54,708 nucleotides of DNA from a virus: positions 1 through 54,708 of IMG/VR virus record IMGVR_UViG_3300008120_004305. One strand, written 5' to 3'. The notes below the pieces were generated by a model, which worked only from the letters and a program-made list of their open reading frames with translations, did no database searches and was not told where the DNA came from. This document shows, piece by piece, positions 1-54,708 of this stretch; position 1 is the first letter of the stretch, and each line of letters opens with the position of its first letter. Position numbers and translations under genes: made by a program.

Positions 1-492
1 TCGGATTCTCAGGCAACTATCAATATGTTCGACCTTAGATATCAATTACGCTTAAACGAACTCTACGATTTCACCTCCGCATCGTACATCAATTATACCT
101 TAACTCAACAGCACTTACGCTCTCTAGAAATTATGTTTACTGGAGAAGTTCCTATTCGTTACCAAAGACATATGCAAAGGTTATACATTGATTGGAATTG
201 GGGTAACCAAGAAGCGCCAGCGGGTACAATTGTTGTTGCCGAATGTTATGCGGCAATTAATCCTGAGGTGTATAATATGATATGGAATGACCGTTGGTTA
301 AAAGAATATGCAACGGCATTAATTAAAAGAACTTGGGGAAATAACCTTAAAAAGTTTAACGGACTTCAATTACCAGGTGGCGTGACTTTAAATGGTGACC
401 AAATTTTTCAAGAAGCCTCCGCTGAAATCGAAAGACTTGAAAAGGAAATGGAGAATAATTACGGTGCGCCGTTGGAATTCTTCTTAAACTAA
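1..492 (+). CDS. 13: Neck protein gp13 (5'-truncated by window edge)
   Basis: This is the C-terminal part of the T4 neck protein gp13, which with gp14 forms the collar that closes the DNA-filled head and joins it to the tail. The frame is open to base 1, so the gene starts outside the window; T4 gp13 is about 309 aa and about 163 codons are visible here. Recognisable features are the conserved NDRWLKRYA-type segment (NDRWLKEYATALIK), the following WGxNLxKFxGxQLPGGVTLNG segment and a final charged helix. gp14 follows after one base. Assignment is by recognised family pattern and synteny. Confidence 0.9.
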   Translation, partial: SDSQATINMFDLRYQLRLNELYDFTSASYINYTLTQQHLRSLEIMFTGEVPIRYQRHMQRLYIDWNWGNQEAPAGTIVVAECYAAINPEVYNMIWNDRWLKEYATALIKRTWGNNLKKFNGLQLPGGVTLNGDQIFQEASAEIERLEKEMENNYGAPLEFFLN

Positions 493-493
493 T

Positions 494-1375
494 ATGGCCG
501 TATCTCAATACTTTAATAATTACGGTGCACTCAATGAACAAAGGGTCATTGAAGATTTAATTATCGAATCCATTAAGATAATGGGATTTGATGCCTATTA
601 TTTACCAAATGATAATGATGGTGCTAGAGATTTATTATATGGTGAAGATCCATTGCGTATGTTTACTTCAGCATTTCCTCTGGAGTTTTATCTTTCGGAT
701 CATTTGGATTACCAAGGCCAACAAGAGATTTTTTCTAAATTTGGTTTGGAAATTAAAGATGTTGTAAATGTTATTTGTTCAAAAAATTCTTTTGCACAAA
801 GGGTGCCACAAAATACATTCACACGGCCAAGAGAAGGTGATTTAATTTATGTACCTTTCTTAAACGGTACTGGTGAATTATATGAAATAACATTTACTGA
901 ACAAGCAAAAGATTTTCATATGCTTGGTAGAAGGCAACCATATTTCTATGAGCTCAGAATGGAGAAATTCAAGTACTCACAAGAAGTTATTGCAAGTGGC
1001 GTGGCAGACATTGATGATGTTGTATATGAATCGGCTTATCAACTTCATTTAAACCTTGGCACCGTAACAGGATTATATGCAATCAACGAAATTGTATTCC
1101 AGTCACCCGATTCAACTTATGCAAACGCTACTAGCCTTGGTACTGTTCAAACCTGGATTCCTTCTTCCAATACTTTGTCTATATCCAACATTGCCGGTGA
1201 ATTTATTAATGGTCAGTCAATTATTGGCCAAACAAGCGGAGCTTTTGGACCTTTAATTCAGTTTGATCCATTAAAAGATCCATCATATAGAGAAGTTTAT
1301 GATAATGAATATATTGCTAATTCAGCCATATCTGTAATTGATTTCTCTGAAACAAATCCTTTTGGTAACATTTAA
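494..1375 (+). CDS. 14: Neck protein gp14
   Basis: 293 aa, slightly longer than T4 gp14 (256 aa). It forms the neck with gp13. The N-terminal two thirds match the family: the YxPNDNDGARDLLYGEDPL stretch (residues ~36-54), PLEFYL and SKFGLEIKD (~81-89). Residues ~198-250 are a beta-rich module (motif pieces GTVQTW, NIAGEF, IIGQTSGA) that recurs in the neighbouring gp15 and looks like an insert typical of aquatic T4-like virion proteins. The ATG lies just after the gp13 stop, and its own stop overlaps the gp15 start (TAATG), implying coupled translation. Confidence 0.92.
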   Translation: MAVSQYFNNYGALNEQRVIEDLIIESIKIMGFDAYYLPNDNDGARDLLYGEDPLRMFTSAFPLEFYLSDHLDYQGQQEIFSKFGLEIKDVVNVICSKNSFAQRVPQNTFTRPREGDLIYVPFLNGTGELYEITFTEQAKDFHMLGRRQPYFYELRMEKFKYSQEVIASGVADIDDVVYESAYQLHLNLGTVTGLYAINEIVFQSPDSTYANATSLGTVQTWIPSSNTLSISNIAGEFINGQSIIGQTSGAFGPLIQFDPLKDPSYREVYDNEYIANSAISVIDFSETNPFGNI

Positions 1376-2466
1376 TGGCAAATACATCATATAATCGAAT
1401 CATTCGTAAACTTGTAGTAGGTTTTGGTAATCTATTTAAAGATATTACTTTGGTTCGTTATAACGGAGATAATTCTGAGGCAGAAAGATTTATTGTGCCT
1501 ATTGCTTATGCAGCAAAAGAAATGTATGTACAAAGACTTGAAAGTGATCCAAATTTAGATAAAAAAGTTTCAACAACTTTACCTCGTATGTCATTCGAAA
1601 TGAATGGACTTCAATATGATGCCACAAGAAAACAAAATACTAATATTAAAAATGCTGCGGTCACTAGTGGCGGTATAGTAAAATCACAATACAATCCTGT
1701 ACCATATAATTTTGATTTTAGTTTATATCTTTATGTTCGTAACATTGAAGATGGTACTCAAATTATTGAACACATTCTTCCTTATTTCACGCCAGACTAC
1801 ACCATTAAATTAAATTTAGTTCCTGAGATGGGTATCATTAAAGAAATACCAGTTATTTTAAATACTACAAGTTCTGAAGTGATATATCAAGGTGATAGAT
1901 TTTCTGAAACAAGAATGGTTATTTGGACATTAAACTTTACTGTCAAAGGTTTTGTTTATGGTCAAACATCGGCAGCAAAACAAATTTATGCTTCGATTAC
2001 AAATTTCTTACCAATGATAACGCCAACCGATACGATTGATTTTAATGCAACAACAGGTCTAGGTCAATATCAACAAGGTGAAAATGTGTATCAAGGTTAT
2101 TCTTTAGGCACTTCAACAGCAACGGCTAGAGTATCTCTTTGGGATGGCGTAGGTAAAATATTAAAATTAACAAACATTAACGGCAATTTTGTTTCATCAT
2201 TACCTATTATTGGTACTGTTACTAATGCCAACTATATGTTTTCATCTTATCAAACTAAGGCTAATGTACAAGCACAAATTATTATTGTGCCGAACCCAAC
2301 AGATGCTAACGCCAATTCATTATATACATATACCACCGTAATTAATGAAACTCCAAATATACAATCCATCATTACTACATCAACAACATTTGCTGGTGAT
2401 TTAATGACTGAAGTTGGTGTAGATGATTTATTAACTCAAACAGAAAACAAAACAGACTTTAACTAA
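1375..2466 (+). CDS. 15: Tail completion / sheath stabiliser gp15
   Basis: 363 aa against 272 aa in T4. gp15 caps the sheath and provides the docking ring for the neck. Family hallmarks are the N-terminal FGNLFKDI, VPIAYAAKE (~41-49), LPRMSF (~69-74), SQYNPVPY (~104-111) and WTLNFTVKGFVYG (~184-196). The extra C-terminal length holds a module at ~235-285 (VYQG, SLWD, NINGNF, IIGTV) resembling the one in gp14. It starts in a TAATG overlap with gp14. Confidence 0.92.
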   Translation: MANTSYNRIIRKLVVGFGNLFKDITLVRYNGDNSEAERFIVPIAYAAKEMYVQRLESDPNLDKKVSTTLPRMSFEMNGLQYDATRKQNTNIKNAAVTSGGIVKSQYNPVPYNFDFSLYLYVRNIEDGTQIIEHILPYFTPDYTIKLNLVPEMGIIKEIPVILNTTSSEVIYQGDRFSETRMVIWTLNFTVKGFVYGQTSAAKQIYASITNFLPMITPTDTIDFNATTGLGQYQQGENVYQGYSLGTSTATARVSLWDGVGKILKLTNINGNFVSSLPIIGTVTNANYMFSSYQTKANVQAQIIIVPNPTDANANSLYTYTTVINETPNIQSIITTSTTFAGDLMTEVGVDDLLTQTENKTDFN

Positions 2467-2475
2467 AGGCTTAAA

Positions 2476-3015
2476 ATGTCCAGAACATTACAATTTAAAC
2501 GATATTCAAATACAGCACTTTTAAGTGTTACTGGTGCAGTGGGAGAACTTATTGTTGATACCACCAACGACACCGTTACTGTACACGATGGCACAACTGC
2601 AGGCGGTACAAGACTTGCCACAGAAGCATTTGCTAGAACCACTCCATTTTCTCAAGCGGCTTTTAATAAAGCTAATTCGGCCAATTCTTTAGCACAAGCG
2701 GCATTTAATTATGCTAACACGATTGTTTCAGATTCACAAATTGACAACGTAGCCAGAATTGTGGCTAATAGTACTGCTATTGTTGCTAATATTGTGGCGG
2801 CTGGCCTTGTATCAACCAACACAAATACGGCAATTGCTTTAGCTGGAGTTACAGCGGCTAATGCCAACATATTATTCTTAACTGGATTTAGCCAAGGTGC
2901 TTACGATAAAGCTAATACTGCTAATGCTAATGCAATTACAGTATCACAGTTAAAATCTATAACAGCAAATGCTGCAACATATGCTGCGTTTCAATCTGCA
3001 ATTGCAGCATTATAA
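2476..3015 (+). CDS. Putative virion/fibre-like structural protein with AAFNKAN repeats
   Basis: 179 aa, not a T4 core protein. The N-terminus (GELIVDTTNDTVTVHDGTT, ~23-41) is the short beta-hairpin repeat found at the start of many phage tail-fibre and virion proteins. The rest is Ala/Asn rich with repeated SQAAFNKANSAN, AQAAFNYAN and SQGAYDKANTAN segments (~58-80 and ~139-151), a pattern common in aquatic T4-like structural proteins and suggestive of helical or coiled-coil fibre segments. It sits between gp15 and the terminase. A structural role is inferred; the exact function is unknown. Confidence 0.7.
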   Translation: MSRTLQFKRYSNTALLSVTGAVGELIVDTTNDTVTVHDGTTAGGTRLATEAFARTTPFSQAAFNKANSANSLAQAAFNYANTIVSDSQIDNVARIVANSTAIVANIVAAGLVSTNTNTAIALAGVTAANANILFLTGFSQGAYDKANTANANAITVSQLKSITANAATYAAFQSAIAAL

Positions 3016-3042
3016 TTATTAGTATCAAACCTATATAACAAT

Positions 3043-3465
3043 ATGAACGAATTGAATAAAAACTTATCTGATATATTTGATGTAACACCTATTGAAGAAG
3101 TTAAGAAAGAAAAACTTCCAACGGTGTCTGCCAAATATAATAAACCTGATATTGAATCCGATTTAGCGGATGCTTACCAACAATCACGGGAAAATCTTCA
3201 AGGTATTATTGACCAAGGCCAGGAAGCCATGCATGAGATTTTGGAGATTGCCAAAGCAGGCCAACACCCTCGAGCATTTGAAGTCTACGGAGGCATACTT
3301 AAAAATATGGTAGATGCCAACAAAGAATTGTTATCAATTCAAAAACAAATGCGTGAGATGGACAACACCAAAAAAGAAACTAATAATACCACAATTGACA
3401 AAGCCATTTTTGTCGGTTCAACTGCTGACTTAGGCAAGTTACTCAAAGACAATGGGCACAAGTAA
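3043..3465 (+). CDS. 16: Terminase small subunit gp16
   Basis: 140 aa (T4 gp16 is 164 aa). It regulates and assists the gp17 packaging motor in recognising DNA. It has an acidic/basic N-terminal tail, then a helical core (ESDLADAYQQSRENLQGIIDQ and ALEI-like segments, ~38-95) and a helix around KNMVDANKELLSIQKQM, fitting the coiled-coil terminase small-subunit architecture. It overlaps the start of gp17 by 14 bases. No strong Shine-Dalgarno is visible before its ATG. Assignment rests mainly on position and helix pattern. Confidence 0.85.
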   Translation: MNELNKNLSDIFDVTPIEEVKKEKLPTVSAKYNKPDIESDLADAYQQSRENLQGIIDQGQEAMHEILEIAKAGQHPRAFEVYGGILKNMVDANKELLSIQKQMREMDNTKKETNNTTIDKAIFVGSTADLGKLLKDNGHK

Positions 3466-5110
3466 AGAGTCGTATCGTGACAACCCCCTACTGAAACGGG
3501 TAGGTGTCAAAGTAGAATACACAAAAGAGCAGTTTGATGAGTATGTCAAATGCGCTCAAGATCCTATTTACTTTACCAAGTACATGAATATTATTACACT
3601 AGATGAAGGTCTAGTGCCTTTTAATATGTACGATTTTCAGAAAGATATGATTAGTACCTTTCACGATAATCGTTTTAGTATTGTTAAATGTCCTCGTCAG
3701 GTTGGTAAAACTACTACTGCTGTTGCCTATTTACTTTGGACAGTTCTGTTTAAAGATTCTCAATCGATTGCTGTTCTTGCCAACCGTGGTGAAACTGCTC
3801 GAGCCATTCTTGGTAAACTTCAGTTGGCATATGAGAATCTGCCAATTTGGATGCAACAAGGTGTTGTGGAGTGGAACAAAGGTCGTATTGAATTAGAAAA
3901 CGGTTCTGTAATTATTGCTTCTTCAACATCAGGTTCAGCAGCTCGTTCTGGTTCGTTTAACATTGTATTCTTAGACGAGTTTGCTTTCGTACCATCCAAT
4001 ATTGCCTACGACTTTATTACCTCAGTTTATCCAGTTATTACTGCTGGTACTAAAACAAAGATTATTATTGTATCTACACCAAATGGTATGAATCTGTTCT
4101 ACAAACTTTGGACAGATGCAGTCAACAATAAAAACAATTATGTTCCATTTGAAATTCATTGGTCTATGGTACCAGGTCGTGATGAAAACTGGAAAGAAGA
4201 AACTATTAAAAATACTTCTGAACATCAGTTCCGTCAGGAGTTTGAAACCGAGTTTTTAGGTTCTTCCAATACTTTAATCTCGGCACAAAAATTACAACAG
4301 TTAGTCTACCAAGAAGCAATTGCAGAACACGATAAGGTTAAAATTTATAAACCTCCGGTTAAAGACGATAAACCCCACATTTACGGTATGTTTGTAGATG
4401 TTTCAGAAGGTAAAGGATTAGATTCATCAACCTTCTCAATAATTGATATGACAACCATGCCGTATGAACAGGTTGCCACATACAAGAGTTCTTCTATTTC
4501 GACCTTGTTATTTCCAACCGTAATTTATAATGCGGCTAGAATGTATAATGATGCTTATGTTTTGGTTGAAATTAACAACACTCCACAGATTGCTGATATT
4601 CTCCATCAAGACTTAGAGTATGAAAATCTATTTAAAGTATTTACAGGTAACAAAAAACCACAACAATTATCGGCTGGTTTTGCCAGAGGTATTCAGTTGG
4701 GTTTAAAGATGTCTACTCAGGTTAAACGAATTGGTTGTTCTAACCTAAAGACATTAGTTGAAGGTAATAAATTAGTTATTAACGATTTTGATACCATTTC
4801 AGAATTGACTACTTTTGTGGCAAGCAAGACTTCTTTTGCAGCCGAGAGTGACGCCAATGATGATATGGTTATGGGACTGGTCACTTTTGCTTGGGCAACC
4901 ACACAAGTTCTTTTTAGAGAGATTGTTGCTCATGATGTTCGTAAGCAACTTCAACTTGAAAATATGAACCAGTATGACGAAGAAACTCTACCTGCACCGG
5001 TTATTGAGAACGGATTAGAAAATGAATTTATATTGGAAGGTGGAGATGTATGGGAAAAAGCGGATTCAGGAGAAACGTATGCTGGTTTTTTTAAAGAAAT
5101 GAGTAGGTAA
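3452..5110 (+). CDS. 17: Terminase large subunit gp17
   Basis: 552 aa. ATPase-nuclease motor that cuts concatemeric DNA and pumps it into the prohead through the portal. The N-terminal ATPase has Walker A PRQVGKTT (~81-88) and Walker B IVFLDEFAFV (~171-180, with the catalytic Glu). The C-terminal RNase H-fold nuclease begins with the metal-binding GMFVDVSEG (Asp ~316). Length is a little below T4 (610 aa). The start overlaps gp16. No intron or break is seen. Confidence 0.97.
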   Translation: MGTSKESYRDNPLLKRVGVKVEYTKEQFDEYVKCAQDPIYFTKYMNIITLDEGLVPFNMYDFQKDMISTFHDNRFSIVKCPRQVGKTTTAVAYLLWTVLFKDSQSIAVLANRGETARAILGKLQLAYENLPIWMQQGVVEWNKGRIELENGSVIIASSTSGSAARSGSFNIVFLDEFAFVPSNIAYDFITSVYPVITAGTKTKIIIVSTPNGMNLFYKLWTDAVNNKNNYVPFEIHWSMVPGRDENWKEETIKNTSEHQFRQEFETEFLGSSNTLISAQKLQQLVYQEAIAEHDKVKIYKPPVKDDKPHIYGMFVDVSEGKGLDSSTFSIIDMTTMPYEQVATYKSSSISTLLFPTVIYNAARMYNDAYVLVEINNTPQIADILHQDLEYENLFKVFTGNKKPQQLSAGFARGIQLGLKMSTQVKRIGCSNLKTLVEGNKLVINDFDTISELTTFVASKTSFAAESDANDDMVMGLVTFAWATTQVLFREIVAHDVRKQLQLENMNQYDEETLPAPVIENGLENEFILEGGDVWEKADSGETYAGFFKEMSR

Positions 5111-5128
5111 TCTCTAAATACGGCCTAT

Positions 5129-5136
5129 CATAAATA
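5129..5136 (+). promoter_or_regulatory. Late promoter motif upstream of gp18
   Basis: CATAAATA, one base from the T4 late consensus TATAAATA that is read by gp55-programmed RNA polymerase. It lies about 50 bases before the sheath start, in the non-coding gap after gp17. The site is inferred by motif and position only. Confidence 0.6.
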
Positions 5137-5186
5137 TCATTATAGTATCGTAAGTGCCAATAAATCATATATCAAGGAGATAATAA

Positions 5187-6908
5187 ATGGCAATCCAAAT
5201 CTCTCCAGGCGTATCCGTATCTGAAGTCGACCAAACCACGGTTGTTCCTTCAATACTAACTACTGCCGGTGCATTCGCTGGAAACTTTGCATGGGGTCCA
5301 GCAAACCAAATTGTTACAGTTACCGATGAGGTTGATTTAGTCAATCGTTTTGGTAAACCAAATCCAAGCCCAACCACCAACACAACAACTAGTTTTTTAA
5401 CAGCCGCTTCTTTTTTAGCTTACGGTAATAATTTAAAAATTGTTCGTGCTATTAATGTTGGAGCTACTAATGCTACTGCAACTGGTTCATATATTCAAAT
5501 TAGTAATCCTGAAGTATATACCGATTTTGGTTTTAATTCAGACCAAGGAAACGTTTATGGCGCTTTCGCTGCAAGATTCATTGGTACTTATGGTAATTCT
5601 TTAGCCGTTTCTGTTGTAGACGCCAATACATATTCAGCTAGTTGGAACGTCAATGGTTATGGTGTTGCTAGTTTCTTTAACGGTGCTCCAGGTACATCTG
5701 CACAAGCTGCGGCTTATGGTGCAGCCAATGATGAAATTCACGTTGCTGTTGTTGACATAGGTGGTGCATTTTCTGGCACAAAAGGTACAGTATTAGAAAC
5801 ATACCCATACCTATCAAAAGCTACAAATGTGACCGATTCTTTAGGAAATTCAAATTGGTACAAACAAGTAATTTATAACCAATCCAAATACATTTATGCA
5901 ATGGATACTCCTGGTTATGCCACGACAAATTCTACTTGGAATAGACCAGCATCTAACAATTTTGTTTTTGCAACATTAGCTACCAGGTCAACTTCAATAC
6001 TGTCTGGCGGTATTGACCAAGACCCAAGTACTGCAAACACAATTACAGCATTTTCAAAATTTCAAAGTCCAGATGATGTGGATATCTCACTAGTAATTAC
6101 TGGTGATGCAAGCAATACAGTACAACAATATGTTATCGATAGCATCGTTAATACTCGTAAAGACTGTGTAGCATTTATTTCACCGCCATCTTCAGCTGTG
6201 ATAAATCAAAGTGGTTCTGAAACAACCAATATTACTACTTGGTATAATGGTTTAAATCGTACAACATCTTATGCTGTTGCTGATACTGGTTGGAAGTATA
6301 TGTTCAACAAGTACAGTAATACTTACCAGTATGTTCCGCTAAATGCTGATATTGCTGGTTTATGTGTATATACCGATTCAGTTACAGATCCATGGTTCTC
6401 ACCTGCTGGTTTAAATCGTGGCGCATTAAAGAATGTTGTTCGTTTGGCATGGAATCCAAAACAAACAGATAGAGATACATTGTATTCTTTAGGCATTAAT
6501 TCTGTTGTTTCTTTACCAGGTCAAGGAACAGTTCTTTACGGAGATAAAACACTACAAGCCAAACCATCAGCGTTTGACCGTATTAATGTACGCAGATTGT
6601 TTATTGTACTTGAAAAAGCAATTGCAACTGCCTCTAAGTACTCTTTGTTTGAATTCAATGATGATTTTACCAGAGCAGACTTTGTTGCCATGGTAACTCC
6701 GTTCTTACGAGATGTTCAAGGTCGCCGTGGTATTACTGACTTCCGTGTTGTTTGTGACACTACAAATAATACCCCGCAAGTTATTGATTCTAATCAGTTT
6801 GTTGGTGACATTTACATCAAGCCTGCTCGTTCAATTAATTTCATCCAATTGAATTTCGTTGCTGTAAGAACTGGCGTCAACTTTACAACAATCGTTGGTG
6901 CAGCTTAA
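5187..6908 (+). CDS. 18: Tail sheath protein gp18
   Basis: 573 aa (T4 gp18 659 aa). Contractile sheath subunit. The N-terminus (PGVSVSEVD ~7-15) and the family segment WGPANQIVTVT (~36-46) are typical. The C-terminal region holds FDRINVRRLF (~467-476), the RRGI...DFRVVCD segment and the terminal FIQLNFVAVRTGV strand used in subunit interlocking. A good SD (AAGGAG) precedes the ATG. The middle is variable, as in the family. The tube gene follows 26 bases later. Confidence 0.96.
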   Translation: MAIQISPGVSVSEVDQTTVVPSILTTAGAFAGNFAWGPANQIVTVTDEVDLVNRFGKPNPSPTTNTTTSFLTAASFLAYGNNLKIVRAINVGATNATATGSYIQISNPEVYTDFGFNSDQGNVYGAFAARFIGTYGNSLAVSVVDANTYSASWNVNGYGVASFFNGAPGTSAQAAAYGAANDEIHVAVVDIGGAFSGTKGTVLETYPYLSKATNVTDSLGNSNWYKQVIYNQSKYIYAMDTPGYATTNSTWNRPASNNFVFATLATRSTSILSGGIDQDPSTANTITAFSKFQSPDDVDISLVITGDASNTVQQYVIDSIVNTRKDCVAFISPPSSAVINQSGSETTNITTWYNGLNRTTSYAVADTGWKYMFNKYSNTYQYVPLNADIAGLCVYTDSVTDPWFSPAGLNRGALKNVVRLAWNPKQTDRDTLYSLGINSVVSLPGQGTVLYGDKTLQAKPSAFDRINVRRLFIVLEKAIATASKYSLFEFNDDFTRADFVAMVTPFLRDVQGRRGITDFRVVCDTTNNTPQVIDSNQFVGDIYIKPARSINFIQLNFVAVRTGVNFTTIVGAA

Positions 6909-6914
6909 TAAATA
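6907..6914 (+). promoter_or_regulatory. Possible late promoter motif upstream of gp19
   Basis: AATAAATA overlaps the gp18 stop codon and lies 20 bases before the gp19 ATG. It fits the NATAAATA late pattern seen before other virion genes here. It is one of the weaker matches and could be chance in AT-rich DNA. Confidence 0.4.
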
Positions 6915-6934
6915 CTAACGAATAGGAGAAAAGA

Positions 6935-7480
6935 ATGGCATTCAACGTAACAGAATTTAGAGCGAATATGATTGGTGACGGTGCCCGTCCCAATCTATTT
7001 CAAGTAACTCTATCCTTCCCAACAGTTGCACAAAACGGTACAGCAGCTGCACAGAAAACAACATTTATGGCCAAATCGGCACAGTTACCTGGTTCTACCG
7101 TAGGTACTGTACCTTTGTATTATTTTGGTCGTGAACTCAAGTTTGCTGGCAATCGTACCTTTACTGATTGGACATTACAAATCATTAACGATGAAGATTT
7201 CACAATTCGTAACGCACTTGAGTCCTGGATGAACGCAATAAATAGTCATGCAGGCAATGTGCGTAATCCAGGAGCTGGTGGTCCAGCAGGTTATACTGTT
7301 GATGCAAAAGTTGACCAATACGGTAAGACTGGTAATATTGTTAAGTCTTACAACTTTGTTGGTTTGTTCCCACTAGATTTGGCACCAATTGATTTAGATT
7401 GGGGTTCAAACGATACCATTGAAGAATACTCGGCAACGTTTGCCTATCAATGGTGGGAATCGGCACCATCAACTACTTAA
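6935..7480 (+). CDS. 19: Tail tube protein gp19
   Basis: 181 aa, close to T4 gp19 (163 aa). Subunit of the inner tail tube through which DNA passes. Features: N-terminal RPNLFQVTLSFP, TTFMAKSAQLPGST (~46-59), FGRELKFAGNRTFTDWTLQIINDEDF (~68-94, shown here only as the family core) and the C-terminal EYSATFAYQWWE strand. AGGAG precedes the ATG. A terminator-like hairpin follows directly. Confidence 0.95.
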   Translation: MAFNVTEFRANMIGDGARPNLFQVTLSFPTVAQNGTAAAQKTTFMAKSAQLPGSTVGTVPLYYFGRELKFAGNRTFTDWTLQIINDEDFTIRNALESWMNAINSHAGNVRNPGAGGPAGYTVDAKVDQYGKTGNIVKSYNFVGLFPLDLAPIDLDWGSNDTIEEYSATFAYQWWESAPSTT

Positions 7481-7489
7481 TTATTTTAC

Positions 7490-7522
7490 GGAGAGGCTTA
7501 GTCCTCTCCATCATGTTTTTTT
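7490..7522 (+). terminator. Terminator-like hairpin after gp19
   Basis: GGAGAGG (7490-7496) and CCTCTCC (7503-7509) form a perfect 7-bp stem with a six-base loop. A run of seven T (7516-7522) follows six bases later. It separates the abundant sheath and tube genes from the portal gene, so it probably reduces read-through; the gap before the T-run suggests a partial terminator or RNA-stabilising hairpin. Confidence 0.6.
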
Positions 7523-7540
7523 GAATTGGATTAGAACAAT

Positions 7541-9166
7541 ATGGCAGCCTCAAATAAATTTTCTCTTTTTGGTTTTACAATTGCTCGAGCTAAGTCGGAA
7601 GACGAAGCTGGAGTCCAACAGTCGTTTTCGCCGCCAACCAATGATGATGGCGCACTTACGATTACATCGGCCGCTTATTATGGAACATATGTTGACCTAG
7701 ATGGCACCGCTAAAAATGAAGTTGAATTAATCTCACGTTACCGTGAAATGGCAATGCAGCCAGAAATTGAAGCCGCCATTGATGATATTGTTAATGAAGC
7801 TATTTGCCAAGACGATGATGGCAAAAATATCAAAATCATTATGGATGAATTGAAGCAACCAGAAAAAATTAAAAATGCCATTCGTGCTGAGTTTAATACT
7901 GTTCTTCGTATGTTAAATTACAAGAGCTTGGCACACGATATTTTCCGTAGATACTATGTTGATGGTAGAATGTTCTACCATGTTATTATTGACCGTGAAA
8001 AACCAACAGAAGGTATTAAAGAACTCCGTTATATTGATCCACGTAAACTGCGCAAAGTACGTGAGATTAAAAAAAGAAAAGATGAGCGCACTGGCGTGGA
8101 GGTGATGGATCTTGTTAACGAATATTATATCTTCAACGATAAGGTTACTACTGGTTCTTCTAGCAACTTTGGTCCTGTTGGTGTCCGTATTACCACAGAT
8201 TCCATTATCTCAGTTGTTTCTGGTCTCATGGATTCTCGCCGTGCCGTGGTATTGTCGTATCTACACAAAGCAATCAAGCCATTAAATCAGTTAAGGATGA
8301 TTGAAGATGCGACTGTCATTTACCGTATTAGTCGTGCCCCTGAGCGCCGTATTTTCTATATTGACGTAGGCAATTTACCTAAGTTGAAGGCAGAACAATA
8401 TCTGCGTGACATTATGGTAAAATACAAAAACAAACTTGTATACGATGCCAATACAGGTGAAGTCCGTGATGACCGTAAATTCTTGTCCATGATGGAAGAT
8501 TTCTGGTTGCCACGCCGTGAAGGCGGAAAAGGCACAGAGATTACTACACTACCTGGTGGTCAAAACCTAGGTGAGTTAGAAGATGTTAAGTATTTTGAAA
8601 AGAAACTATACAAGGCTTTAAATGTACCAGTTTCCCGTTTAAATCCAGAATTAAATGGTTTTTCACTTGGTCGTAGTAATGAAATTACCCGTGACGAACT
8701 AAAGTTTGCTAAATTTGTTGACCGTATGCGCAACAAGTTTTCTGATTTGTTTGAACAAGCACTCCGTGTTCAATGTGTATTAAAAGGTATTTGTACTGCT
8801 GAAGAATGGGCAGAAATGAAGGAACATATTTACTATGACTTCATTAAAGATAATAATTTCTCTGAACTTAAAGAAGCTGAATTAATGACTAACCGTTTAC
8901 AGTTGTTGAGTTCTGTTGATCCATATACAGGTCGTTACTTCTCGCAGTCATGGATTCAACGCAATGTTCTTCGTTTATCTGATGATGAGATTGAGATGAT
9001 GGACAAAGAGATTAACCAAGAGAAGAAAGATGGTTTTGGATTGCCGGTTGCAGTCAGTAATGATATAGCACAACAGATGATGATGTCTGGAGTACCAGAA
9101 CAACCAACCAATCCGGCTGATGTGCCTATTAAAGATGTAGGCAAAAAAGACCAACAAAAAGCATAG
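7541..9166 (+). CDS. 20: Portal vertex protein gp20
   Basis: 541 aa (T4 gp20 524 aa). Dodecameric ring at the unique head vertex; entry point for DNA and platform for terminase and neck. Typical segments: LISRYREMAMQPEIEAAIDDIVNEAI (~61-87), YVDGRMFYH (~141-149), IDPRKLRKVREI, and the later MEDFWLPRREGGKGTEI with TLPGGQNLGELEDV. The acidic/Lys-rich C-terminus is of the family kind. It begins after the hairpin that follows gp19. Confidence 0.96.
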   Translation: MAASNKFSLFGFTIARAKSEDEAGVQQSFSPPTNDDGALTITSAAYYGTYVDLDGTAKNEVELISRYREMAMQPEIEAAIDDIVNEAICQDDDGKNIKIIMDELKQPEKIKNAIRAEFNTVLRMLNYKSLAHDIFRRYYVDGRMFYHVIIDREKPTEGIKELRYIDPRKLRKVREIKKRKDERTGVEVMDLVNEYYIFNDKVTTGSSSNFGPVGVRITTDSIISVVSGLMDSRRAVVLSYLHKAIKPLNQLRMIEDATVIYRISRAPERRIFYIDVGNLPKLKAEQYLRDIMVKYKNKLVYDANTGEVRDDRKFLSMMEDFWLPRREGGKGTEITTLPGGQNLGELEDVKYFEKKLYKALNVPVSRLNPELNGFSLGRSNEITRDELKFAKFVDRMRNKFSDLFEQALRVQCVLKGICTAEEWAEMKEHIYYDFIKDNNFSELKEAELMTNRLQLLSSVDPYTGRYFSQSWIQRNVLRLSDDEIEMMDKEINQEKKDGFGLPVAVSNDIAQQMMMSGVPEQPTNPADVPIKDVGKKDQQKA

Positions 9167-9168
9167 TT

Positions 9169-9176
9169 GATAAATA
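9169..9176 (+). promoter_or_regulatory. Late promoter motif upstream of gp67-like gene
   Basis: GATAAATA, 27 bases before the prohead core gene at 9203 and just after the gp20 stop. It matches the NATAAATA late pattern; an SD (AAGGAG) follows. Confidence 0.5.
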
Positions 9177-9202
9177 TATAATTGGTATAAGGAGATACAA
9201 AA

Positions 9203-9418
9203 ATGTCAGGATTTTCAACCCGCAATATCGTTGATTACGCAATGGATGCAGACGCAGTAAATTTTAGAAGCGAATTATATGGAGCAATTCACGATAAAGT
9301 AACTGCCCATATTGAAGCCGCTAAACAGGTTGTTGCACAAAATTTTATTACTCCTGAAACGGAAGAATCTGCTGAAGAAACAGTAGATTCAGAACAAGCT
9401 GAACAAAGCGAAGAATAG
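9203..9418 (+). CDS. 67: Prohead core (scaffold) protein gp67-like
   Basis: 71 aa (T4 gp67 80 aa). It has the family design: a short helical N-terminal part (SELYGAIHDKVTAHIEAAKQVVAQNF) followed by a strongly acidic tail (EESAEETVDSEQAEQSEE). In T4 this protein lies in the prohead core and is degraded by gp21 during maturation. Position between portal and protease supports the call. Sequence similarity is low, so synteny and composition carry the assignment. Confidence 0.75.
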   Translation: MSGFSTRNIVDYAMDADAVNFRSELYGAIHDKVTAHIEAAKQVVAQNFITPETEESAEETVDSEQAEQSEE

Positions 9419-9426
9419 GATAAAAA

Positions 9427-9945
9427 ATGGCCATCGCAAATAGCACACAAATACTTATTGATACAAATAAAAGAACCGTTATTAAGCGTGTTGGTATTAT
9501 TGATTCTGATGAATTAGAAACTGTTATTATTGATCCTAGAACTTTGGCATATGCATTAAATGCCAACAACTTACCATATCAGACAGGCAATACGGTTGCT
9601 ACAGGATTTGCCAATTCAGCATTTACTATTTCAAGAGTTATCGCTTCTGTTGATGCTGAAGTTGGTCACTTACAGTTAAAATGGCAAGGCGCTCCTGGTG
9701 GCGGTGCAACAATTTACGCTTTAGGTGTTGGAAATGTTGATACCAATCCACAGTACCAGTTGCCAGCAATTACGAACAACACAGTTGCACCTACAGGCAA
9801 TGTGACGCTCAAATCGGTTGGTACAACCACCAATGCAGCTTACACAGTTATTATTGAGTTACATAAAAACGGTCAATTTTATAGTGCTGGTCAGTTCCAG
9901 GATCCAGCTGCGTTTAACTATCCTCCGTATGGCGTAACTCCATAA
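9427..9945 (+). CDS. Hypothetical virion-associated protein
   Basis: 172 aa, not recognised as a T4 core protein. No membrane segment or catalytic motif is seen. The sequence is beta-rich (TVIKRVGIIDSDELETVIIDP near the N-terminus; GHLQLKWQG ~82-90; AYTVIIELHKNGQFYSAGQF near the C-terminus), compatible with a capsid decoration or head protein. It has an AGGA SD and lies inside the head-morphogenesis block between gp67- and gp68-like genes, so a head role is inferred, not shown. Confidence 0.6.
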   Translation: MAIANSTQILIDTNKRTVIKRVGIIDSDELETVIIDPRTLAYALNANNLPYQTGNTVATGFANSAFTISRVIASVDAEVGHLQLKWQGAPGGGATIYALGVGNVDTNPQYQLPAITNNTVAPTGNVTLKSVGTTTNAAYTVIIELHKNGQFYSAGQFQDPAAFNYPPYGVTP

Positions 9946-9946
9946 G

Positions 9947-10243
9947 ATGTTAACCTTTAAAGAGTTTTTGTTGTGTGAGGGTATAGTACAAACCCGTAAG
10001 GTTGGTAGAAAAAAGATTGTTAGGACTCGTATAAGAAACGGTAAGGTACAAAGAAATAAAACCTTTTCTAATGCGCCAGGTTGGATAATTCGTGGTGGTA
10101 AAATGGTTCGTATGTCGGCCCAGGAAGTTAGAAATAGACAATTAGGTAGTAGGACAGCAAAGTATAAAAGAGCAGCAAAATTAAAACAAACAATTAGAAA
10201 AAGAAAAGTATCTTTAAAAAGAAGAGGATCATTAGGATTATGA
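9947..10243 (+). CDS. Very basic prohead core / internal head protein (gp68 position)
   Basis: 98 aa, extremely rich in Arg and Lys (RKVGRKKIVRTRIRNG, then a C-terminal half dominated by K/R), fitting DNA or scaffold binding. It lies immediately before the protease gene, where T4-like phages encode gp68. The start MLTFKEFLLCEG resembles the T4 capsid-targeting leader (MKTYQEFIAEA type), with a gp21-like L-x-E cleavage site at residues 9-11. It ends in an ATGA overlap with gp21. The gp68 assignment is by position and composition. Confidence 0.65.
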   Translation: MLTFKEFLLCEGIVQTRKVGRKKIVRTRIRNGKVQRNKTFSNAPGWIIRGGKMVRMSAQEVRNRQLGSRTAKYKRAAKLKQTIRKRKVSLKRRGSLGL

Positions 10244-10893
10244 AACTAATCAAAGAGGTAAATGAGACCATCAGTTATGAGTACATTGAAGAAGCCGCTG
10301 GTAGTGGCAAAAAATCTTTATTCATTGAAGGTCCATTCTTAGTTTCCGAAAGAAAAAATAAGAACGGCCGCTTGTATGAATACAATACGATGAAAAAAGA
10401 AGTTCATCGTTATACAGAAGAATACATTAATAAGAACCGTGCATTTGGTGAATTAGGTCATCCTGACTCTCCAACCATTAATTTGGACCGAGTGGCGATT
10501 CTTATCAAAGGTTTGAGAGAAGATGGCAACCAATGGATCGGTAAAGCCAAAGTTCTCGATACACCAATGGGAACCATTGCCCGTCAATTAATTGAGGGTG
10601 GTGCTCAGTTAGGTGTATCATCTAGAGGTATGGGTTCATTGAAAAACGTTAACGGGGTTAATGTTGTTCAAAACGATTTTTATCTAGCCACAGCGGCTGA
10701 TATTGTAGCAGACCCTTCTGCACCTGGTGCTTTTGTACAAGGTATCATGGAAGGTAAAGAGTGGATGTTGGTCAATGGTGTATGGACAGAGCAGGATCAA
10801 TCTCAAGCGATACAACAAGTTCGCCAGGCCTCAAAGGCCGATATTGAGCGTGTAAGTCTACACATTTTTGAAAACTTCATGAAAAAACTTTAA
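10240..10893 (+). CDS. 21: Prohead core maturation protease gp21
   Basis: 217 aa (T4 gp21 212 aa). Serine protease of the herpesvirus-assemblin-like fold that digests the scaffold and trims capsid proteins before DNA packaging. The catalytic His is in ELGHPDS (~71-77) and the catalytic Ser in LGVSSRGMGS (~124-133). The N-terminus contains an I-x-E self-cleavage-like site (YIEEAAGSG). It overlaps the preceding basic core gene by ATGA. Confidence 0.95.
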   Translation: MKLIKEVNETISYEYIEEAAGSGKKSLFIEGPFLVSERKNKNGRLYEYNTMKKEVHRYTEEYINKNRAFGELGHPDSPTINLDRVAILIKGLREDGNQWIGKAKVLDTPMGTIARQLIEGGAQLGVSSRGMGSLKNVNGVNVVQNDFYLATAADIVADPSAPGAFVQGIMEGKEWMLVNGVWTEQDQSQAIQQVRQASKADIERVSLHIFENFMKKL

Positions 10894-10894
10894 A

Positions 10895-10902
10895 TATAAA
10901 TA
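10895..10902 (+). promoter_or_regulatory. Late promoter upstream of gp22
   Basis: Exact T4 late consensus TATAAATA, starting 2 bases after the gp21 stop and 29 bases before the gp22 ATG. It probably provides strong late transcription of scaffold and major capsid genes. Confidence 0.7.
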
Positions 10903-10930
10903 TATCCAATAAATCAAGGAGATTTTCAAA

Positions 10931-12085
10931 ATGGGAAAATTAACAGACGCCGCTACCAACATTTTACTTGGTGAAGGTTCCAAAGAAACGTTTGATTCAA
11001 ACATTTCATCTAAATCAGGTGGCCAAGATAAGCCACAAAAGTTGCCAACATCCGTGGTCGCTGGCCAACAAGATGTTGGTGCAATTGGTGCTGTAACAGG
11101 AAAAGAAATGGATGCAAATCCAGATTATACAAAAGGTGTTCCATCAGCAACTCCTCCAGGTGCAACACCACCTGTAGGCGCACAGAAAGACGGTGTTGGT
11201 ATCTCTAAATCTACTGGTCCACAAGACAATATGGGTCGTAATGATTTGGATGCAGAACATTGCGAGCCTACAAGTTACGAAGCTATTCGTGACCGTATTG
11301 CTGGTAAATTGGCACCACAAATGATGCAAGCCAATCCAGGCGCCACATTCCAATCATACCACGAAGATATCGATGCCTTGATGCAAGGTGAAGAACTCTC
11401 TGAAGAATTCAAAAACAAAGCTGCCACAATTTTTGAAGCTGCTGTTGTTGCTCGTGCCACTCCAATCGTTGAAGAAATTCAAGCTGAGTTGATGGAGCAA
11501 TTTGAAGTTGCTTTAGAAGAAGTTAAAGAAGAAATGGCCGCTAAGGTTGATGACTATCTCAACTACATGGTTGAGGAGTGGATGAATGACAACGAACTCG
11601 CAATCGAAACTGGATTAAAAGCCGAAATTACGGAAGAATTCATTGAAGGTTTGCGTAACTTATTTGTCGAACATTACATCGATATTCCAGCCGAAAAGGT
11701 TGACATTGTTGAAGAAATGACTTCTAAGTTGGAAGAATTAGAAGATGCTTTGAATGAGCAAATCAACAAAGGTATCGAATTGTCCAAAGAATTAAACGAA
11801 CAGAAAAAAATTGAGGCTATCTACACAGCGTGTGAAGGCCTGTCGCAGACACAAGTAGAAAAATTAAAAGCACTTGCAGAAGGTGTAGAATTTACTACTG
11901 AAGAAGAATTTGCTGACAAACTATCCACTTTGAAAGAATCATATTTCAAGGCAGAAGTTAAAGTTGCTGATTCATCTGCTTTAGATGATGAAGTTACCAT
12001 TGAAGAAGAAGTTAAGAAAACCTCTTTTGCTGATCCTTCCATGGAACTTTATGCAAAAACCATTTCACAAACCCTGGTAAAATAA
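10931..12085 (+). CDS. 22: Prohead core scaffold protein gp22
   Basis: 384 aa (T4 gp22 269 aa, longer here). Major internal scaffold around which gp23 assembles. The N-terminal ~115 residues are Gly/Pro/Lys rich and disordered-looking; the remainder is long acidic helix (EVALEEVKEEMAAKVDDYLN ~188-207; KVDIVEEMTSKLEELEDALNEQ). LxE sites such as LLGEGSKET (~13-21) fit gp21 processing. A strong SD (AAGGAG) is present. It sits directly before gp23 as in T4. Confidence 0.92.
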   Translation: MGKLTDAATNILLGEGSKETFDSNISSKSGGQDKPQKLPTSVVAGQQDVGAIGAVTGKEMDANPDYTKGVPSATPPGATPPVGAQKDGVGISKSTGPQDNMGRNDLDAEHCEPTSYEAIRDRIAGKLAPQMMQANPGATFQSYHEDIDALMQGEELSEEFKNKAATIFEAAVVARATPIVEEIQAELMEQFEVALEEVKEEMAAKVDDYLNYMVEEWMNDNELAIETGLKAEITEEFIEGLRNLFVEHYIDIPAEKVDIVEEMTSKLEELEDALNEQINKGIELSKELNEQKKIEAIYTACEGLSQTQVEKLKALAEGVEFTTEEEFADKLSTLKESYFKAEVKVADSSALDDEVTIEEEVKKTSFADPSMELYAKTISQTLVK

Positions 12086-12118
12086 TACCAAAAATATACA
12101 ACATAAGGAAAACTACAA

Positions 12119-13450
12119 ATGTATATGACTGAAGAACTACAAAAGAAATGGAATCCAGTTCTAGAGCATCCAGAACTCGAAGCCATTAAAGACCCATACA
12201 AGAAAGCTGTTACAGCTCTTGTTTTGGAAAACCAACATCAAGCTATGGCTCAAGACCGTCAGCAGTTGAACGAATTAGCCGATAATGGTCCTACCAATAT
12301 CGCTGGTGGTGTTCAAAACTTTGACCCAATCTTGATTTCATTAGTACGCCGTGCTTTGCCAAATCTAATCGCTTATGACGTTGCTGGTGTTCAGCCAATG
12401 ACTGGTCCTACAGGTTTGATTTTTGCAATGCGTGCACGTTACAATGCTCAAACTGGTACATCGAATACTGAAGCTTTCTACAACGAGGCTAACACAGTAT
12501 TCTCTGGTAATACATCTACCAACAACCCATACGGTTTCCAAGGTAACTTGGCATCTGATACATCTACACAGTTTCAGAATCCTACTTCTGGTACAACAAC
12601 TTCTGGTATTCCTATTCCTACAGCACAAGCTGAAGTTTTAGGTTCCGATGTTGGTCAACCGTTCCAGCAGATGGCATTCACAATTGAGAAAGTTACTGTA
12701 ACTGCTCAATCCCGTGCCTTGAAAGCTGAGTACTCACTCGAATTAGCACAAGACTTAAAAGCAATTCATGGTCTTGATGCTGAAACAGAATTGTCAAACA
12801 TTCTGTCTACCGAGATCCTTGCTGAAATCAACCGTGAAGTTATCCGTACAATCTACACCTGTGCTGTTGCTGGTGCTCAGTATGGTACAACTCAAGCTGG
12901 TTATTTCGACTTAGATACCGATTCAAACGGTCGTTGGTCTGTTGAGCGTTTCAAAGGTTTGATTTTCCAAATCGAGCGTGACGCTAACGTAATTGCCAAG
13001 CAAACTCGTAGGGGTAAAGGTAACGTATTGATTGTTTCATCTGACGTAGCATCTGCAATGGCTATGGCTGGTGTTCTTTCTTACACTCCTGCTCTACAAG
13101 CTGACCTCCAAGTTGACGATACAGGCAATACATTTGCTGGTTTGTTACATGGTCGTATCAAGGTTTACATTGACCCATATTTTGGCGGATACACAAGCAA
13201 CCAAGAATTAGTCACCATCGGATACAAAGGTTCTTCACCTTACGATGCTGGTATTTTCTATTGCCCATACGTTCCTCTACAAATGGTTCGTGCAGTTGAC
13301 CAGTTCACATTCCAACCAAAGATTGGATTCAAAACTCGTTACGGCATGGTAGCAAACCCATTTGCTCAAGGTCAAGATGCTGGTTTTGGACGCTTGAATG
13401 CTCGTACAAACGTTTACTATCGTTTGTTTGGCGTCAAGAACTTGATGTAA
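12119..13450 (+). CDS. 23: Major capsid protein gp23
   Basis: 443 aa (T4 521 aa; aquatic T4-like gp23 are typically shorter). HK97-fold hexamer subunit. Diagnostic segments: RALPNLIAYDVAGVQPMTGPTGL (family core, ~76-100), FTIEKVTVTAQSRALKAEYSLELAQDLKAIHGLDAE (core part ~183-218) and the C-terminal KTRYGM region. A likely gp21 cleavage site L-N-E lies at ~50-52. The ATG at 12119 has AAGGA about 10 bases upstream; the second Met codon at 12125 is a less well-placed alternative. Confidence 0.98.
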   Translation: MYMTEELQKKWNPVLEHPELEAIKDPYKKAVTALVLENQHQAMAQDRQQLNELADNGPTNIAGGVQNFDPILISLVRRALPNLIAYDVAGVQPMTGPTGLIFAMRARYNAQTGTSNTEAFYNEANTVFSGNTSTNNPYGFQGNLASDTSTQFQNPTSGTTTSGIPIPTAQAEVLGSDVGQPFQQMAFTIEKVTVTAQSRALKAEYSLELAQDLKAIHGLDAETELSNILSTEILAEINREVIRTIYTCAVAGAQYGTTQAGYFDLDTDSNGRWSVERFKGLIFQIERDANVIAKQTRRGKGNVLIVSSDVASAMAMAGVLSYTPALQADLQVDDTGNTFAGLLHGRIKVYIDPYFGGYTSNQELVTIGYKGSSPYDAGIFYCPYVPLQMVRAVDQFTFQPKIGFKTRYGMVANPFAQGQDAGFGRLNARTNVYYRLFGVKNLM

Positions 13451-13489
13451 TCCAAAAGAAAATAAATCACCTTAGAGTGATATTTCAAA

Positions 13490-13515
13490 GGCCACCTTCG
13501 GGTGGTCTTTTTTTT
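13490..13515 (+). terminator. Strong rho-independent terminator after gp23
   Basis: Stem GGCCACC (13490-13496) / GGTGGTC (13501-13507, one G-T pair), closed by a TTCG tetraloop and followed by eight T (13508-13515). This is a classic intrinsic terminator ending the capsid transcription unit. Confidence 0.92.
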
Positions 13516-13519
13516 GGTT

Positions 13520-13527
13520 CATAAATA
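13520..13527 (+). promoter_or_regulatory. Late promoter motif just before 13533 gene
   Basis: CATAAATA directly follows the gp23 terminator. The next start codon is only 5 bases downstream of the motif, so transcripts would begin at or very near the ATG (leaderless or nearly so). Confidence 0.55.
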
Positions 13528-13532
13528 AACAT

Positions 13533-14063
13533 ATGAATGCACTCACAAGACAACCTCAAAATACTAACTATTTACAGCCAACAAAATTCTTGCTGGTCTT
13601 TAATAGGATGCCTACGGTACAATACTTCTGCCAATCGGTAAATATACCAGGGGTTTCACTAGGAGAGGCCCCATTGAACTTTCCAGGTATAGATGTATAC
13701 TCGCCTGGCAATAAGATGTCCTATAAGCCACTCACCATAAGTTTTGCTGTGGATGAGAAGTTACAGTCATGGCAAGAAATACACTCTTGGTTCCGTTCTA
13801 TTGCGTCACCAGAGGGCACAGAAGAAAGAAACCGTCTTACCTCCTTACAAAATCCTAACAGTCCTAGAGGTAAAGCTGGTTTTTCTGATGCTACTTTGAC
13901 TGTACTTTCGGCATTAAATAATCCTATTATTCGTGTTCATTTTATCAACACCTTTCCAACAGACTTATCAGACATTCAGTTTGACACCAAAAGTTCCGCA
14001 GATGAGATTATTACTGCTGATGCCACCTTTAGGTTTGACTATTTTAATTTTGAATTGGCTTGA
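13533..14063 (+). CDS. Tail tube-fold protein, gp19 paralog or gp3-like tail terminator
   Basis: 176 aa. It resembles gp19: FLLVFNRMPTVQYFCQSVNIPGVSLGEA (core piece ~24-51) parallels the tube N-terminal strands, FAVDEKLQSWQEIHSWF (~70-86) parallels the tube DEDFTIRNALESWM region, and the terminal ATFRFDYFNFE strand parallels YSATFAYQWWE. T4 gp54 and tail terminators share this fold, and in many T4-like phages the gene between gp23 and uvsY is annotated gp3 (176 aa in T4). The exact role (gp3 versus tube initiator) is unresolved. No SD is visible. Confidence 0.7.
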   Translation: MNALTRQPQNTNYLQPTKFLLVFNRMPTVQYFCQSVNIPGVSLGEAPLNFPGIDVYSPGNKMSYKPLTISFAVDEKLQSWQEIHSWFRSIASPEGTEERNRLTSLQNPNSPRGKAGFSDATLTVLSALNNPIIRVHFINTFPTDLSDIQFDTKSSADEIITADATFRFDYFNFELA

Positions 14064-14088
14064 CAACATAATGTATATGTGATATTAT
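14060..14088 (+). promoter_or_regulatory. Sigma70-type promoter before uvsY
   Basis: TTGACA (14060-14065), 17-base spacer, TATTAT (14083-14088). The -35 overlaps the stop of the preceding gene. It probably opens the early/middle recombination operon uvsY-uvsW. Confidence 0.8.
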
Positions 14089-14118
14089 ACAGGTTTAGAA
14101 TAACTTTTTTATTATATT

Positions 14119-14553
14119 ATGGAAAACTTAGAACAAGTATTAAAGCATTGGGAATCAGATTCAGATATGGACCAGACTGAACCTGGCAAAGAACTGTTAA
14201 AGATTCCAAAACTCCACAACAAATATCTCAGCATTCTCACCAAACACAAGATTGCCTCTAAAAAAGCACATTTTGATTACTTGCGTATGCGTAAGATTAA
14301 ATGGGAATACTATACTGGCAAAATGTCACAAGATGAGCTTGCCGAATATGGTTGGGAACCTTTTCAGTTTACTCTCAAATCCGACATCAATACATACTTA
14401 GAGGCTGATAGTGATTTGATTAAACTATTAGAAAAGAAAGTATATCATGAAGAAACCATTTCGGTAATTGAATCAATTATGAATGAATTGAAACAACGAA
14501 CATGGCAATTGCGTGACTTTATATCATGGGAAAAATTCATTGGAGGACAATAA
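14119..14553 (+). CDS. uvsY: Recombination mediator UvsY
   Basis: 144 aa (T4 UvsY 137 aa). It loads UvsX recombinase on ssDNA covered by gp32. Helical and charged throughout; the segments KIASKKAHFDYLRMRKIKWEYYTGKMS (core ~44-70) and the C-terminal IESIMNELKQRTWQLRDFISWEKF match the family pattern (YYSGR region and terminal helix of T4 UvsY). It is the first gene after a sigma70-type promoter. The leader is very T-rich with no clear SD. Confidence 0.88.
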   Translation: MENLEQVLKHWESDSDMDQTEPGKELLKIPKLHNKYLSILTKHKIASKKAHFDYLRMRKIKWEYYTGKMSQDELAEYGWEPFQFTLKSDINTYLEADSDLIKLLEKKVYHEETISVIESIMNELKQRTWQLRDFISWEKFIGGQ

Positions 14554-14729
14554 TGAATGATTATGATACTCACATAGAACATGGTGGTAAAAAATATCAA
14601 TATGATCCAGACCATGATTGTTTTTATCCTGTAAATCCGCCAATGAGCACTTGGGACAAAATTAGTCCTTTAGTGGTAATTTTAATATTAGTGATATTGA
14701 TAATAATAGTAGATTATGTAAAACAATGA
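14553..14729 (+). CDS. Small single-pass membrane protein
   Basis: 58 aa when started at the ATG at 14553, which has GGAGG eight bases upstream and overlaps the uvsY stop; the earlier in-frame ATG at 14526 lies inside uvsY and lacks an SD. N-terminal ~35 residues are soluble and His/Tyr/Asp rich; the C-terminal ~21 (PLVVILILVILIIIVDYV) are a clear transmembrane helix ending in Lys-Gln. It is coupled to uvsW by an ATGA overlap. Function unknown. Confidence 0.75.
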   Translation: MNDYDTHIEHGGKKYQYDPDHDCFYPVNPPMSTWDKISPLVVILILVILIIIVDYVKQ

Positions 14730-16210
14730 ATCTTATTATTCATAAAAAAGATGAAGTATATGTAAAGATAATTTGCGAGAAACATATCGCTAGAGAGTTA
14801 TCGGAGTTTTTCACATTTTTTGTTCCTGGTTACCAGTTTGTTCCGGCATATCGTAATCGAATTTGGGATGGAAAGATAAGACTTTTCAATCTTCAAAGTT
14901 TTACTCTATATCGTGGTTTATTAAATTATGTAGAGCAGTTTTGTGAAGAAAGAGATTACACTTTTGAATATGAAGGTGGTGTAGATGTTGAAGATGAGTT
15001 TTCATTATATTATGCCAAAAAGTTTGCAGAAGATTTAAACATTCATTCTAATGGCAAATCAATCGAAGTAAGAGAACATCAGTTAAATGCCTTTGTTCAT
15101 GCCATGCAAAAACGGCGAGCGTTATTGGTTTCACCAACGGCATCAGGCAAATCTCTTATCATCTACCTACTGTTTCAACAATTACACAAATATCAAAATT
15201 TAAAAGGACTAGTTATTGTTCCAACCACTTCTTTGGTCGAACAGTTATACTCCGACTTTGGTGATTATAATGATGGTGAAATGACCAATGTTCACCGTAT
15301 TTACCAAGGTAAAGAAAAAGATTCAGATAAAGATTTAATTATTTCTACATGGCAATCATTATATAAGATGCCACCAGAATACTTCAAACAGTTTGATTAT
15401 GTGATTGGTGATGAGGCACATTTATTCAAAGCACAATCTCTCACCACAATTCTTACCTCCTGTGTTAATGCCAAATACCGGATTGGTCTTACGGGTACAT
15501 TAGATGGCACTAAAACTCATAAACTGGTACTAGAAGGATTATTTGGTCCTGTAAGAAAGGTTATTACCACAAAAGAGCTGATTGATAAGGACCAACTGTC
15601 CAACTTTGAGATTAAATGTCTTGTATTAAAGCATACCGATGAAGAATGTTTGTTCGTAAAAGATAAAACTTATGCTGAAGAAATTCAGTATCTCATTTCA
15701 CATGAAACTCGTAATAAGTTCATTAAGAATCTTGCAGTTAGCTTAGGTAAAAATACACTCGTATTATATCAAATGGTTGACAAACATGGCAAAATACTGT
15801 ATGATATGATAAAGGATACAGAGAAGATTGGCAACAGAAAAGTTTTCTTTATTCATGGTGGTGTAGATACAACAGACCGTGAAGATATTAGAAAGATTAT
15901 GGAGATAGAAAACAATGCTATTATTGTGGCTTCTTTTGGGACTTTTAGTACTGGAATTAATATTAGGAATTTGCATAACATTATATTTGCAATGCCAACA
16001 AAATCGAGCATTCGAACTTTGCAAAGTATTGGACGAGGCTTACGACAGAATAAAGGCAAAGAAATAGCCACTCTATATGATATATCTGATGACCTTAGAC
16101 ACAAAAAACACATGAATTACACACTTAAACATTTCGTGGAAAGAACAAAGATATATAATGAGGAGAAGTTCCCTTTTAAAATATACAAAATAGGATTAAA
16201 AAATGCTTGA
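14726..16210 (+). CDS. uvsW: UvsW RNA/DNA helicase
   Basis: 494 aa (T4 UvsW 503 aa). SF2 helicase acting in branch migration, R-loop removal and the switch from origin- to recombination-dependent replication. N-terminal ~110 residues match the UvsW-specific domain (YRNRIWDGKIRLFN ~42-55). Helicase motifs: Walker A SPTASGKS (~136-143), DEAH (~229-232), GLTGTLDG (motif III), and FSTGINIRNLHN plus QSIGRGLRQ (motifs V and VI). Confidence 0.96.
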   Translation: MNLIIHKKDEVYVKIICEKHIARELSEFFTFFVPGYQFVPAYRNRIWDGKIRLFNLQSFTLYRGLLNYVEQFCEERDYTFEYEGGVDVEDEFSLYYAKKFAEDLNIHSNGKSIEVREHQLNAFVHAMQKRRALLVSPTASGKSLIIYLLFQQLHKYQNLKGLVIVPTTSLVEQLYSDFGDYNDGEMTNVHRIYQGKEKDSDKDLIISTWQSLYKMPPEYFKQFDYVIGDEAHLFKAQSLTTILTSCVNAKYRIGLTGTLDGTKTHKLVLEGLFGPVRKVITTKELIDKDQLSNFEIKCLVLKHTDEECLFVKDKTYAEEIQYLISHETRNKFIKNLAVSLGKNTLVLYQMVDKHGKILYDMIKDTEKIGNRKVFFIHGGVDTTDREDIRKIMEIENNAIIVASFGTFSTGINIRNLHNIIFAMPTKSSIRTLQSIGRGLRQNKGKEIATLYDISDDLRHKKHMNYTLKHFVERTKIYNEEKFPFKIYKIGLKNA

Positions 16211-16592
16211 GTATAAAACACAAATAATTAAACTACAAAATGGAACTGACTTGATTGCCAATGTGGCTTTGAATAGTGCCGAAGAATATGTTTTAGAAGA
16301 ACCAATGGAGTTCAATATTGATATTCGTGGTAGAGGAGAAACTGGTTTGGTAATGCGTCATTGGTTGCCAGTTCAATTATTAAAAAAGAATTCAATCTCG
16401 ATTAAAACCAAAGATGTTCTTTCTGTAATGGAACCTGAGGATGAATTCTGTGAATATTACCTTAACACAGTATATAAAATTAAAGAATTATTAAAGGCAA
16501 AATCTCTTGTTGACGATATGGATGACGATGAGATACAGGATATGCTTGATGATTTTGAAGATTTAAGAAGTGATGGAGATACAATCCATTAA
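16203..16592 (+). CDS. Sm-like (LSm/Hfq-fold) candidate protein A
   Basis: 129 aa. The N-terminal half has the bent-strand pattern of phage Sm-like proteins (KLQNGTDLIANVA... VLEEPMEFNI... GLVMRHWLPV), similar in layout to the protein at 32538. A crystal structure of a cyanophage-derived Sm-like protein is known, so the fold exists in such phages. The C-terminal ~30 residues are a strongly acidic tail (DDMDDDEIQDMLDDFED). It overlaps the uvsW end by 8 bases. RNA binding is an inference from the fold pattern. Confidence 0.5.
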   Translation: MLEYKTQIIKLQNGTDLIANVALNSAEEYVLEEPMEFNIDIRGRGETGLVMRHWLPVQLLKKNSISIKTKDVLSVMEPEDEFCEYYLNTVYKIKELLKAKSLVDDMDDDEIQDMLDDFEDLRSDGDTIH

Positions 16593-16663
16593 TACTTTCA
16601 ACCAAGGACATACTCGACTATACACACTTGTCAAGCATATGTCAATAACATTATGTGGTAATT

Positions 16664-17614
16664 ATGATTTTAGTAACAGGTGGTGCCGGTTTCATAGGCA
16701 GTAATTTTTTATATCATTTGTATAATGAAAACCCTCATAGACAGGTAGTTTGTGTCGATAGTTTAACCTATGCGTCCAATCGAGATTATATTAAGCCTTT
16801 AATTGATTGTGGGTTTTTGATTTTTCTACAACACGATATTTCAAGCAAAAAAAATATAGAGTGGATATTCTCAGAGTTTGATCCTGAATATGTGGTAAAC
16901 TTTGCAGCAGAATCTCACGTTGATAACTCTATACATAATTACCAACCTTTTATTCAAACTAATATCTTAGGTACCATTAATTTATTAGAGTGTTCTCTCA
17001 AGTTAAAGCAACTAAAGAAGTTTGTTCATATTTCCACAGATGAAGTGTATGGTAGTTTAGAATTAGATGATGAGAATAGTTTTACAGAGAATACTCCATA
17101 TAAGCCAAACAGTCCTTACTCGGCATCTAAAGCTTGTAGTGACCATTGGGTGAGAGCATTTAATGTTACATACGGCTTGCCAACCGTCATAACAAACTGT
17201 TCCAATAACTATGGACCGGCACAAAACAAAGAAAAATTAATACCAAAAATTATTAATAATGCTTTAAATGATATTGAAATACCAATTTATGGTACTGGTG
17301 ATAATATCAGAGATTGGTTATATGTTGATGACCATTGTAAGGCAATTAACTTAGTAATGAAAAATGGCCGTGTTGGTGAAACATACAACATTGGTGGTGG
17401 CACAGAAGGTTCAAATTTAAATTTGGCAAAGACTATATTAGATATTATGGGTAAACCTCATAACCTAATTTCTTTTGTTACTGACCGTTTAGGTCATGAT
17501 AAACGATATTCAATTAATTATGACAAAATCAAAAATGAATTGGGATATACTCCGGATTATAGGTTGGAAAATGGATTAAGAATAACAATAGATTGGGTAA
17601 AGAATGGCAACTAG
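16664..17614 (+). CDS. rmlB: dTDP-glucose 4,6-dehydratase (RmlB-like)
   Basis: 316 aa from the ATG at 16664 (an in-frame GTG at 16655 is an alternative). Extended SDR that converts dTDP-glucose to dTDP-4-keto-6-deoxyglucose with bound NAD. NAD motif GGAGFIGSN (~6-14), catalytic T-D-E in ISTDEVYG (~123-130) and YSASK (~152-156); the C-terminal IGGGTEGSNL and LGHDKRYSI match RmlB. It lies between uvsW and gp55, away from the main glycan cluster at 42-52 kb, so it looks like an acquired gene serving that pathway. Confidence 0.9.
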   Translation: MILVTGGAGFIGSNFLYHLYNENPHRQVVCVDSLTYASNRDYIKPLIDCGFLIFLQHDISSKKNIEWIFSEFDPEYVVNFAAESHVDNSIHNYQPFIQTNILGTINLLECSLKLKQLKKFVHISTDEVYGSLELDDENSFTENTPYKPNSPYSASKACSDHWVRAFNVTYGLPTVITNCSNNYGPAQNKEKLIPKIINNALNDIEIPIYGTGDNIRDWLYVDDHCKAINLVMKNGRVGETYNIGGGTEGSNLNLAKTILDIMGKPHNLISFVTDRLGHDKRYSINYDKIKNELGYTPDYRLENGLRITIDWVKNGN

Positions 17615-18140
17615 GCAAAAACATTATATAAACAACGCTGACTTTCTTGCAGCCTTAGTAGATTATCAAGATAGAGTAAAGAAAGCAAAGAAGAATAAAA
17701 CAGAACTACCTCCTATACCAAATTATATTGGAGAATGTTTCATGAAAATTGCAGAAGGTCTATCTCATAAACCTAACTTCATTAACTACACCTATCGTGA
17801 TGAAATGATGTCTGATGGTATTGAAAACTGTTTAATGTATTTTGGTAATTTTGATCCAACCAAATCTAAAAATCCATTTGCCTATTTTACTCAAATTATT
17901 TACTTTGCTTTTTTACGAAGAATCTCCAAAGAAAAGAAACAAACGTATGTAAAATACAAAGCTACCGAACAGATGGGTATTTTAGATGAGCTTGAAATGA
18001 TGGAATTAGAAGATGGTACCACAAGACAATTTGAACTATACGATAATATTTCCGAGTTCATTGAAAACTTTGAAACGGCAAAAGAAAATAAAAAAGCGGC
18101 AAAGAAGCCAAAAGGGATTGAAAAATTCTTAGACGAGTGA
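17604..18140 (+). CDS. 55: Late-transcription sigma factor gp55
   Basis: 178 aa (T4 gp55 185 aa). Directs host RNA polymerase to NATAAATA late promoters with gp33 and the gp45 clamp. Family segments: NYIGECFMKIAEGLSHKPNFINYTYRDEMMSDGIENC (core ~41-77), FDPTKSKNPFAYFTQIIYFAFLRRI (~84-108), the sigma-2-like helix. The Lys-rich C-terminus ends in a short terminal helix compatible with clamp binding. It overlaps the upstream dehydratase by 11 bases. Its presence agrees with the late motifs found across the window. Confidence 0.95.
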   Translation: MATRQKHYINNADFLAALVDYQDRVKKAKKNKTELPPIPNYIGECFMKIAEGLSHKPNFINYTYRDEMMSDGIENCLMYFGNFDPTKSKNPFAYFTQIIYFAFLRRISKEKKQTYVKYKATEQMGILDELEMMELEDGTTRQFELYDNISEFIENFETAKENKKAAKKPKGIEKFLDE

Positions 18141-18146
18141 TATAAT
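18118..18146 (+). promoter_or_regulatory. Sigma70-type promoter before gp47
   Basis: TTGAAA (18118-18123), 17-base spacer, consensus TATAAT (18141-18146). The -10 follows the gp55 stop at once, and the gp47 ATG is 9 bases beyond the -10, so the message would be nearly leaderless. Confidence 0.75.
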
Positions 18147-18155
18147 ACTTAGATT

Positions 18156-19232
18156 ATGAAAATAGCAATTATAACCGACCAACATTTTGGAGCTAGAAAT
18201 GATTCAATTCATTTCTTGGATTACTATGAGAAGTTCTATAAAAATACTTTCTTTCCTACTCTTGACAATAATGGTATTAATACTGTTCTCATACTTGGGG
18301 ACACTTTTGACCGCCGTAAGTATGTAAACTTTTACTCCTTGAAAAGAACCAAGGATATGTTCTTTGATGAGTTAGCCAAACGAAACATTCAAGTTCATAT
18401 GTTGGCAGGTAATCATGATACCTATTTCAAAAATACCAATGAAGTTAATTCGATAGACCTATTACTCAAAGAGTATACAAATATAAAAGTGATTGATAAA
18501 CCCACCACAATATGGTTGGACAATGAAAAGTATCCTATTTGTATGATGCCTTGGATTTGTCCAGAGAATCATGATGATTCGATGTTTGTATTATCTGATA
18601 CCGATGCTAATATTTGTATGGGACATTTTGAAATTGCCGGCTTTGCCATGCATCGTGGTATGCCATCACATGAAGGACTAGACCGTGGATTATTTAAAAA
18701 ATTTAGTACTGTATTTTCAGGTCATTATCATCACCGTTCAAATCAAGATAATATCCGTTATCTTGGAAATCCTTACGAACTCACCTGGCAGGATTATAAT
18801 GATCCGAGGGGCTTTCATTTGTTTGATATCGATACTCTTGATTTGGAATTTATTGAGAACCCAAACGTAATGTTTCATCGTATTACCTATGATGATAAAG
18901 AAAATACCATCTCAGAAATGTTAGCCAAAGATTTAGACAAGTATACCGGAACATATGTTAAGGTGGTGGTAGTCAACAAAATCAATCCACATCTATTTGA
19001 CCGGTTTATGGATAAATTATATAAGGTTAATCCAATCGATATTACCATTGCGGAAGACTTTGCTGACTTGACAGAAGGCGTAGATGATGATATGATTAAT
19101 GAAGCTGAAGATACTATCACAATTATTAACAAGTTTGTGGATGGTATTTCAGAAGAACATATTGATAATGATAAACTCAAAACGGTATTAAAAGAACTGT
19201 ATGTTGAGGCATTGAATCAGGAGCAAGCGTGA
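18156..19232 (+). CDS. 47: Recombination nuclease subunit gp47 (Mre11/SbcD-like)
   Basis: 358 aa (T4 339 aa). With gp46 forms the Mre11-Rad50-type complex that resects DNA ends and helps degrade host DNA. Calcineurin-like phosphoesterase motifs: DQHFG (~8-12), LGDTFDRR (~47-54), GNHDTY (~85-90), GHFEIAG and SGHYHHRS. The C-terminal half contacts the gp46 coiled coil in the family. No SD is visible, consistent with a very short leader from the promoter at 18118. Confidence 0.96.
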   Translation: MKIAIITDQHFGARNDSIHFLDYYEKFYKNTFFPTLDNNGINTVLILGDTFDRRKYVNFYSLKRTKDMFFDELAKRNIQVHMLAGNHDTYFKNTNEVNSIDLLLKEYTNIKVIDKPTTIWLDNEKYPICMMPWICPENHDDSMFVLSDTDANICMGHFEIAGFAMHRGMPSHEGLDRGLFKKFSTVFSGHYHHRSNQDNIRYLGNPYELTWQDYNDPRGFHLFDIDTLDLEFIENPNVMFHRITYDDKENTISEMLAKDLDKYTGTYVKVVVVNKINPHLFDRFMDKLYKVNPIDITIAEDFADLTEGVDDDMINEAEDTITIINKFVDGISEEHIDNDKLKTVLKELYVEALNQEQA

Positions 19233-19465
19233 ATAATAAAATTAAAGAGTTGGTTGAGAAGTCTGGATTATACATTGCATATGATAATCGTGAAGTAACT
19301 GATATTGAAATTGAATACTTTGCAAAACTAATTATTAATGAATGTGTGGATGCCGCTAGAAAATATACACTAGAACATTCAGGACTTTCAGAATCTTATA
19401 ATGGTAAAGTTTTTGTATGTGAAGCAATCAAAGAACATTTTGGTAATGTTAAGGAACAATCATGA
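19229..19465 (+). CDS. Small conserved phage protein, FAxLIIxE family
   Basis: 78 aa, GTG start in a GTGA overlap with gp47 and AGGAG upstream. Pattern KIKELVEKSGL...EYFAKLIINECVDAARKYT is shared with the next gene and with many small phage proteins of unknown function (FAxLIVxEC motif). No catalytic residue or membrane segment. Likely a small helical protein. Confidence 0.7.
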   Translation: MNNKIKELVEKSGLYIAYDNREVTDIEIEYFAKLIINECVDAARKYTLEHSGLSESYNGKVFVCEAIKEHFGNVKEQS

Positions 19466-19830
19466 GTAAAATTGAAGAACTTAAAATAAATGCTGGTGTA
19501 AATGATAATCCGGACCAAGAAGGATTAAATTTATTTGCTGATATGGTTATAACCGAGTATAAAGTTAGGGCTAGAGAACACATATTAGGAATTATGAACA
19601 CTCAATCCTTTGACGAAAAAGTTGAAGAACTTAAAATATCTGCTGGCTTAGGTGATAATCCAGACCTAGAAGGATTAACTCGATTTGCTCAATGGATTAT
19701 AATTGAATCAGCAAATGTGGCTGAACAATACCTTCCTGAATTTTCAGAAAATCCAGAACCAAATATTGATGCTAACATCGATGTTATCAATCTTGTCAAC
19801 GCACAGGTGGATACTCACTTTAGTCAATGA
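19462..19830 (+). CDS. Small phage protein with internal duplication
   Basis: 122 aa. Two tandem copies of one ~50-residue unit: KIEELKINAGVNDNPD...GLNLFADMVITE and KVEELKISAGLGDNPD...GLTRFAQWIIIE, the same family as the preceding gene. The DNA repeat is still obvious (19471 and 19621, 150 bases apart), so the duplication is recent. Coupled at both ends by ATGA overlaps, between gp47 and gp46. Function unknown. Confidence 0.72.
   Translation: MSKIEELKINAGVNDNPDQEGLNLFADMVITEYKVRAREHILGIMNTQSFDEKVEELKISAGLGDNPDLEGLTRFAQWIIIESANVAEQYLPEFSENPEPNIDANIDVINLVNAQVDTHFSQ
19471..19770 (+). repeat. Tandem 150-bp in-frame duplication
   Basis: Units 19471-19620 and 19621-19770 share TTGAAGAACTTAAAATA and GATAATCC, then diverge moderately. 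The 150-base period is a multiple of 3 and keeps the frame. Confidence 0.7.
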
Positions 19831-21542
19831 TTATATTCCAAAAAGTCAGATGGAAAAACTTTCTTTCAACTGGTAATTCATTTACAGAAATTGATTTTCA
19901 AAGGTCACCAAACACATTAATCATTGGTAATAATGGTGCGGGTAAGTCCACCATTCTAGATGCCTTGTGTTTTGGTCTTTTTGGTAAACCATTTCGTAAG
20001 ATTAATAAACCACAACTACTCAACTCTATTAATAATCAAGCTGCGGTTGTTGAGATTGAATTTGCCATTGGTAAAAAAGATTATAAGGTAGTTCGTGGTA
20101 TTAAACCAAATGTATTTGAAGTCTGGTCCAATGGTGTTATGGTCGACCAAAATGCCGCATCGAAAGATTATCAAGAACACTTAGAGAAGTTCATTCTCAA
20201 ATTAAATTTTAAGTCCTTTACTCAAGTTGTTATATTAGGTTCGGCATCATTTGTTCCATTTATGCAACTTACTCCTGCTGACCGAAGAGCAATCATTGAG
20301 GACTTATTAGACATTGGTATCTTCTCATCAATGAATGGTGTTGTCAAAGAAAGAATGTCAGAGATTAAAGAGCAGACAACAGCAAATAAGTATCAAATGG
20401 AACTTGCCGCTGAGAAGATTAAGTTTCAAAAACAAAATATAGAAGAACATAAAACTCGTTCTAATACCGAAATTGAAAAGAAGAAGAAAGAAGTCAATGA
20501 CAGTATTGACCAAAACTTTACATTACAAAGAGATATTGGTTTAATTCAAAAACACATTGATGTGTTACAGAGCAAGATACAAGATAAATTAAATATAGAA
20601 AAGAAAAGTACCAAACTAATTCAATTAGAGTCCAAACTAGAATCTCGTTTAAAGAAATTAGAAAAGGAGTATAAATTCTATGAAGAAAACCACGACTGTC
20701 CGACCTGTAAACAAAGTATCGCTGACACCTTCAGACGTAGCCAGCTTAGTGGAATCGATAAAACAAAAGGAGAAATTGGAGTTGGAATCCAAGATATTGA
20801 AACAAAAATCCAAGCGGCGAACAACCGTATTGAACAAATCCAAAAAATAGTTAAACACATACAGGACCATAATAATGAAATCGTCAAACACAACTCCACA
20901 ATTTCAGCAATCAATACTTACATTAATAAACTCCAAAAGGAAATTGAAGAACTTGCAGCCACTAAAGACAATCTTGAGGATGAAAACGACAAGTTAAAAG
21001 AACTACAACAGGAACTTGGTGAGTTAGTTAGTAAACAAAAAGAGATATCTGAACAAAAACAATATTATGAATATGCCGGTTCTCTATTAAAAGATACTGG
21101 TATTAAGACCAAGATTATTCGTCAATACTTACCTATTATGAACAAGTTGATTAATAAGTATTTGACTGCCATGGATTTCTTTGTAAACTTTAATATCAAT
21201 GAATCGTTTGAAGAAACAATTAAATCAAGGCACCGTGATGAGTTCTCTTATGCCAATTTCTCCGAAGGTGAGAAGATGCGTATTGACTTGGCCTTGTTAT
21301 TTACATGGCGTCAGATTGCCAAGTTAAAAAACTCCACTAACACCAATCTATTAATATTAGATGAAGTGTGTGATAGTAGTTTAGATGGTGTTGGTACAGA
21401 TGAGTTTTTAAAATTGATTCATGATGTTGGTTCTGATACCAATGTATTTGTTATCAGCCATAAGGGCGACCAGTTGTTTGATAAGTTTAGATCCGTTATC
21501 CGTTTTGAAAAGAAAAATAATTTTAGTCAGATTGCAAAATGA
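19827..21542 (+). CDS. 46: Recombination endonuclease subunit gp46 (Rad50/SbcC-like)
   Basis: 571 aa (T4 560 aa). SMC-type ATPase partner of gp47. Walker A GNNGAGKST (~34-42), long coiled coil, zinc hook CPTC (~291-294), returning coiled coil, ABC signature FSEGEKMR (~478-485) and Walker B LLILDEVCDSSLD (~508-520), followed by the His switch VISHK. All elements are present and intact. Confidence 0.97.
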   Translation: MIIFQKVRWKNFLSTGNSFTEIDFQRSPNTLIIGNNGAGKSTILDALCFGLFGKPFRKINKPQLLNSINNQAAVVEIEFAIGKKDYKVVRGIKPNVFEVWSNGVMVDQNAASKDYQEHLEKFILKLNFKSFTQVVILGSASFVPFMQLTPADRRAIIEDLLDIGIFSSMNGVVKERMSEIKEQTTANKYQMELAAEKIKFQKQNIEEHKTRSNTEIEKKKKEVNDSIDQNFTLQRDIGLIQKHIDVLQSKIQDKLNIEKKSTKLIQLESKLESRLKKLEKEYKFYEENHDCPTCKQSIADTFRRSQLSGIDKTKGEIGVGIQDIETKIQAANNRIEQIQKIVKHIQDHNNEIVKHNSTISAINTYINKLQKEIEELAATKDNLEDENDKLKELQQELGELVSKQKEISEQKQYYEYAGSLLKDTGIKTKIIRQYLPIMNKLINKYLTAMDFFVNFNINESFEETIKSRHRDEFSYANFSEGEKMRIDLALLFTWRQIAKLKNSTNTNLLILDEVCDSSLDGVGTDEFLKLIHDVGSDTNVFVISHKGDQLFDKFRSVIRFEKKNNFSQIAK

Positions 21543-22084
21543 GTATATTAAGAGAATACACCAACGCCAAACACAGAGAGGTAGAAGCACATCCTTTTGT
21601 GCAATATCTATTGGGTGGTACAATCACTAAAGAACACTATGGTATGTACCTACAACAAATGTATGTTGTTTATAGTAATCTAGAATATTATGCTTCAACT
21701 GCTGGTCTCACTTGGGACTTGCCCGATTTGCGTAGAGCGAAGTATATTGAAAAGGACTTAGGTGAACTGCATATGTGGGATCCATCAATAAGATATTCAA
21801 GTACAGAAAAGTATCGTAACCGATTCGTTGAATTAAATTATGATAACACTAATCGGCCCAAATTATTGGCTCATGTTTATGTAAGACATATGGGTGATTT
21901 ATATGGTGGTAAAATTATTGCTAAGAGAGTTCCTGGTTCAGGATTGGCATATCAGTTTCAAGATAGGCCTGCTTTGATTAAAGCACTTGATGCAAAACTG
22001 AGTACAGACCTTGTTGATGAAGCCTTATTAGGTTTTGATTTGTCAGCAGGTATCTTTGATGAATTATGGGAGAACATGAAATGA
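21539..22084 (+). CDS. Heme oxygenase (biliverdin-producing type)
   Basis: 181 aa, somewhat short for HO1-type enzymes (about 200-240). Opens heme to biliverdin, CO and iron using electrons from ferredoxin or a reductase. Proximal heme ligand His12 in the TNAKHREVE helix and the distal helix signature GDLYGGK (~119-125, family GDLSGGQ). Coupled to gp46 and to the peptide deformylase by ATGA overlaps. Cyanophages carry ho1 with bilin reductases; no bilin reductase is seen in this window, so iron release is another possible role. Confidence 0.88.
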   Translation: MSILREYTNAKHREVEAHPFVQYLLGGTITKEHYGMYLQQMYVVYSNLEYYASTAGLTWDLPDLRRAKYIEKDLGELHMWDPSIRYSSTEKYRNRFVELNYDNTNRPKLLAHVYVRHMGDLYGGKIIAKRVPGSGLAYQFQDRPALIKALDAKLSTDLVDEALLGFDLSAGIFDELWENMK

Positions 22085-22656
22085 CCGAACTATTTAAAAT
22101 TAATACAGAAGATGCCGTAAAAGAATCGGTATCATTACCTAAAGGAAGTATTCCTACTTTTAGATTGGTGTCTGAGGACCATCCAATCTTAAAAGAAGTA
22201 ATGCCTGAATTTGATTTCACAACACCACCAGTTAATCCAAATGAGCTTGCCTCATCTTTGGTTGAGACCTGTAAGTTACACAAAGGTTATGGATTATCTG
22301 CCAACCAATGTGGTTTCAAATACCGAGTTTTTGTTATGGGTGCCGAAGATAACTTTGTGGCACATTACAATCCAAAATTGTTAAAATCGTATGATGAAAA
22401 ACATATGGTAGAAGGATGCCTTTCTTTTCCATTTTTAGGATTGTCTATTACCAGACCCGCAATGATTGATGTAGAATACCAAGACTTTAATGGTGAGAAA
22501 AAAACGGCAACTTATTCTGGTATATCTGCTCGTTGTTTCCTACATGAGCTTGACCACATGAATGGAATAGTGTATACTAGTCGTGTTAAACCAATGGCAT
22601 TGCAATCTGGCATGAAGAAACGAAATAAATTAATGAAGAAAATCGGCTTAAAATAA
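22081..22656 (+). CDS. def: Peptide deformylase
   Basis: 191 aa from the ATG at 22081 (ATGA overlap, GGGAG upstream); an in-frame ATG at 22066 inside the heme oxygenase gene is less likely. Removes the N-formyl group from new proteins. All three metal/catalytic motifs are present: GYGLSANQCG (~69-78), EGCLS (~111-115) and HELDH (~155-159). Phage deformylases usually lack the C-terminal helix; here a basic tail (SGMKKRNKLMKK) follows. Known as an auxiliary gene in aquatic phages. Confidence 0.93.
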   Translation: MTELFKINTEDAVKESVSLPKGSIPTFRLVSEDHPILKEVMPEFDFTTPPVNPNELASSLVETCKLHKGYGLSANQCGFKYRVFVMGAEDNFVAHYNPKLLKSYDEKHMVEGCLSFPFLGLSITRPAMIDVEYQDFNGEKKTATYSGISARCFLHELDHMNGIVYTSRVKPMALQSGMKKRNKLMKKIGLK

Positions 22657-23915
22657 TGGCAACACCAATTGAGTTTGTAGAATCGCAATGGAAAAAATGG
22701 TCGGCAAATAATACGACCTTTGAACATATTGATGAAAATGGTATGAAAGAAGTCCTCATCAAGGACTTAACATACGCTTCTCAAATGGATGTTCGTGAGT
22801 ATACTTTATACCAAAAGTGGTGTGAAGTAAAAGAAAGATATCCTGTTCATGAAGTATCTACATTATTTGGTTCTGAAACCATGATGGTGGATCCTGAACA
22901 AAAGAAATTAGTTGATAAAGTAAAATCTAATTTTTGGATGCCACAAGAACCTGATGATTATGAGAAATTGAAACCTGTTATGGTTCTCTCTAATGGTCCT
23001 GATGCCGAAAGATGGAATGCAATTCGTACATTCTCATCTACAATGAAAAACAACTCTAACATTGGCCGTAACCTTTTTTATGTTTTAACAGATGAGGTAA
23101 CTAATAAATACCTTGGTGTCATCTGTATCTCCTCAGATTTCTTGGACTTAACTCCGAGAGATAATGCAATCGGATGGTCGAGAGATATTAAGACACAGCA
23201 ACACATGATTAACCATACTGCAATCGGTTCTACAATTGTTCCATTACAACCACTTGGTTTTAATTACATGGGTGGTAAATTGTTGGCACTAATGTGTTTG
23301 TCCGATACAGTTCAAAAGGATTGGAAAAAACAATATGGAGATGTCCTTGTTGGAGTTACAACTACTAGTCTTTATGGGAATACTAAGTCTGGGGGCCTAT
23401 CTCAGTATGATGGATTAGAACATTGGAATAAAATGGGATTCTCCTCAGGTTCTGTGGCATTTGAACCTAGTAGAGCAACCAAAAAACTAGTGTTTGACTG
23501 GATTAAAGAAAACCATACTCGTAAATATTTTGAATGGTGGGAAGCCAAGAATACTCAAGGCCTTCCACTTAAGCGTGACCACAAAAATAGGTCATTAAAC
23601 TTTGCCTATTCCAAATTAGGTATTCCTAAACAACTCATTCGTACCGAACATCAACGTGGCATCTATTTTAGTCCACTCTATAATAATACCAATGAATATC
23701 TCCGTAAGGAAATTACAGATGAGGCATTGGTAAAGTCTTTCGATACCAGTGAAGAAGCATTGAGTAATATTTGGAAAACCAAGTATGCCAAAGGCCGTAT
23801 TCGGCAGTTACAAAAAAAGAATACGGTATCTTACGAAACTCTTTTCTATGACGACCTTATTTACCTGTCATGGGAAGATACCAAAGCGAAATATTTACCA
23901 CAAGTTGGTCGATAA
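22656..23915 (+). CDS. DUF4338/DruA-like protein A
   Basis: 419 aa. The middle (~140-265) has the layout I associate with DUF4338, the family that includes DruA of the Druantia anti-phage system: YLGVICISS, GWSRD, N-terminal-proximal Asn/His, STIVPLQPLGFNYMGGKLL (~192-210), DWKKQYG and TTTSLYGNTKS...SQYDG (~235-253). A paralog at 39278 shares GFNYxGGKLL and TTSLYGxTKS. It starts in a TAATG overlap with the deformylase and ends before a promoter. Function is unknown; the family link is pattern-based and needs a profile search. Confidence 0.6.
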   Translation: MATPIEFVESQWKKWSANNTTFEHIDENGMKEVLIKDLTYASQMDVREYTLYQKWCEVKERYPVHEVSTLFGSETMMVDPEQKKLVDKVKSNFWMPQEPDDYEKLKPVMVLSNGPDAERWNAIRTFSSTMKNNSNIGRNLFYVLTDEVTNKYLGVICISSDFLDLTPRDNAIGWSRDIKTQQHMINHTAIGSTIVPLQPLGFNYMGGKLLALMCLSDTVQKDWKKQYGDVLVGVTTTSLYGNTKSGGLSQYDGLEHWNKMGFSSGSVAFEPSRATKKLVFDWIKENHTRKYFEWWEAKNTQGLPLKRDHKNRSLNFAYSKLGIPKQLIRTEHQRGIYFSPLYNNTNEYLRKEITDEALVKSFDTSEEALSNIWKTKYAKGRIRQLQKKNTVSYETLFYDDLIYLSWEDTKAKYLPQVGR

Positions 23916-23919
23916 ACGC

Positions 23920-23948
23920 TTGACAACACACATACATAATGATATACT
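23920..23948 (+). promoter_or_regulatory. Sigma70-type promoter before the winged-helix gene
   Basis: TTGACA (23920-23925), 17-base spacer, TATACT (23943-23948). It drives the single gene at 24001. Confidence 0.82.
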
Positions 23949-23955
23949 GTGTGAA

Positions 23956-23978
23956 CTTGCTTAAGGCAAGGATTTTTT
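23956..23978 (+). promoter_or_regulatory. Possible attenuator hairpin in the 24001 leader
   Basis: CTTGC (23956-23960) pairs with GCAAG (23966-23970) around a TTAAG loop, followed after two bases by six T (23973-23978). It lies between the promoter and the gene's SD, so it could terminate part of the transcripts. The stem is only 5 bp and therefore weak. Confidence 0.4.
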
Positions 23979-24000
23979 AACTTTACTATGGAGTATTACA

Positions 24001-24264
24001 ATGAGCAATTTATCTGCTAAAGAAAAGATGTTGAACGCCTTACAACAACCTTCAGGTTACAACACTTTTACTGTCAAACAAGCACAACGCCGTTTCGGCA
24101 TTACCAATGTTACCGCCCGCATTGACGAACTCCGTCAAGAAGGTCATGTAATCTACACAAACAAAAAAGTTGTAGATGGTAAAAAAGTTGCTTTCTATCG
24201 CATGGGCAAGCCAACTAAGGCTTTAGTTCGTGCAGCTATCAAATCAGGTTATTCACTAACCTAA
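24001..24264 (+). CDS. Small helix-turn-helix (HTH_39-like) protein
   Basis: 87 aa. The order KEKMLNALQQ...FTVKQAQRRFGITNVTARIDELRQEGHVI matches the small winged-helix family HTH_39 found in phages; the recognition helix would be NVTARIDELRQEG (~36-48). It is basic and ends in a short helix. It stands alone between its own sigma70-type promoter and a strong terminator, with GGAG 7 bases before the ATG. This suggests an abundantly made early DNA-binding protein, perhaps a regulator. Confidence 0.78.
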   Translation: MSNLSAKEKMLNALQQPSGYNTFTVKQAQRRFGITNVTARIDELRQEGHVIYTNKKVVDGKKVAFYRMGKPTKALVRAAIKSGYSLT

Positions 24265-24273
24265 TCTGTGTGT

Positions 24274-24296
24274 AGGGGACTTAGGTCCCCTTTTTT
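24274..24296 (+). terminator. Rho-independent terminator after 24264
   Basis: AGGGGAC (24274-24280) and GTCCCCT (24285-24291) form a perfect 7-bp stem around a TTAG loop, followed by T through 24296. It closes the single-gene unit. Confidence 0.9.
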
Positions 24297-24314
24297 AATA
24301 TTATCGGAGTCCAA

Positions 24315-25211
24315 ATGGAAATATCAATTAAAAAAGAAGATTTACAAAATAAACGGTTATTCGTAGCGACACCGATGTATGGTGGCCAAAATCATGGCCT
24401 GTATATGAAAGCGTGCCTTGACTTACAAGGTATGTGTATGCAGTATGGCATACAAGTCAAATTCTCATTCTTATTTAATGAGTCCTTAATTACTAGAGCT
24501 CGCAACTATTTGGTTGACGAGTTTATTCATCGTTCCGATTGTACACATATGTTGTTCATCGATTCCGATATTCATTTTAATCCACAAGATGTAATTGCTT
24601 TGTTAGCACTAGACAAAGATGTTGCTGGTGGTCCTTATCCTAAGAAAGCCATTAAATGGCGTGCAGTCAAACGTGCTATTGAAAAGAATCCTAATTTAGA
24701 ACCAGGTATGCTTGAAAAAGTTACTGGTGATTATGTATTTAATCCTGTTAAAGGCACGGCACAATTCCAAGTAACAGAACCATTAGAAGTTATGGAGATT
24801 GGTACTGGCTTTATGATGATTAAGCGTGAAGTGTTTGCAAAATGGGAAGCAGCGTATCCTGAATTCCGTTACAAACCTGACCATGTTGGCCAAGCTAACT
24901 TTGATGGTTCACGTTACATTCATGCCTATTTTGATACTGTTATTGATAACGGTTATCCTTTTGACCATGTACATTCTTTAATGAAAGATGCTGCTGAAGG
25001 TAAAGATGTTAAAGATGGATTTAAAAAATTATTAGATATGGAAGCAGGCGCATCACATCGTTATCTATCCGAAGATTATATGTTCTGCCAATACTGGCGT
25101 AACATTGGCGGTAAAATTTGGTTGTGTCCTTGGATGAAAACAGCACACATTGGCACTTACCATTTCCAAGGAGATATGCCAGCAGTTGCTAATTTTGTTG
25201 GAGAAATGTAA
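24315..25211 (+). CDS. GT-A-fold glycosyltransferase-like protein
   Basis: 298 aa. The N-terminal region has the nucleotide-sugar layout of GT-A enzymes: LFVATPMYGGQ (~15-25), then MLFIDSDIHFNP (~79-90) with the metal-binding DSD, and later AGGPYPKK and IGTGFMMIKREVF. The C-terminal half contains SEDYMFCQYWRNIGGKIWL, a typical acceptor-side segment. Similar proteins are common in T4-like aquatic phages. Substrate unknown. It stands apart from the main sugar cluster and starts a new coupled unit running into gp45. Confidence 0.75.
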   Translation: MEISIKKEDLQNKRLFVATPMYGGQNHGLYMKACLDLQGMCMQYGIQVKFSFLFNESLITRARNYLVDEFIHRSDCTHMLFIDSDIHFNPQDVIALLALDKDVAGGPYPKKAIKWRAVKRAIEKNPNLEPGMLEKVTGDYVFNPVKGTAQFQVTEPLEVMEIGTGFMMIKREVFAKWEAAYPEFRYKPDHVGQANFDGSRYIHAYFDTVIDNGYPFDHVHSLMKDAAEGKDVKDGFKKLLDMEAGASHRYLSEDYMFCQYWRNIGGKIWLCPWMKTAHIGTYHFQGDMPAVANFVGEM

Positions 25212-25774
25212 TGCGTACACCTGACGGTGAAAATACGGTACATGAACCACCAAATGATTGGTTAAAGGAACATAGAATGAAAACTTACGGAACTTACGGA
25301 ACTTACGGCACAACGGGCAATTTTAAAACTTATGGTGTTTACACCGGCAAATCTTTAACTGTTGATGATGCGGCTGAGGCGGCTAAATTTGTTAAAGAAG
25401 CGCCTTATCATCCAGGTTATGAAGGCGCTGCTGTTGAAGATATTGTTAAATCATCACAAACGGCCACCACGGGTGGTCGTAAATTTGACGGTGGTAAACT
25501 GCAATATGGTTTAGTACCACCAAACGCACTAAAGGCAACAGTAGAAATTTTAACCTTTGGTGCAGAGAAGTATGAACCAGATAATTGGAAAAAAGTTCCT
25601 GACGCCAAGCGTAGATACTTTGATGCCATGCAACGGCATCTTTGGGCTTGGAAATCAGGTGAACAAGACGACCAAGAAACTGGTAAGAATCACTTAGCAC
25701 ATGCGCTGTGCTGCTTGATGTTTTTATATGAACATGATACAATTGATTTTTTAGATAATGGAGAAGTAAAATGA
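25211..25774 (+). CDS. DUF5664 (dATP/dGTP diphosphohydrolase N-terminal domain) protein
   Basis: 187 aa. The conserved domain is C-terminal (~95-175): GGRKFDGGKLQYGLVPPNAL, LTFGAEKYEPDNW and the helical GKNHLAHALCCLMFLYEHD, a MazG/NTP-pyrophosphatase-like all-alpha family. It may trim the dNTP pool. The N-terminal ~85 residues are low complexity with TYG repeats. Two starts are possible: ATG 25211 (TAATG overlap, GGAG) and ATG 25277 (AAGGA 7 bases upstream), the latter dropping 22 residues. Its stop overlaps the gp45 start. Confidence 0.8.
   Translation: MRTPDGENTVHEPPNDWLKEHRMKTYGTYGTYGTTGNFKTYGVYTGKSLTVDDAAEAAKFVKEAPYHPGYEGAAVEDIVKSSQTATTGGRKFDGGKLQYGLVPPNALKATVEILTFGAEKYEPDNWKKVPDAKRRYFDAMQRHLWAWKSGEQDDQETGKNHLAHALCCLMFLYEHDTIDFLDNGEVK
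25282..25308 (+). repeat. Three exact 9-bp tandem repeats
   Basis: AACTTACGG occurs three times in a row in frame, encoding Thr-Tyr-Gly repeats near the start of the DUF5664 protein. Confidence 0.9.
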
Positions 25775-26448
25775 AGCTATCAACCGAAACACTTAATGTT
25801 TTGAAAAACTTTGCCTCAATCAACCAAGGCATTCAATTCAAAAAAGGTAAAGAACTTAAAACTATGTCTGGCGGTAAGTCAGTCCTAGCCAAGGCCGGAA
25901 TCAAAGACGAAGTTCCAGAAGATTTTTGTATCTATGATTTGAATCAATTTCTATCGGTGAATTCTTTATTCAAAGATTCTGCTGAATTGGACTTTGATAC
26001 CGCAAATGTTATTTTCAAATCTGGTCGTAAGAAAATGGCTTATCGTAAAACCGATAAATCAATGATTACAGTTCCGCCAGAAAAAGATTTAAATATTGGT
26101 GATGTTGATTGCCAATTTACTTTAAGTGAAGAAGATTACAAATGGCTTTTAGATACTTCTAGAGTGCTTTCTTCACCACACATTGCAATTCAATCTGATG
26201 GTACTAAAGCTGAGTTAATTACTTTTGATGCTGAAGATGATTCAGCACACACCAACTCAGTTGAAATTTCTGAAGGCAGATGGCCTAATGGTAAACCATT
26301 TAAGATTGTGTTTAGTGCAACAAATATTAAAATGATTCCAGGTCATTATGATGTTCAAGTTTCATTCAAAGGCATTACACACTTCAAAAATAGCAAAGAT
26401 GATATTGAGTATTGGATTGCATCTGAATCAAAATTCAGCAAAGTATAA
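25771..26448 (+). CDS. 45: Sliding clamp gp45
   Basis: 225 aa (T4 228 aa). Trimeric processivity clamp for gp43 and mobile enhancer of late transcription. Family pattern: N-terminal KNFASINQGIQFKKGK (~12-27), DLNQFLSVNSLF (~55-66), FTLSEEDYKWLL (~113-124) and C-terminal HYDVQVSFKGITHFKN and IEYWIA strands. The start overlaps the DUF5664 stop (ATGA). Confidence 0.95.
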   Translation: MKLSTETLNVLKNFASINQGIQFKKGKELKTMSGGKSVLAKAGIKDEVPEDFCIYDLNQFLSVNSLFKDSAELDFDTANVIFKSGRKKMAYRKTDKSMITVPPEKDLNIGDVDCQFTLSEEDYKWLLDTSRVLSSPHIAIQSDGTKAELITFDAEDDSAHTNSVEISEGRWPNGKPFKIVFSATNIKMIPGHYDVQVSFKGITHFKNSKDDIEYWIASESKFSKV

Positions 26449-26479
26449 TTGAGTAGTAAATTTATCATGGGAGTATTGA

Positions 26480-27412
26480 ATGAATCATCTATTATGGGTC
26501 GAGAAGTATCGACCATCCAGAGTGGAAGATTGTATCCTACCGGATGCAATCAAATCCACATTCTTAGAGTATGTCGCTAAAAAAGAAATACCAAATTTAT
26601 TATTATCGGGTTCGGCTGGTGTTGGCAAAACTACAATCGCAAAGGCACTCTGTGAAGAAGTTGGCTGTGATTATATTGTCATCAATGGCTCCGATGAATC
26701 TGGTATTGATGTCTTGCGTACTAAAATTAAAAACTACGCTTCATCGGTTTCTCTTTCAGGTGGAAGAAAAGTGGTTATCATTGATGAAGCCGACTATCTT
26801 AATCCTAATTCAACTCAACCAGCAATGCGTGGCGCAATTGAGGAGTTTTCCTCAAACTGTTCGTTCATATTCACCTGTAATTTCAAAAATCGTATCATCG
26901 ATCCAATCCACTCTCGTTGCTCTGTCATTGATTTTAAAATCAACGGTTCTAAACAAGCAATGGCTGCACAGTTCTTTAAAAGAGTTGAGTGGATCCTTGA
27001 GCAAGAAGGTGTCACATATTCGAAAGATGCCGTTGCAGCAGTTATTACAAAACACTTCCCGGACAATCGTAGGGTTCTTAACGAACTTCAGCGCTATGCC
27101 GTTTCTGGAAATATCGATGCTGGTATTGTTGCCTCTGTTGCTGATGTACAACTTGGGCCTTTGGTGGCTGCGTTAAAAGATAAAGACTTTGCATCTGTTC
27201 GTAAGTGGGTCACCAATAACCTTGACAATGACCCCGTAAAGATTTATCGTAAACTTTATGATGGACTATACGAAGTTCTTAAAGCCAATTCGGTTCCGCA
27301 ATTGGTCCTACACCTATCTAAATATCAATATCAATCAGCATTCGTGGCCGACCATGAAATTAATATGGTCGCTTGTTTGACTGAAATTATGGTTGATTGT
27401 GAATTCAAGTAA
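26480..27412 (+). CDS. 44: Clamp loader large subunit gp44
   Basis: 310 aa (T4 319 aa). AAA+ ATPase that with gp62 opens and loads gp45. Walker A SGSAGVGKTT (~43-52), DEAD box VVIIDEADYL (~98-107), arginine-finger SRC in the HSRCSVIDF segment, and a sensor-2 region around NRRVLNELQRYA. GGGAG SD precedes the ATG. The stop overlaps the next start (TAATG). Confidence 0.97.
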   Translation: MNHLLWVEKYRPSRVEDCILPDAIKSTFLEYVAKKEIPNLLLSGSAGVGKTTIAKALCEEVGCDYIVINGSDESGIDVLRTKIKNYASSVSLSGGRKVVIIDEADYLNPNSTQPAMRGAIEEFSSNCSFIFTCNFKNRIIDPIHSRCSVIDFKINGSKQAMAAQFFKRVEWILEQEGVTYSKDAVAAVITKHFPDNRRVLNELQRYAVSGNIDAGIVASVADVQLGPLVAALKDKDFASVRKWVTNNLDNDPVKIYRKLYDGLYEVLKANSVPQLVLHLSKYQYQSAFVADHEINMVACLTEIMVDCEFK

Positions 27413-27777
27413 TGGAACAAACCAAAGCTTGCATTTACTGTCATATAGAAAAGCCTTTATCTGAATTTTATAAAAGCCATATTCGTTTTGATAAGTTAGA
27501 TGGTCGTTGTAAGACTTGTCACGGCTCTAGGATGAAATTGGTTAAAGAGATGCGCAAGACTGCACCTCCACCACCAGAATTTTGTGAGTGCTGTGGTGGA
27601 AGAAATGTTGACGTAAACCATAAACAAATTAGTTTATCTTGTGACCACGATCCAGTAACTAATACGTTTAGAGGTTGGTTGTGTAAAAAATGTAACAACT
27701 CAATTGGTTGTTTAGGTGATAATTTAGAAGGCGTGATGAAAGCCGTACAATATTTAAGTAAAGAAAGAAAATTATGA
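27412..27777 (+). CDS. 49: Recombination endonuclease VII (gp49-like)
   Basis: 121 aa, shorter than T4 gp49 (157 aa) but in the range of small Endo VII proteins. Resolves four-way and branched DNA before packaging. Zinc-binding cysteines CIYC (~7-10) and CKTC, then CECCGG, and the catalytic segment SLSCDHDPVTNTFRGWLCKKCN (family LxxDHDH...RGLLCxxCN), followed by IGCLGDNLEGVMKAVQYL. It sits between gp44 and gp62, unlike in T4. Confidence 0.92.
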   Translation: MEQTKACIYCHIEKPLSEFYKSHIRFDKLDGRCKTCHGSRMKLVKEMRKTAPPPPEFCECCGGRNVDVNHKQISLSCDHDPVTNTFRGWLCKKCNNSIGCLGDNLEGVMKAVQYLSKERKL

Positions 27778-28562
27778 TTACATTAATTGGACATGGATAT
27801 GTTGGCCAACACATTCAAAAAGAACTAGAAAAACAAGGTCTTGAGCATGAGTGGATTTCCCACGCAGATGAAATCTCATTCGACACAACAGTTATTATTA
27901 ATGCCGCTGGTTATACTGGATTTCCTAATGTTGACGCTTGTGAAATTCATAAACAAGAATGTATTGATGGTAATGTAATTTGGCCTTTAAAATTAGAATT
28001 GAATAATCGTCATACTCCTATTGTACACATTAGTAGTGGTTGTGTATATACAGGTTATAAAACTGGTGGTTGGACTGAAGAAGATCCACCTAATTTTGAT
28101 TTCAATAATGGTTCATTTTATAGTGGTTCAAAAGCACTTGCTCAAGAACTATTAATGCCATACATGAAAAAATCTTACCTGTTACGGATTCGTTTACCTT
28201 TTGGTGATGAACACAATCCTAAAAACTATCTAACAAAATTGGTTAAGTATGATAAATTGATTGACTTTGAGAATAGTTTAAGTTATATTAATGATGTCGC
28301 TGCTACATCTGTATTCTTTGCCGTAAATTTACCTAAACCAGGAATTTATAATGTTGGTAATGCTGGCACCAAAACTACTAAAGAGTGTTCGGATGCTATG
28401 GGTCTGAACAAAGAATGGTTTACAAAGGAAGAATTTACTGCAGCCACAAATGCACCAAGGTCTAATTGTAATATGAATGTTGATAAATTGAACAAGGTAT
28501 TTCCAATCCAGCACGTTGATGATGCTTTAGCCAATGCTGTTCGGAATTTAAAAAATGCCTGA
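27774..28562 (+). CDS. NAD(P)-dependent sugar reductase/epimerase (RmlD-like SDR)
   Basis: 262 aa. Dinucleotide motif GHGYVGQ (~6-12), NAAGYT (~43-48), SSGCVYTG (~87-94) and YxxxK as YSGSK (~116-120). The overall layout resembles dTDP-4-dehydrorhamnose reductases, which reduce the 4-keto sugar made downstream of RmlB. Together with the RmlB-like gene at 16664 it could make a deoxy-sugar nucleotide. It is inserted in the clamp-loader operon, coupled to both neighbours by overlaps. Substrate specificity is inferred. Confidence 0.78.
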   Translation: MITLIGHGYVGQHIQKELEKQGLEHEWISHADEISFDTTVIINAAGYTGFPNVDACEIHKQECIDGNVIWPLKLELNNRHTPIVHISSGCVYTGYKTGGWTEEDPPNFDFNNGSFYSGSKALAQELLMPYMKKSYLLRIRLPFGDEHNPKNYLTKLVKYDKLIDFENSLSYINDVAATSVFFAVNLPKPGIYNVGNAGTKTTKECSDAMGLNKEWFTKEEFTAATNAPRSNCNMNVDKLNKVFPIQHVDDALANAVRNLKNA

Positions 28563-28944
28563 TTTATTTAAAGAGATTGTCCCGTCAATACTACAAACTA
28601 AAAAGAATCCTTTTAAGGATGAACTGGACTATAAAGACTATGTTCCGTTTGTGGTCAACCGTGCCTTGTCGTTTCATCAAGACTGTGTACTATATGCCAA
28701 TGAGTTAAACCTCAGTCCTGGTATCGATAAAGATATGCAGTATCAGTTTTATCTAAATACAATAAGGTCGATGAAAAGGAAATTTCAACCTTGGCAGAAA
28801 ACATCGACTAATAAAAATATAGAAGCCGTTAAAACATACTTTGGTTACTCCAATGAGAAAGCTAAAGAAGCTTTGCGGATTCTTACTGAAGAACAAATCG
28901 CTGAAATAATAATAAAAACAGATAAAGGCGGAGTGAACAGGTAA
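28555..28944 (+). CDS. 62: Clamp loader small subunit gp62
   Basis: 129 aa, short compared with T4 gp62 (187 aa) but usual for aquatic T4-like phages. Segments: LFKEIVPSILQTKKNPF near the N-terminus, YVPFVVNRALSFHQDCVLYANELN (~29-52), QYQFYLNTIRSMKRKFQPW (~62-80) and a C-terminal helix. It lies directly upstream of regA as in T4. Overlap with the reductase implies coupled translation. Confidence 0.9.
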   Translation: MPDLFKEIVPSILQTKKNPFKDELDYKDYVPFVVNRALSFHQDCVLYANELNLSPGIDKDMQYQFYLNTIRSMKRKFQPWQKTSTNKNIEAVKTYFGYSNEKAKEALRILTEEQIAEIIIKTDKGGVNR

Positions 28945-29351
28945 TGATTTCAATTATTGATTTAGTTGAAGTTACACTAAGTGAAAAAGATGATTTTTTA
29001 AAAGTTCGTGAAACATTAACACGCATTGGTGTAGCTTCCAAAAAAGACAGAATACTGTACCAATCTTGCCATATCCTACATAAGCAAGGTAAGTATTATA
29101 TCGTACATTTCAAAGAACTCTTTGCTTTGGATGGTAAACCAACTGACATTTCCGAAAATGATTTATCTCGTAGGAATGCCATTGCCAAACTCTTATCCGA
29201 CTGGGGACTGGTAAAGATTGTTAATACCAAACAGATTGAAGAACCTCCTCCTATCTTCCTATCACAGATTAAGATACTTTCCCACAAAGAAAAAGACGAT
29301 TGGGAATTAACTCCCAAATATAATATTGGTAAAAAACCAGGTGCCTATTGA
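28944..29351 (+). CDS. regA: Translational repressor RegA
   Basis: 135 aa (T4 122 aa). Binds start regions of early mRNAs to block translation. Very recognisable: LSEKDDFLKVRETLTRIGVASKKDRILYQSCHIL (core ~12-45), YYIVHFKELF (~51-60), RRNAIAKLLSDWGLVKIV (~74-91) and the terminal WELTPKYNIG. It starts in a TAATG overlap with gp62. Confidence 0.96.
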   Translation: MISIIDLVEVTLSEKDDFLKVRETLTRIGVASKKDRILYQSCHILHKQGKYYIVHFKELFALDGKPTDISENDLSRRNAIAKLLSDWGLVKIVNTKQIEEPPPIFLSQIKILSHKEKDDWELTPKYNIGKKPGAY

Positions 29352-29377
29352 CAAACTAGTATAAATACTAGTATACT
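29348..29377 (+). promoter_or_regulatory. Dual promoter with palindrome before hsp20
   Basis: Sigma70-type TTGACA (29348-29353), 18-base spacer, TATACT (29372-29377). The spacer holds ACTAGTAT-AA-ATACTAGT (29355-29372), a perfect 8-bp inverted repeat, and inside it the exact late consensus TATAAATA (29360-29367). The arrangement suggests both early and late transcription and a possible operator. Confidence 0.75.
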
Positions 29378-29382
29378 ATATG

Positions 29383-29405
29383 TGTGGTGCTCATCTGAGG
29401 CCACA
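29383..29405 (+). other. 5' leader hairpin of hsp20 mRNA
   Basis: TGTGG (29383-29387) pairs with CCACA (29401-29405) and CTC (29390-29392) with GAG (29397-29399) around an ATCT loop. It lies just after the predicted transcription start, about 30 bases before the SD, so it may stabilise the message rather than hide the SD. Confidence 0.4.
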
Positions 29406-29440
29406 GTTTTGATTAACTCGCTTGAATTTAAGGAGAACAC

Positions 29441-29905
29441 ATGACAAGCACAAATCTATTATTTCCACAATGGTCTTCCCTATCCAAATCTTTGGATCCT
29501 TTCTCGGTCGGTTTCGATGATGTATTGAACCAGATCCGTGATATCTCAGAAACAGTAGCCAAAGCATCACCTGGTTATCCTCCATACAATATCAAACAAG
29601 TAAAAGAAAACAAGTATGTCATTGAAATGGCAGTTGCTGGTTTTGCTAAAACTGATATTGAAGTTACTTTAGAAGGTAATAAGTTGGTAATCAAAGGTTC
29701 TACAATTGACAGTTCCGATGATGCTGATAGTTATATCTACAAAGGTATTGCTAACCGTAATTTCAATCGTGCTTTTACTCTTGCCGACAAGGTAGAGATT
29801 AAGGACGCAGAGATTGCAAATGGTATGCTTAAAGTTTGGTTGGAGAACATGGTAAAGGTTCAAGATGCGGTAAAGAAAATTACCGTAAAATCCAAAGATG
29901 AGTAA
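29441..29905 (+). CDS. Small heat-shock protein (Hsp20/alpha-crystallin family)
   Basis: 154 aa. ATP-independent holdase chaperone. Alpha-crystallin domain ~46-150: YNIKQVKENKYVIEMAVAGF (family pattern), DIEVTLEGNKLVIKGS, YIYKGIANRNFNRAFTLAD, and KDAEIANGMLKVWLE, with the C-terminal IxI-like KITVK. Strong AAGGAG SD. Hsp20 genes are common in T4-like cyanophages, where a role in virion folding is suspected. It has its own early/late promoter region and precedes a terminator. Confidence 0.94.
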   Translation: MTSTNLLFPQWSSLSKSLDPFSVGFDDVLNQIRDISETVAKASPGYPPYNIKQVKENKYVIEMAVAGFAKTDIEVTLEGNKLVIKGSTIDSSDDADSYIYKGIANRNFNRAFTLADKVEIKDAEIANGMLKVWLENMVKVQDAVKKITVKSKDE

Positions 29906-29963
29906 CTGGTGGCCTGTATCCGATGAGGAATGGGAACAATTGAACTACCCAAACGGTAAATAA
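29898..29963 (+). CDS. Possible 21-aa micro-ORF
   Basis: ATG overlaps the end of hsp20 and the frame ends just before the terminator: MSNWWPVSDEEWEQLNYPNGK. It is Trp and acid rich and could be translated by coupling, since no good SD is present. Without comparative data it may be chance. Confidence 0.35.
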   Translation: MSNWWPVSDEEWEQLNYPNGK

Positions 29964-29966
29964 TAC

Positions 29967-29994
29967 AGGGGGCTCTTGACAGCCCCCTCTTTTT
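29967..29994 (+). terminator. Rho-independent terminator after hsp20
   Basis: AGGGGGCT (29967-29974) and AGCCCCCT (29981-29988), a perfect 8-bp stem around CTTGAC, followed by C and five T (29990-29994). Its loop and 3' arm also supply the -35 of the next promoter. Confidence 0.92.
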
Positions 29995-30004
29995 GAGTTA
30001 TAAT
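29976..30004 (+). promoter_or_regulatory. Consensus sigma70 promoter overlapping the terminator
   Basis: TTGACA (29976-29981), exactly 17 bases, TATAAT (29999-30004): both hexamers are perfect. The -35 lies in the loop of the terminator hairpin. The next ATG is at 30011, where the transcript should begin. Confidence 0.88.
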
Positions 30005-30010
30005 TATATT

Positions 30011-30253
30011 ATGAAAAACTGGAACAAAACTAAACCCTCTCGACCTGGTTATATTGCCACTACAACTGGCGGTAAAGCCGTTCTCAAAAAGGTTCGTTCA
30101 AAAACGAATCAAGACATCTATTATACCTACTCAAATTGGGCAACCAATGAGATTGAAGGCATCACTTTCATTCCTGTAGTCAAAGCTATACCTACAGGTG
30201 AAACACAAGTTATTCACTATATGCGTAAAGATAATTTGGAGTATGTGAAATGA
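30011..30253 (+). CDS. Hypothetical protein, probably leaderless mRNA
   Basis: 80 aa from the ATG at 30011; an in-frame TTG at 29993 falls inside the promoter and cannot be transcribed from it. Basic N-terminus (KNWNKTKPSRPGY), then a small beta-rich domain (AVLKKVRSKTNQDIYYTYSNW). No family recognised. The ATG sits 6 bases after TATAAT with no room for an SD, so the message is expected to be leaderless. First gene of a three-gene coupled unit. Confidence 0.75.
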   Translation: MKNWNKTKPSRPGYIATTTGGKAVLKKVRSKTNQDIYYTYSNWATNEIEGITFIPVVKAIPTGETQVIHYMRKDNLEYVK

Positions 30254-30456
30254 GTAAATTAATTGAACTTCAAACATTGGGCAATCCAAAATATTTGTTT
30301 GATCCAAGAAATAAGTATCACATAAACCTATTCAGATGTTTTTTGAATGAAAAAAGATGGGGTGCTCCTTGTCCATTTCTTTTAGAAGAACCATATCTAA
30401 ACATACCTGATATGTTGAAGGACAAATATATTAAATTTCAATTAGGACTAAAATGA
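30250..30456 (+). CDS. Hypothetical protein
   Basis: 68 aa in an ATGA overlap with the previous gene. Sequence is rich in aromatic residues and Lys (NPKYLFDPRNKYHINLFRCF, WGAPCPFLLEEPYLNIPDML). No membrane segment, known domain or catalytic motif is seen. Its coupling and conserved spacing support a real gene; function unknown. Confidence 0.65.
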   Translation: MSKLIELQTLGNPKYLFDPRNKYHINLFRCFLNEKRWGAPCPFLLEEPYLNIPDMLKDKYIKFQLGLK

Positions 30457-30626
30457 TTGATTGGATAATGTACTCCGGTTGTAATATTACACTTAAATTA
30501 AATCCGTTTCATTGGAGGCTTTCTTGTGCATACAATAAGACCAATGAGGTGTGGGAACAAGATGCCTTATTGATTGAGTTATTGCCAATCACCATTCGTG
30601 TTTGGTTTGACAATGGTGAGTGGTAG
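30453..30626 (+). CDS. Hypothetical protein
   Basis: 57 aa, again in an ATGA overlap: starts MIDWIMYSGCNITLKLNPF and ends LLPITIRVWFDNGEW. Trp-rich, small alpha/beta appearance, no recognisable family. It is the last gene of the short operon starting at 30011. Confidence 0.6.
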   Translation: MIDWIMYSGCNITLKLNPFHWRLSCAYNKTNEVWEQDALLIELLPITIRVWFDNGEW

Positions 30627-30633
30627 TACAAAG

Positions 30634-30650
30634 ATTTCACCAGGTGAAAT
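30634..30650. promoter_or_regulatory. Operator-like inverted repeat
   Basis: ATTTCACC-A-GGTGAAAT, a perfect 8-bp inverted repeat about one central base, in the gap before the metallopeptidase gene and 10 bases upstream of a late motif. It is suited to binding a dimeric regulator. Confidence 0.45.
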
Positions 30651-30660
30651 TGATATAGTT

Positions 30661-30668
30661 CATAAATA
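30661..30668 (+). promoter_or_regulatory. Late promoter motif before metallopeptidase
   Basis: CATAAATA, 62 bases before the ATG at 30731. Confidence 0.5.
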
Positions 30669-30730
30669 AGGTTATGTGAGCATTTACAGAGCGCTACGAT
30701 TATTGGGTCAATTTATTAAGGAGAGACCTA

Positions 30731-31270
30731 ATGAAGTTAAGTATAGTTGGTTGTCCCGATAAAGAACGCTTTAGACCTTATGTCAAGCGAGCTGCTCAGT
30801 TTTACGCTCAGGAACTAATATCTGAAAAAATGTTAGAAAACATCTTTGTTCGGATAAAGTTTAGTAAAGATTTACCTGCTTATGGTTATGCTTCGGTAGA
30901 AGATTATAATGATAGTGGTAAACCTAGAGAATTTGAAATTGAGTTACATTCTGGCATTGGTGGTTATGATATTCTCAAAACATTAGCACATGAAATGGTT
31001 CATGTTAAACAATATGTTTATGGTGAAACCAATGAAAGATTATCTCGTTGGAAAGGCCAAAGAGTGGATTCTGATACCATTGATTATTGGGTTCAGCCTT
31101 GGGAAATAGAAGCACACGGATATGAAGCTGGTTTATTTACCAAATTTGCTATCAAAGAAAAACTTTGGGAAGTATTTGAAGGTGTTAGTAATCCAGATTC
31201 AGAAATTAAAATAGAACCTATAGGTTGGAAAAATATACCACAAATAACTATTGACAATCAACCTATATAA
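30731..31270 (+). CDS. Putative zinc metallopeptidase (SprT-like)
   Basis: 179 aa. The zinc motif HExxH is in TLAHEMVHVKQY (~85-96), with a likely third ligand in the downstream PWEIEAHGYE segment (~130-139). The N-terminal half is a small alpha/beta domain. Such SprT/minimal-gluzincin proteins are frequent in aquatic T4-like phages; substrates are unknown. A late-type motif and strong AGGAGA SD precede it, suggesting late expression. Its end carries the promoter of the tRNA cluster. Confidence 0.78.
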   Translation: MKLSIVGCPDKERFRPYVKRAAQFYAQELISEKMLENIFVRIKFSKDLPAYGYASVEDYNDSGKPREFEIELHSGIGGYDILKTLAHEMVHVKQYVYGETNERLSRWKGQRVDSDTIDYWVQPWEIEAHGYEAGLFTKFAIKEKLWEVFEGVSNPDSEIKIEPIGWKNIPQITIDNQPI

Positions 31271-31279
31271 TGTTATAGT
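31251..31279 (+). promoter_or_regulatory. Sigma70-type promoter of the tRNA cluster
   Basis: TTGACA (31251-31256), 17-base spacer, TATAGT (31274-31279), ten bases before the first tRNA-like sequence. Confidence 0.78.
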
Positions 31280-31288
31280 ATTACATAT

Positions 31289-31358
31289 GCGGTCGGGGTA
31301 TAGAACCAGAGTAGGTGTCCAACTTACTCATCTAGTGCGAATCTAGACCACCGCTCCA
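31289..31358 (+). tRNA. Atypical tRNA or tRNA-like RNA (anticodon loop TGTCCAA)
   Basis: A 70-base cloverleaf-like element ending in encoded CCA. Acceptor GCGGTCG/CCACCGC (one C-C mismatch), T arm TCTAG-TGCGAAT-CTAGA with a perfect stem, anticodon arm GTAGG-TGTCCAA-CTTAC. Read conventionally the anticodon is TCC (Gly), but position 33 is G rather than the universal T, and the D arm is reduced to 3 bp. It is either a decayed tRNA or a non-canonical one. The reverse strand folds less well and lacks CCA. Confidence 0.45.
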
Positions 31359-31377
31359 CTTTTTCAAGGACTATATC

Positions 31378-31551
31378 ATGGCAGTTTCGAAATCAAAAAA
31401 GAAAAATCCGATGTTAACGAAAAATGGTAAACCAAGATTAGGTCCATTAAACATTTCTCAATTAACAAAGATGTTAGACGGTGCTCGTAAGAAAAATGTT
31501 GCTAAGATTAAAAGAGCTATTGCAAAACGTTTAAAAACACAAACTATATAG
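31378..31551 (+). CDS. Small basic conserved phage protein
   Basis: 57 aa, beginning MAVSKSKKKNPMLTKNGKPR and ending AKIKRAIAKRLKTQTI. Strongly basic with a short LNISQLTKMLDGA helix; the NGKPRLGPLN pattern is one I recognise from small proteins of T4-like aquatic phages, of unknown function. It could bind nucleic acid. AAGGA lies about 8 bases before the ATG. It is placed between the two tRNA genes. Confidence 0.7.
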   Translation: MAVSKSKKKNPMLTKNGKPRLGPLNISQLTKMLDGARKKNVAKIKRAIAKRLKTQTI

Positions 31552-31555
31552 TTAT

Positions 31556-31630
31556 AGCGGGGTAGCTCAGAGGTAGAGCATTGGACTCATAATCCAGGGG
31601 CCGTAGGTTCGATTCCTTCCCCCGCAACCA
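31556..31630 (+). tRNA. tRNA-Met (CAT), with A1-A72 mismatch
   Basis: 75 bases with encoded CCA. Acceptor AGCGGGG/CCCCGCA (six G-C pairs, A1-A72 unpaired), D arm GCTC-AGAGGTA-GAGC, anticodon arm TTGGA-CTCATAA-TCCAG with anticodon CAT, variable loop GGGCC, T arm GTAGG-TTCGATT-CCTTC with one T-T mismatch. An unpaired 1-72 position is the hallmark of bacterial initiator tRNA, but the anticodon stem lacks the three G-C pairs of initiators. Ile2 (lysidine) decoding is also possible. Confidence 0.9.
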
Positions 31631-31643
31631 ACAAGGAGATATT

Positions 31644-31780
31644 ATGACTGAACCAAAAAAGCCAGCAGTAACATTACCTAAAGCAAAAACTCCATCGGTG
31701 CTGAACCACCTGAACCAAAAGACATTGATGATGCAATCGCTGAAGATGAAGAATTCAAACGAATAGAAAAACAAAATTAG
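31644..31780 (+). pseudogene. Small acidic gene with apparent frameshift
   Basis: An excellent SD (AAGGAG) precedes ATG 31644: MTEPKKPAVTLPKAKTP. The original frame then gives an unnatural tail and stops at 31766, whereas the -1 frame continues as GAEPPEPKDIDDAIAEDEEF to a stop at 31780, a plausible acidic C-terminus. The frame change falls near an A5 run (31684-31688). Explanations: a one-base deletion in a homopolymer (real or sequencing/assembly error) or -1 slippage. Restored, the protein would be about 45 aa. Function unknown. Confidence 0.5.
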
Positions 31781-31866
31781 GTCATTTTAACTATAGTTTC
31801 TAATGCCATAAGAGTTAAACTGCCAATCAATACAATCGCAAATATTAATTGCGGTAATTTATTCAT
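31777..31866 (-). CDS. Micro-membrane peptide B (29 aa)
   Basis: Minus-strand ORF MNKLPQLIFAIVLIGSLTLM..., one transmembrane helix in 29 residues. GGAGG lies 4 bases before the ATG, a strong ribosome site for so small an ORF. It resembles the upstream peptide at 31887-31970 (shared MN..P and LM.(I/L)E). Its stop overlaps the stop of the plus-strand acidic gene (convergent). Confidence 0.6.
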   Translation of the reverse strand: MNKLPQLIFAIVLIGSLTLMALETIVKMT

Positions 31867-31886
31867 AATACCTCCATTTCAGTTTA

Positions 31887-31970
31887 TTATTTAAACGCTC
31901 CTGATTCAATCACCATTAAAGAAAAACAAAATATAAGAATAAGCACGAAAACTATTGGTTGCATATTCAT
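31887..31970 (-). CDS. Micro-membrane peptide A (27 aa)
   Basis: Minus-strand ORF MNMQPIVFVLILIFCFSLM..., a single hydrophobic helix followed by VIESGAFK. The ATG follows directly on the stop of the coiled-coil gene, so translation is probably coupled. Paralogous in pattern to peptide B. Possible roles include membrane perturbation, holin-like or antiholin-like activity, or modulation of a host membrane protein; none is shown by the sequence. Confidence 0.55.
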   Translation of the reverse strand: MNMQPIVFVLILIFCFSLMVIESGAFK

Positions 31971-32414
31971 TTATAATTTATACAACTTAAAAAAGTATGT
32001 TACTAAAGCCGCAGCCGTCATACACCACCAAAAAACCTGAATTTGTTTCTGCCTATCTTTATCCATGTATTTTAATTCATCGGCTCTATCTTTTTCCATT
32101 TTTGCTTTGGTTGCTTCAACTTCAGCCCAAGCAGTTTTACCATATTTTTTAGTAGCTTCTTGTTTTAACTGGTCAATTTTTTGTTGATGAGCTTTTTGTT
32201 TTTGATATTTTTCGTAAGCTCTAAACTCGGCCAATGTGGCTAAGTAATCTTGTTCGGCTTTGGCCTTCATTCTGTTGATATGTTGTTGTTGAACAGCTTT
32301 TTCCATATCAGCCTGTTGGTCGCTAACCACAGAGCCTAGTTGTTTGCCTGCACCTTGAGCAGCTTTGAGAGTATTAACGGCACCTTGAGCGCCGGCAACG
32401 ATAGAGTCGGACAT
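31971..32414 (-). CDS. Coiled-coil protein with C-terminal membrane anchor
   Basis: 147 aa from the ATG at 32414 (a TTG at 32459 would extend it by 15 residues). N-terminus MSDSIVAGAQGAVNTLKAAQGAGKQL is Gly/Ala rich and amphipathic; residues ~35-125 are a Gln/Lys/Glu-rich coiled coil; the end VFWWCMTAAALVTYFF is a transmembrane helix with a short basic tail. No family recognised. The only sizeable minus-strand gene in the window, behind a late consensus motif. Its topology is compatible with a tail-anchored inner-membrane protein. Confidence 0.75.
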   Translation of the reverse strand: MSDSIVAGAQGAVNTLKAAQGAGKQLGSVVSDQQADMEKAVQQQHINRMKAKAEQDYLATLAEFRAYEKYQKQKAHQQKIDQLKQEATKKYGKTAWAEVEATKAKMEKDRADELKYMDKDRQKQIQVFWWCMTAAALVTYFFKLYKL

Positions 32415-32467
32415 TTGATTTCTTTTAGTTGTGTTATTGGAAATGATAAAGAATACCAAATGTCAGA

Positions 32468-32496
32468 TTGACAGGAAGGAGAGAATAACGTATAAT
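32468..32496 (+). promoter_or_regulatory. Consensus sigma70 promoter of the gp43 unit
   Basis: TTGACA (32468-32473), exactly 17 bases, TATAAT (32491-32496). It is perfect in both boxes and the likely early promoter for the Sm-like gene, DNA polymerase, UvsX and gp41. Confidence 0.88.
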
Positions 32497-32513
32497 CACA
32501 TCAACTACATACT

Positions 32514-32521
32514 TATTTATA
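32514..32521 (-). promoter_or_regulatory. Minus-strand late promoter
   Basis: TATTTATA on the plus strand is the exact late consensus TATAAATA on the minus strand, about 100 bases upstream of the ATG at 32414. It faces away from the sigma70-type promoter at 32468. Confidence 0.55.
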
Positions 32522-32537
32522 ACCTGGAGATAACTAA

Positions 32538-32849
32538 ATGAAAATATTAGCTATGAAACTCGTTACCGGAGAAGAAATTCTTGGTGAAATTGAATCAGAA
32601 TCAGAAACCGAATTCGTTTTAGAAAACCCTGTTGGTATTGCCATTGTTCGTGACCCCAAGACCGGTCAACCTAACGTTGGTTTTGCACCTTTCCCACTAC
32701 ATGCCGAACAAAAGAAGGGGTCTACGCTTGCCATTGCTAAGAAGAATGTAGTATACTCCTATGTTCCAGCAGAAGATTTTGTTAATAATTATAACAGCGT
32801 CTTTGGTTCTGGTATCGTAATATCAAAACAACAAATCATTACAGGCTAA
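32538..32849 (+). CDS. Sm-like (LSm/Hfq-fold) candidate protein B
   Basis: 103 aa: MKILAMKLVTGEEILGEIES..., then VLENPVGIAIV, and VGFAPFPLHAEQKKGSTLAIAKKNVVYSYVPAEDFVNNYNSVFG. The L-x-x-G-E-E-I-x-G-E-I...V-L-x-N-P layout matches phage Sm-like proteins, and a cyanophage-derived protein with the Sm fold has been crystallised. It is first in the early unit leading to gp43; a role in RNA binding or mRNA control is inferred. GGAG SD present. Confidence 0.6.
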   Translation: MKILAMKLVTGEEILGEIESESETEFVLENPVGIAIVRDPKTGQPNVGFAPFPLHAEQKKGSTLAIAKKNVVYSYVPAEDFVNNYNSVFGSGIVISKQQIITG

Positions 32850-32850
32850 C

Positions 32851-35388
32851 TTGAGCAACTTCTATACTAATGTACAAAGCTTCGGCAATAATATTCTTTA
32901 TCGAGGCATTCAAAATGGTAAGGCGATAAGAGAGAGAATTGAATACTCTCCATCGCTTTATATTCCATCTAAAAAAATCACCAAGTTTACCTCGTTAAAC
33001 GGTGATTATCTTGACCAAAAAATCTTTGGCGATATTAGTGCAGCAAGAGATTATGTTAAACAATTTGAAGGTGTGCCTGGTACACCAACAATCTATGGCC
33101 AAACTCGTTTTGAATATGCCTTTATTGCCGACCAACACAGCGGTATGGTCGATTATGATTTTACTAAAGTTCAAATTGCCGTAATCGATATTGAGGTTGG
33201 TTCTGAGAATGGATTTCCTGACCCGTATCAAGCAAATGAACCTATCACCGCCATTTGTATTAAATTTCTAAATCAATCACCTTTTGTTTTCGGTTGTGGC
33301 GAATATGAAGTACAAGGTAATGAAGTATACATTCGTTGTAAAGATGAATATAATCTCTGTAAGCAATTTATGGAGTTTTGGAAAGACAAATACCCCGATA
33401 TCATTACTGGTTGGAATACAAAGTTCTTTGATATACCATATCTCATCAATCGATTCCGTAAAATTCTTGGCGAACCAGAGACCAAGAAACTATCTCCGTG
33501 GGGTTATATCTCTGAGCGGAATACTACAATCAATGGCCGGCAATTGACTGCCTATGGTTTACTTGGTGTCGAATCTCTCGATTATATTGAACTGTACAAA
33601 TGGTATGCTCCTGGTGGAAAGTCACAAGAGTCCTATCGCCTCGATGCCATTGCTCAAGTTGAATTGGGTGAAGGCAAAATCTCCTATGATGAGTATGATA
33701 ACCTACACTCACTCTATCGTTTGAACTATCAAAAATTTGTTGAGTATAACATTAAAGACGTTGAACTCATTATTAAACTTGAAGAAAAATTAAAGTTACT
33801 TGAATTAGGAGTAACTCTTGCATATGATACCAAGACAAACTTTGAGGACGTCTTTGCACAAACTCGTATGTGGGATTCATTGACTTATGCTTATCTCTTT
33901 GAGAAAGGTATTATTGTTCCACCACGAATCACCAAGAGTAAAGATTCGGCATTTGAAGGTGCCTATGTTAAAGAGGTTCAAGTTGGTGCTCATGATTGGG
34001 TTGCTTCGTTTGACTTGAACTCTTTGTATCCGCATTTGATGATGCAATACAATATCAGTCCTGAAACATTGATTGAACCAGAAAACTATACAGATGAGAT
34101 GCGTGAGATTCTTTCTGGTGGTGTTGATGTGAATAAGTTGTTGGCCAAGAAAGTTGATTTATCTAAACTTGAAAATGCAACAATCACTCCTAACGGTCAA
34201 TTCTTTCGTACAGACTTCCAAGGTTTCTTACCTAAGATGATGGAAGAAATGTATACTGACCGTAAGAAGTTTAAAAACTTAATGTTAAAAGCAAAACAGG
34301 AATATGAAAATGAAAAAGATTCAAACAAACTTTATGAAATCGAAAAACGAATTGCTAAGTACAATAACATCCAGTTGGCCAAGAAAGTTTCCCTCAACTC
34401 AGCTTACGGCGCTTTGGGTTCTCAGTACTTTCGCTTTTACGATTTACGCATGGCACTTGGTGTTACAACTGCTGGGCAATTAAGTATTCGTTGGATTGAA
34501 GCCAAGATAAACACTTGGATGAATAAAATTTTGGAGACCAAAAATGTTGACTATGTTATTGCTTCTGATACTGATTCAATTTACCTACGAATGGGAGAAT
34601 TGGTTAATAAATTTATTAAGGATACATCAGATAAACAAAAAGTAATTTTACTCATGGATAAAATCTGTGAAGATAAGATGCAACCTTTTATCGATAATAG
34701 TTATGGTGAACTTGCAGAGTATGTTCATGCTTATCAACAAAAGATGGAGATGAAACGAGAAGGTCTTTCCGACAAAGGTATTTGGACTGCCAAGAAACGA
34801 TATATCCTTAATGTGTATAATAACGAAGGCGTACAATACAATGAACCACAATTGAAGGTAATGGGTCTTGAGATGGTGAAGTCATCAACACCATCCGTTA
34901 TTCGTGGCAAGATGTATGATTTGATTAAACTATTGGTAACTGGTACGGAAAATGATGTACATAAATTTATTGCCGAGTTCAGAGAAGAATTTAAAAAGTT
35001 ACCATCGGAAGATGTTTCCTTTCCCCGTGGCATCAACGGATTGGCTAAATACTCCGATTCATTAAACATTTATAAACTTGGTACTCCTATTCATGTTAAG
35101 GGTGCCATACTGTATAACAACTTTCTAAAACAAAATAATCTTACCAAAAAATATCCACTCATCCAAGAAGGCGAAAAAATTAAATTTGCCTATCTGAAGA
35201 TGCCAAACCATTTTAAAGATACTGTCATTTCATTTCCTACAAGACTGCCAAAAGAGATGGGGCTTGACAACTACATTGATTATGATTTACAATTTGATAA
35301 GGCTTTCTTAGAGCCTATCAAAGTTATTTTAGATTGTATGAAATGGACAACTGAAAAGGTAAGTTCACTCGAGGACTTTTTCTCATGA
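32851..35388 (+). CDS. 43: DNA polymerase gp43 (family B)
   Basis: 845 aa (T4 898 aa), TTG start one base after the previous stop. Replicative polymerase with proofreading. Exo I VIDIEVGS (~111-118, D113/E115), Exo II GWNTKFFDIPYL (~187-198), Pol motif A FDLNSLYPHLM (~387-397), motif B KKVSLNSAYGALG (~511-523), motif C ASDTDSIY (~571-578). The C-terminal end SLEDFFS is a clamp-binding-type tail. No intein or intron is seen. Confidence 0.98.
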   Translation: MSNFYTNVQSFGNNILYRGIQNGKAIRERIEYSPSLYIPSKKITKFTSLNGDYLDQKIFGDISAARDYVKQFEGVPGTPTIYGQTRFEYAFIADQHSGMVDYDFTKVQIAVIDIEVGSENGFPDPYQANEPITAICIKFLNQSPFVFGCGEYEVQGNEVYIRCKDEYNLCKQFMEFWKDKYPDIITGWNTKFFDIPYLINRFRKILGEPETKKLSPWGYISERNTTINGRQLTAYGLLGVESLDYIELYKWYAPGGKSQESYRLDAIAQVELGEGKISYDEYDNLHSLYRLNYQKFVEYNIKDVELIIKLEEKLKLLELGVTLAYDTKTNFEDVFAQTRMWDSLTYAYLFEKGIIVPPRITKSKDSAFEGAYVKEVQVGAHDWVASFDLNSLYPHLMMQYNISPETLIEPENYTDEMREILSGGVDVNKLLAKKVDLSKLENATITPNGQFFRTDFQGFLPKMMEEMYTDRKKFKNLMLKAKQEYENEKDSNKLYEIEKRIAKYNNIQLAKKVSLNSAYGALGSQYFRFYDLRMALGVTTAGQLSIRWIEAKINTWMNKILETKNVDYVIASDTDSIYLRMGELVNKFIKDTSDKQKVILLMDKICEDKMQPFIDNSYGELAEYVHAYQQKMEMKREGLSDKGIWTAKKRYILNVYNNEGVQYNEPQLKVMGLEMVKSSTPSVIRGKMYDLIKLLVTGTENDVHKFIAEFREEFKKLPSEDVSFPRGINGLAKYSDSLNIYKLGTPIHVKGAILYNNFLKQNNLTKKYPLIQEGEKIKFAYLKMPNHFKDTVISFPTRLPKEMGLDNYIDYDLQFDKAFLEPIKVILDCMKWTTEKVSSLEDFFS

Positions 35389-36350
35389 TATTCTTAACAC
35401 TATTATCAGCACTACTACTATCAGGTATTGCAGCCTATTATTCCATTATTGGTTTGGCTGCAATCTTTACTGGTGCATTTTGGCCAATCGTTTTTATGGG
35501 CTCGGTTTTAGAAATGAGCAAGTTGGTGACTACATCATGGTTGTATCGTAATTGGAAAACCTGCCCACTTTTATTAAAATCATATTTGACATTTGCCGTT
35601 GTCATTCTGATGATTATCACCTCTATGGGTATTTTTGGTTACCTCTCAAAAGCACACATTGATTCTACCATGGACGCTGGTGCCAATTCAGTAGAAATAA
35701 GAACACTTAAACAACAAGAAAAGATTGCTAATGAACGATTAGAATATTTACTGAAACGTGCAGGCAATCCCGAAACGGCAACGGCCAATGTTGATAGACA
35801 AATTCAACAAACACAAAAAGAACTATCGGACATTAATAAACGAAAATTACCATTATTGAAAGAAGAAAATAAACTTGTGGCAGAAGTTGGCCCCATCAAA
35901 TATATTGGTGACATGGTATATGGCACAGATGATGCCAATGCTATCGATAAAGCGGTTCGTTTGGTAATCATGTTAATTATGGTTGTATTTGACCCGTTAG
36001 CTGTGTTATTATTGATAGCAGCAAATATGTCTATGAGTAGAAGTTCAGTTGGTAAACCAATCGTTAAAGATGGTGAAATTGTTGGAGTAACTGCACAAGA
36101 TATTCCTGTGTTTGTTCCTGAAAAAGAAAAACCAAAAGAAACAGATAAGGTTGAAATAGATAAACAAAATATTGTTCAAATTGAGGAGAATATTCCAGAA
36201 CAAGAACCAATTATAATTGATGAGGCTTCTGGTGAAAGTATTCCTCCAATATCAAAAAGCAAACGTGGATTTCCAAATCGGAAGTCTAAGATAGATAGTA
36301 TGTATGTAGATGATGCTGAGTTGGCATTTCGTAAAAAGGAAAATAAATGA
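35385..36350 (+). CDS. Multi-pass membrane protein with coiled coil
   Basis: 321 aa. N-terminal hydrophobic hairpin (~1-37), another helix at ~65-86 (SYLTFAVVILMIITSMGIFGYL), a coiled coil at ~103-165 (KQQEKIANERLEYLLKRAG...), then a further membrane helix at ~187-213 (AVRLVIMLIMVVFDPLAVLLLIAA). The C-terminus is soluble and acidic, then basic. A protein of this architecture is frequent in T4-like aquatic phages next to gp43/uvsX; function unknown. ATGA overlaps at both ends. Confidence 0.8.
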   Translation: MIFLTLLSALLLSGIAAYYSIIGLAAIFTGAFWPIVFMGSVLEMSKLVTTSWLYRNWKTCPLLLKSYLTFAVVILMIITSMGIFGYLSKAHIDSTMDAGANSVEIRTLKQQEKIANERLEYLLKRAGNPETATANVDRQIQQTQKELSDINKRKLPLLKEENKLVAEVGPIKYIGDMVYGTDDANAIDKAVRLVIMLIMVVFDPLAVLLLIAANMSMSRSSVGKPIVKDGEIVGVTAQDIPVFVPEKEKPKETDKVEIDKQNIVQIEENIPEQEPIIIDEASGESIPPISKSKRGFPNRKSKIDSMYVDDAELAFRKKENK

Positions 36351-37423
36351 GTATACTTGACAAGATTAAAAAGAACAGCAGTATTAAAGATTCGGCTATT
36401 CTGTCCAAATCAAAGTTCTTTACTGATAAAGATATGATTCCCACTTCTGTGCCAATTATCAATGTGGCACTTTCTGGTCGTTTAGATGGCGGCTTAACTC
36501 CTGGTCTCACCATGTGGGCAGGTCCATCTAAACATTTTAAAACTGCCTTCTCATTGTTGATGGCAAAATCTTATTTGGACAAATATAAAGATGCGGCTCT
36601 TTTATTCTACGATAGTGAGTTTGGTACTCCTCAAAGTTATTTTGACAGCTTTGGCATCGATACTAATCGTGTCTTGCATACACCACTTACCGATATTGAG
36701 CAGCTTAAGTTCGACATTATGCAGCAACTTACACAGTTGGAGCGTGGCGACAGATTAATTATTATTATTGATTCGATTGGCAATTTGGCATCAAAGAAAG
36801 AAGTGGAAGATGCCTTGGCAGAAAAATCTGTTGCTGATATGTCAAGAGCAAAACAAGTGAAGTCATTGTTTAGAATGGTGACACCACATCTATCACTCAA
36901 AGATATTCCAATGGTTGTAGTAAATCACACTTACATGGAAATTGGAATGTTCCCTAAAGCAATCGTTGGTGGCGGAACAGGTTCATATTATTCTGCCGAT
37001 AATATCTTTATTATTGGTCGCCAACAAGAAAAAGAAGGTACTGAGGTTATCGGTTACAACTTTATCATCAATGTAGAAAAGAGTAGATATGTTAGAGAGA
37101 AATCTAAGATTCCTGTTACGGTTCGTCACGATGGTGGTATTAGTAGGTGGAGTGGGTTACTGGACATTGCATTGGACTCTGGCCATGTTGTTAAGCCATC
37201 TAATGGTTGGTACTCAAAAGTGGACGCAGATGGTGTTATAGAAGATAAAAAATACCGTATCAAAGAAACTGATACGTCTGATTTTTGGTTACCAATTCTT
37301 AAACAAAAAACTTTTCAAGATTTTGTACAAAACACTTACCAGATTGCCTCAGGTAATATTATGCAAGATGATGTTACTCAAGCGTTTGATGTGGAGACCA
37401 CGAACGGAGTAGAAGATGATTGA
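36347..37423 (+). CDS. uvsX: Recombinase UvsX (RecA-like)
   Basis: 358 aa (T4 391 aa). Forms filaments on ssDNA for strand exchange. Walker A GPSKHFKT (~59-66) has the T4-like form, Walker B is in RLIIIIDSIGNL (~140-151), and the L2-region GGGTGSYYSAD follows. C-terminal ~40 residues are acidic. Coupled to the membrane protein and the next ORF. Confidence 0.96.
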   Translation: MSILDKIKKNSSIKDSAILSKSKFFTDKDMIPTSVPIINVALSGRLDGGLTPGLTMWAGPSKHFKTAFSLLMAKSYLDKYKDAALLFYDSEFGTPQSYFDSFGIDTNRVLHTPLTDIEQLKFDIMQQLTQLERGDRLIIIIDSIGNLASKKEVEDALAEKSVADMSRAKQVKSLFRMVTPHLSLKDIPMVVVNHTYMEIGMFPKAIVGGGTGSYYSADNIFIIGRQQEKEGTEVIGYNFIINVEKSRYVREKSKIPVTVRHDGGISRWSGLLDIALDSGHVVKPSNGWYSKVDADGVIEDKKYRIKETDTSDFWLPILKQKTFQDFVQNTYQIASGNIMQDDVTQAFDVETTNGVEDD

Positions 37424-37736
37424 AGGCCTTGATTATTGTTTTATTTACCCTAAAGATGATGAATCTGCGGTACACATTCGTTTCTTAGACGGACCATACA
37501 AAGATACCGTTTTTAAATATGGTAAAGTAAAGTTTGATGAAAAAAATGACCAGGTCTATTTACTTTTTGCTTACGATGTGTTAGAATCCACAGTAGATAA
37601 GCCAAGAAAATTGGAAAAAGATGACAAGTTTAAAAATTACATTGGTGATTTACTTGTAGAAATTATGAGCGGTAATATGGAACAGGATATAATTGATGAA
37701 GCTGGAACAAGCGATACTGAAGAACCTAGTTTGTAA
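37416..37736 (+). CDS. Hypothetical protein between uvsX and gp41
   Basis: 106 aa: starts MIEGLDYCFIYPKDDESAVH, then FLDGPYKDTVFKYGKVKF and a helical acidic C-terminus. A protein of this type commonly occupies the uvsX-gp41 interval in aquatic T4-like phages. It overlaps both neighbours (8 bases with uvsX and 41 with gp41). No catalytic motif. Confidence 0.75.
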   Translation: MIEGLDYCFIYPKDDESAVHIRFLDGPYKDTVFKYGKVKFDEKNDQVYLLFAYDVLESTVDKPRKLEKDDKFKNYIGDLLVEIMSGNMEQDIIDEAGTSDTEEPSL

Positions 37737-39081
37737 TGAAGAATATTTAAGAAAAGTATTACCATTTTTAAAGCCAGACTATTTCTCGGACAGAACCGAG
37801 AGAACCTTATATAATGAAATTACATCATTCACGGAAACTTATAATCATTCGCCTACGACTGAAGCAATTAGTATTGCCATCAAAGAAAAGAGAAATCTTA
37901 CGGATGATGAAGTTAAGGGATGTGAAACTTATCTCCAAGAAATTGAGAGTAATATCAAACCAGAAGCCGAGATTCAATGGCTTGTTGATAAAACCGAAAA
38001 GTTCTGCCAGGAGAAAGCCATATACAACGCAGTATTGGGGTCCATTTCAATTCTCGATGGTAAAGACAAAGTTCACGACAAAGGTTCGATTCCCAAGATA
38101 TTATCGGATGCTTTAGCAGTAAGCTTTGATAACTCCGTTGGCCATGATTACTTACAGGACTCAGATGCTCGATATGAATTCTATCACAGAAAAGAGGAAC
38201 GAATTCCATTCGACCTCGATTACTTCAACAAAATTACCAAAGGTGGTTTACCAGCTAAAACACTTAATATTGCTTTGGCGGGGACTGGTGTTGGTAAAAG
38301 CTTATTCATGTGTCATGTCGCTGCGGGCGCCATGGTTCAAGGCAAGAATGTATTGTATATCACATTAGAGATGGCAGAAGAAAAGATTGCAGAACGAATT
38401 GATGCAAATCTACTCAATGTTACGCTCGATGATTTGATTGACCTTCCAAAAGATATGTATGATAAGAAGGTCGCCAAAGTCCGTGAAAAGACTTATGGTA
38501 AACTTATCATCAAAGAATATCCAACTGCATCGGCATCCACAACTCATTTTAGGACATTACTCAATGAACTTAATCTTAAACGTAGTTTTAAACCTGATAT
38601 TATTTTTATTGATTATCTTAACATATGTTGCTCTTCTCGTATTAAAGCCGGTGCGAATATTAATTCCTATACCTATGTTAAATCGATTGCAGAAGAACTT
38701 AGAGGGCTTGCGGTTGAGTATAATGTTCCTATTGTTTCTGCCACGCAGACTACTCGCTCAGGATTTACAAGTAGCGATCCAGGTCTTGAGGACACCAGCG
38801 AATCATTCGGACTCCCAGCCACCGCAGACTTAATGTTTGCTTTGATTACAAGTGAAGATTTAGAAGAACTCGGCCAAATCATGGTAAAACAATTGAAGAA
38901 TCGATATAATGACCCAACATATTATAAACGATTTACAATTGGTGTCGATAGAGCTAAGATGAGATTGTATGATGTTGAACAATCTGCACAACAAGGTATT
39001 GCTGATGCCGGTAAAGCACCAATCGGTGCCTTTAATAAAATTCAACCACAAAAGAAATCGTTTGATGGATTTAAAGTATGA
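37696..39081 (+). CDS. 41: Replicative helicase gp41 (DnaB-like)
   Basis: 461 aa from ATG 37696 (AGGA upstream; a TTG one codon earlier is possible). Hexameric 5'-3' helicase of the replisome. Walker A ALAGTGVGKS (~193-202), Walker B IIFIDYLNI, the H4-like QTTRSG and a C-terminal arginine-finger region. T4 gp41 is 475 aa. It overlaps the preceding small ORF by 41 bases. The primase gp61 is not in the window. Confidence 0.96.
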   Translation: MKLEQAILKNLVCNEEYLRKVLPFLKPDYFSDRTERTLYNEITSFTETYNHSPTTEAISIAIKEKRNLTDDEVKGCETYLQEIESNIKPEAEIQWLVDKTEKFCQEKAIYNAVLGSISILDGKDKVHDKGSIPKILSDALAVSFDNSVGHDYLQDSDARYEFYHRKEERIPFDLDYFNKITKGGLPAKTLNIALAGTGVGKSLFMCHVAAGAMVQGKNVLYITLEMAEEKIAERIDANLLNVTLDDLIDLPKDMYDKKVAKVREKTYGKLIIKEYPTASASTTHFRTLLNELNLKRSFKPDIIFIDYLNICCSSRIKAGANINSYTYVKSIAEELRGLAVEYNVPIVSATQTTRSGFTSSDPGLEDTSESFGLPATADLMFALITSEDLEELGQIMVKQLKNRYNDPTYYKRFTIGVDRAKMRLYDVEQSAQQGIADAGKAPIGAFNKIQPQKKSFDGFKV

Positions 39082-39281
39082 TGGAAACTAGAACAAGGAC
39101 TTTGGTTAAGACCATCATTTATAGGATTTGGGTCTTATGCTCAACCTATGTGATGTTATTGATAACAGGACAGAGTTTGACACAGGCTCTTGTTCCTACC
39201 ATTATTATAAATTGTGTCTGGATGACATCGTATTATTTGTATGATAGACTTTGGACTCGTATTAAATGGGGTAGAGTATGA
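39078..39281 (+). CDS. DUF2061 membrane protein
   Basis: 67 aa: RTLVKTIIYRIWVLCSTYVMLLITGQSLTQALVPTIIINCVWMTSYYLYDRLW (core pattern). This is the DUF2061 signature (RSLxKTxxxR...LYYxHExxW) with two membrane helices. In bacteria these proteins are of unknown function; phage copies are frequent in aquatic genomes. ATGA overlaps on both sides. Confidence 0.88.
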   Translation: MMETRTRTLVKTIIYRIWVLCSTYVMLLITGQSLTQALVPTIIINCVWMTSYYLYDRLWTRIKWGRV

Positions 39282-40387
39282 TATTAGAAAGAGTTGATGC
39301 TCTCCATGTCGCAAAGGCATTCCATGATTACTTTAGTAATATTGGAAGTACCGAAGAATATATGCGTGATGAAAAATTGAAATCGGTTGCCGAAATTCCA
39401 GCATCATTATTTCCACCAGAAGATGATTTGTTCTCCGATTTCACCATGCACCCAAATGATATGGATATTGAGGTGTGTGAAATACCCAATACTCAATTCG
39501 AAACATTACTTGCCATTACCTCTTCTCATGTCAATAAAGCACCAGTTGGTAGAAACATACAATTGGCAGTTAAGGAGAAGAACTCAGGAAAGATTCTAGG
39601 ATTCATTCGGTTGGGATCACCTGTCATCTATATGAAACCTAGAAATGAACTCTTAGGACAGGTCTGGATCCAACAGGAAGATACTGCCAAACGATTCAAT
39701 GCTTCTACTGTTATGGGATTTGTAATTGTACCATCTCAACCATTTGGTTTTAATTACCTAGGTGGCAAACTTCTATCTGCCATTTGTACCAGTCATACAG
39801 TAAGAGAAATCTGTAATAAGAAATACGATATGAATGTTTGCCTATTTGAAACTACCAGTTTGTATGGAAGTACCAAGTCTGTATCACAATATGATGGCAT
39901 GAAACCTTATATTCGTTTTAGAGGTTTGACCGAATCAGATATCGTACCAATGATGCACGGTGAACGATATACAGATTTGAAGGCATTTGTGGAAAGTAAA
40001 GTTGGAGATTTATTGGCGGGAGATACATCAAGTACCAGTAGAAAACTAAGAACTTTTACCAAGATGATTGCCTTAACAAAAGCCGCTCTAAAGGGAACAT
40101 CTGAAGGCGATGCTTTCAACCTAACGATTGAGAACGCCAAAAAGTTGACAGAGAAAAAAAGATATTATACATCTGATTATGGATTCAAAAATTCAGTTGA
40201 TTACATGAACTGTAAAACCGATAAACTTTTACCTGGTGAAAATTATGCCAAACATGAACTGGCCAATATCATTGAGTGGTGGCGGAGCAAAGCTATAAAT
40301 AGATACGAAACCCTTAAAACTGAGGGTAGATTAAGAACAGAATTAGAAATCTGGACTTCAGGCAAAGACATTCAAATCATTAGGTGA
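39278..40387 (+). CDS. DUF4338/DruA-like protein B
   Basis: 369 aa, paralog of the protein at 22656. Shared blocks: ILGFIRLGSPV, ASTVMGFVIVPSQPFGFNYLGGKLLSAI (core ~142-169) and ETTSLYGSTKSVSQYDGMKP (~191-210); the ends differ. The blocks correspond to the central domain of DUF4338, the family of the Druantia protein DruA. It lies in the gp41 unit (ATGA overlap with the DUF2061 gene). Two copies in replication operons argue for a phage function in DNA metabolism or anti-defence, not for a decayed defence gene. Function unproven. Confidence 0.58.
   Translation: MILERVDALHVAKAFHDYFSNIGSTEEYMRDEKLKSVAEIPASLFPPEDDLFSDFTMHPNDMDIEVCEIPNTQFETLLAITSSHVNKAPVGRNIQLAVKEKNSGKILGFIRLGSPVIYMKPRNELLGQVWIQQEDTAKRFNASTVMGFVIVPSQPFGFNYLGGKLLSAICTSHTVREICNKKYDMNVCLFETTSLYGSTKSVSQYDGMKPYIRFRGLTESDIVPMMHGERYTDLKAFVESKVGDLLAGDTSSTSRKLRTFTKMIALTKAALKGTSEGDAFNLTIENAKKLTEKKRYYTSDYGFKNSVDYMNCKTDKLLPGENYAKHELANIIEWWRSKAINRYETLKTEGRLRTELEIWTSGKDIQIIR
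40294..40301 (+). promoter_or_regulatory. Late promoter inside the end of the 39278 gene
   Basis: Exact consensus TATAAATA, 89 bases before the start of the 501-aa orphan at 40391. Confidence 0.55.
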
Positions 40388-40390
40388 ATC

Positions 40391-41896
40391 ATGGCTACAG
40401 GAAATACTACTGAAGTTAAATCAGAAAAAGGATCAATTTGGATTTTTGAAAGGGTGTTACAAGATGATGTGAATTATAAAAATTTAACACCCACAACTCA
40501 GTTTGTTGATAAAAAAACTCAAGATAAAATTATAAAGAGTTGGTCCGAATATGATGAAGAACCTACGAAAAAAAAAGAGAATGATAAAATTAGAAGTGAA
40601 AATGAAATTTTAAAACAAAACGGTAAACAGCCAAAACCACTTAAAACAAGAAAATGGTCTACTTGGTTAAACATTCGTTTAGATAAAAAATATGCTGAAT
40701 TGGCTGAAATTTGGGATCCTCAAAATAAACAAAAAGACCAATCAGTTGAAGGATATGATTGGTCTTCCGTGCCTTTAGATTGGCAAAAATCTTTTTATGC
40801 ACAACAAGAAGCTATGCTAGAAAAATTTTCAGCCAGCAATTTTAAAGTTATGAAATTTGGTCGTGCCGATGAACCTTTTGGTAAATTTATAGAAGGTTTA
40901 GTTAAACCATTAGGTATACAAAAGAAAGATACATGGAATCCAGCTGATATTTGGATTGTAGACAGATATAAAGAAAATAACGTTGAACGTATATTAACTC
41001 AATCCGTAAGTTTTAAAGGTGGCCAAACTCCTAAAAATCTTGATTTGTCCGAAAAAAATGGTAAATTGGCACAACTAAACAAAGTATTAAGGTCTTTGTA
41101 TGCCAGCAAAACAATCATTGGCGTATCACTTAAATTAACTAAAGAAAAAGCGGATTATATTGATGTTAACGTGGTATTGAATGCTGCTGGGCTGGACGAA
41201 GCTGCAACAAATAAAAGATTTCAAGAAATAGAAGATTTATTAGGTGAAATAGATAATATACGTTGTGATTTATCAATACAACCTTTTTCAAAAATTTATA
41301 CAACACCCAAAGCATATTTAGAAAAAACTACAAAGATGCAAAAGTTGTTAAAATTACCAACTTATCCTATAAATCCAATGTCTTTTGGTACACAAGAAAC
41401 ATCAATTCAAATTAAAGAAAGTGATGATAAAATTTATTTTTTAACCATCAAAGCTACACAAACAAGTGAATATTCAAATTTAAAATATGAACCTACAGAA
41501 AAAGGTAAAAGTTCTGCTAAGTTAGGTAAAGCTGGTGTTAAACAAGTTGATGAGTTATTTAAAAAGTATGGAATAAAATTTGAGAATGATAATAGTAAAT
41601 ATCCAAAAGTGTATAATAGTGAAGTTGATACAATAGTAAACACTTTTTCACAAAGAAAAAATACATCCGGAATATCTTTCATTACTGGAGAATCATCATC
41701 TTCTAATTTTTTAAAGAATATTAAAGAAGTTTATGCTTCCGATCCTGTAACAGCTCAATCGAAACTAATGCAATTAGATTTATTCTCAGAAATTTTATCA
41801 TTAAAAGATATTGAGGTTAGAAAACTTATGACAGATATTGTATACATTGCTAAAAAAGAAGGAAAAAGTTATGGTCCTTTTGGAAAGGTATATTAA
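40391..41896 (+). CDS. Orphan protein (501 aa), likely late
   Basis: Not recognised. Lys-rich and visibly more AT-rich than its neighbours. N-terminal ~1-110 charged, with WIFERVLQDDVNYKNLTPTTQF; the middle has KFGRADEPFGKFIEGLVKPLGI and WNPADIWIVDRYKENNVE (~179-196); a long C-terminal part is mixed alpha/beta with Ser/Lys. A nuclease-like core (D...I-W followed by a KGG segment, SVSFKGGQTP) is a loose possibility. It starts three bases after the DruA-like gene, with an internal late consensus promoter upstream, so a virion or late role is inferred. Confidence 0.7.
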   Translation: MATGNTTEVKSEKGSIWIFERVLQDDVNYKNLTPTTQFVDKKTQDKIIKSWSEYDEEPTKKKENDKIRSENEILKQNGKQPKPLKTRKWSTWLNIRLDKKYAELAEIWDPQNKQKDQSVEGYDWSSVPLDWQKSFYAQQEAMLEKFSASNFKVMKFGRADEPFGKFIEGLVKPLGIQKKDTWNPADIWIVDRYKENNVERILTQSVSFKGGQTPKNLDLSEKNGKLAQLNKVLRSLYASKTIIGVSLKLTKEKADYIDVNVVLNAAGLDEAATNKRFQEIEDLLGEIDNIRCDLSIQPFSKIYTTPKAYLEKTTKMQKLLKLPTYPINPMSFGTQETSIQIKESDDKIYFLTIKATQTSEYSNLKYEPTEKGKSSAKLGKAGVKQVDELFKKYGIKFENDNSKYPKVYNSEVDTIVNTFSQRKNTSGISFITGESSSSNFLKNIKEVYASDPVTAQSKLMQLDLFSEILSLKDIEVRKLMTDIVYIAKKEGKSYGPFGKVY

Positions 41897-42174
41897 TGGC
41901 ACTCATTGACTTTGACAAACTAGCATCACAATACGATGATGATAATGACTTTGGATTCTCAGCTGTATCCGAAGAAGAATATAATTCAGTCATCAATAAG
42001 ACCGCACAGACGGCTGACGATTATAAAGCACGATTGAAAGAAGTTGAAAAGATTATTATTCCTTTTCTTACCAAACTCCATTCTACTGGAGATAAAGAAT
42101 ACATATATTGGCCAAATCGTAAACCAATTATCGAAAAACAAATTGAAAGAATATTAAAACTAACGAAAGATTAA
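41896..42174 (+). CDS. Conserved small protein of T4-like aquatic phages
   Basis: 92 aa: LIDFDKLASQYDDDNDFGFSAVSEEEY, then a helical pair with KARLKEVEKIIIPFLTKLHSTGDKEYIYWPNR (core) and IEKQIERILKLT. The EYIYWPNR...IEKQIxRIL pattern recurs in T4-like aquatic phages near gp41; function unknown. It starts in a TAATG overlap with the orphan. Confidence 0.8.
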   Translation: MALIDFDKLASQYDDDNDFGFSAVSEEEYNSVINKTAQTADDYKARLKEVEKIIIPFLTKLHSTGDKEYIYWPNRKPIIEKQIERILKLTKD

Positions 42175-42176
42175 TT

Positions 42177-42890
42177 ATGACTGCAACCGTGATTATACCG
42201 ACCACAGGTGTTCCTGAGGTTCGTGATGCTATCAATTCTGTATTAAATCAAACTTATCTCACTACTTGTTATGTGGTCGTTGATGGTGAAGAAAATTATG
42301 ACAAAGCCAAAGCAATTGTTGATGATTATACACACGATGAACGCTTTCGTGTTTGTTATTTACCAATCAATGTTGGTGCCAAAGGATTCTATGGCCACCG
42401 TGTGTATGCCGCATTTACACATTTGGTAGATACTGATTATGTAATGTATCTTGACCAAGATAATTGGTTGACCAGCCGCCATGTTCAAAATTGTGTTGAA
42501 ACTATTGAAAGAAGAAACCTTGATTGGTGTTATTCACTAAGACAAGTACACAATAAAGCAGGAGATTTTGTTTGCTTTGATGATTGTGAATCACTAGGTA
42601 AATGGCAAACATATCATGGTACGAATCACATTGATACAAACTCCTATTGCCTAAAGACTGAAATTGCTGTAAAATTGGCCTCTGCGTGGCACGGTGGTTG
42701 GGGCCAAGATAGAGTATTTCTTGGTGTAGTAACACAACACTTTCCTAAGTGGGATTGTACAAATGAATATACTGTGCATTATCGCACAGATGGTGGTAAA
42801 GGTTCTGTAACAACAGATTTCTTTATTAATGGTAACGAAGTAATGTTGAAAAAATATGATGGGAAATATCCATGGCGTCAAAGAACTTAA
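42177..42890 (+). CDS. Family 2 glycosyltransferase
   Basis: 237 aa. GT-A fold: VIIPTTGVPEVRDAINSVLNQTY (~5-27) is the classic GT2 opening, VVVDGEENY gives the first Asp, MYLDQDNWL (~88-96) the metal-binding D-x-D, and the later GWGQDRVF segment contributes the catalytic acid. First gene of the long glycan cluster. Transferred sugar unknown. It overlaps the next gene by 19 bases. Confidence 0.88.
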   Translation: MTATVIIPTTGVPEVRDAINSVLNQTYLTTCYVVVDGEENYDKAKAIVDDYTHDERFRVCYLPINVGAKGFYGHRVYAAFTHLVDTDYVMYLDQDNWLTSRHVQNCVETIERRNLDWCYSLRQVHNKAGDFVCFDDCESLGKWQTYHGTNHIDTNSYCLKTEIAVKLASAWHGGWGQDRVFLGVVTQHFPKWDCTNEYTVHYRTDGGKGSVTTDFFINGNEVMLKKYDGKYPWRQRT

Positions 42891-43708
42891 TCATTGGTGG
42901 TTTTACAAACTACGGAATCAGTCAATTAAAACCTTGGGTACTATCAGCAAAAGTTCATGCTGGTGATAATGATGTTGTTTTGGTTTATGGTAACGCCTCT
43001 GATGAAACCTTAGATTGGTTGATTGAACAAGGTGTTGTTATTGTTCCTATGCTAGAGGTTCCGAATGTGCCAATCCATGTATTACGGTTTCTATCAATCT
43101 ATGAATATCTCCACAGATATTGGCAAGATTATGAGTATGTGATTACCACAGATGTCAAAGATGTTTACTTTCAAACTGACCCATTTAAATTTCTAGTTAA
43201 TCGTAAATTGGTTATTGCTTCTGAAGGTTTGAAATATAAAGATGAATCGTGGGGTAACGAAAATCTATTTCAAGCTTATGGTCCATATGTTTATGAACAA
43301 TTTAAAGAAAATGAAATCTTTAATGTTGGAACATTCGGTGGCCAATCTGAATATGTAAAAGATATGGTGTTTCATATCTTCACTAACGGCATCAACCGAC
43401 CAATTCCTATTTGTGACCAAGCCGTATTCAATGTGTTACTCAATACACAACCATTCAAAGATATTGCATCAAAAACAATTCAATGGGCAGCTGAACTAGG
43501 CACTATTATGGATCCATCAAAGATTGATGGTTTTAGACCTAATCTTCTTTTTGCTGAGCCCGTTTGGGAAAATGGTTTACTGAAAGATGTCACAGGACAT
43601 ATCTTCCCTATTGTACATCAGTATGATAGAGTACCAGAAATTAAAGCGTTTGTCCAAAAGAAATTTGGCCAAGAAGATGAATCACAGTACTTTATTTACA
43701 GGACATAA
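42872..43708 (+). CDS. Glycosyltransferase-like protein (GT8/DUF616-like)
   Basis: 278 aa. Starts inside the previous gene's end. IIGGFTNYGI, VVLVYGNASDETLDWL and VITTDVKDVYFQTDPF (~90-105), where the last is the D-x-D-containing donor site of GT-A enzymes of the GT8/DUF616 kind, followed by SEGLKYKDESWGNENL. Substrate unknown. Likely acts with the other sugar genes of the cluster. Confidence 0.75.
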   Translation: MASKNLIIGGFTNYGISQLKPWVLSAKVHAGDNDVVLVYGNASDETLDWLIEQGVVIVPMLEVPNVPIHVLRFLSIYEYLHRYWQDYEYVITTDVKDVYFQTDPFKFLVNRKLVIASEGLKYKDESWGNENLFQAYGPYVYEQFKENEIFNVGTFGGQSEYVKDMVFHIFTNGINRPIPICDQAVFNVLLNTQPFKDIASKTIQWAAELGTIMDPSKIDGFRPNLLFAEPVWENGLLKDVTGHIFPIVHQYDRVPEIKAFVQKKFGQEDESQYFIYRT

Positions 43709-43709
43709 T

Positions 43710-44303
43710 ATGCAGGATTTTACTTTTGTTTATCGTACTGATAACGGATCATTTGGTGCAATACAACCTAACACCGGCATTTATAGTCCTGCAATTGAAC
43801 CATCAGGTCGTGGATTAGGCGAAATGGTTGCCAATAAGAATAAACCAGTTGTTTTAGAAATTGGTTGTGATTCAGGAGAAACAACACAATTTTTATTGGA
43901 ATCAAATCCAGAATTAACAATTCATTGTGTTGACCCATATACTGATTTTGAAGATTGGAATGGTTCTCATGTTACAAATAGAGAATCGATGTATCAAAGT
44001 GTACTACAACGCTTTGCGCCTTATGGTGAACGATTTAAACAGTATCGTCAAATATCGAATGACGCTTTAGATAATTTTGAAGATGGCCAATTTGATTTAA
44101 TTTTCATCGATGGTCTACACACTTATGAACAAGTGTCGTGGGATTGTGAAAACTATTATTCAAAAGTTAAAAAGGGTGGTGTATTTGCTGGCCATGATTT
44201 TGATGCCATTCCTGCCGTAAAACAAGCAGTAGAAGCATTTGCAGCAAAAATGAATAAAGTTATTATGGCTACTAATCATGATGTTTGGTATTGGATAAAG
44301 TGA
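43710..44303 (+). CDS. Class I SAM-dependent methyltransferase
   Basis: 197 aa from ATG 43710 (CAGGAC upstream; the open frame extends back into the previous gene but without a suitable start). SAM-binding motif I VLEIGCDSGETTQFL (~47-61), acidic motif HCVDPYTDF (~70-78), and LIFIDGLHTYEQVSWDCENYYSKVKKGGVFAGHDF (core), the layout of the Methyltransf_24 family. Substrate is probably a sugar or glycan, by context. Confidence 0.85.
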   Translation: MQDFTFVYRTDNGSFGAIQPNTGIYSPAIEPSGRGLGEMVANKNKPVVLEIGCDSGETTQFLLESNPELTIHCVDPYTDFEDWNGSHVTNRESMYQSVLQRFAPYGERFKQYRQISNDALDNFEDGQFDLIFIDGLHTYEQVSWDCENYYSKVKKGGVFAGHDFDAIPAVKQAVEAFAAKMNKVIMATNHDVWYWIK

Positions 44304-45079
44304 AAACATTAATTGTAGGACAAAACAGTTTTATTGGTAAACATTTATTCCATAGTATCAAGAATGTGGATATTATTTCCTATTCCGATATTGACAATAT
44401 TAATATGTCAGAGTATAATACTATATTAAATTGTGCCATCTCACCGGAGATGAAGTTTGATGATTATAGAGAATATCGAGATATAGATTACAAAGTGGCC
44501 TGTAAGGCACGACTATACAACTGCCATTTTATAATGTTGAGTACAAGAAAAGTTTATGGTAATTCCACAGAATTAAAAACATATAATGAAGAATCAGAAT
44601 TAAATCCTTTTGATAAGTATAGTGAGAATAAACTCCGTTCAGAACAAAATATTTTAAAAGTAAATCCAACATCTACCATACTACGAGGTTCTAATGTAAT
44701 TGGATTTGAATATGGCAGAAAGTCTTTTATGGGTTACTGTATGACACAATTAAAGAACAATGATGAAATACTATATGAGATGGATCCAGATTTGAAACGA
44801 GATTTTATCGATATAGATAATGTATGTAAAACACTAAAAAAAGTAATTGAAGTAAAACCACAAGGGATTTATAATCTAAGTTCTAATATTGGTTTCAGTA
44901 TTGGTGATGTATCAAAGTTGTTAATTAAAGGTTATGGTTCAGGTAAGATGGTTGTTGATATCACCAAACAAGGTGAACAGTTTATCTTAGACAATACTAA
45001 ATTGGAGGCTGCTCTAAATACAAGTATAGGACCATTTGACTTTGATAATATCATTTTTGAAATTGGAAAAAAATTATGA
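44300..45079 (+). CDS. NAD-dependent epimerase/dehydratase (extended SDR)
   Basis: 259 aa from the GTG at 44300 (GTGA overlap with the methyltransferase); an upstream TTG at 44285 is possible. Dinucleotide motif VGQNSFIGKH (~6-15), MLSTRKVYG with the catalytic-loop Ser, YSENK (YxxxK), and RDFIDIDNVCKTL near the C-terminus as in sugar epimerases. Likely a nucleotide-sugar reductase or epimerase. Confidence 0.82.
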   Translation: MKTLIVGQNSFIGKHLFHSIKNVDIISYSDIDNINMSEYNTILNCAISPEMKFDDYREYRDIDYKVACKARLYNCHFIMLSTRKVYGNSTELKTYNEESELNPFDKYSENKLRSEQNILKVNPTSTILRGSNVIGFEYGRKSFMGYCMTQLKNNDEILYEMDPDLKRDFIDIDNVCKTLKKVIEVKPQGIYNLSSNIGFSIGDVSKLLIKGYGSGKMVVDITKQGEQFILDNTKLEAALNTSIGPFDFDNIIFEIGKKL

Positions 45080-45555
45080 AAATTGGATTTAATTGTTCGT
45101 CATTCGACCTTCTTCATGCTGGCCATGTTACCATGTTGAAGATGGAAAAACAACTTTGTGACTATCTCATTGTCGCACTTCAAGTAGACCCCACCATTGA
45201 CCGACCAGGCGTCAAAAATAAACCATCACAATCAGTATATGAACGATATGTACAATTACAAGGTTGTAAGTATGTTGATGAAATTTTGGTATACAGTACC
45301 GAAGCTGATTTATTAAATCTAATTCAAACTCAAACAATGCACATTCGTTTTTTAAGTGAAGAATATCTTAACCGTGACTTTACTGGTAAACAATATTGTT
45401 TAGATAATGATATTGAAATACACTATCATAAACGCCAACACACATACAGTTCTTCAGAATTAAGAAAGCGTGTTTATGAATTGGAGAAGAAAAAAAATGA
45501 AGAACAATTTAAAGTAGAAGTACCACAACATTCACCCACATTGATAAAACCATGA
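45076..45555 (+). CDS. Cytidylyltransferase (TagD/RfaE-like)
   Basis: 159 aa. CTP-transferase signature: GFNCSSFDLLHAGHVTML (~4-21) with HAGH (~14-17), RPGVKNKPSQSVYERYVQL and YSSSELRKRV near the end (family S/T-S-S-x-x-R). It activates a polyol phosphate or sugar phosphate with CTP; glycerol-3-phosphate is only one of several possible substrates. C-terminal ~30 residues are charged and disordered. Coupled on both sides by ATGA. Confidence 0.88.
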   Translation: MKIGFNCSSFDLLHAGHVTMLKMEKQLCDYLIVALQVDPTIDRPGVKNKPSQSVYERYVQLQGCKYVDEILVYSTEADLLNLIQTQTMHIRFLSEEYLNRDFTGKQYCLDNDIEIHYHKRQHTYSSSELRKRVYELEKKKNEEQFKVEVPQHSPTLIKP

Positions 45556-46376
45556 ATAATGACGTAAGTATTGTAACATTCTTTTTTGATACTGGTCGTG
45601 GTGATTGGACACCTGATAAAGGTTTTCCACATTACTTACATCGCACAGTAGACACTTATTTTGAACGCTTTGGTTACATGGCGCAGTTAGATAATGAAAT
45701 GATTATCTACACATCGCCGGAGTTTGTTGACCGTGTAATGGCCTTACGAAAAGGTAAAGAAGATAAGACCAAGGTTATTCCTTTTGACTATCATGGTCAA
45801 TTTGCAGAACAGAAGAAAAAGTACTATGATATTCAAAGAATGGAATCATATGCTAGTAGAGTTAATCCTTCACAAAGATTAAATCCAGAATATTGGAATC
45901 CTGATTACATACAGTTGATGTACCTCAAGTCATTCTTTATTAAGTGGGCTTTGGATAATAATCTAATTACCAATGACTATGTTGCTCAGATTGATTTCGG
46001 TTATTGTAGGACACCTGATAAGATTCCTTCAAGTAAGAAATGGTCTTATGACTTTGGTAAAGACAAATTACAATTATTTGGTTACAGGCCATTTTTAAAA
46101 GGTCAACCAATTGAAGATGTAATCTTTAATAATATTGTTTACATTCTTGGCGCAAAGCAAGTTGGACATAGAGATTTATGGCCAGAAGTAAATCGATTAA
46201 TTGTAGAGAGTATGGATGAATTGTTATCAAAGAATTTAATTGATGATGACCAAACATTATGGTTAATGGCTTCATTAAAGAAACCAGAAATGTTTAATCT
46301 GAATATTATTCCTGACCACCAATTAGGTCACGATTCGTTTGTTTTGTTTAATAACTTTAATGATACTGTAAAATGA
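45552..46376 (+). CDS. HtrL/YibB-like glycosyltransferase-related protein
   Basis: 274 aa. N-terminal VSIVTFFFDTGRGDW (~5-19) fits the YibB/HtrL (WlaTC) family motif VTAFxDIGR, followed by MIIYTSPEF, SFFIKWALDNN and QIDFGYCRTPD. These proteins are associated with LPS or surface-polysaccharide loci. Catalytic activity has not been defined for the family as far as I know. Coupled to neighbours by ATGA. Confidence 0.75.
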   Translation: MNNDVSIVTFFFDTGRGDWTPDKGFPHYLHRTVDTYFERFGYMAQLDNEMIIYTSPEFVDRVMALRKGKEDKTKVIPFDYHGQFAEQKKKYYDIQRMESYASRVNPSQRLNPEYWNPDYIQLMYLKSFFIKWALDNNLITNDYVAQIDFGYCRTPDKIPSSKKWSYDFGKDKLQLFGYRPFLKGQPIEDVIFNNIVYILGAKQVGHRDLWPEVNRLIVESMDELLSKNLIDDDQTLWLMASLKKPEMFNLNIIPDHQLGHDSFVLFNNFNDTVK

Positions 46377-47116
46377 AATTATATCTTGTCGGCACAGCCA
46401 ACCTTGGCGACTTTTTAAATGGTATGCCTGTATTATCAGGCCTGAGTAAAAAATTTGGTAAGTATGATTTAATCATCAAATCACCAATGCGTAAGTTTAA
46501 CGGCATCAAAGAATTCTTGATGTACCAAGATTTGTTCTCTAGTGTGGAATTTGATGACGAAGTATTCATGTATGGTGAAGTGGTTCAATTAAGTTCATGG
46601 CCAATTCGTGAAGATAAAAAAGATCCTAATCGACCAATTGAAACTTGCCGTTATGAAAACTGGATGAATGACAAGTATGGTGTTGATTTTCAAGTTGACG
46701 ATGACTTTATTGTAAAGACACCAGAGTTCGATATTGAAATTAAAGATACCTACTATGTTGGTGACCGTTGGGCAGTAGGTGATATTGATGCTCGTAGAGA
46801 AACCCACATTCTATCACACCTCACTCAATATGAGTTCATTGATTTCAATCGACCAATGTTAGAAAATGCGTATATCATTAAAAATTTAAAGAAACCATTT
46901 ATTACCAATTTAACTGGTGTCGGAATGCTTGCCGACCTATGTAATGTTCCTTTATACTGTGTGTGGAAAGCAGAAGATTGGAAGCCAGAATGGCGAGTTG
47001 GTGATGATGTTCTTTGGGATGAAAATAAGAATATCGATAAAGTATTTGAGAAACATTTCTACTTAGACCGTAAAGGCAAATTAGTTCATGCAAAAGATTT
47101 GGAGGCCTTACTATGA
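46373..47116 (+). CDS. GT9-like / glycan cluster protein
   Basis: 247 aa. N-terminus LYLVGTANLGDFLNGMPVLSGLSKKFGKYDLII recalls heptosyltransferase-type GT-B openings (GxLGDxLxxxPxLxxLxxxF); a terminal VGMLADLCNVPLYCVW resembles the GT9 acceptor loop. It is short for a GT-B enzyme, and the similarity is weak, so this is a tentative call made partly on context. Confidence 0.55.
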   Translation: MKLYLVGTANLGDFLNGMPVLSGLSKKFGKYDLIIKSPMRKFNGIKEFLMYQDLFSSVEFDDEVFMYGEVVQLSSWPIREDKKDPNRPIETCRYENWMNDKYGVDFQVDDDFIVKTPEFDIEIKDTYYVGDRWAVGDIDARRETHILSHLTQYEFIDFNRPMLENAYIIKNLKKPFITNLTGVGMLADLCNVPLYCVWKAEDWKPEWRVGDDVLWDENKNIDKVFEKHFYLDRKGKLVHAKDLEALL

Positions 47117-47790
47117 ATGAAGATACAGCAGTTGTAGTAACTGCCTATTGTGATGGCCAGAATCCTGAAGAAAAAAGGAAAATGGCCAAGACTTTGGTAA
47201 AAAGTTTAAAAGAAAAAGGTCATTATGTTTGTATGACCACACATTCAGTTTTAGATGAAGAAACTCAAAGTTATTGTGACGCCTATCTCTATGATAAGAA
47301 TAATCCATGGCAGATTAATGGACAACCAACAAGACCAAACCACGCTGTCGCAGAATTAATTCTGATGCACACAGCCAATGACTTTGTACAAAAATATGGT
47401 TTCAAAAATGTTTTTAAGATGACCTTTGATTTGAGTCCTAATCTTGATGTACATGAAATTATCAATCGTAGTAAATCAAAAAATAAAAGATTGGTTACTT
47501 GTAGAAACAACACCGATTTAGGAACATTGTGTTTCTTTTCTGATGTTGGTTTTTTAAGAGAAACCTTTCAGATGGACCAAATACATAGAATTAGTCCAGC
47601 AACAAACTACTCAGTTGAACCTACATGGTATCAATTAGTATTAGAAAAAGGATTGATAGATGAAACTTGTGATGAATATCCTTTATATCATGATTTTCTA
47701 AACATTCCACATGATGAACCCATGCACTATTCTGAAGTAGATGATGTGCATTTGACCAACAAGATGCACGAATATAATTTTAATCTATGA
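47113..47790 (+). CDS. Glycosyltransferase-like protein of unknown family
   Basis: 225 aa. VVVTAYCDGQNPEEKRKMAKTLVKSLKEKGHYVCMTTHS (core, N-terminal) suggests a Rossmann-like nucleotide-sugar domain; FKMTFDLSPNLDVHEII may hold the donor-site Asp. No clear D-x-D. Coupled in the cluster (ATGA at both ends). Call based on context and fold impression only. Confidence 0.5.
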   Translation: MNEDTAVVVTAYCDGQNPEEKRKMAKTLVKSLKEKGHYVCMTTHSVLDEETQSYCDAYLYDKNNPWQINGQPTRPNHAVAELILMHTANDFVQKYGFKNVFKMTFDLSPNLDVHEIINRSKSKNKRLVTCRNNTDLGTLCFFSDVGFLRETFQMDQIHRISPATNYSVEPTWYQLVLEKGLIDETCDEYPLYHDFLNIPHDEPMHYSEVDDVHLTNKMHEYNFNL

Positions 47791-48278
47791 ATATTTTAAC
47801 ATACAAGGGTAGAGATTACCCACACTTTCAAGCCGAAGGTAACGCATCACAATTTGCTATTCCATTTGCCAAACATTTTTGTAAAGGTTATGGAATAGAT
47901 GTTGGTTGTAATCGTCAAGACTGGTGTTTTCCTGGTGCTATTGGTGTTGATTTAAATTTCAATGACGGTAATACAGCATACAATTTTGAATATAAAGATT
48001 TAGATTATGTTTACTCTAGTCATTGTTTGGAACATCTTCCAGACTGGGTTACTGCTTTGGATTATTGGACAGCAAATCTAAAACCAGGCGGTGTACTGTT
48101 CTTGTATTTGCCTCACTATAATCAAGAATATTGGAGACCATTCAACAACAGAAAACATATCCATATGTTCTCTACTGAAAGTATTAGAGATTACATGATT
48201 GACCGTGGTTATATTAATATTTTTAATTCAGGCCGTGATATGAACGATTCGTTTATGATTGTAGGAGAGAAAAAATGA
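47787..48278 (+). CDS. SAM-dependent methyltransferase (Methyltransf_11-like)
   Basis: 163 aa. Motif I YGIDVGCNRQDW (~35-46), the Asp of motif II in GVDLNFND, SSHCLEHLPDW (~77-87; family SxHxLEHxxD) and LKPGGVLFLYLPH (~100-112). Short, as in sugar or lipid methyltransferases of phage clusters. Substrate unknown. Confidence 0.85.
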   Translation: MNILTYKGRDYPHFQAEGNASQFAIPFAKHFCKGYGIDVGCNRQDWCFPGAIGVDLNFNDGNTAYNFEYKDLDYVYSSHCLEHLPDWVTALDYWTANLKPGGVLFLYLPHYNQEYWRPFNNRKHIHMFSTESIRDYMIDRGYINIFNSGRDMNDSFMIVGEKK

Positions 48279-48982
48279 TTTTTAATATCGAAACGGGAGT
48301 ATTTGGCGGTCCTGCTAGAAGTGGTGATTTGATTGCTATTGCCAATGTGGTTGCACATATGCGTAAACAGAATCCAGAAATTAAGTTTCACATGAAACAA
48401 GGTTCAATTAATTCAACCGACTATTGTGGTAAGATGTATAATTTTCTTTTGGAACATACTGACTACTTTTCAGAAACTCCAGGTGAACAGTCTTTGCCAT
48501 GGAGAAAAGTAAATATATTTGATTTCCGTGATATCTCTGGTGACCAAGTTATTATTAAAAATGACAAAGAACAAAAGAAGAAAATTGTTGTGTGTCCAGT
48601 CCTCGATGCACCATATAATCAATATCGTAATTGGCCAGAGTCCACATTTCAGAGTATCATTGGCAAATTTGGCGAAGAACAATATAAAGATTATGAAAAG
48701 GTGATATGTGTTTCTCCAAATATAGCACTCAGACCAATTGATGACTGGCAAATATCCACGGATTATGATACCAATCTAAATCATATTTTAGAGGCAGAAA
48801 TCTTTGTTGGTGGTGATACCGCTACGTCCCACTTGGCAGGTTCGCTTGACAATGGACCTAAGGTTATGTTATACTTCTATTCCAGTCGAGCATTGGTTCA
48901 TTCTTTCCCAATGCACTACCTAAATGGTAGAGGCAAACTTATTACATATTGGTTAGATTTTGAAGGTACTACTTGGAGTTGA
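48275..48982 (+). CDS. GT9/heptosyltransferase-like protein
   Basis: 235 aa. FVGGDTATSHLAGSLDNGPKVMLYF (~186-210) matches the C-terminal nucleotide-sugar site of GT9 enzymes (GxDSGxxHLAAALGxPxxxLF). The N-terminal half is short relative to full GT9 proteins. Likely a truncated or minimal glycosyltransferase acting in the cluster. Confidence 0.65.
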   Translation: MIFNIETGVFGGPARSGDLIAIANVVAHMRKQNPEIKFHMKQGSINSTDYCGKMYNFLLEHTDYFSETPGEQSLPWRKVNIFDFRDISGDQVIIKNDKEQKKKIVVCPVLDAPYNQYRNWPESTFQSIIGKFGEEQYKDYEKVICVSPNIALRPIDDWQISTDYDTNLNHILEAEIFVGGDTATSHLAGSLDNGPKVMLYFYSSRALVHSFPMHYLNGRGKLITYWLDFEGTTWS

Positions 48983-48984
48983 AA

Positions 48985-50022
48985 ATGAGTAAAAACGTAT
49001 TGATTACTGGCGGTGCCGGTTTTATTGCACATCATGTTATTGACAAGATGCTTAAAGAAACAGATTGGAATATTACTTGTCTGGATCGTTTGGACATTTC
49101 TGGAAACTTAAATCGTTTACATGATATGTTACAAGACCATGACCCAAAAATTATTTCTTCCCGTTTGCGTATTGTGTTCCACGACCTCAAAGCCGAACTA
49201 AATGAAATGATTGTCAAAGACATTGGTCAGATTGATATCGTTTTACATTTGGCTGCCGGCAGTCATGTAGACCGAAGCATTGAATATCCACTAGAGTTTG
49301 TACAAGATAATACTGTTGGTACAGTTAATATGTTAGACTATGCTCGTAAGCATTTGCCTAACTTAGAACGATTTGTATATTTCTCAACTGATGAAATTTT
49401 TGGTGTGGCACCTCCTGGTGTGGCATACAAAGAATATGACCGATACAATTCAACAAACCCGTATTCAGCAAGTAAGGCTGCAGCAGAAGAATTCTGTGTT
49501 GCTTATGAGAACACTTACAAGATGCCTATTGTAGTTACACACACAATGAATGTGTTTGGTGAACGTCAACATCCTGAGAAGTTTATTCCAATGTGTATTC
49601 AGCGTGCTCGTGATGGTGAGAAAGTATACATTCATGCCAATGCTGATTGTACTGAAGCAGGTACTCGTATGTACATTCATGCCAAAGATGTAGCAGAAGG
49701 TCTAATGTTTATTCTTAATAATTTACCTAAAGATTATAAACATACTGGTGATTATGGTTGGGCTCATTGTCCTAAATTCAATCTTGTTGGCACAGAAGAA
49801 ATTGATAACTTGTCTTTGGCTAAGATGATTGCTGAAGCACAAGGCAAAGAACTTAATTATGAAATGGTTGATTTCCACGGCAGTAGACCTGGCCACGATT
49901 TACGATATGCACTTGATGGTGGCCTATTGAAATCTTTAGGATGGGAACCAAAGATTAAGTTGAGTGAGCGTATTAAAGAAATGACACTTTGGACATTGGA
50001 GAACAAGCGTTGGCTTCACTAG
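48985..50022 (+). CDS. Nucleotide-sugar 4,6-dehydratase/epimerase (extended SDR)
   Basis: 345 aa from ATG 48985 (GGAG 6 bases upstream). NAD motif GGAGFIAHHV (~9-18), catalytic STDEIFG (~134-140) and YSASK (~160-164), the T-D-E triad of 4,6-dehydratases. It differs clearly from the RmlB-like protein at 16664, so it may act on CDP- or UDP-sugars. The C-terminus SRPGHDLRYALD is typical of this group. Confidence 0.87.
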   Translation: MSKNVLITGGAGFIAHHVIDKMLKETDWNITCLDRLDISGNLNRLHDMLQDHDPKIISSRLRIVFHDLKAELNEMIVKDIGQIDIVLHLAAGSHVDRSIEYPLEFVQDNTVGTVNMLDYARKHLPNLERFVYFSTDEIFGVAPPGVAYKEYDRYNSTNPYSASKAAAEEFCVAYENTYKMPIVVTHTMNVFGERQHPEKFIPMCIQRARDGEKVYIHANADCTEAGTRMYIHAKDVAEGLMFILNNLPKDYKHTGDYGWAHCPKFNLVGTEEIDNLSLAKMIAEAQGKELNYEMVDFHGSRPGHDLRYALDGGLLKSLGWEPKIKLSERIKEMTLWTLENKRWLH

Positions 50023-50774
50023 GAATATTCCATTGGAATAAAAACAATAAATCGGGGCTTGATGCCTCGATTGCTTCATTCCGTAAATTTCATCCAGACA
50101 TTCCATATTTCGTATCAGTTGATGGTGGTAGCGTAGACCAATACGACATATGTAAAAAACATAATGCAATCTATTTGCAGAATGTTTCCACTCTTGGTTA
50201 TCCTTCTCAACATTGGGGATACAATAAATTTCAGATTTATGAATTTATGAAGCGCATCATGATGGCCGCTATTGCTATGGGTACTACACACTTTATGTTT
50301 TGTGAAGATGATGTTATCTGTTTAGATAAAATTGAATTTGATGAATCTTGGGAAATTGCTTCATACGATACTCGTTATGTTGATGGAGTATTTGTTGGCC
50401 ATAATGCGTTTAGTTATATACATGATGAAATACAAGATGAGATTAGGAGGGTTTCTGGTGTAAAACCTAATCACCCATACTATGGTGCTGGTGCCGGTAC
50501 AATTATGAATACTGCAACATTTATTGAAAACTTTTACAAGTATATGAATTTTTTATCTGTAAATTTTGACAAGTTTCATGCTATTCAACACCAGTTTGGT
50601 TGGAATGATTATTTCTTACAGATGTTATTCTTTGTTGCAGGTAAACCGTATTCAATTAATCCTCGTTTACACAATATTCATCCTGAAGATCCAAATACTG
50701 ATTTAAATGCTATTAAAGAAAAAGGTTTCTATATTGCACATAATTATAAGAATTTTTATGAAGGTAGACAATGA
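50010..50774 (+). CDS. Glycosyltransferase-like protein
   Basis: 254 aa from the TTG at 50010, which has GGAG eight bases upstream; the frame is open further back to a TTG at 49989 inside the dehydratase gene. GIFHWNKNNKSGLDASIASFRKFHPDIPYFVSVDGG (core) is a GT2-like opening, and HFMFCEDDVICLD (~95-107) a candidate metal-binding EDD. Position in the cluster supports a sugar-transfer role. Confidence 0.7.
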   Translation: MASLGIFHWNKNNKSGLDASIASFRKFHPDIPYFVSVDGGSVDQYDICKKHNAIYLQNVSTLGYPSQHWGYNKFQIYEFMKRIMMAAIAMGTTHFMFCEDDVICLDKIEFDESWEIASYDTRYVDGVFVGHNAFSYIHDEIQDEIRRVSGVKPNHPYYGAGAGTIMNTATFIENFYKYMNFLSVNFDKFHAIQHQFGWNDYFLQMLFFVAGKPYSINPRLHNIHPEDPNTDLNAIKEKGFYIAHNYKNFYEGRQ

Positions 50775-51559
50775 AAATTAGATTATACAACCACCACTAT
50801 CTAACCGATGATGGTTCATGGGTTTATATCTTTATGGACCAAATGAAGCAATTAGAAGATTTTGGTTTGTATGATGAAATGGAAGTTCTTAGTTATACGG
50901 CATTAGGTAATCAAGAACAAATTAAATTGTTCAAAGACCTTTGTGCTTTGTATCCCAAAATTGAGATTCATGAAATTCATAATGATGTAACTGGTGAAGA
51001 ATTAAAGGACTTCTCTAGCGCAAAAGGCCAAGAACAAAAGAAATTTGTATTTGAAATTCCAACAATTAAAAGAATGTGGTTAGATGCACAAACACAAGAT
51101 TTTTATGGATTGTATTTTCACGGCAAAGGTGTTACAGCATTTAACAATGCCTTTAAAGTTGGTGACGTTGCCAAGTTTAAGAACTATTACTACTGGAGAA
51201 AATATCTAGAGTATGGTTTTATTGAACGATGGAAAACTTGTGTTGAAGCTCTAGAACGATACGAAACTGCGGGTATCAATTTAAATCACGATCCATTCCT
51301 ACATTATAGTGGTAACTTCTGGTGGTTGAGAAGTGACTACATGAGAACATTGGATGACATTGAAGATTCACAATGGTGGAAAGAGAATAAACAACCATAT
51401 CATTTGGACAGAATGATTGCTGAATTTTGGCCGTTATCTAAAGCTAATAAAATATTCAATATAGATAGTCCACCACTAAGGCTTTGTTCACCAAATCCTG
51501 GTTTATATTCTGAAACATATATGAGAAAATATTATGATAGAGAACTTACAAGAAATTAA
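50771..51559 (+). CDS. Glycan-synthesis protein (GT-like, YFHGKG type)
   Basis: 262 aa. Contains FYGLYFHGKGVTAFNN (~110-125) and HYSGNFWWLRSDYMRTL (~173-189), which correspond to the LYIHSKG...and GNFWWARSxY motifs of glycosyltransferase-like proteins in capsule and rhamnan-type loci. No clear D-x-D. Coupled to the next methyltransferase by a 26-base overlap. Confidence 0.65.
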   Translation: MKIRLYNHHYLTDDGSWVYIFMDQMKQLEDFGLYDEMEVLSYTALGNQEQIKLFKDLCALYPKIEIHEIHNDVTGEELKDFSSAKGQEQKKFVFEIPTIKRMWLDAQTQDFYGLYFHGKGVTAFNNAFKVGDVAKFKNYYYWRKYLEYGFIERWKTCVEALERYETAGINLNHDPFLHYSGNFWWLRSDYMRTLDDIEDSQWWKENKQPYHLDRMIAEFWPLSKANKIFNIDSPPLRLCSPNPGLYSETYMRKYYDRELTRN

Positions 51560-52724
51560 AAAGTGTTTAGCGTGTGACCATGATAATTTGAAGATGGTCT
51601 TAGATTTAAATAACCAGCCCCTCGCCAATTCTTACAAAAACAGTAAAGACGCTGTTGAGGATTCTTTTCCATTGGCGATTAAGGTGTGTCAAGTTTGCCA
51701 CCATGTTCAACTGACACATATTGTTAATCCAGATTTAATTTATAAAAATTATTTATATGTGAGTGGTACAACAAAAACTTATGTTGATTACATGGATTGG
51801 TATGCTAAATTTTGTATTGAAAAACTTGGCCATACACCATCTTCAGTATTGGATATTGGTTGTAACGATGGTTCACAATTGGATAAATTTAAAGCTCTTA
51901 ATGTTGATACCTATGGTGTTGATCCAGCTGAAAATTTATATGAAACATCTTCAAAAAATCACAAAGTAACTTGTGGTTATTTTGATGATAAGTACAACCG
52001 CAGTCATGACATTATTACAATACAAAATGCTTTTGCGCACAATCCAAATCCTTTAGAGTTGTTAAAAAACTGTAAAAAGAATTTGGAGATTGACGGACTA
52101 TTGTTTATTCAAACATCACAAGCAGACATGATTTTGAATAATGAGTTTGATACAATCTATCACGAACACATTTCATATTATAATATTAAATCGATGATGT
52201 TCTTGTGTAATCGTGTTGGATTGAATTTAATTGATGTGGTAAAAACACCGATTCACGGAACAAGTTATATCTTTATTATTAGTGCTGACAGGTCTGCACC
52301 AAATACAATCAAGAATTTAGTTGAAATGGAAACTGCTGCTGGACTATACGACAATTTCACTTATACAAAATACACTTCAAATTGTATTGAAAAAGTTGCC
52401 AATTTTGCCGAGAGAGTTGAATACTGGCGTGACCAAGGTTATAAGATTGTTGGTTATGGAGCCCCAGCAAAAGGAAACACATTCTTAAACTTTGCCAGAA
52501 TACCACTTGATATTATTATTGATGACAATAAGTTGAAACAAGGTTTGTTTACACCTGGTTCATCCATTGAAATTGTTGGTTCTGAAATTCTTGGTACATA
52601 TACTGAGGATGATAAAGTATTATTTATTCCTTTGGCTTGGAATTTCTTCAAAGAAATCAAACAAAGAATTTTATCAGTCCGAAACAATCCAAATGATGTA
52701 TTTCTGAACATCCAAGACCTATAA
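51534..52724 (+). CDS. Three-domain sugar C-methyltransferase (TylC3/NovU-type)
   Basis: 396 aa, the full length of this family. N-terminal zinc domain with CLACDHDN and CQVCHHVQL (~11-61), SAM domain motif I VLDIGCNDGSQLDKF (~103-117) and the C-terminal Methyltransf_14 domain with VGYGAPAKGNTFLN (~307-320) and IDDNKLKQG. The family adds methyl groups to carbon of 4-keto-deoxysugar nucleotides, fitting the dehydratases in the window. It ends the glycan cluster. Confidence 0.9.
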   Translation: MIENLQEIKKCLACDHDNLKMVLDLNNQPLANSYKNSKDAVEDSFPLAIKVCQVCHHVQLTHIVNPDLIYKNYLYVSGTTKTYVDYMDWYAKFCIEKLGHTPSSVLDIGCNDGSQLDKFKALNVDTYGVDPAENLYETSSKNHKVTCGYFDDKYNRSHDIITIQNAFAHNPNPLELLKNCKKNLEIDGLLFIQTSQADMILNNEFDTIYHEHISYYNIKSMMFLCNRVGLNLIDVVKTPIHGTSYIFIISADRSAPNTIKNLVEMETAAGLYDNFTYTKYTSNCIEKVANFAERVEYWRDQGYKIVGYGAPAKGNTFLNFARIPLDIIIDDNKLKQGLFTPGSSIEIVGSEILGTYTEDDKVLFIPLAWNFFKEIKQRILSVRNNPNDVFLNIQDL

Positions 52725-52739
52725 AAGCCAACAATTTTT

Positions 52740-52784
52740 GTACTATGTATCGAAGCCAATCTTTCCACAGGTTGGCCATAGTAC
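52740..52784 (+). other. Nested inverted-repeat RNA structure
   Basis: GTACTATG (52740-52747) pairs with CATAGTAC (52777-52784), and inside it GCCAA (52755-52759) with TTGGC (52772-52776). It lies between the glycan cluster and the late gene at 52848. It is followed by only TTTAAAAC, so it is not a classic terminator; it may protect the 3' end or limit read-through. Confidence 0.55.
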
Positions 52785-52795
52785 TTTAAAACTTG

Positions 52796-52803
52796 GATAA
52801 ATA
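52796..52803 (+). promoter_or_regulatory. Late promoter motif before the DUF6267-like gene
   Basis: GATAAATA, 44 bases before the ATG at 52848. Confidence 0.5.
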
Positions 52804-52847
52804 AGTAGACCGGCAACCAAAGTGTGTTGCAATCTGGAAGGAAAATA

Positions 52848-54038
52848 ATGCAATCGTTTTTATCATTCTTAAAAGAAGAAGCCAGCGAAGGTTCTGAACT
52901 TAAGCATATTCATCATGCTGAGGACCGTCCTTTAATGCACGGCCATGCTGGTTTTGAACACGCTCATGCGGCTTTAACTAAAGCTCATGAACATATGACC
53001 GGTGGCCACAAGAATACAAATTTAACAATGAAATACGATGGTTCTCCATCGATTGTATTTGGTCATCATCCTAAGAATGGTAAGTTCTTTGTGGCAACCA
53101 AGTCTGCCTTCAATAAGAATCCTAAGATTAACCATACAGAAAAAGATATTGATAGGAACCATGGTCACGCTCCGGGTTTAGCACATACTCTTAAACACGC
53201 TCTCAAACATCTACCAAAAGTAACACCTAAAACTGGTGTATTCCAAGGTGACTTGATGCACCACGCCGATACCAAAACCCTACACGAAGGTTATATTGTA
53301 GAAGCCAAAGGCGATGTTTCTTTTACTCCCAATACAATCACTTATACCGCCAAAGGTAAAGAAGCAGACAAGATTAAAAAGTCTAAGGTTGGCGTAGTGG
53401 TTCATACACAATACAGCCATGACTTAAAACACAATACTCCTCATGTAGATACAAGCAAATTTAAAGAGCATCCGGATGTTCATATTCACGGTGCAGAACA
53501 TGATACAAGCAAAGTAAAACATTCTGCTGAGAATGAAAAACACTTCCAAAAACACATGGCGGCCGCCAAAGATATTCACGATACTCATGGTCACAAAATG
53601 TACGATGCCGTTCATCCAAAACATAGCGGAGAACACGGACATCTTGCTACATACATAAACAAGACAGTAAGACATGATGAAGTTCCAAGTGTTAAGGGAT
53701 TCAAAGAACACTTACATGGAGAACATGAAAAACAAGCCGCAAAAGTTAAGACCGATAAAGCCAAATCTGAAAAAACTGGTGAAGGCAAGAAACAAGTTGC
53801 TCACGTTGAGAAACATAAAGAACATTATGGAAACCTATTTTCGATGCATCATCATTTACATCAAGCCAAAAATGCTTTAGTTAAATCCCTAGAAACGCAT
53901 GAGGGACACTATCAGCACCACATCGCAGGTAAGAAGTCTAAACCTGAAGGTTTCGTAGTTCACCACGATAATCAACCAACCAAATTGGTTAACCGTGCTG
54001 AGTTTGCTAAACAGAATCTTTTAAAAGTTCGTAAATGA
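52848..54038 (+). CDS. DUF6267-like protein with ligase-type KxDG motif
   Basis: 396 aa from ATG 52848 (GGAAGG SD; the GTG at 52824 is poorly placed). N-terminus MQSFLSFLKEEASEG resembles T4 capsid-targeting leaders, with an L-x-E gp21 site at 8-10. TNLTMKYDGSPSIVFG (~57-72) contains K-Y-D-G, motif I of covalent nucleotidyltransferases (RNA/DNA ligases), then KFFVATKSAFNKNPKINHT and GVFQGDLMHH, the layout of DUF6267. The protein is strikingly His-rich. Ligase activity is a hypothesis. Stop overlaps the next start (ATGA). Confidence 0.75.
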   Translation: MQSFLSFLKEEASEGSELKHIHHAEDRPLMHGHAGFEHAHAALTKAHEHMTGGHKNTNLTMKYDGSPSIVFGHHPKNGKFFVATKSAFNKNPKINHTEKDIDRNHGHAPGLAHTLKHALKHLPKVTPKTGVFQGDLMHHADTKTLHEGYIVEAKGDVSFTPNTITYTAKGKEADKIKKSKVGVVVHTQYSHDLKHNTPHVDTSKFKEHPDVHIHGAEHDTSKVKHSAENEKHFQKHMAAAKDIHDTHGHKMYDAVHPKHSGEHGHLATYINKTVRHDEVPSVKGFKEHLHGEHEKQAAKVKTDKAKSEKTGEGKKQVAHVEKHKEHYGNLFSMHHHLHQAKNALVKSLETHEGHYQHHIAGKKSKPEGFVVHHDNQPTKLVNRAEFAKQNLLKVRK

Positions 54039-54708
54039 AATCGTTTTTAGAATTAGTCGAAGAATCAAAACAAGGTGAGAAACACCATGTGTTCACTTTT
54101 GGCCGGATGAATCCGCCAACTGCAGGACATTTAAAATTAATTGACAAAGTGAAAGAAGTTGCAAAACAACACAATGCCAGCCATACAGTTGTTACTTCAC
54201 ATTCACAAGATGCCAAAAAGAATCCTTTAAGTGCTAAAGAAAAAGTTAAACACTTGCAGAAATATTCTCCTGGTACACACTTTCAAGCTTCTACAAAAGA
54301 ACATCCTACATTCTTACATCACGCAGAAAAGTTACACAAACAAGGTGTAACTCATTTACATATGGTTGTTGGTTCTGACCGTGTAAAAGAGATGAAAGAA
54401 AAGTTACACAAATACAATGGCACACACAAAGGTGCTTTACATAACTTTAAAAAGATTACTGTACATTCTGCCGGCCATCGAGATCCTGATGCAGAAGGTA
54501 CCGAAGGTGTGTCTGGTACCAAGATGAGAGAACACGCAAAAAATAAAAACTTTGGTGAGTTCCGTAAAGGTGTTCCTGCTCATGTATCAGATACTCATGC
54601 AAAAGAATTAATGCATGACACTCGTAAAGGTATGGGATTACATGAGTCCTATAATCGTGGACTATTCAAAGCAATCTTTGTAACTGGTGGTCCAGGATCC
54701 GGTAAAGA
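54035..54708 (+). CDS. Nucleotidyltransferase (NadM-like) fused to P-loop domain, 3'-truncated
   Basis: 224 codons before the window ends. N-terminal leader MKSFLELVEESKQGEK is capsid-targeting-like. Then a cytidylyltransferase-fold domain: FTFGRMNPPTAGH (~20-32) with TAGH in the HxGH position, MVVGSDRV (~109-116) and the SGTKMRE motif. At the window edge a second domain opens with a P-loop FVTGGPGSGK. NadM-type NMN adenylyltransferases fused to kinases are known in phages, so NAD metabolism is a reasonable inference. Confidence 0.8.
   Translation, partial: MKSFLELVEESKQGEKHHVFTFGRMNPPTAGHLKLIDKVKEVAKQHNASHTVVTSHSQDAKKNPLSAKEKVKHLQKYSPGTHFQASTKEHPTFLHHAEKLHKQGVTHLHMVVGSDRVKEMKEKLHKYNGTHKGALHNFKKITVHSAGHRDPDAEGTEGVSGTKMREHAKNKNFGEFRKGVPAHVSDTHAKELMHDTRKGMGLHESYNRGLFKAIFVTGGPGSGK

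Follow-up and report, generated by a model that had tools for sequence, protein, structure and literature searches.

Two adjacent enzyme genes at one end of a T4-like phage genome begin with about ten residues that resemble the leader by which T4 directs its internal proteins into the head. This raises the question of whether these enzymes are packaged in the head and carried into the next host with the phage DNA. The stretch analysed, called the window throughout, is the whole of a 54.7 kb (54,708 nt) linear virus record of a T4-like (freshwater) myovirus. It encodes a portal, gp21-like protease, gp22-like scaffold, gp23-like capsid, UvsY, a helicase and a gp55-like late sigma factor (Table 1); unlike T4, its phage has its nearest named relatives among the Kyanoviridae. 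The start of the second enzyme gene, a cytidylyltransferase, overlaps the stop of the first, which encodes a DUF6267 protein, and the window end truncates it just past the P-loop; in some relatives an extra gene lies between the two. The best explanation, which we hold to be probable, is that both enzymes, including a NadR-like one, are made late, packaged by a capsid targeting sequence (CTS) and probably ejected.

Table 1 Features of the window and of related contigs. Positions refer to the window unless a contig (L number) is given; slashes mark predicted cleavage.
Feature	Position	Strand	Evidence or remark
98-aa basic protein, leader MLTFKEFLLCE/G, T4 gp68 position	9947..10243	+	between portal and gp21
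gp21-like prohead protease, expected to remove leaders	10240..10893	+	phrog_207 1.6e-74
gp22-like scaffold (prohead core)	10931..12085	+	phrog_237 1.1e-85
gp23-like major capsid protein	12119..13450	+	phrog_138 3.8e-159
gp55-like late sigma factor	17604..18140	+	phrog_234 1.5e-61
Late promoter element GATAAATA (NATAAATA)	52796..52803	+	sequence; common to DUF6267 relatives
DUF6267 protein, 396 aa	52848..54038	+	Pfam PF19782 2.7e-95; ligase/nucleotidyltransferase-like motifs K62-x-D-G, QGD, EG-x-V
Capsid-targeting-like leader MQSFLSFLKE, DUF6267	52848..52877	+	predicted gp21 cleavage after E10
Cytidylyltransferase (NMNAT-like) domain, then P-loop domain start (TGGPGSGK)	54035..54708	+	PF01467 1.3e-08; phrog_3041 8.8e-66
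Capsid-targeting-like leader MKSFLELVEE, cytidylyltransferase	54035..54064	+	predicted cleavage after E10
~105-aa leader family, SSZBM1_191	L005:24312-24629
~105-aa leader family, SSCSM1 ORF30	L366:44215-44535
S-CREM2 gp6 (SAM lyase-family)	L007:3837-5081		virion protein with leader
S-CREM2 gp14 (APH-like kinase)	L007:10579-12846		virion protein with leader

A conserved ten-residue leader

On re-reading of the sequence, the N-termini that a sequence-only reading had given for the two enzymes proved exact: MQSFLSFLKEEASEG (MQSFLSFLKE/E) for DUF6267 and MKSFLELVEESKQGE (MKSFLELVEE/S) for the cytidylyltransferase. A search for further leaders, with the pattern ^M.{1,2}[FY]..[FLIM][LIVMF].E run on every window ORF at every start, returned these two ORFs as the sole strict matches. 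The likeness also claimed for the product of the gene at 9947 holds in part: its N-terminus (MLTFKEFLLCEG; MLTFKEFLLNEA in one relative) is a similar leader, read in relatives as MLTFKEFLLCE or MLTFKEFLLNE, but it has one extra residue ahead of L-x-E and is no strict match. As a third enzyme this gene was ruled out, its product being a small basic protein.

The leader is conserved among relatives gathered from IMG/VR. The strict pattern occurs in 98 of 104 distinct DUF6267 relatives, with F4 in 101, F7 in 100, L8 in 99 and E10 in 101; variation is seen at positions 2, 5 and 9 and in the linker that follows the leader. Among distinct cytidylyltransferases, 84 of 110 match and most of the others have V at position 7; F4 is present in all 110 and E10 in 107, with position 9 again variable. 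Because DUF6267 codons 7 and 8 vary synonymously (F as TTC in 42 and TTT in 32; L by six codons), the constraint acts on the protein. A more distant group, the cyanophage cytidylyltransferases, carries the leader in 63/63 distinct sequences, typically as MRFRQFIIEA or MRFIEFLKEA, shorter by one residue; that of S-SM2 (GU071095) reads MKSFFQFLSEAQ.

The pattern is also specific to protein starts. In the window clade it is found in 293 distinct ORFs at a start-proximal Met (5455 examined), compared with 0.31% of internal Met, and five contigs of 105-236 kb gave 10 matches as against 1 for a reversed control pattern. On stretches of the T4 genome, used as a control, it picks out IPII, IPIII and gp61.1, with a single false hit at an internal start of uvsW. 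T4 gp61.1 (54 aa; NC_000866 18966-19130) starts with the CTS-like MKTFKEFIKEDM and may itself be an internal protein.

According to a review of mutational work on T4 IPIII (PMC9026906), the first 10 residues suffice; targeting depends mainly on positions 4 and 7, whereas 8 and 10 serve processing. The leader positions conserved in the relatives are those that matter in T4 CTS genetics, and the resemblance to IPI, IPII and IPIII extends to the ten-residue length, the aromatic at 4, the hydrophobic residues at 7 and 8, and Glu at 10. Both leaders end in a gp21-type L/I-x-E motif, L-K-E/E in DUF6267 and V-E-E/S in the cytidylyltransferase, where V in P3 is less typical. The cleavage site first proposed for DUF6267, after L-K-E, is kept; for the cytidylyltransferase, L-V-E ending at residue 9 gives way to V-E-E ending at residue 10, because E10 is conserved and position 9 varies. 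The window gp23-like capsid has a candidate cleavage site of the same L-x-E type (L50-N-E52/L), which aligns near T4 gp23 SFLTE/A, although the columns do not coincide exactly. Around the site where it is known to be cut, T4 gp23 has the sequence SFLTEAEIGG, resembling the leaders SFLTE/E and SSFLTE/A.

The leader is separable from the folded domain: the AlphaFold model of DUF6267 is confident (pLDDT 84) with residues 1-19 below 50 and outside the fold, and leaderless homologues exist. Cyanophage DUF6267 proteins start without it at MAKNTHLEHLEDD, and it is absent from DUF6267 of HTVC008M and ACG-2014h and likewise from the ACG-2014h cytidylyltransferase. Homologues of this kind, keeping the domain and lacking the leader, had been named in the sequence-only reading as evidence against head delivery, and the cyanophage DUF6267 proteins rule out that both enzymes are always leader-bearing. 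Since they keep the domain, we read the leader as modular, gained or lost, rather than as meaningless. By these features the two N-termini appear to be real capsid targeting sequences, conserved as such sequences should be. On two contigs (L095:2817-3935, L145:2264-3409) the usual DUF6267 gives way to a second, diverged type with a KTDGGAS motif, which also has a leader.

Probable late expression and virion evidence from homologues

A late promoter had been noted before the DUF6267 gene, and we find it 51 nt ahead of the ATG. Its motif, NATAAATA, is the late promoter published for cyanophage S-PM2 (PMC2984593). Ahead of DUF6267, N-ATAAATA is present in 96/96 relatives, where shuffling predicts 6.8, and TATAAATA in 91/96, where it predicts 1.9; directly upstream of the cytidylyltransferase no late promoter motif was found. 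The promoter motif and the gene overlap point to late expression of the pair with the head genes. Across the window ATAAATA occurs 11 times on the plus strand and 3 times on the minus strand, other copies being at 5130, 6908, 10896, 13521, 29361, 30662 and 40295, which lie 12-96 nt upstream of ORF starts.

Published mass spectrometry has identified homologues of the cytidylyltransferase in the purified virions of four cyanophages: in S-SM1 (T4-GC190), S-CREM2 (ORF154, 3 unique peptides), S-SZBM1 (_140, 2 peptides) and S-SCSM1 (ORF91). The leader is present in 4/4 of them, as read from the genomes: MKKFSAFLNEAE in S-SM1, MKNFSSFLTEAD in S-CREM2, MRFRQFIIEAVA in S-SZBM1 and MKSFLQFLKEAAESG in S-SCSM1. 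T4-GC190 is thus a homologue of the window protein with the same leader, from which the window-clade enzyme differs by a longer C-terminal P-loop region. The pattern matches 4 of 219 CDS in S-CREM2, and all four are among the 52 virion proteins (hypergeometric p 0.0029): SAM lyase-family gp6, kinase gp14, gp136 and cytidylyltransferase gp154. Two near matches, gp13 (MKDLHSFLTEQ) and gp15 (MNFSEFNESLQ), are virion proteins as well. Among annotated matches, one of two in S-SZBM1 and one of two in S-SCSM1 are virion proteins, the S-SCSM1 counts being taken from record annotation reading 'virion protein'. Pooled over these three phages, 6/8 matches are in virions with 1.6 expected (p 0.0009), values that are not fully blind, as the pattern was set after some S-CREM2 N-termini were known; the sole blind test, S-SCSM1, is small.

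A weight matrix built from leaders of the window clade proved too stringent and failed to set the virion proteins of S-CREM2, taken together, apart from the others (Mann-Whitney p 0.22). This null is expected because most virion proteins are structural; it further indicates that leader enrichment in virions rests on few proteins. A leader-bearing family of about 105 aa (MKSFKSFLSESVNISGDFNGN) went undetected in both proteomes, S-SZBM1 and S-SCSM1. In S-SZBM1, the leaderless DUF6267 protein SSZBM1_141 was undetected and its leader-bearing neighbour _140 was detected, a single case in which absence is weak evidence.

Head packaging, as first proposed for both enzymes, is thus well supported for the cytidylyltransferase family, by leader-bearing homologues in the virions of several cyanophages. 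For DUF6267 only leader conservation, the upstream late promoter and an operon in common with the cytidylyltransferase suggest it. Because relatives of its cytidylyltransferase are known from virions, the phage of the window probably carries the enzymes in its head, and packaging here is likely.

Alternatively, the leader could serve as a helix for assembly or docking, holding the enzymes together or onto a partner in the cell, with virion detection reflecting carry-over of abundant late proteins. The proteome authors themselves raise carry-over into CsCl virions, and a translational repressor of the RegA type likewise bears the virion-protein label in S-SCSM1. The two genes are adjacent, and the first half of the phrog_455 profile (764 positions) matches DUF6267 and its second half the cytidylyltransferase, suggesting a functional complex; because it covers both domains, the two proteins may be fused in some phages. 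We nonetheless consider a docking helix unlikely: the leader is common to several unrelated families of the clade and to the T4 internal proteins, it ends in a gp21-type motif, and every strict leader protein of S-CREM2 is in the virion set.

Putative enzyme functions and other leader-bearing families

The cytidylyltransferase has both a PF01467 domain and a P-loop motif, a HIGH-type nucleotidyltransferase followed by a P-loop domain in the same order as in NadR. For a full-length relative (L092) the best fold match is NadR (6gyf, E 2.4e-07) over both domains, from a weak model (pLDDT 62, TM below 0.3); a PDB sequence search with a full-length relative gave no match. The likeliest role of this cargo would be to make or salvage NAD+ as a bifunctional, NadR-like enzyme that joins an NMN adenylyltransferase to a P-loop kinase. 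Phage NadR has been described as counteracting NAD+-depleting defences through NAD+ salvage (PMC9503650). In DUF6267, an alignment of 35 sequences has K62/D64/G65, Q133-G-D135 and E367-G-x-V370 invariant, and the motif order K-x-D-G, QGD, EG-x-V is as expected of ligase-type nucleotidyltransferases. The best Foldseek match is a DNA ligase at an insignificant E of 0.3, for which reason a ligase-like nucleotidyltransferase reaction, the likeliest function for DUF6267, is suggested by the motifs.

In the window clade the same leader also occurs on proteins whose C-terminal domain is DUF6321, on a phosphatase-like protein that matches phrog_415 of the polynucleotide-kinase family, and on families with no assigned function. 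Several of these are encoded in a variable slot that separates DUF6267 from the cytidylyltransferase. Relatives of the SAM lyase-family gp6 match the pattern in 40/63 distinct sequences, and many of the metagenomic ones have leaders such as MKSFKEFIQESSLT; the S-CRM01 kinase begins MISFDQFLSEK. One contig encodes, downstream of TATAAATA, a leader-bearing (MKTFKTFIVES) ADP-ribosyltransferase-like protein (L075:819-1520; PF03496 4e-12), which counts as one case because a search for relatives returned only itself. It may be the counterpart, in a phage related to that of the window, of T4 Alt, an ADP-ribosyltransferase packaged with a gp21-cleaved N-terminus and ejected. T4 Alt is processed at ITE-6 as well as at its C-terminus, and the enzymes of the window are different ones, a nucleotidyltransferase-kinase and DUF6267.

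This range of cargo bears on whether the proteins might act in the prohead core as minor core or assembly proteins like gp67 and gp68, with no delivery as working enzymes. The similar leader of the protein in the T4 gp68 position fits such a role, and degradation after packaging would account for the undetected 105-aa family. Against this stand the catalytic-type motifs conserved in both enzymes and the varied enzymatic cargo (SAM lyase, kinase, ADP-ribosyltransferase), which leave a core role improbable. Chance likeness of short hydrophobic N-termini is very hard to credit: the motif is short and degenerate, T4 giving one false internal match and S-SCSM1 two that are internal or unannotated, but the CTS positions stay fixed across some 100 distinct sequences in each family and the enrichment is start-specific.

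Proposed delivery and its wider reading

In the packaging and ejection model that we favour, the DUF6267-cytidylyltransferase operon would be transcribed late from the NATAAATA promoter during head building, and the enzymes would be docked within the prohead core through leader residues 4 and 7. A gp21-like protease would then cut after Glu10 (L/I/V-x-E/), freeing the mature enzymes in the head before DNA packaging, and these would exit with the DNA at the next infection. CTS-tagged cargo in T4 is reported to be both packaged and delivered (PMC9026906), and cleavage, ejection and early action of the enzymes are plausible here. As with T4 IPI, IPII and IPIII, the genome has a gp21-like protease and core proteins, and homologues of the cargo are packaged; in contrast to those small basic proteins, the cargo consists of large enzymes, whose packaging and cleavage in this phage are predicted.

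The mechanism is thus known from T4, and its use for these enzymes appears undescribed: the literature searched held no description of the CTS principle in cyanophage-type phages, and the available parts of the proteome papers on the virion 'cytidylyltransferase/NMNAT' made no mention of the leader. It would give a sequence-based explanation for the 'non-structural' enzymes that recur in cyanophage virions and that the proteome authors were unable to distinguish from carry-over. A 10-residue tag legible in DNA would predict which phage proteins are borne in the head and enter the host, and the functions of DUF6267 and T4-GC190 come within reach of direct test. Cyanomyoviruses lack alt, modA and modB according to a review (PMC2984593), and leader-based cargo could be their counterpart.

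A broader reading, which we offer tentatively and as somewhat less likely to be right than wrong, is that cyanophage-type T4-like phages carry a modular head-loaded kit, a CTS leader joined to interchangeable enzymes. Injected with the DNA, these would act ahead of any phage gene expression, restoring NAD+ or repairing RNA and blocking host defence. Its members would be the NadR-like enzyme, DUF6267, the SAM lyase, the kinase, the ADP-ribosyltransferase and the phosphatase-like protein (polynucleotide-kinase family), and, if true, it concerns phages among the commonest in water.

Two further sets of proteins carry related N-termini. S-CREM2 gp12 (L007:7704-10313; RFASFMAEAA) and S-CRM01 g128 (L365:2702-3253; SLDSFIKEAA) have a leader-like stretch near residue 17, preceded in both by a similar tryptophan-rich N-terminus; gp12 is a virion protein and is annotated as Cas9-like, with no Pfam match. 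Leader-bearing proteins ending SRINK(A/S)LRKWNC occur at L010:8705-9193, L098:13655-14488 and L095:9637-9957, with a DUF6321 match in L010 and L098; those of L095 and L098 lie shortly before membrane, lipoprotein-like and lysozyme-like genes.
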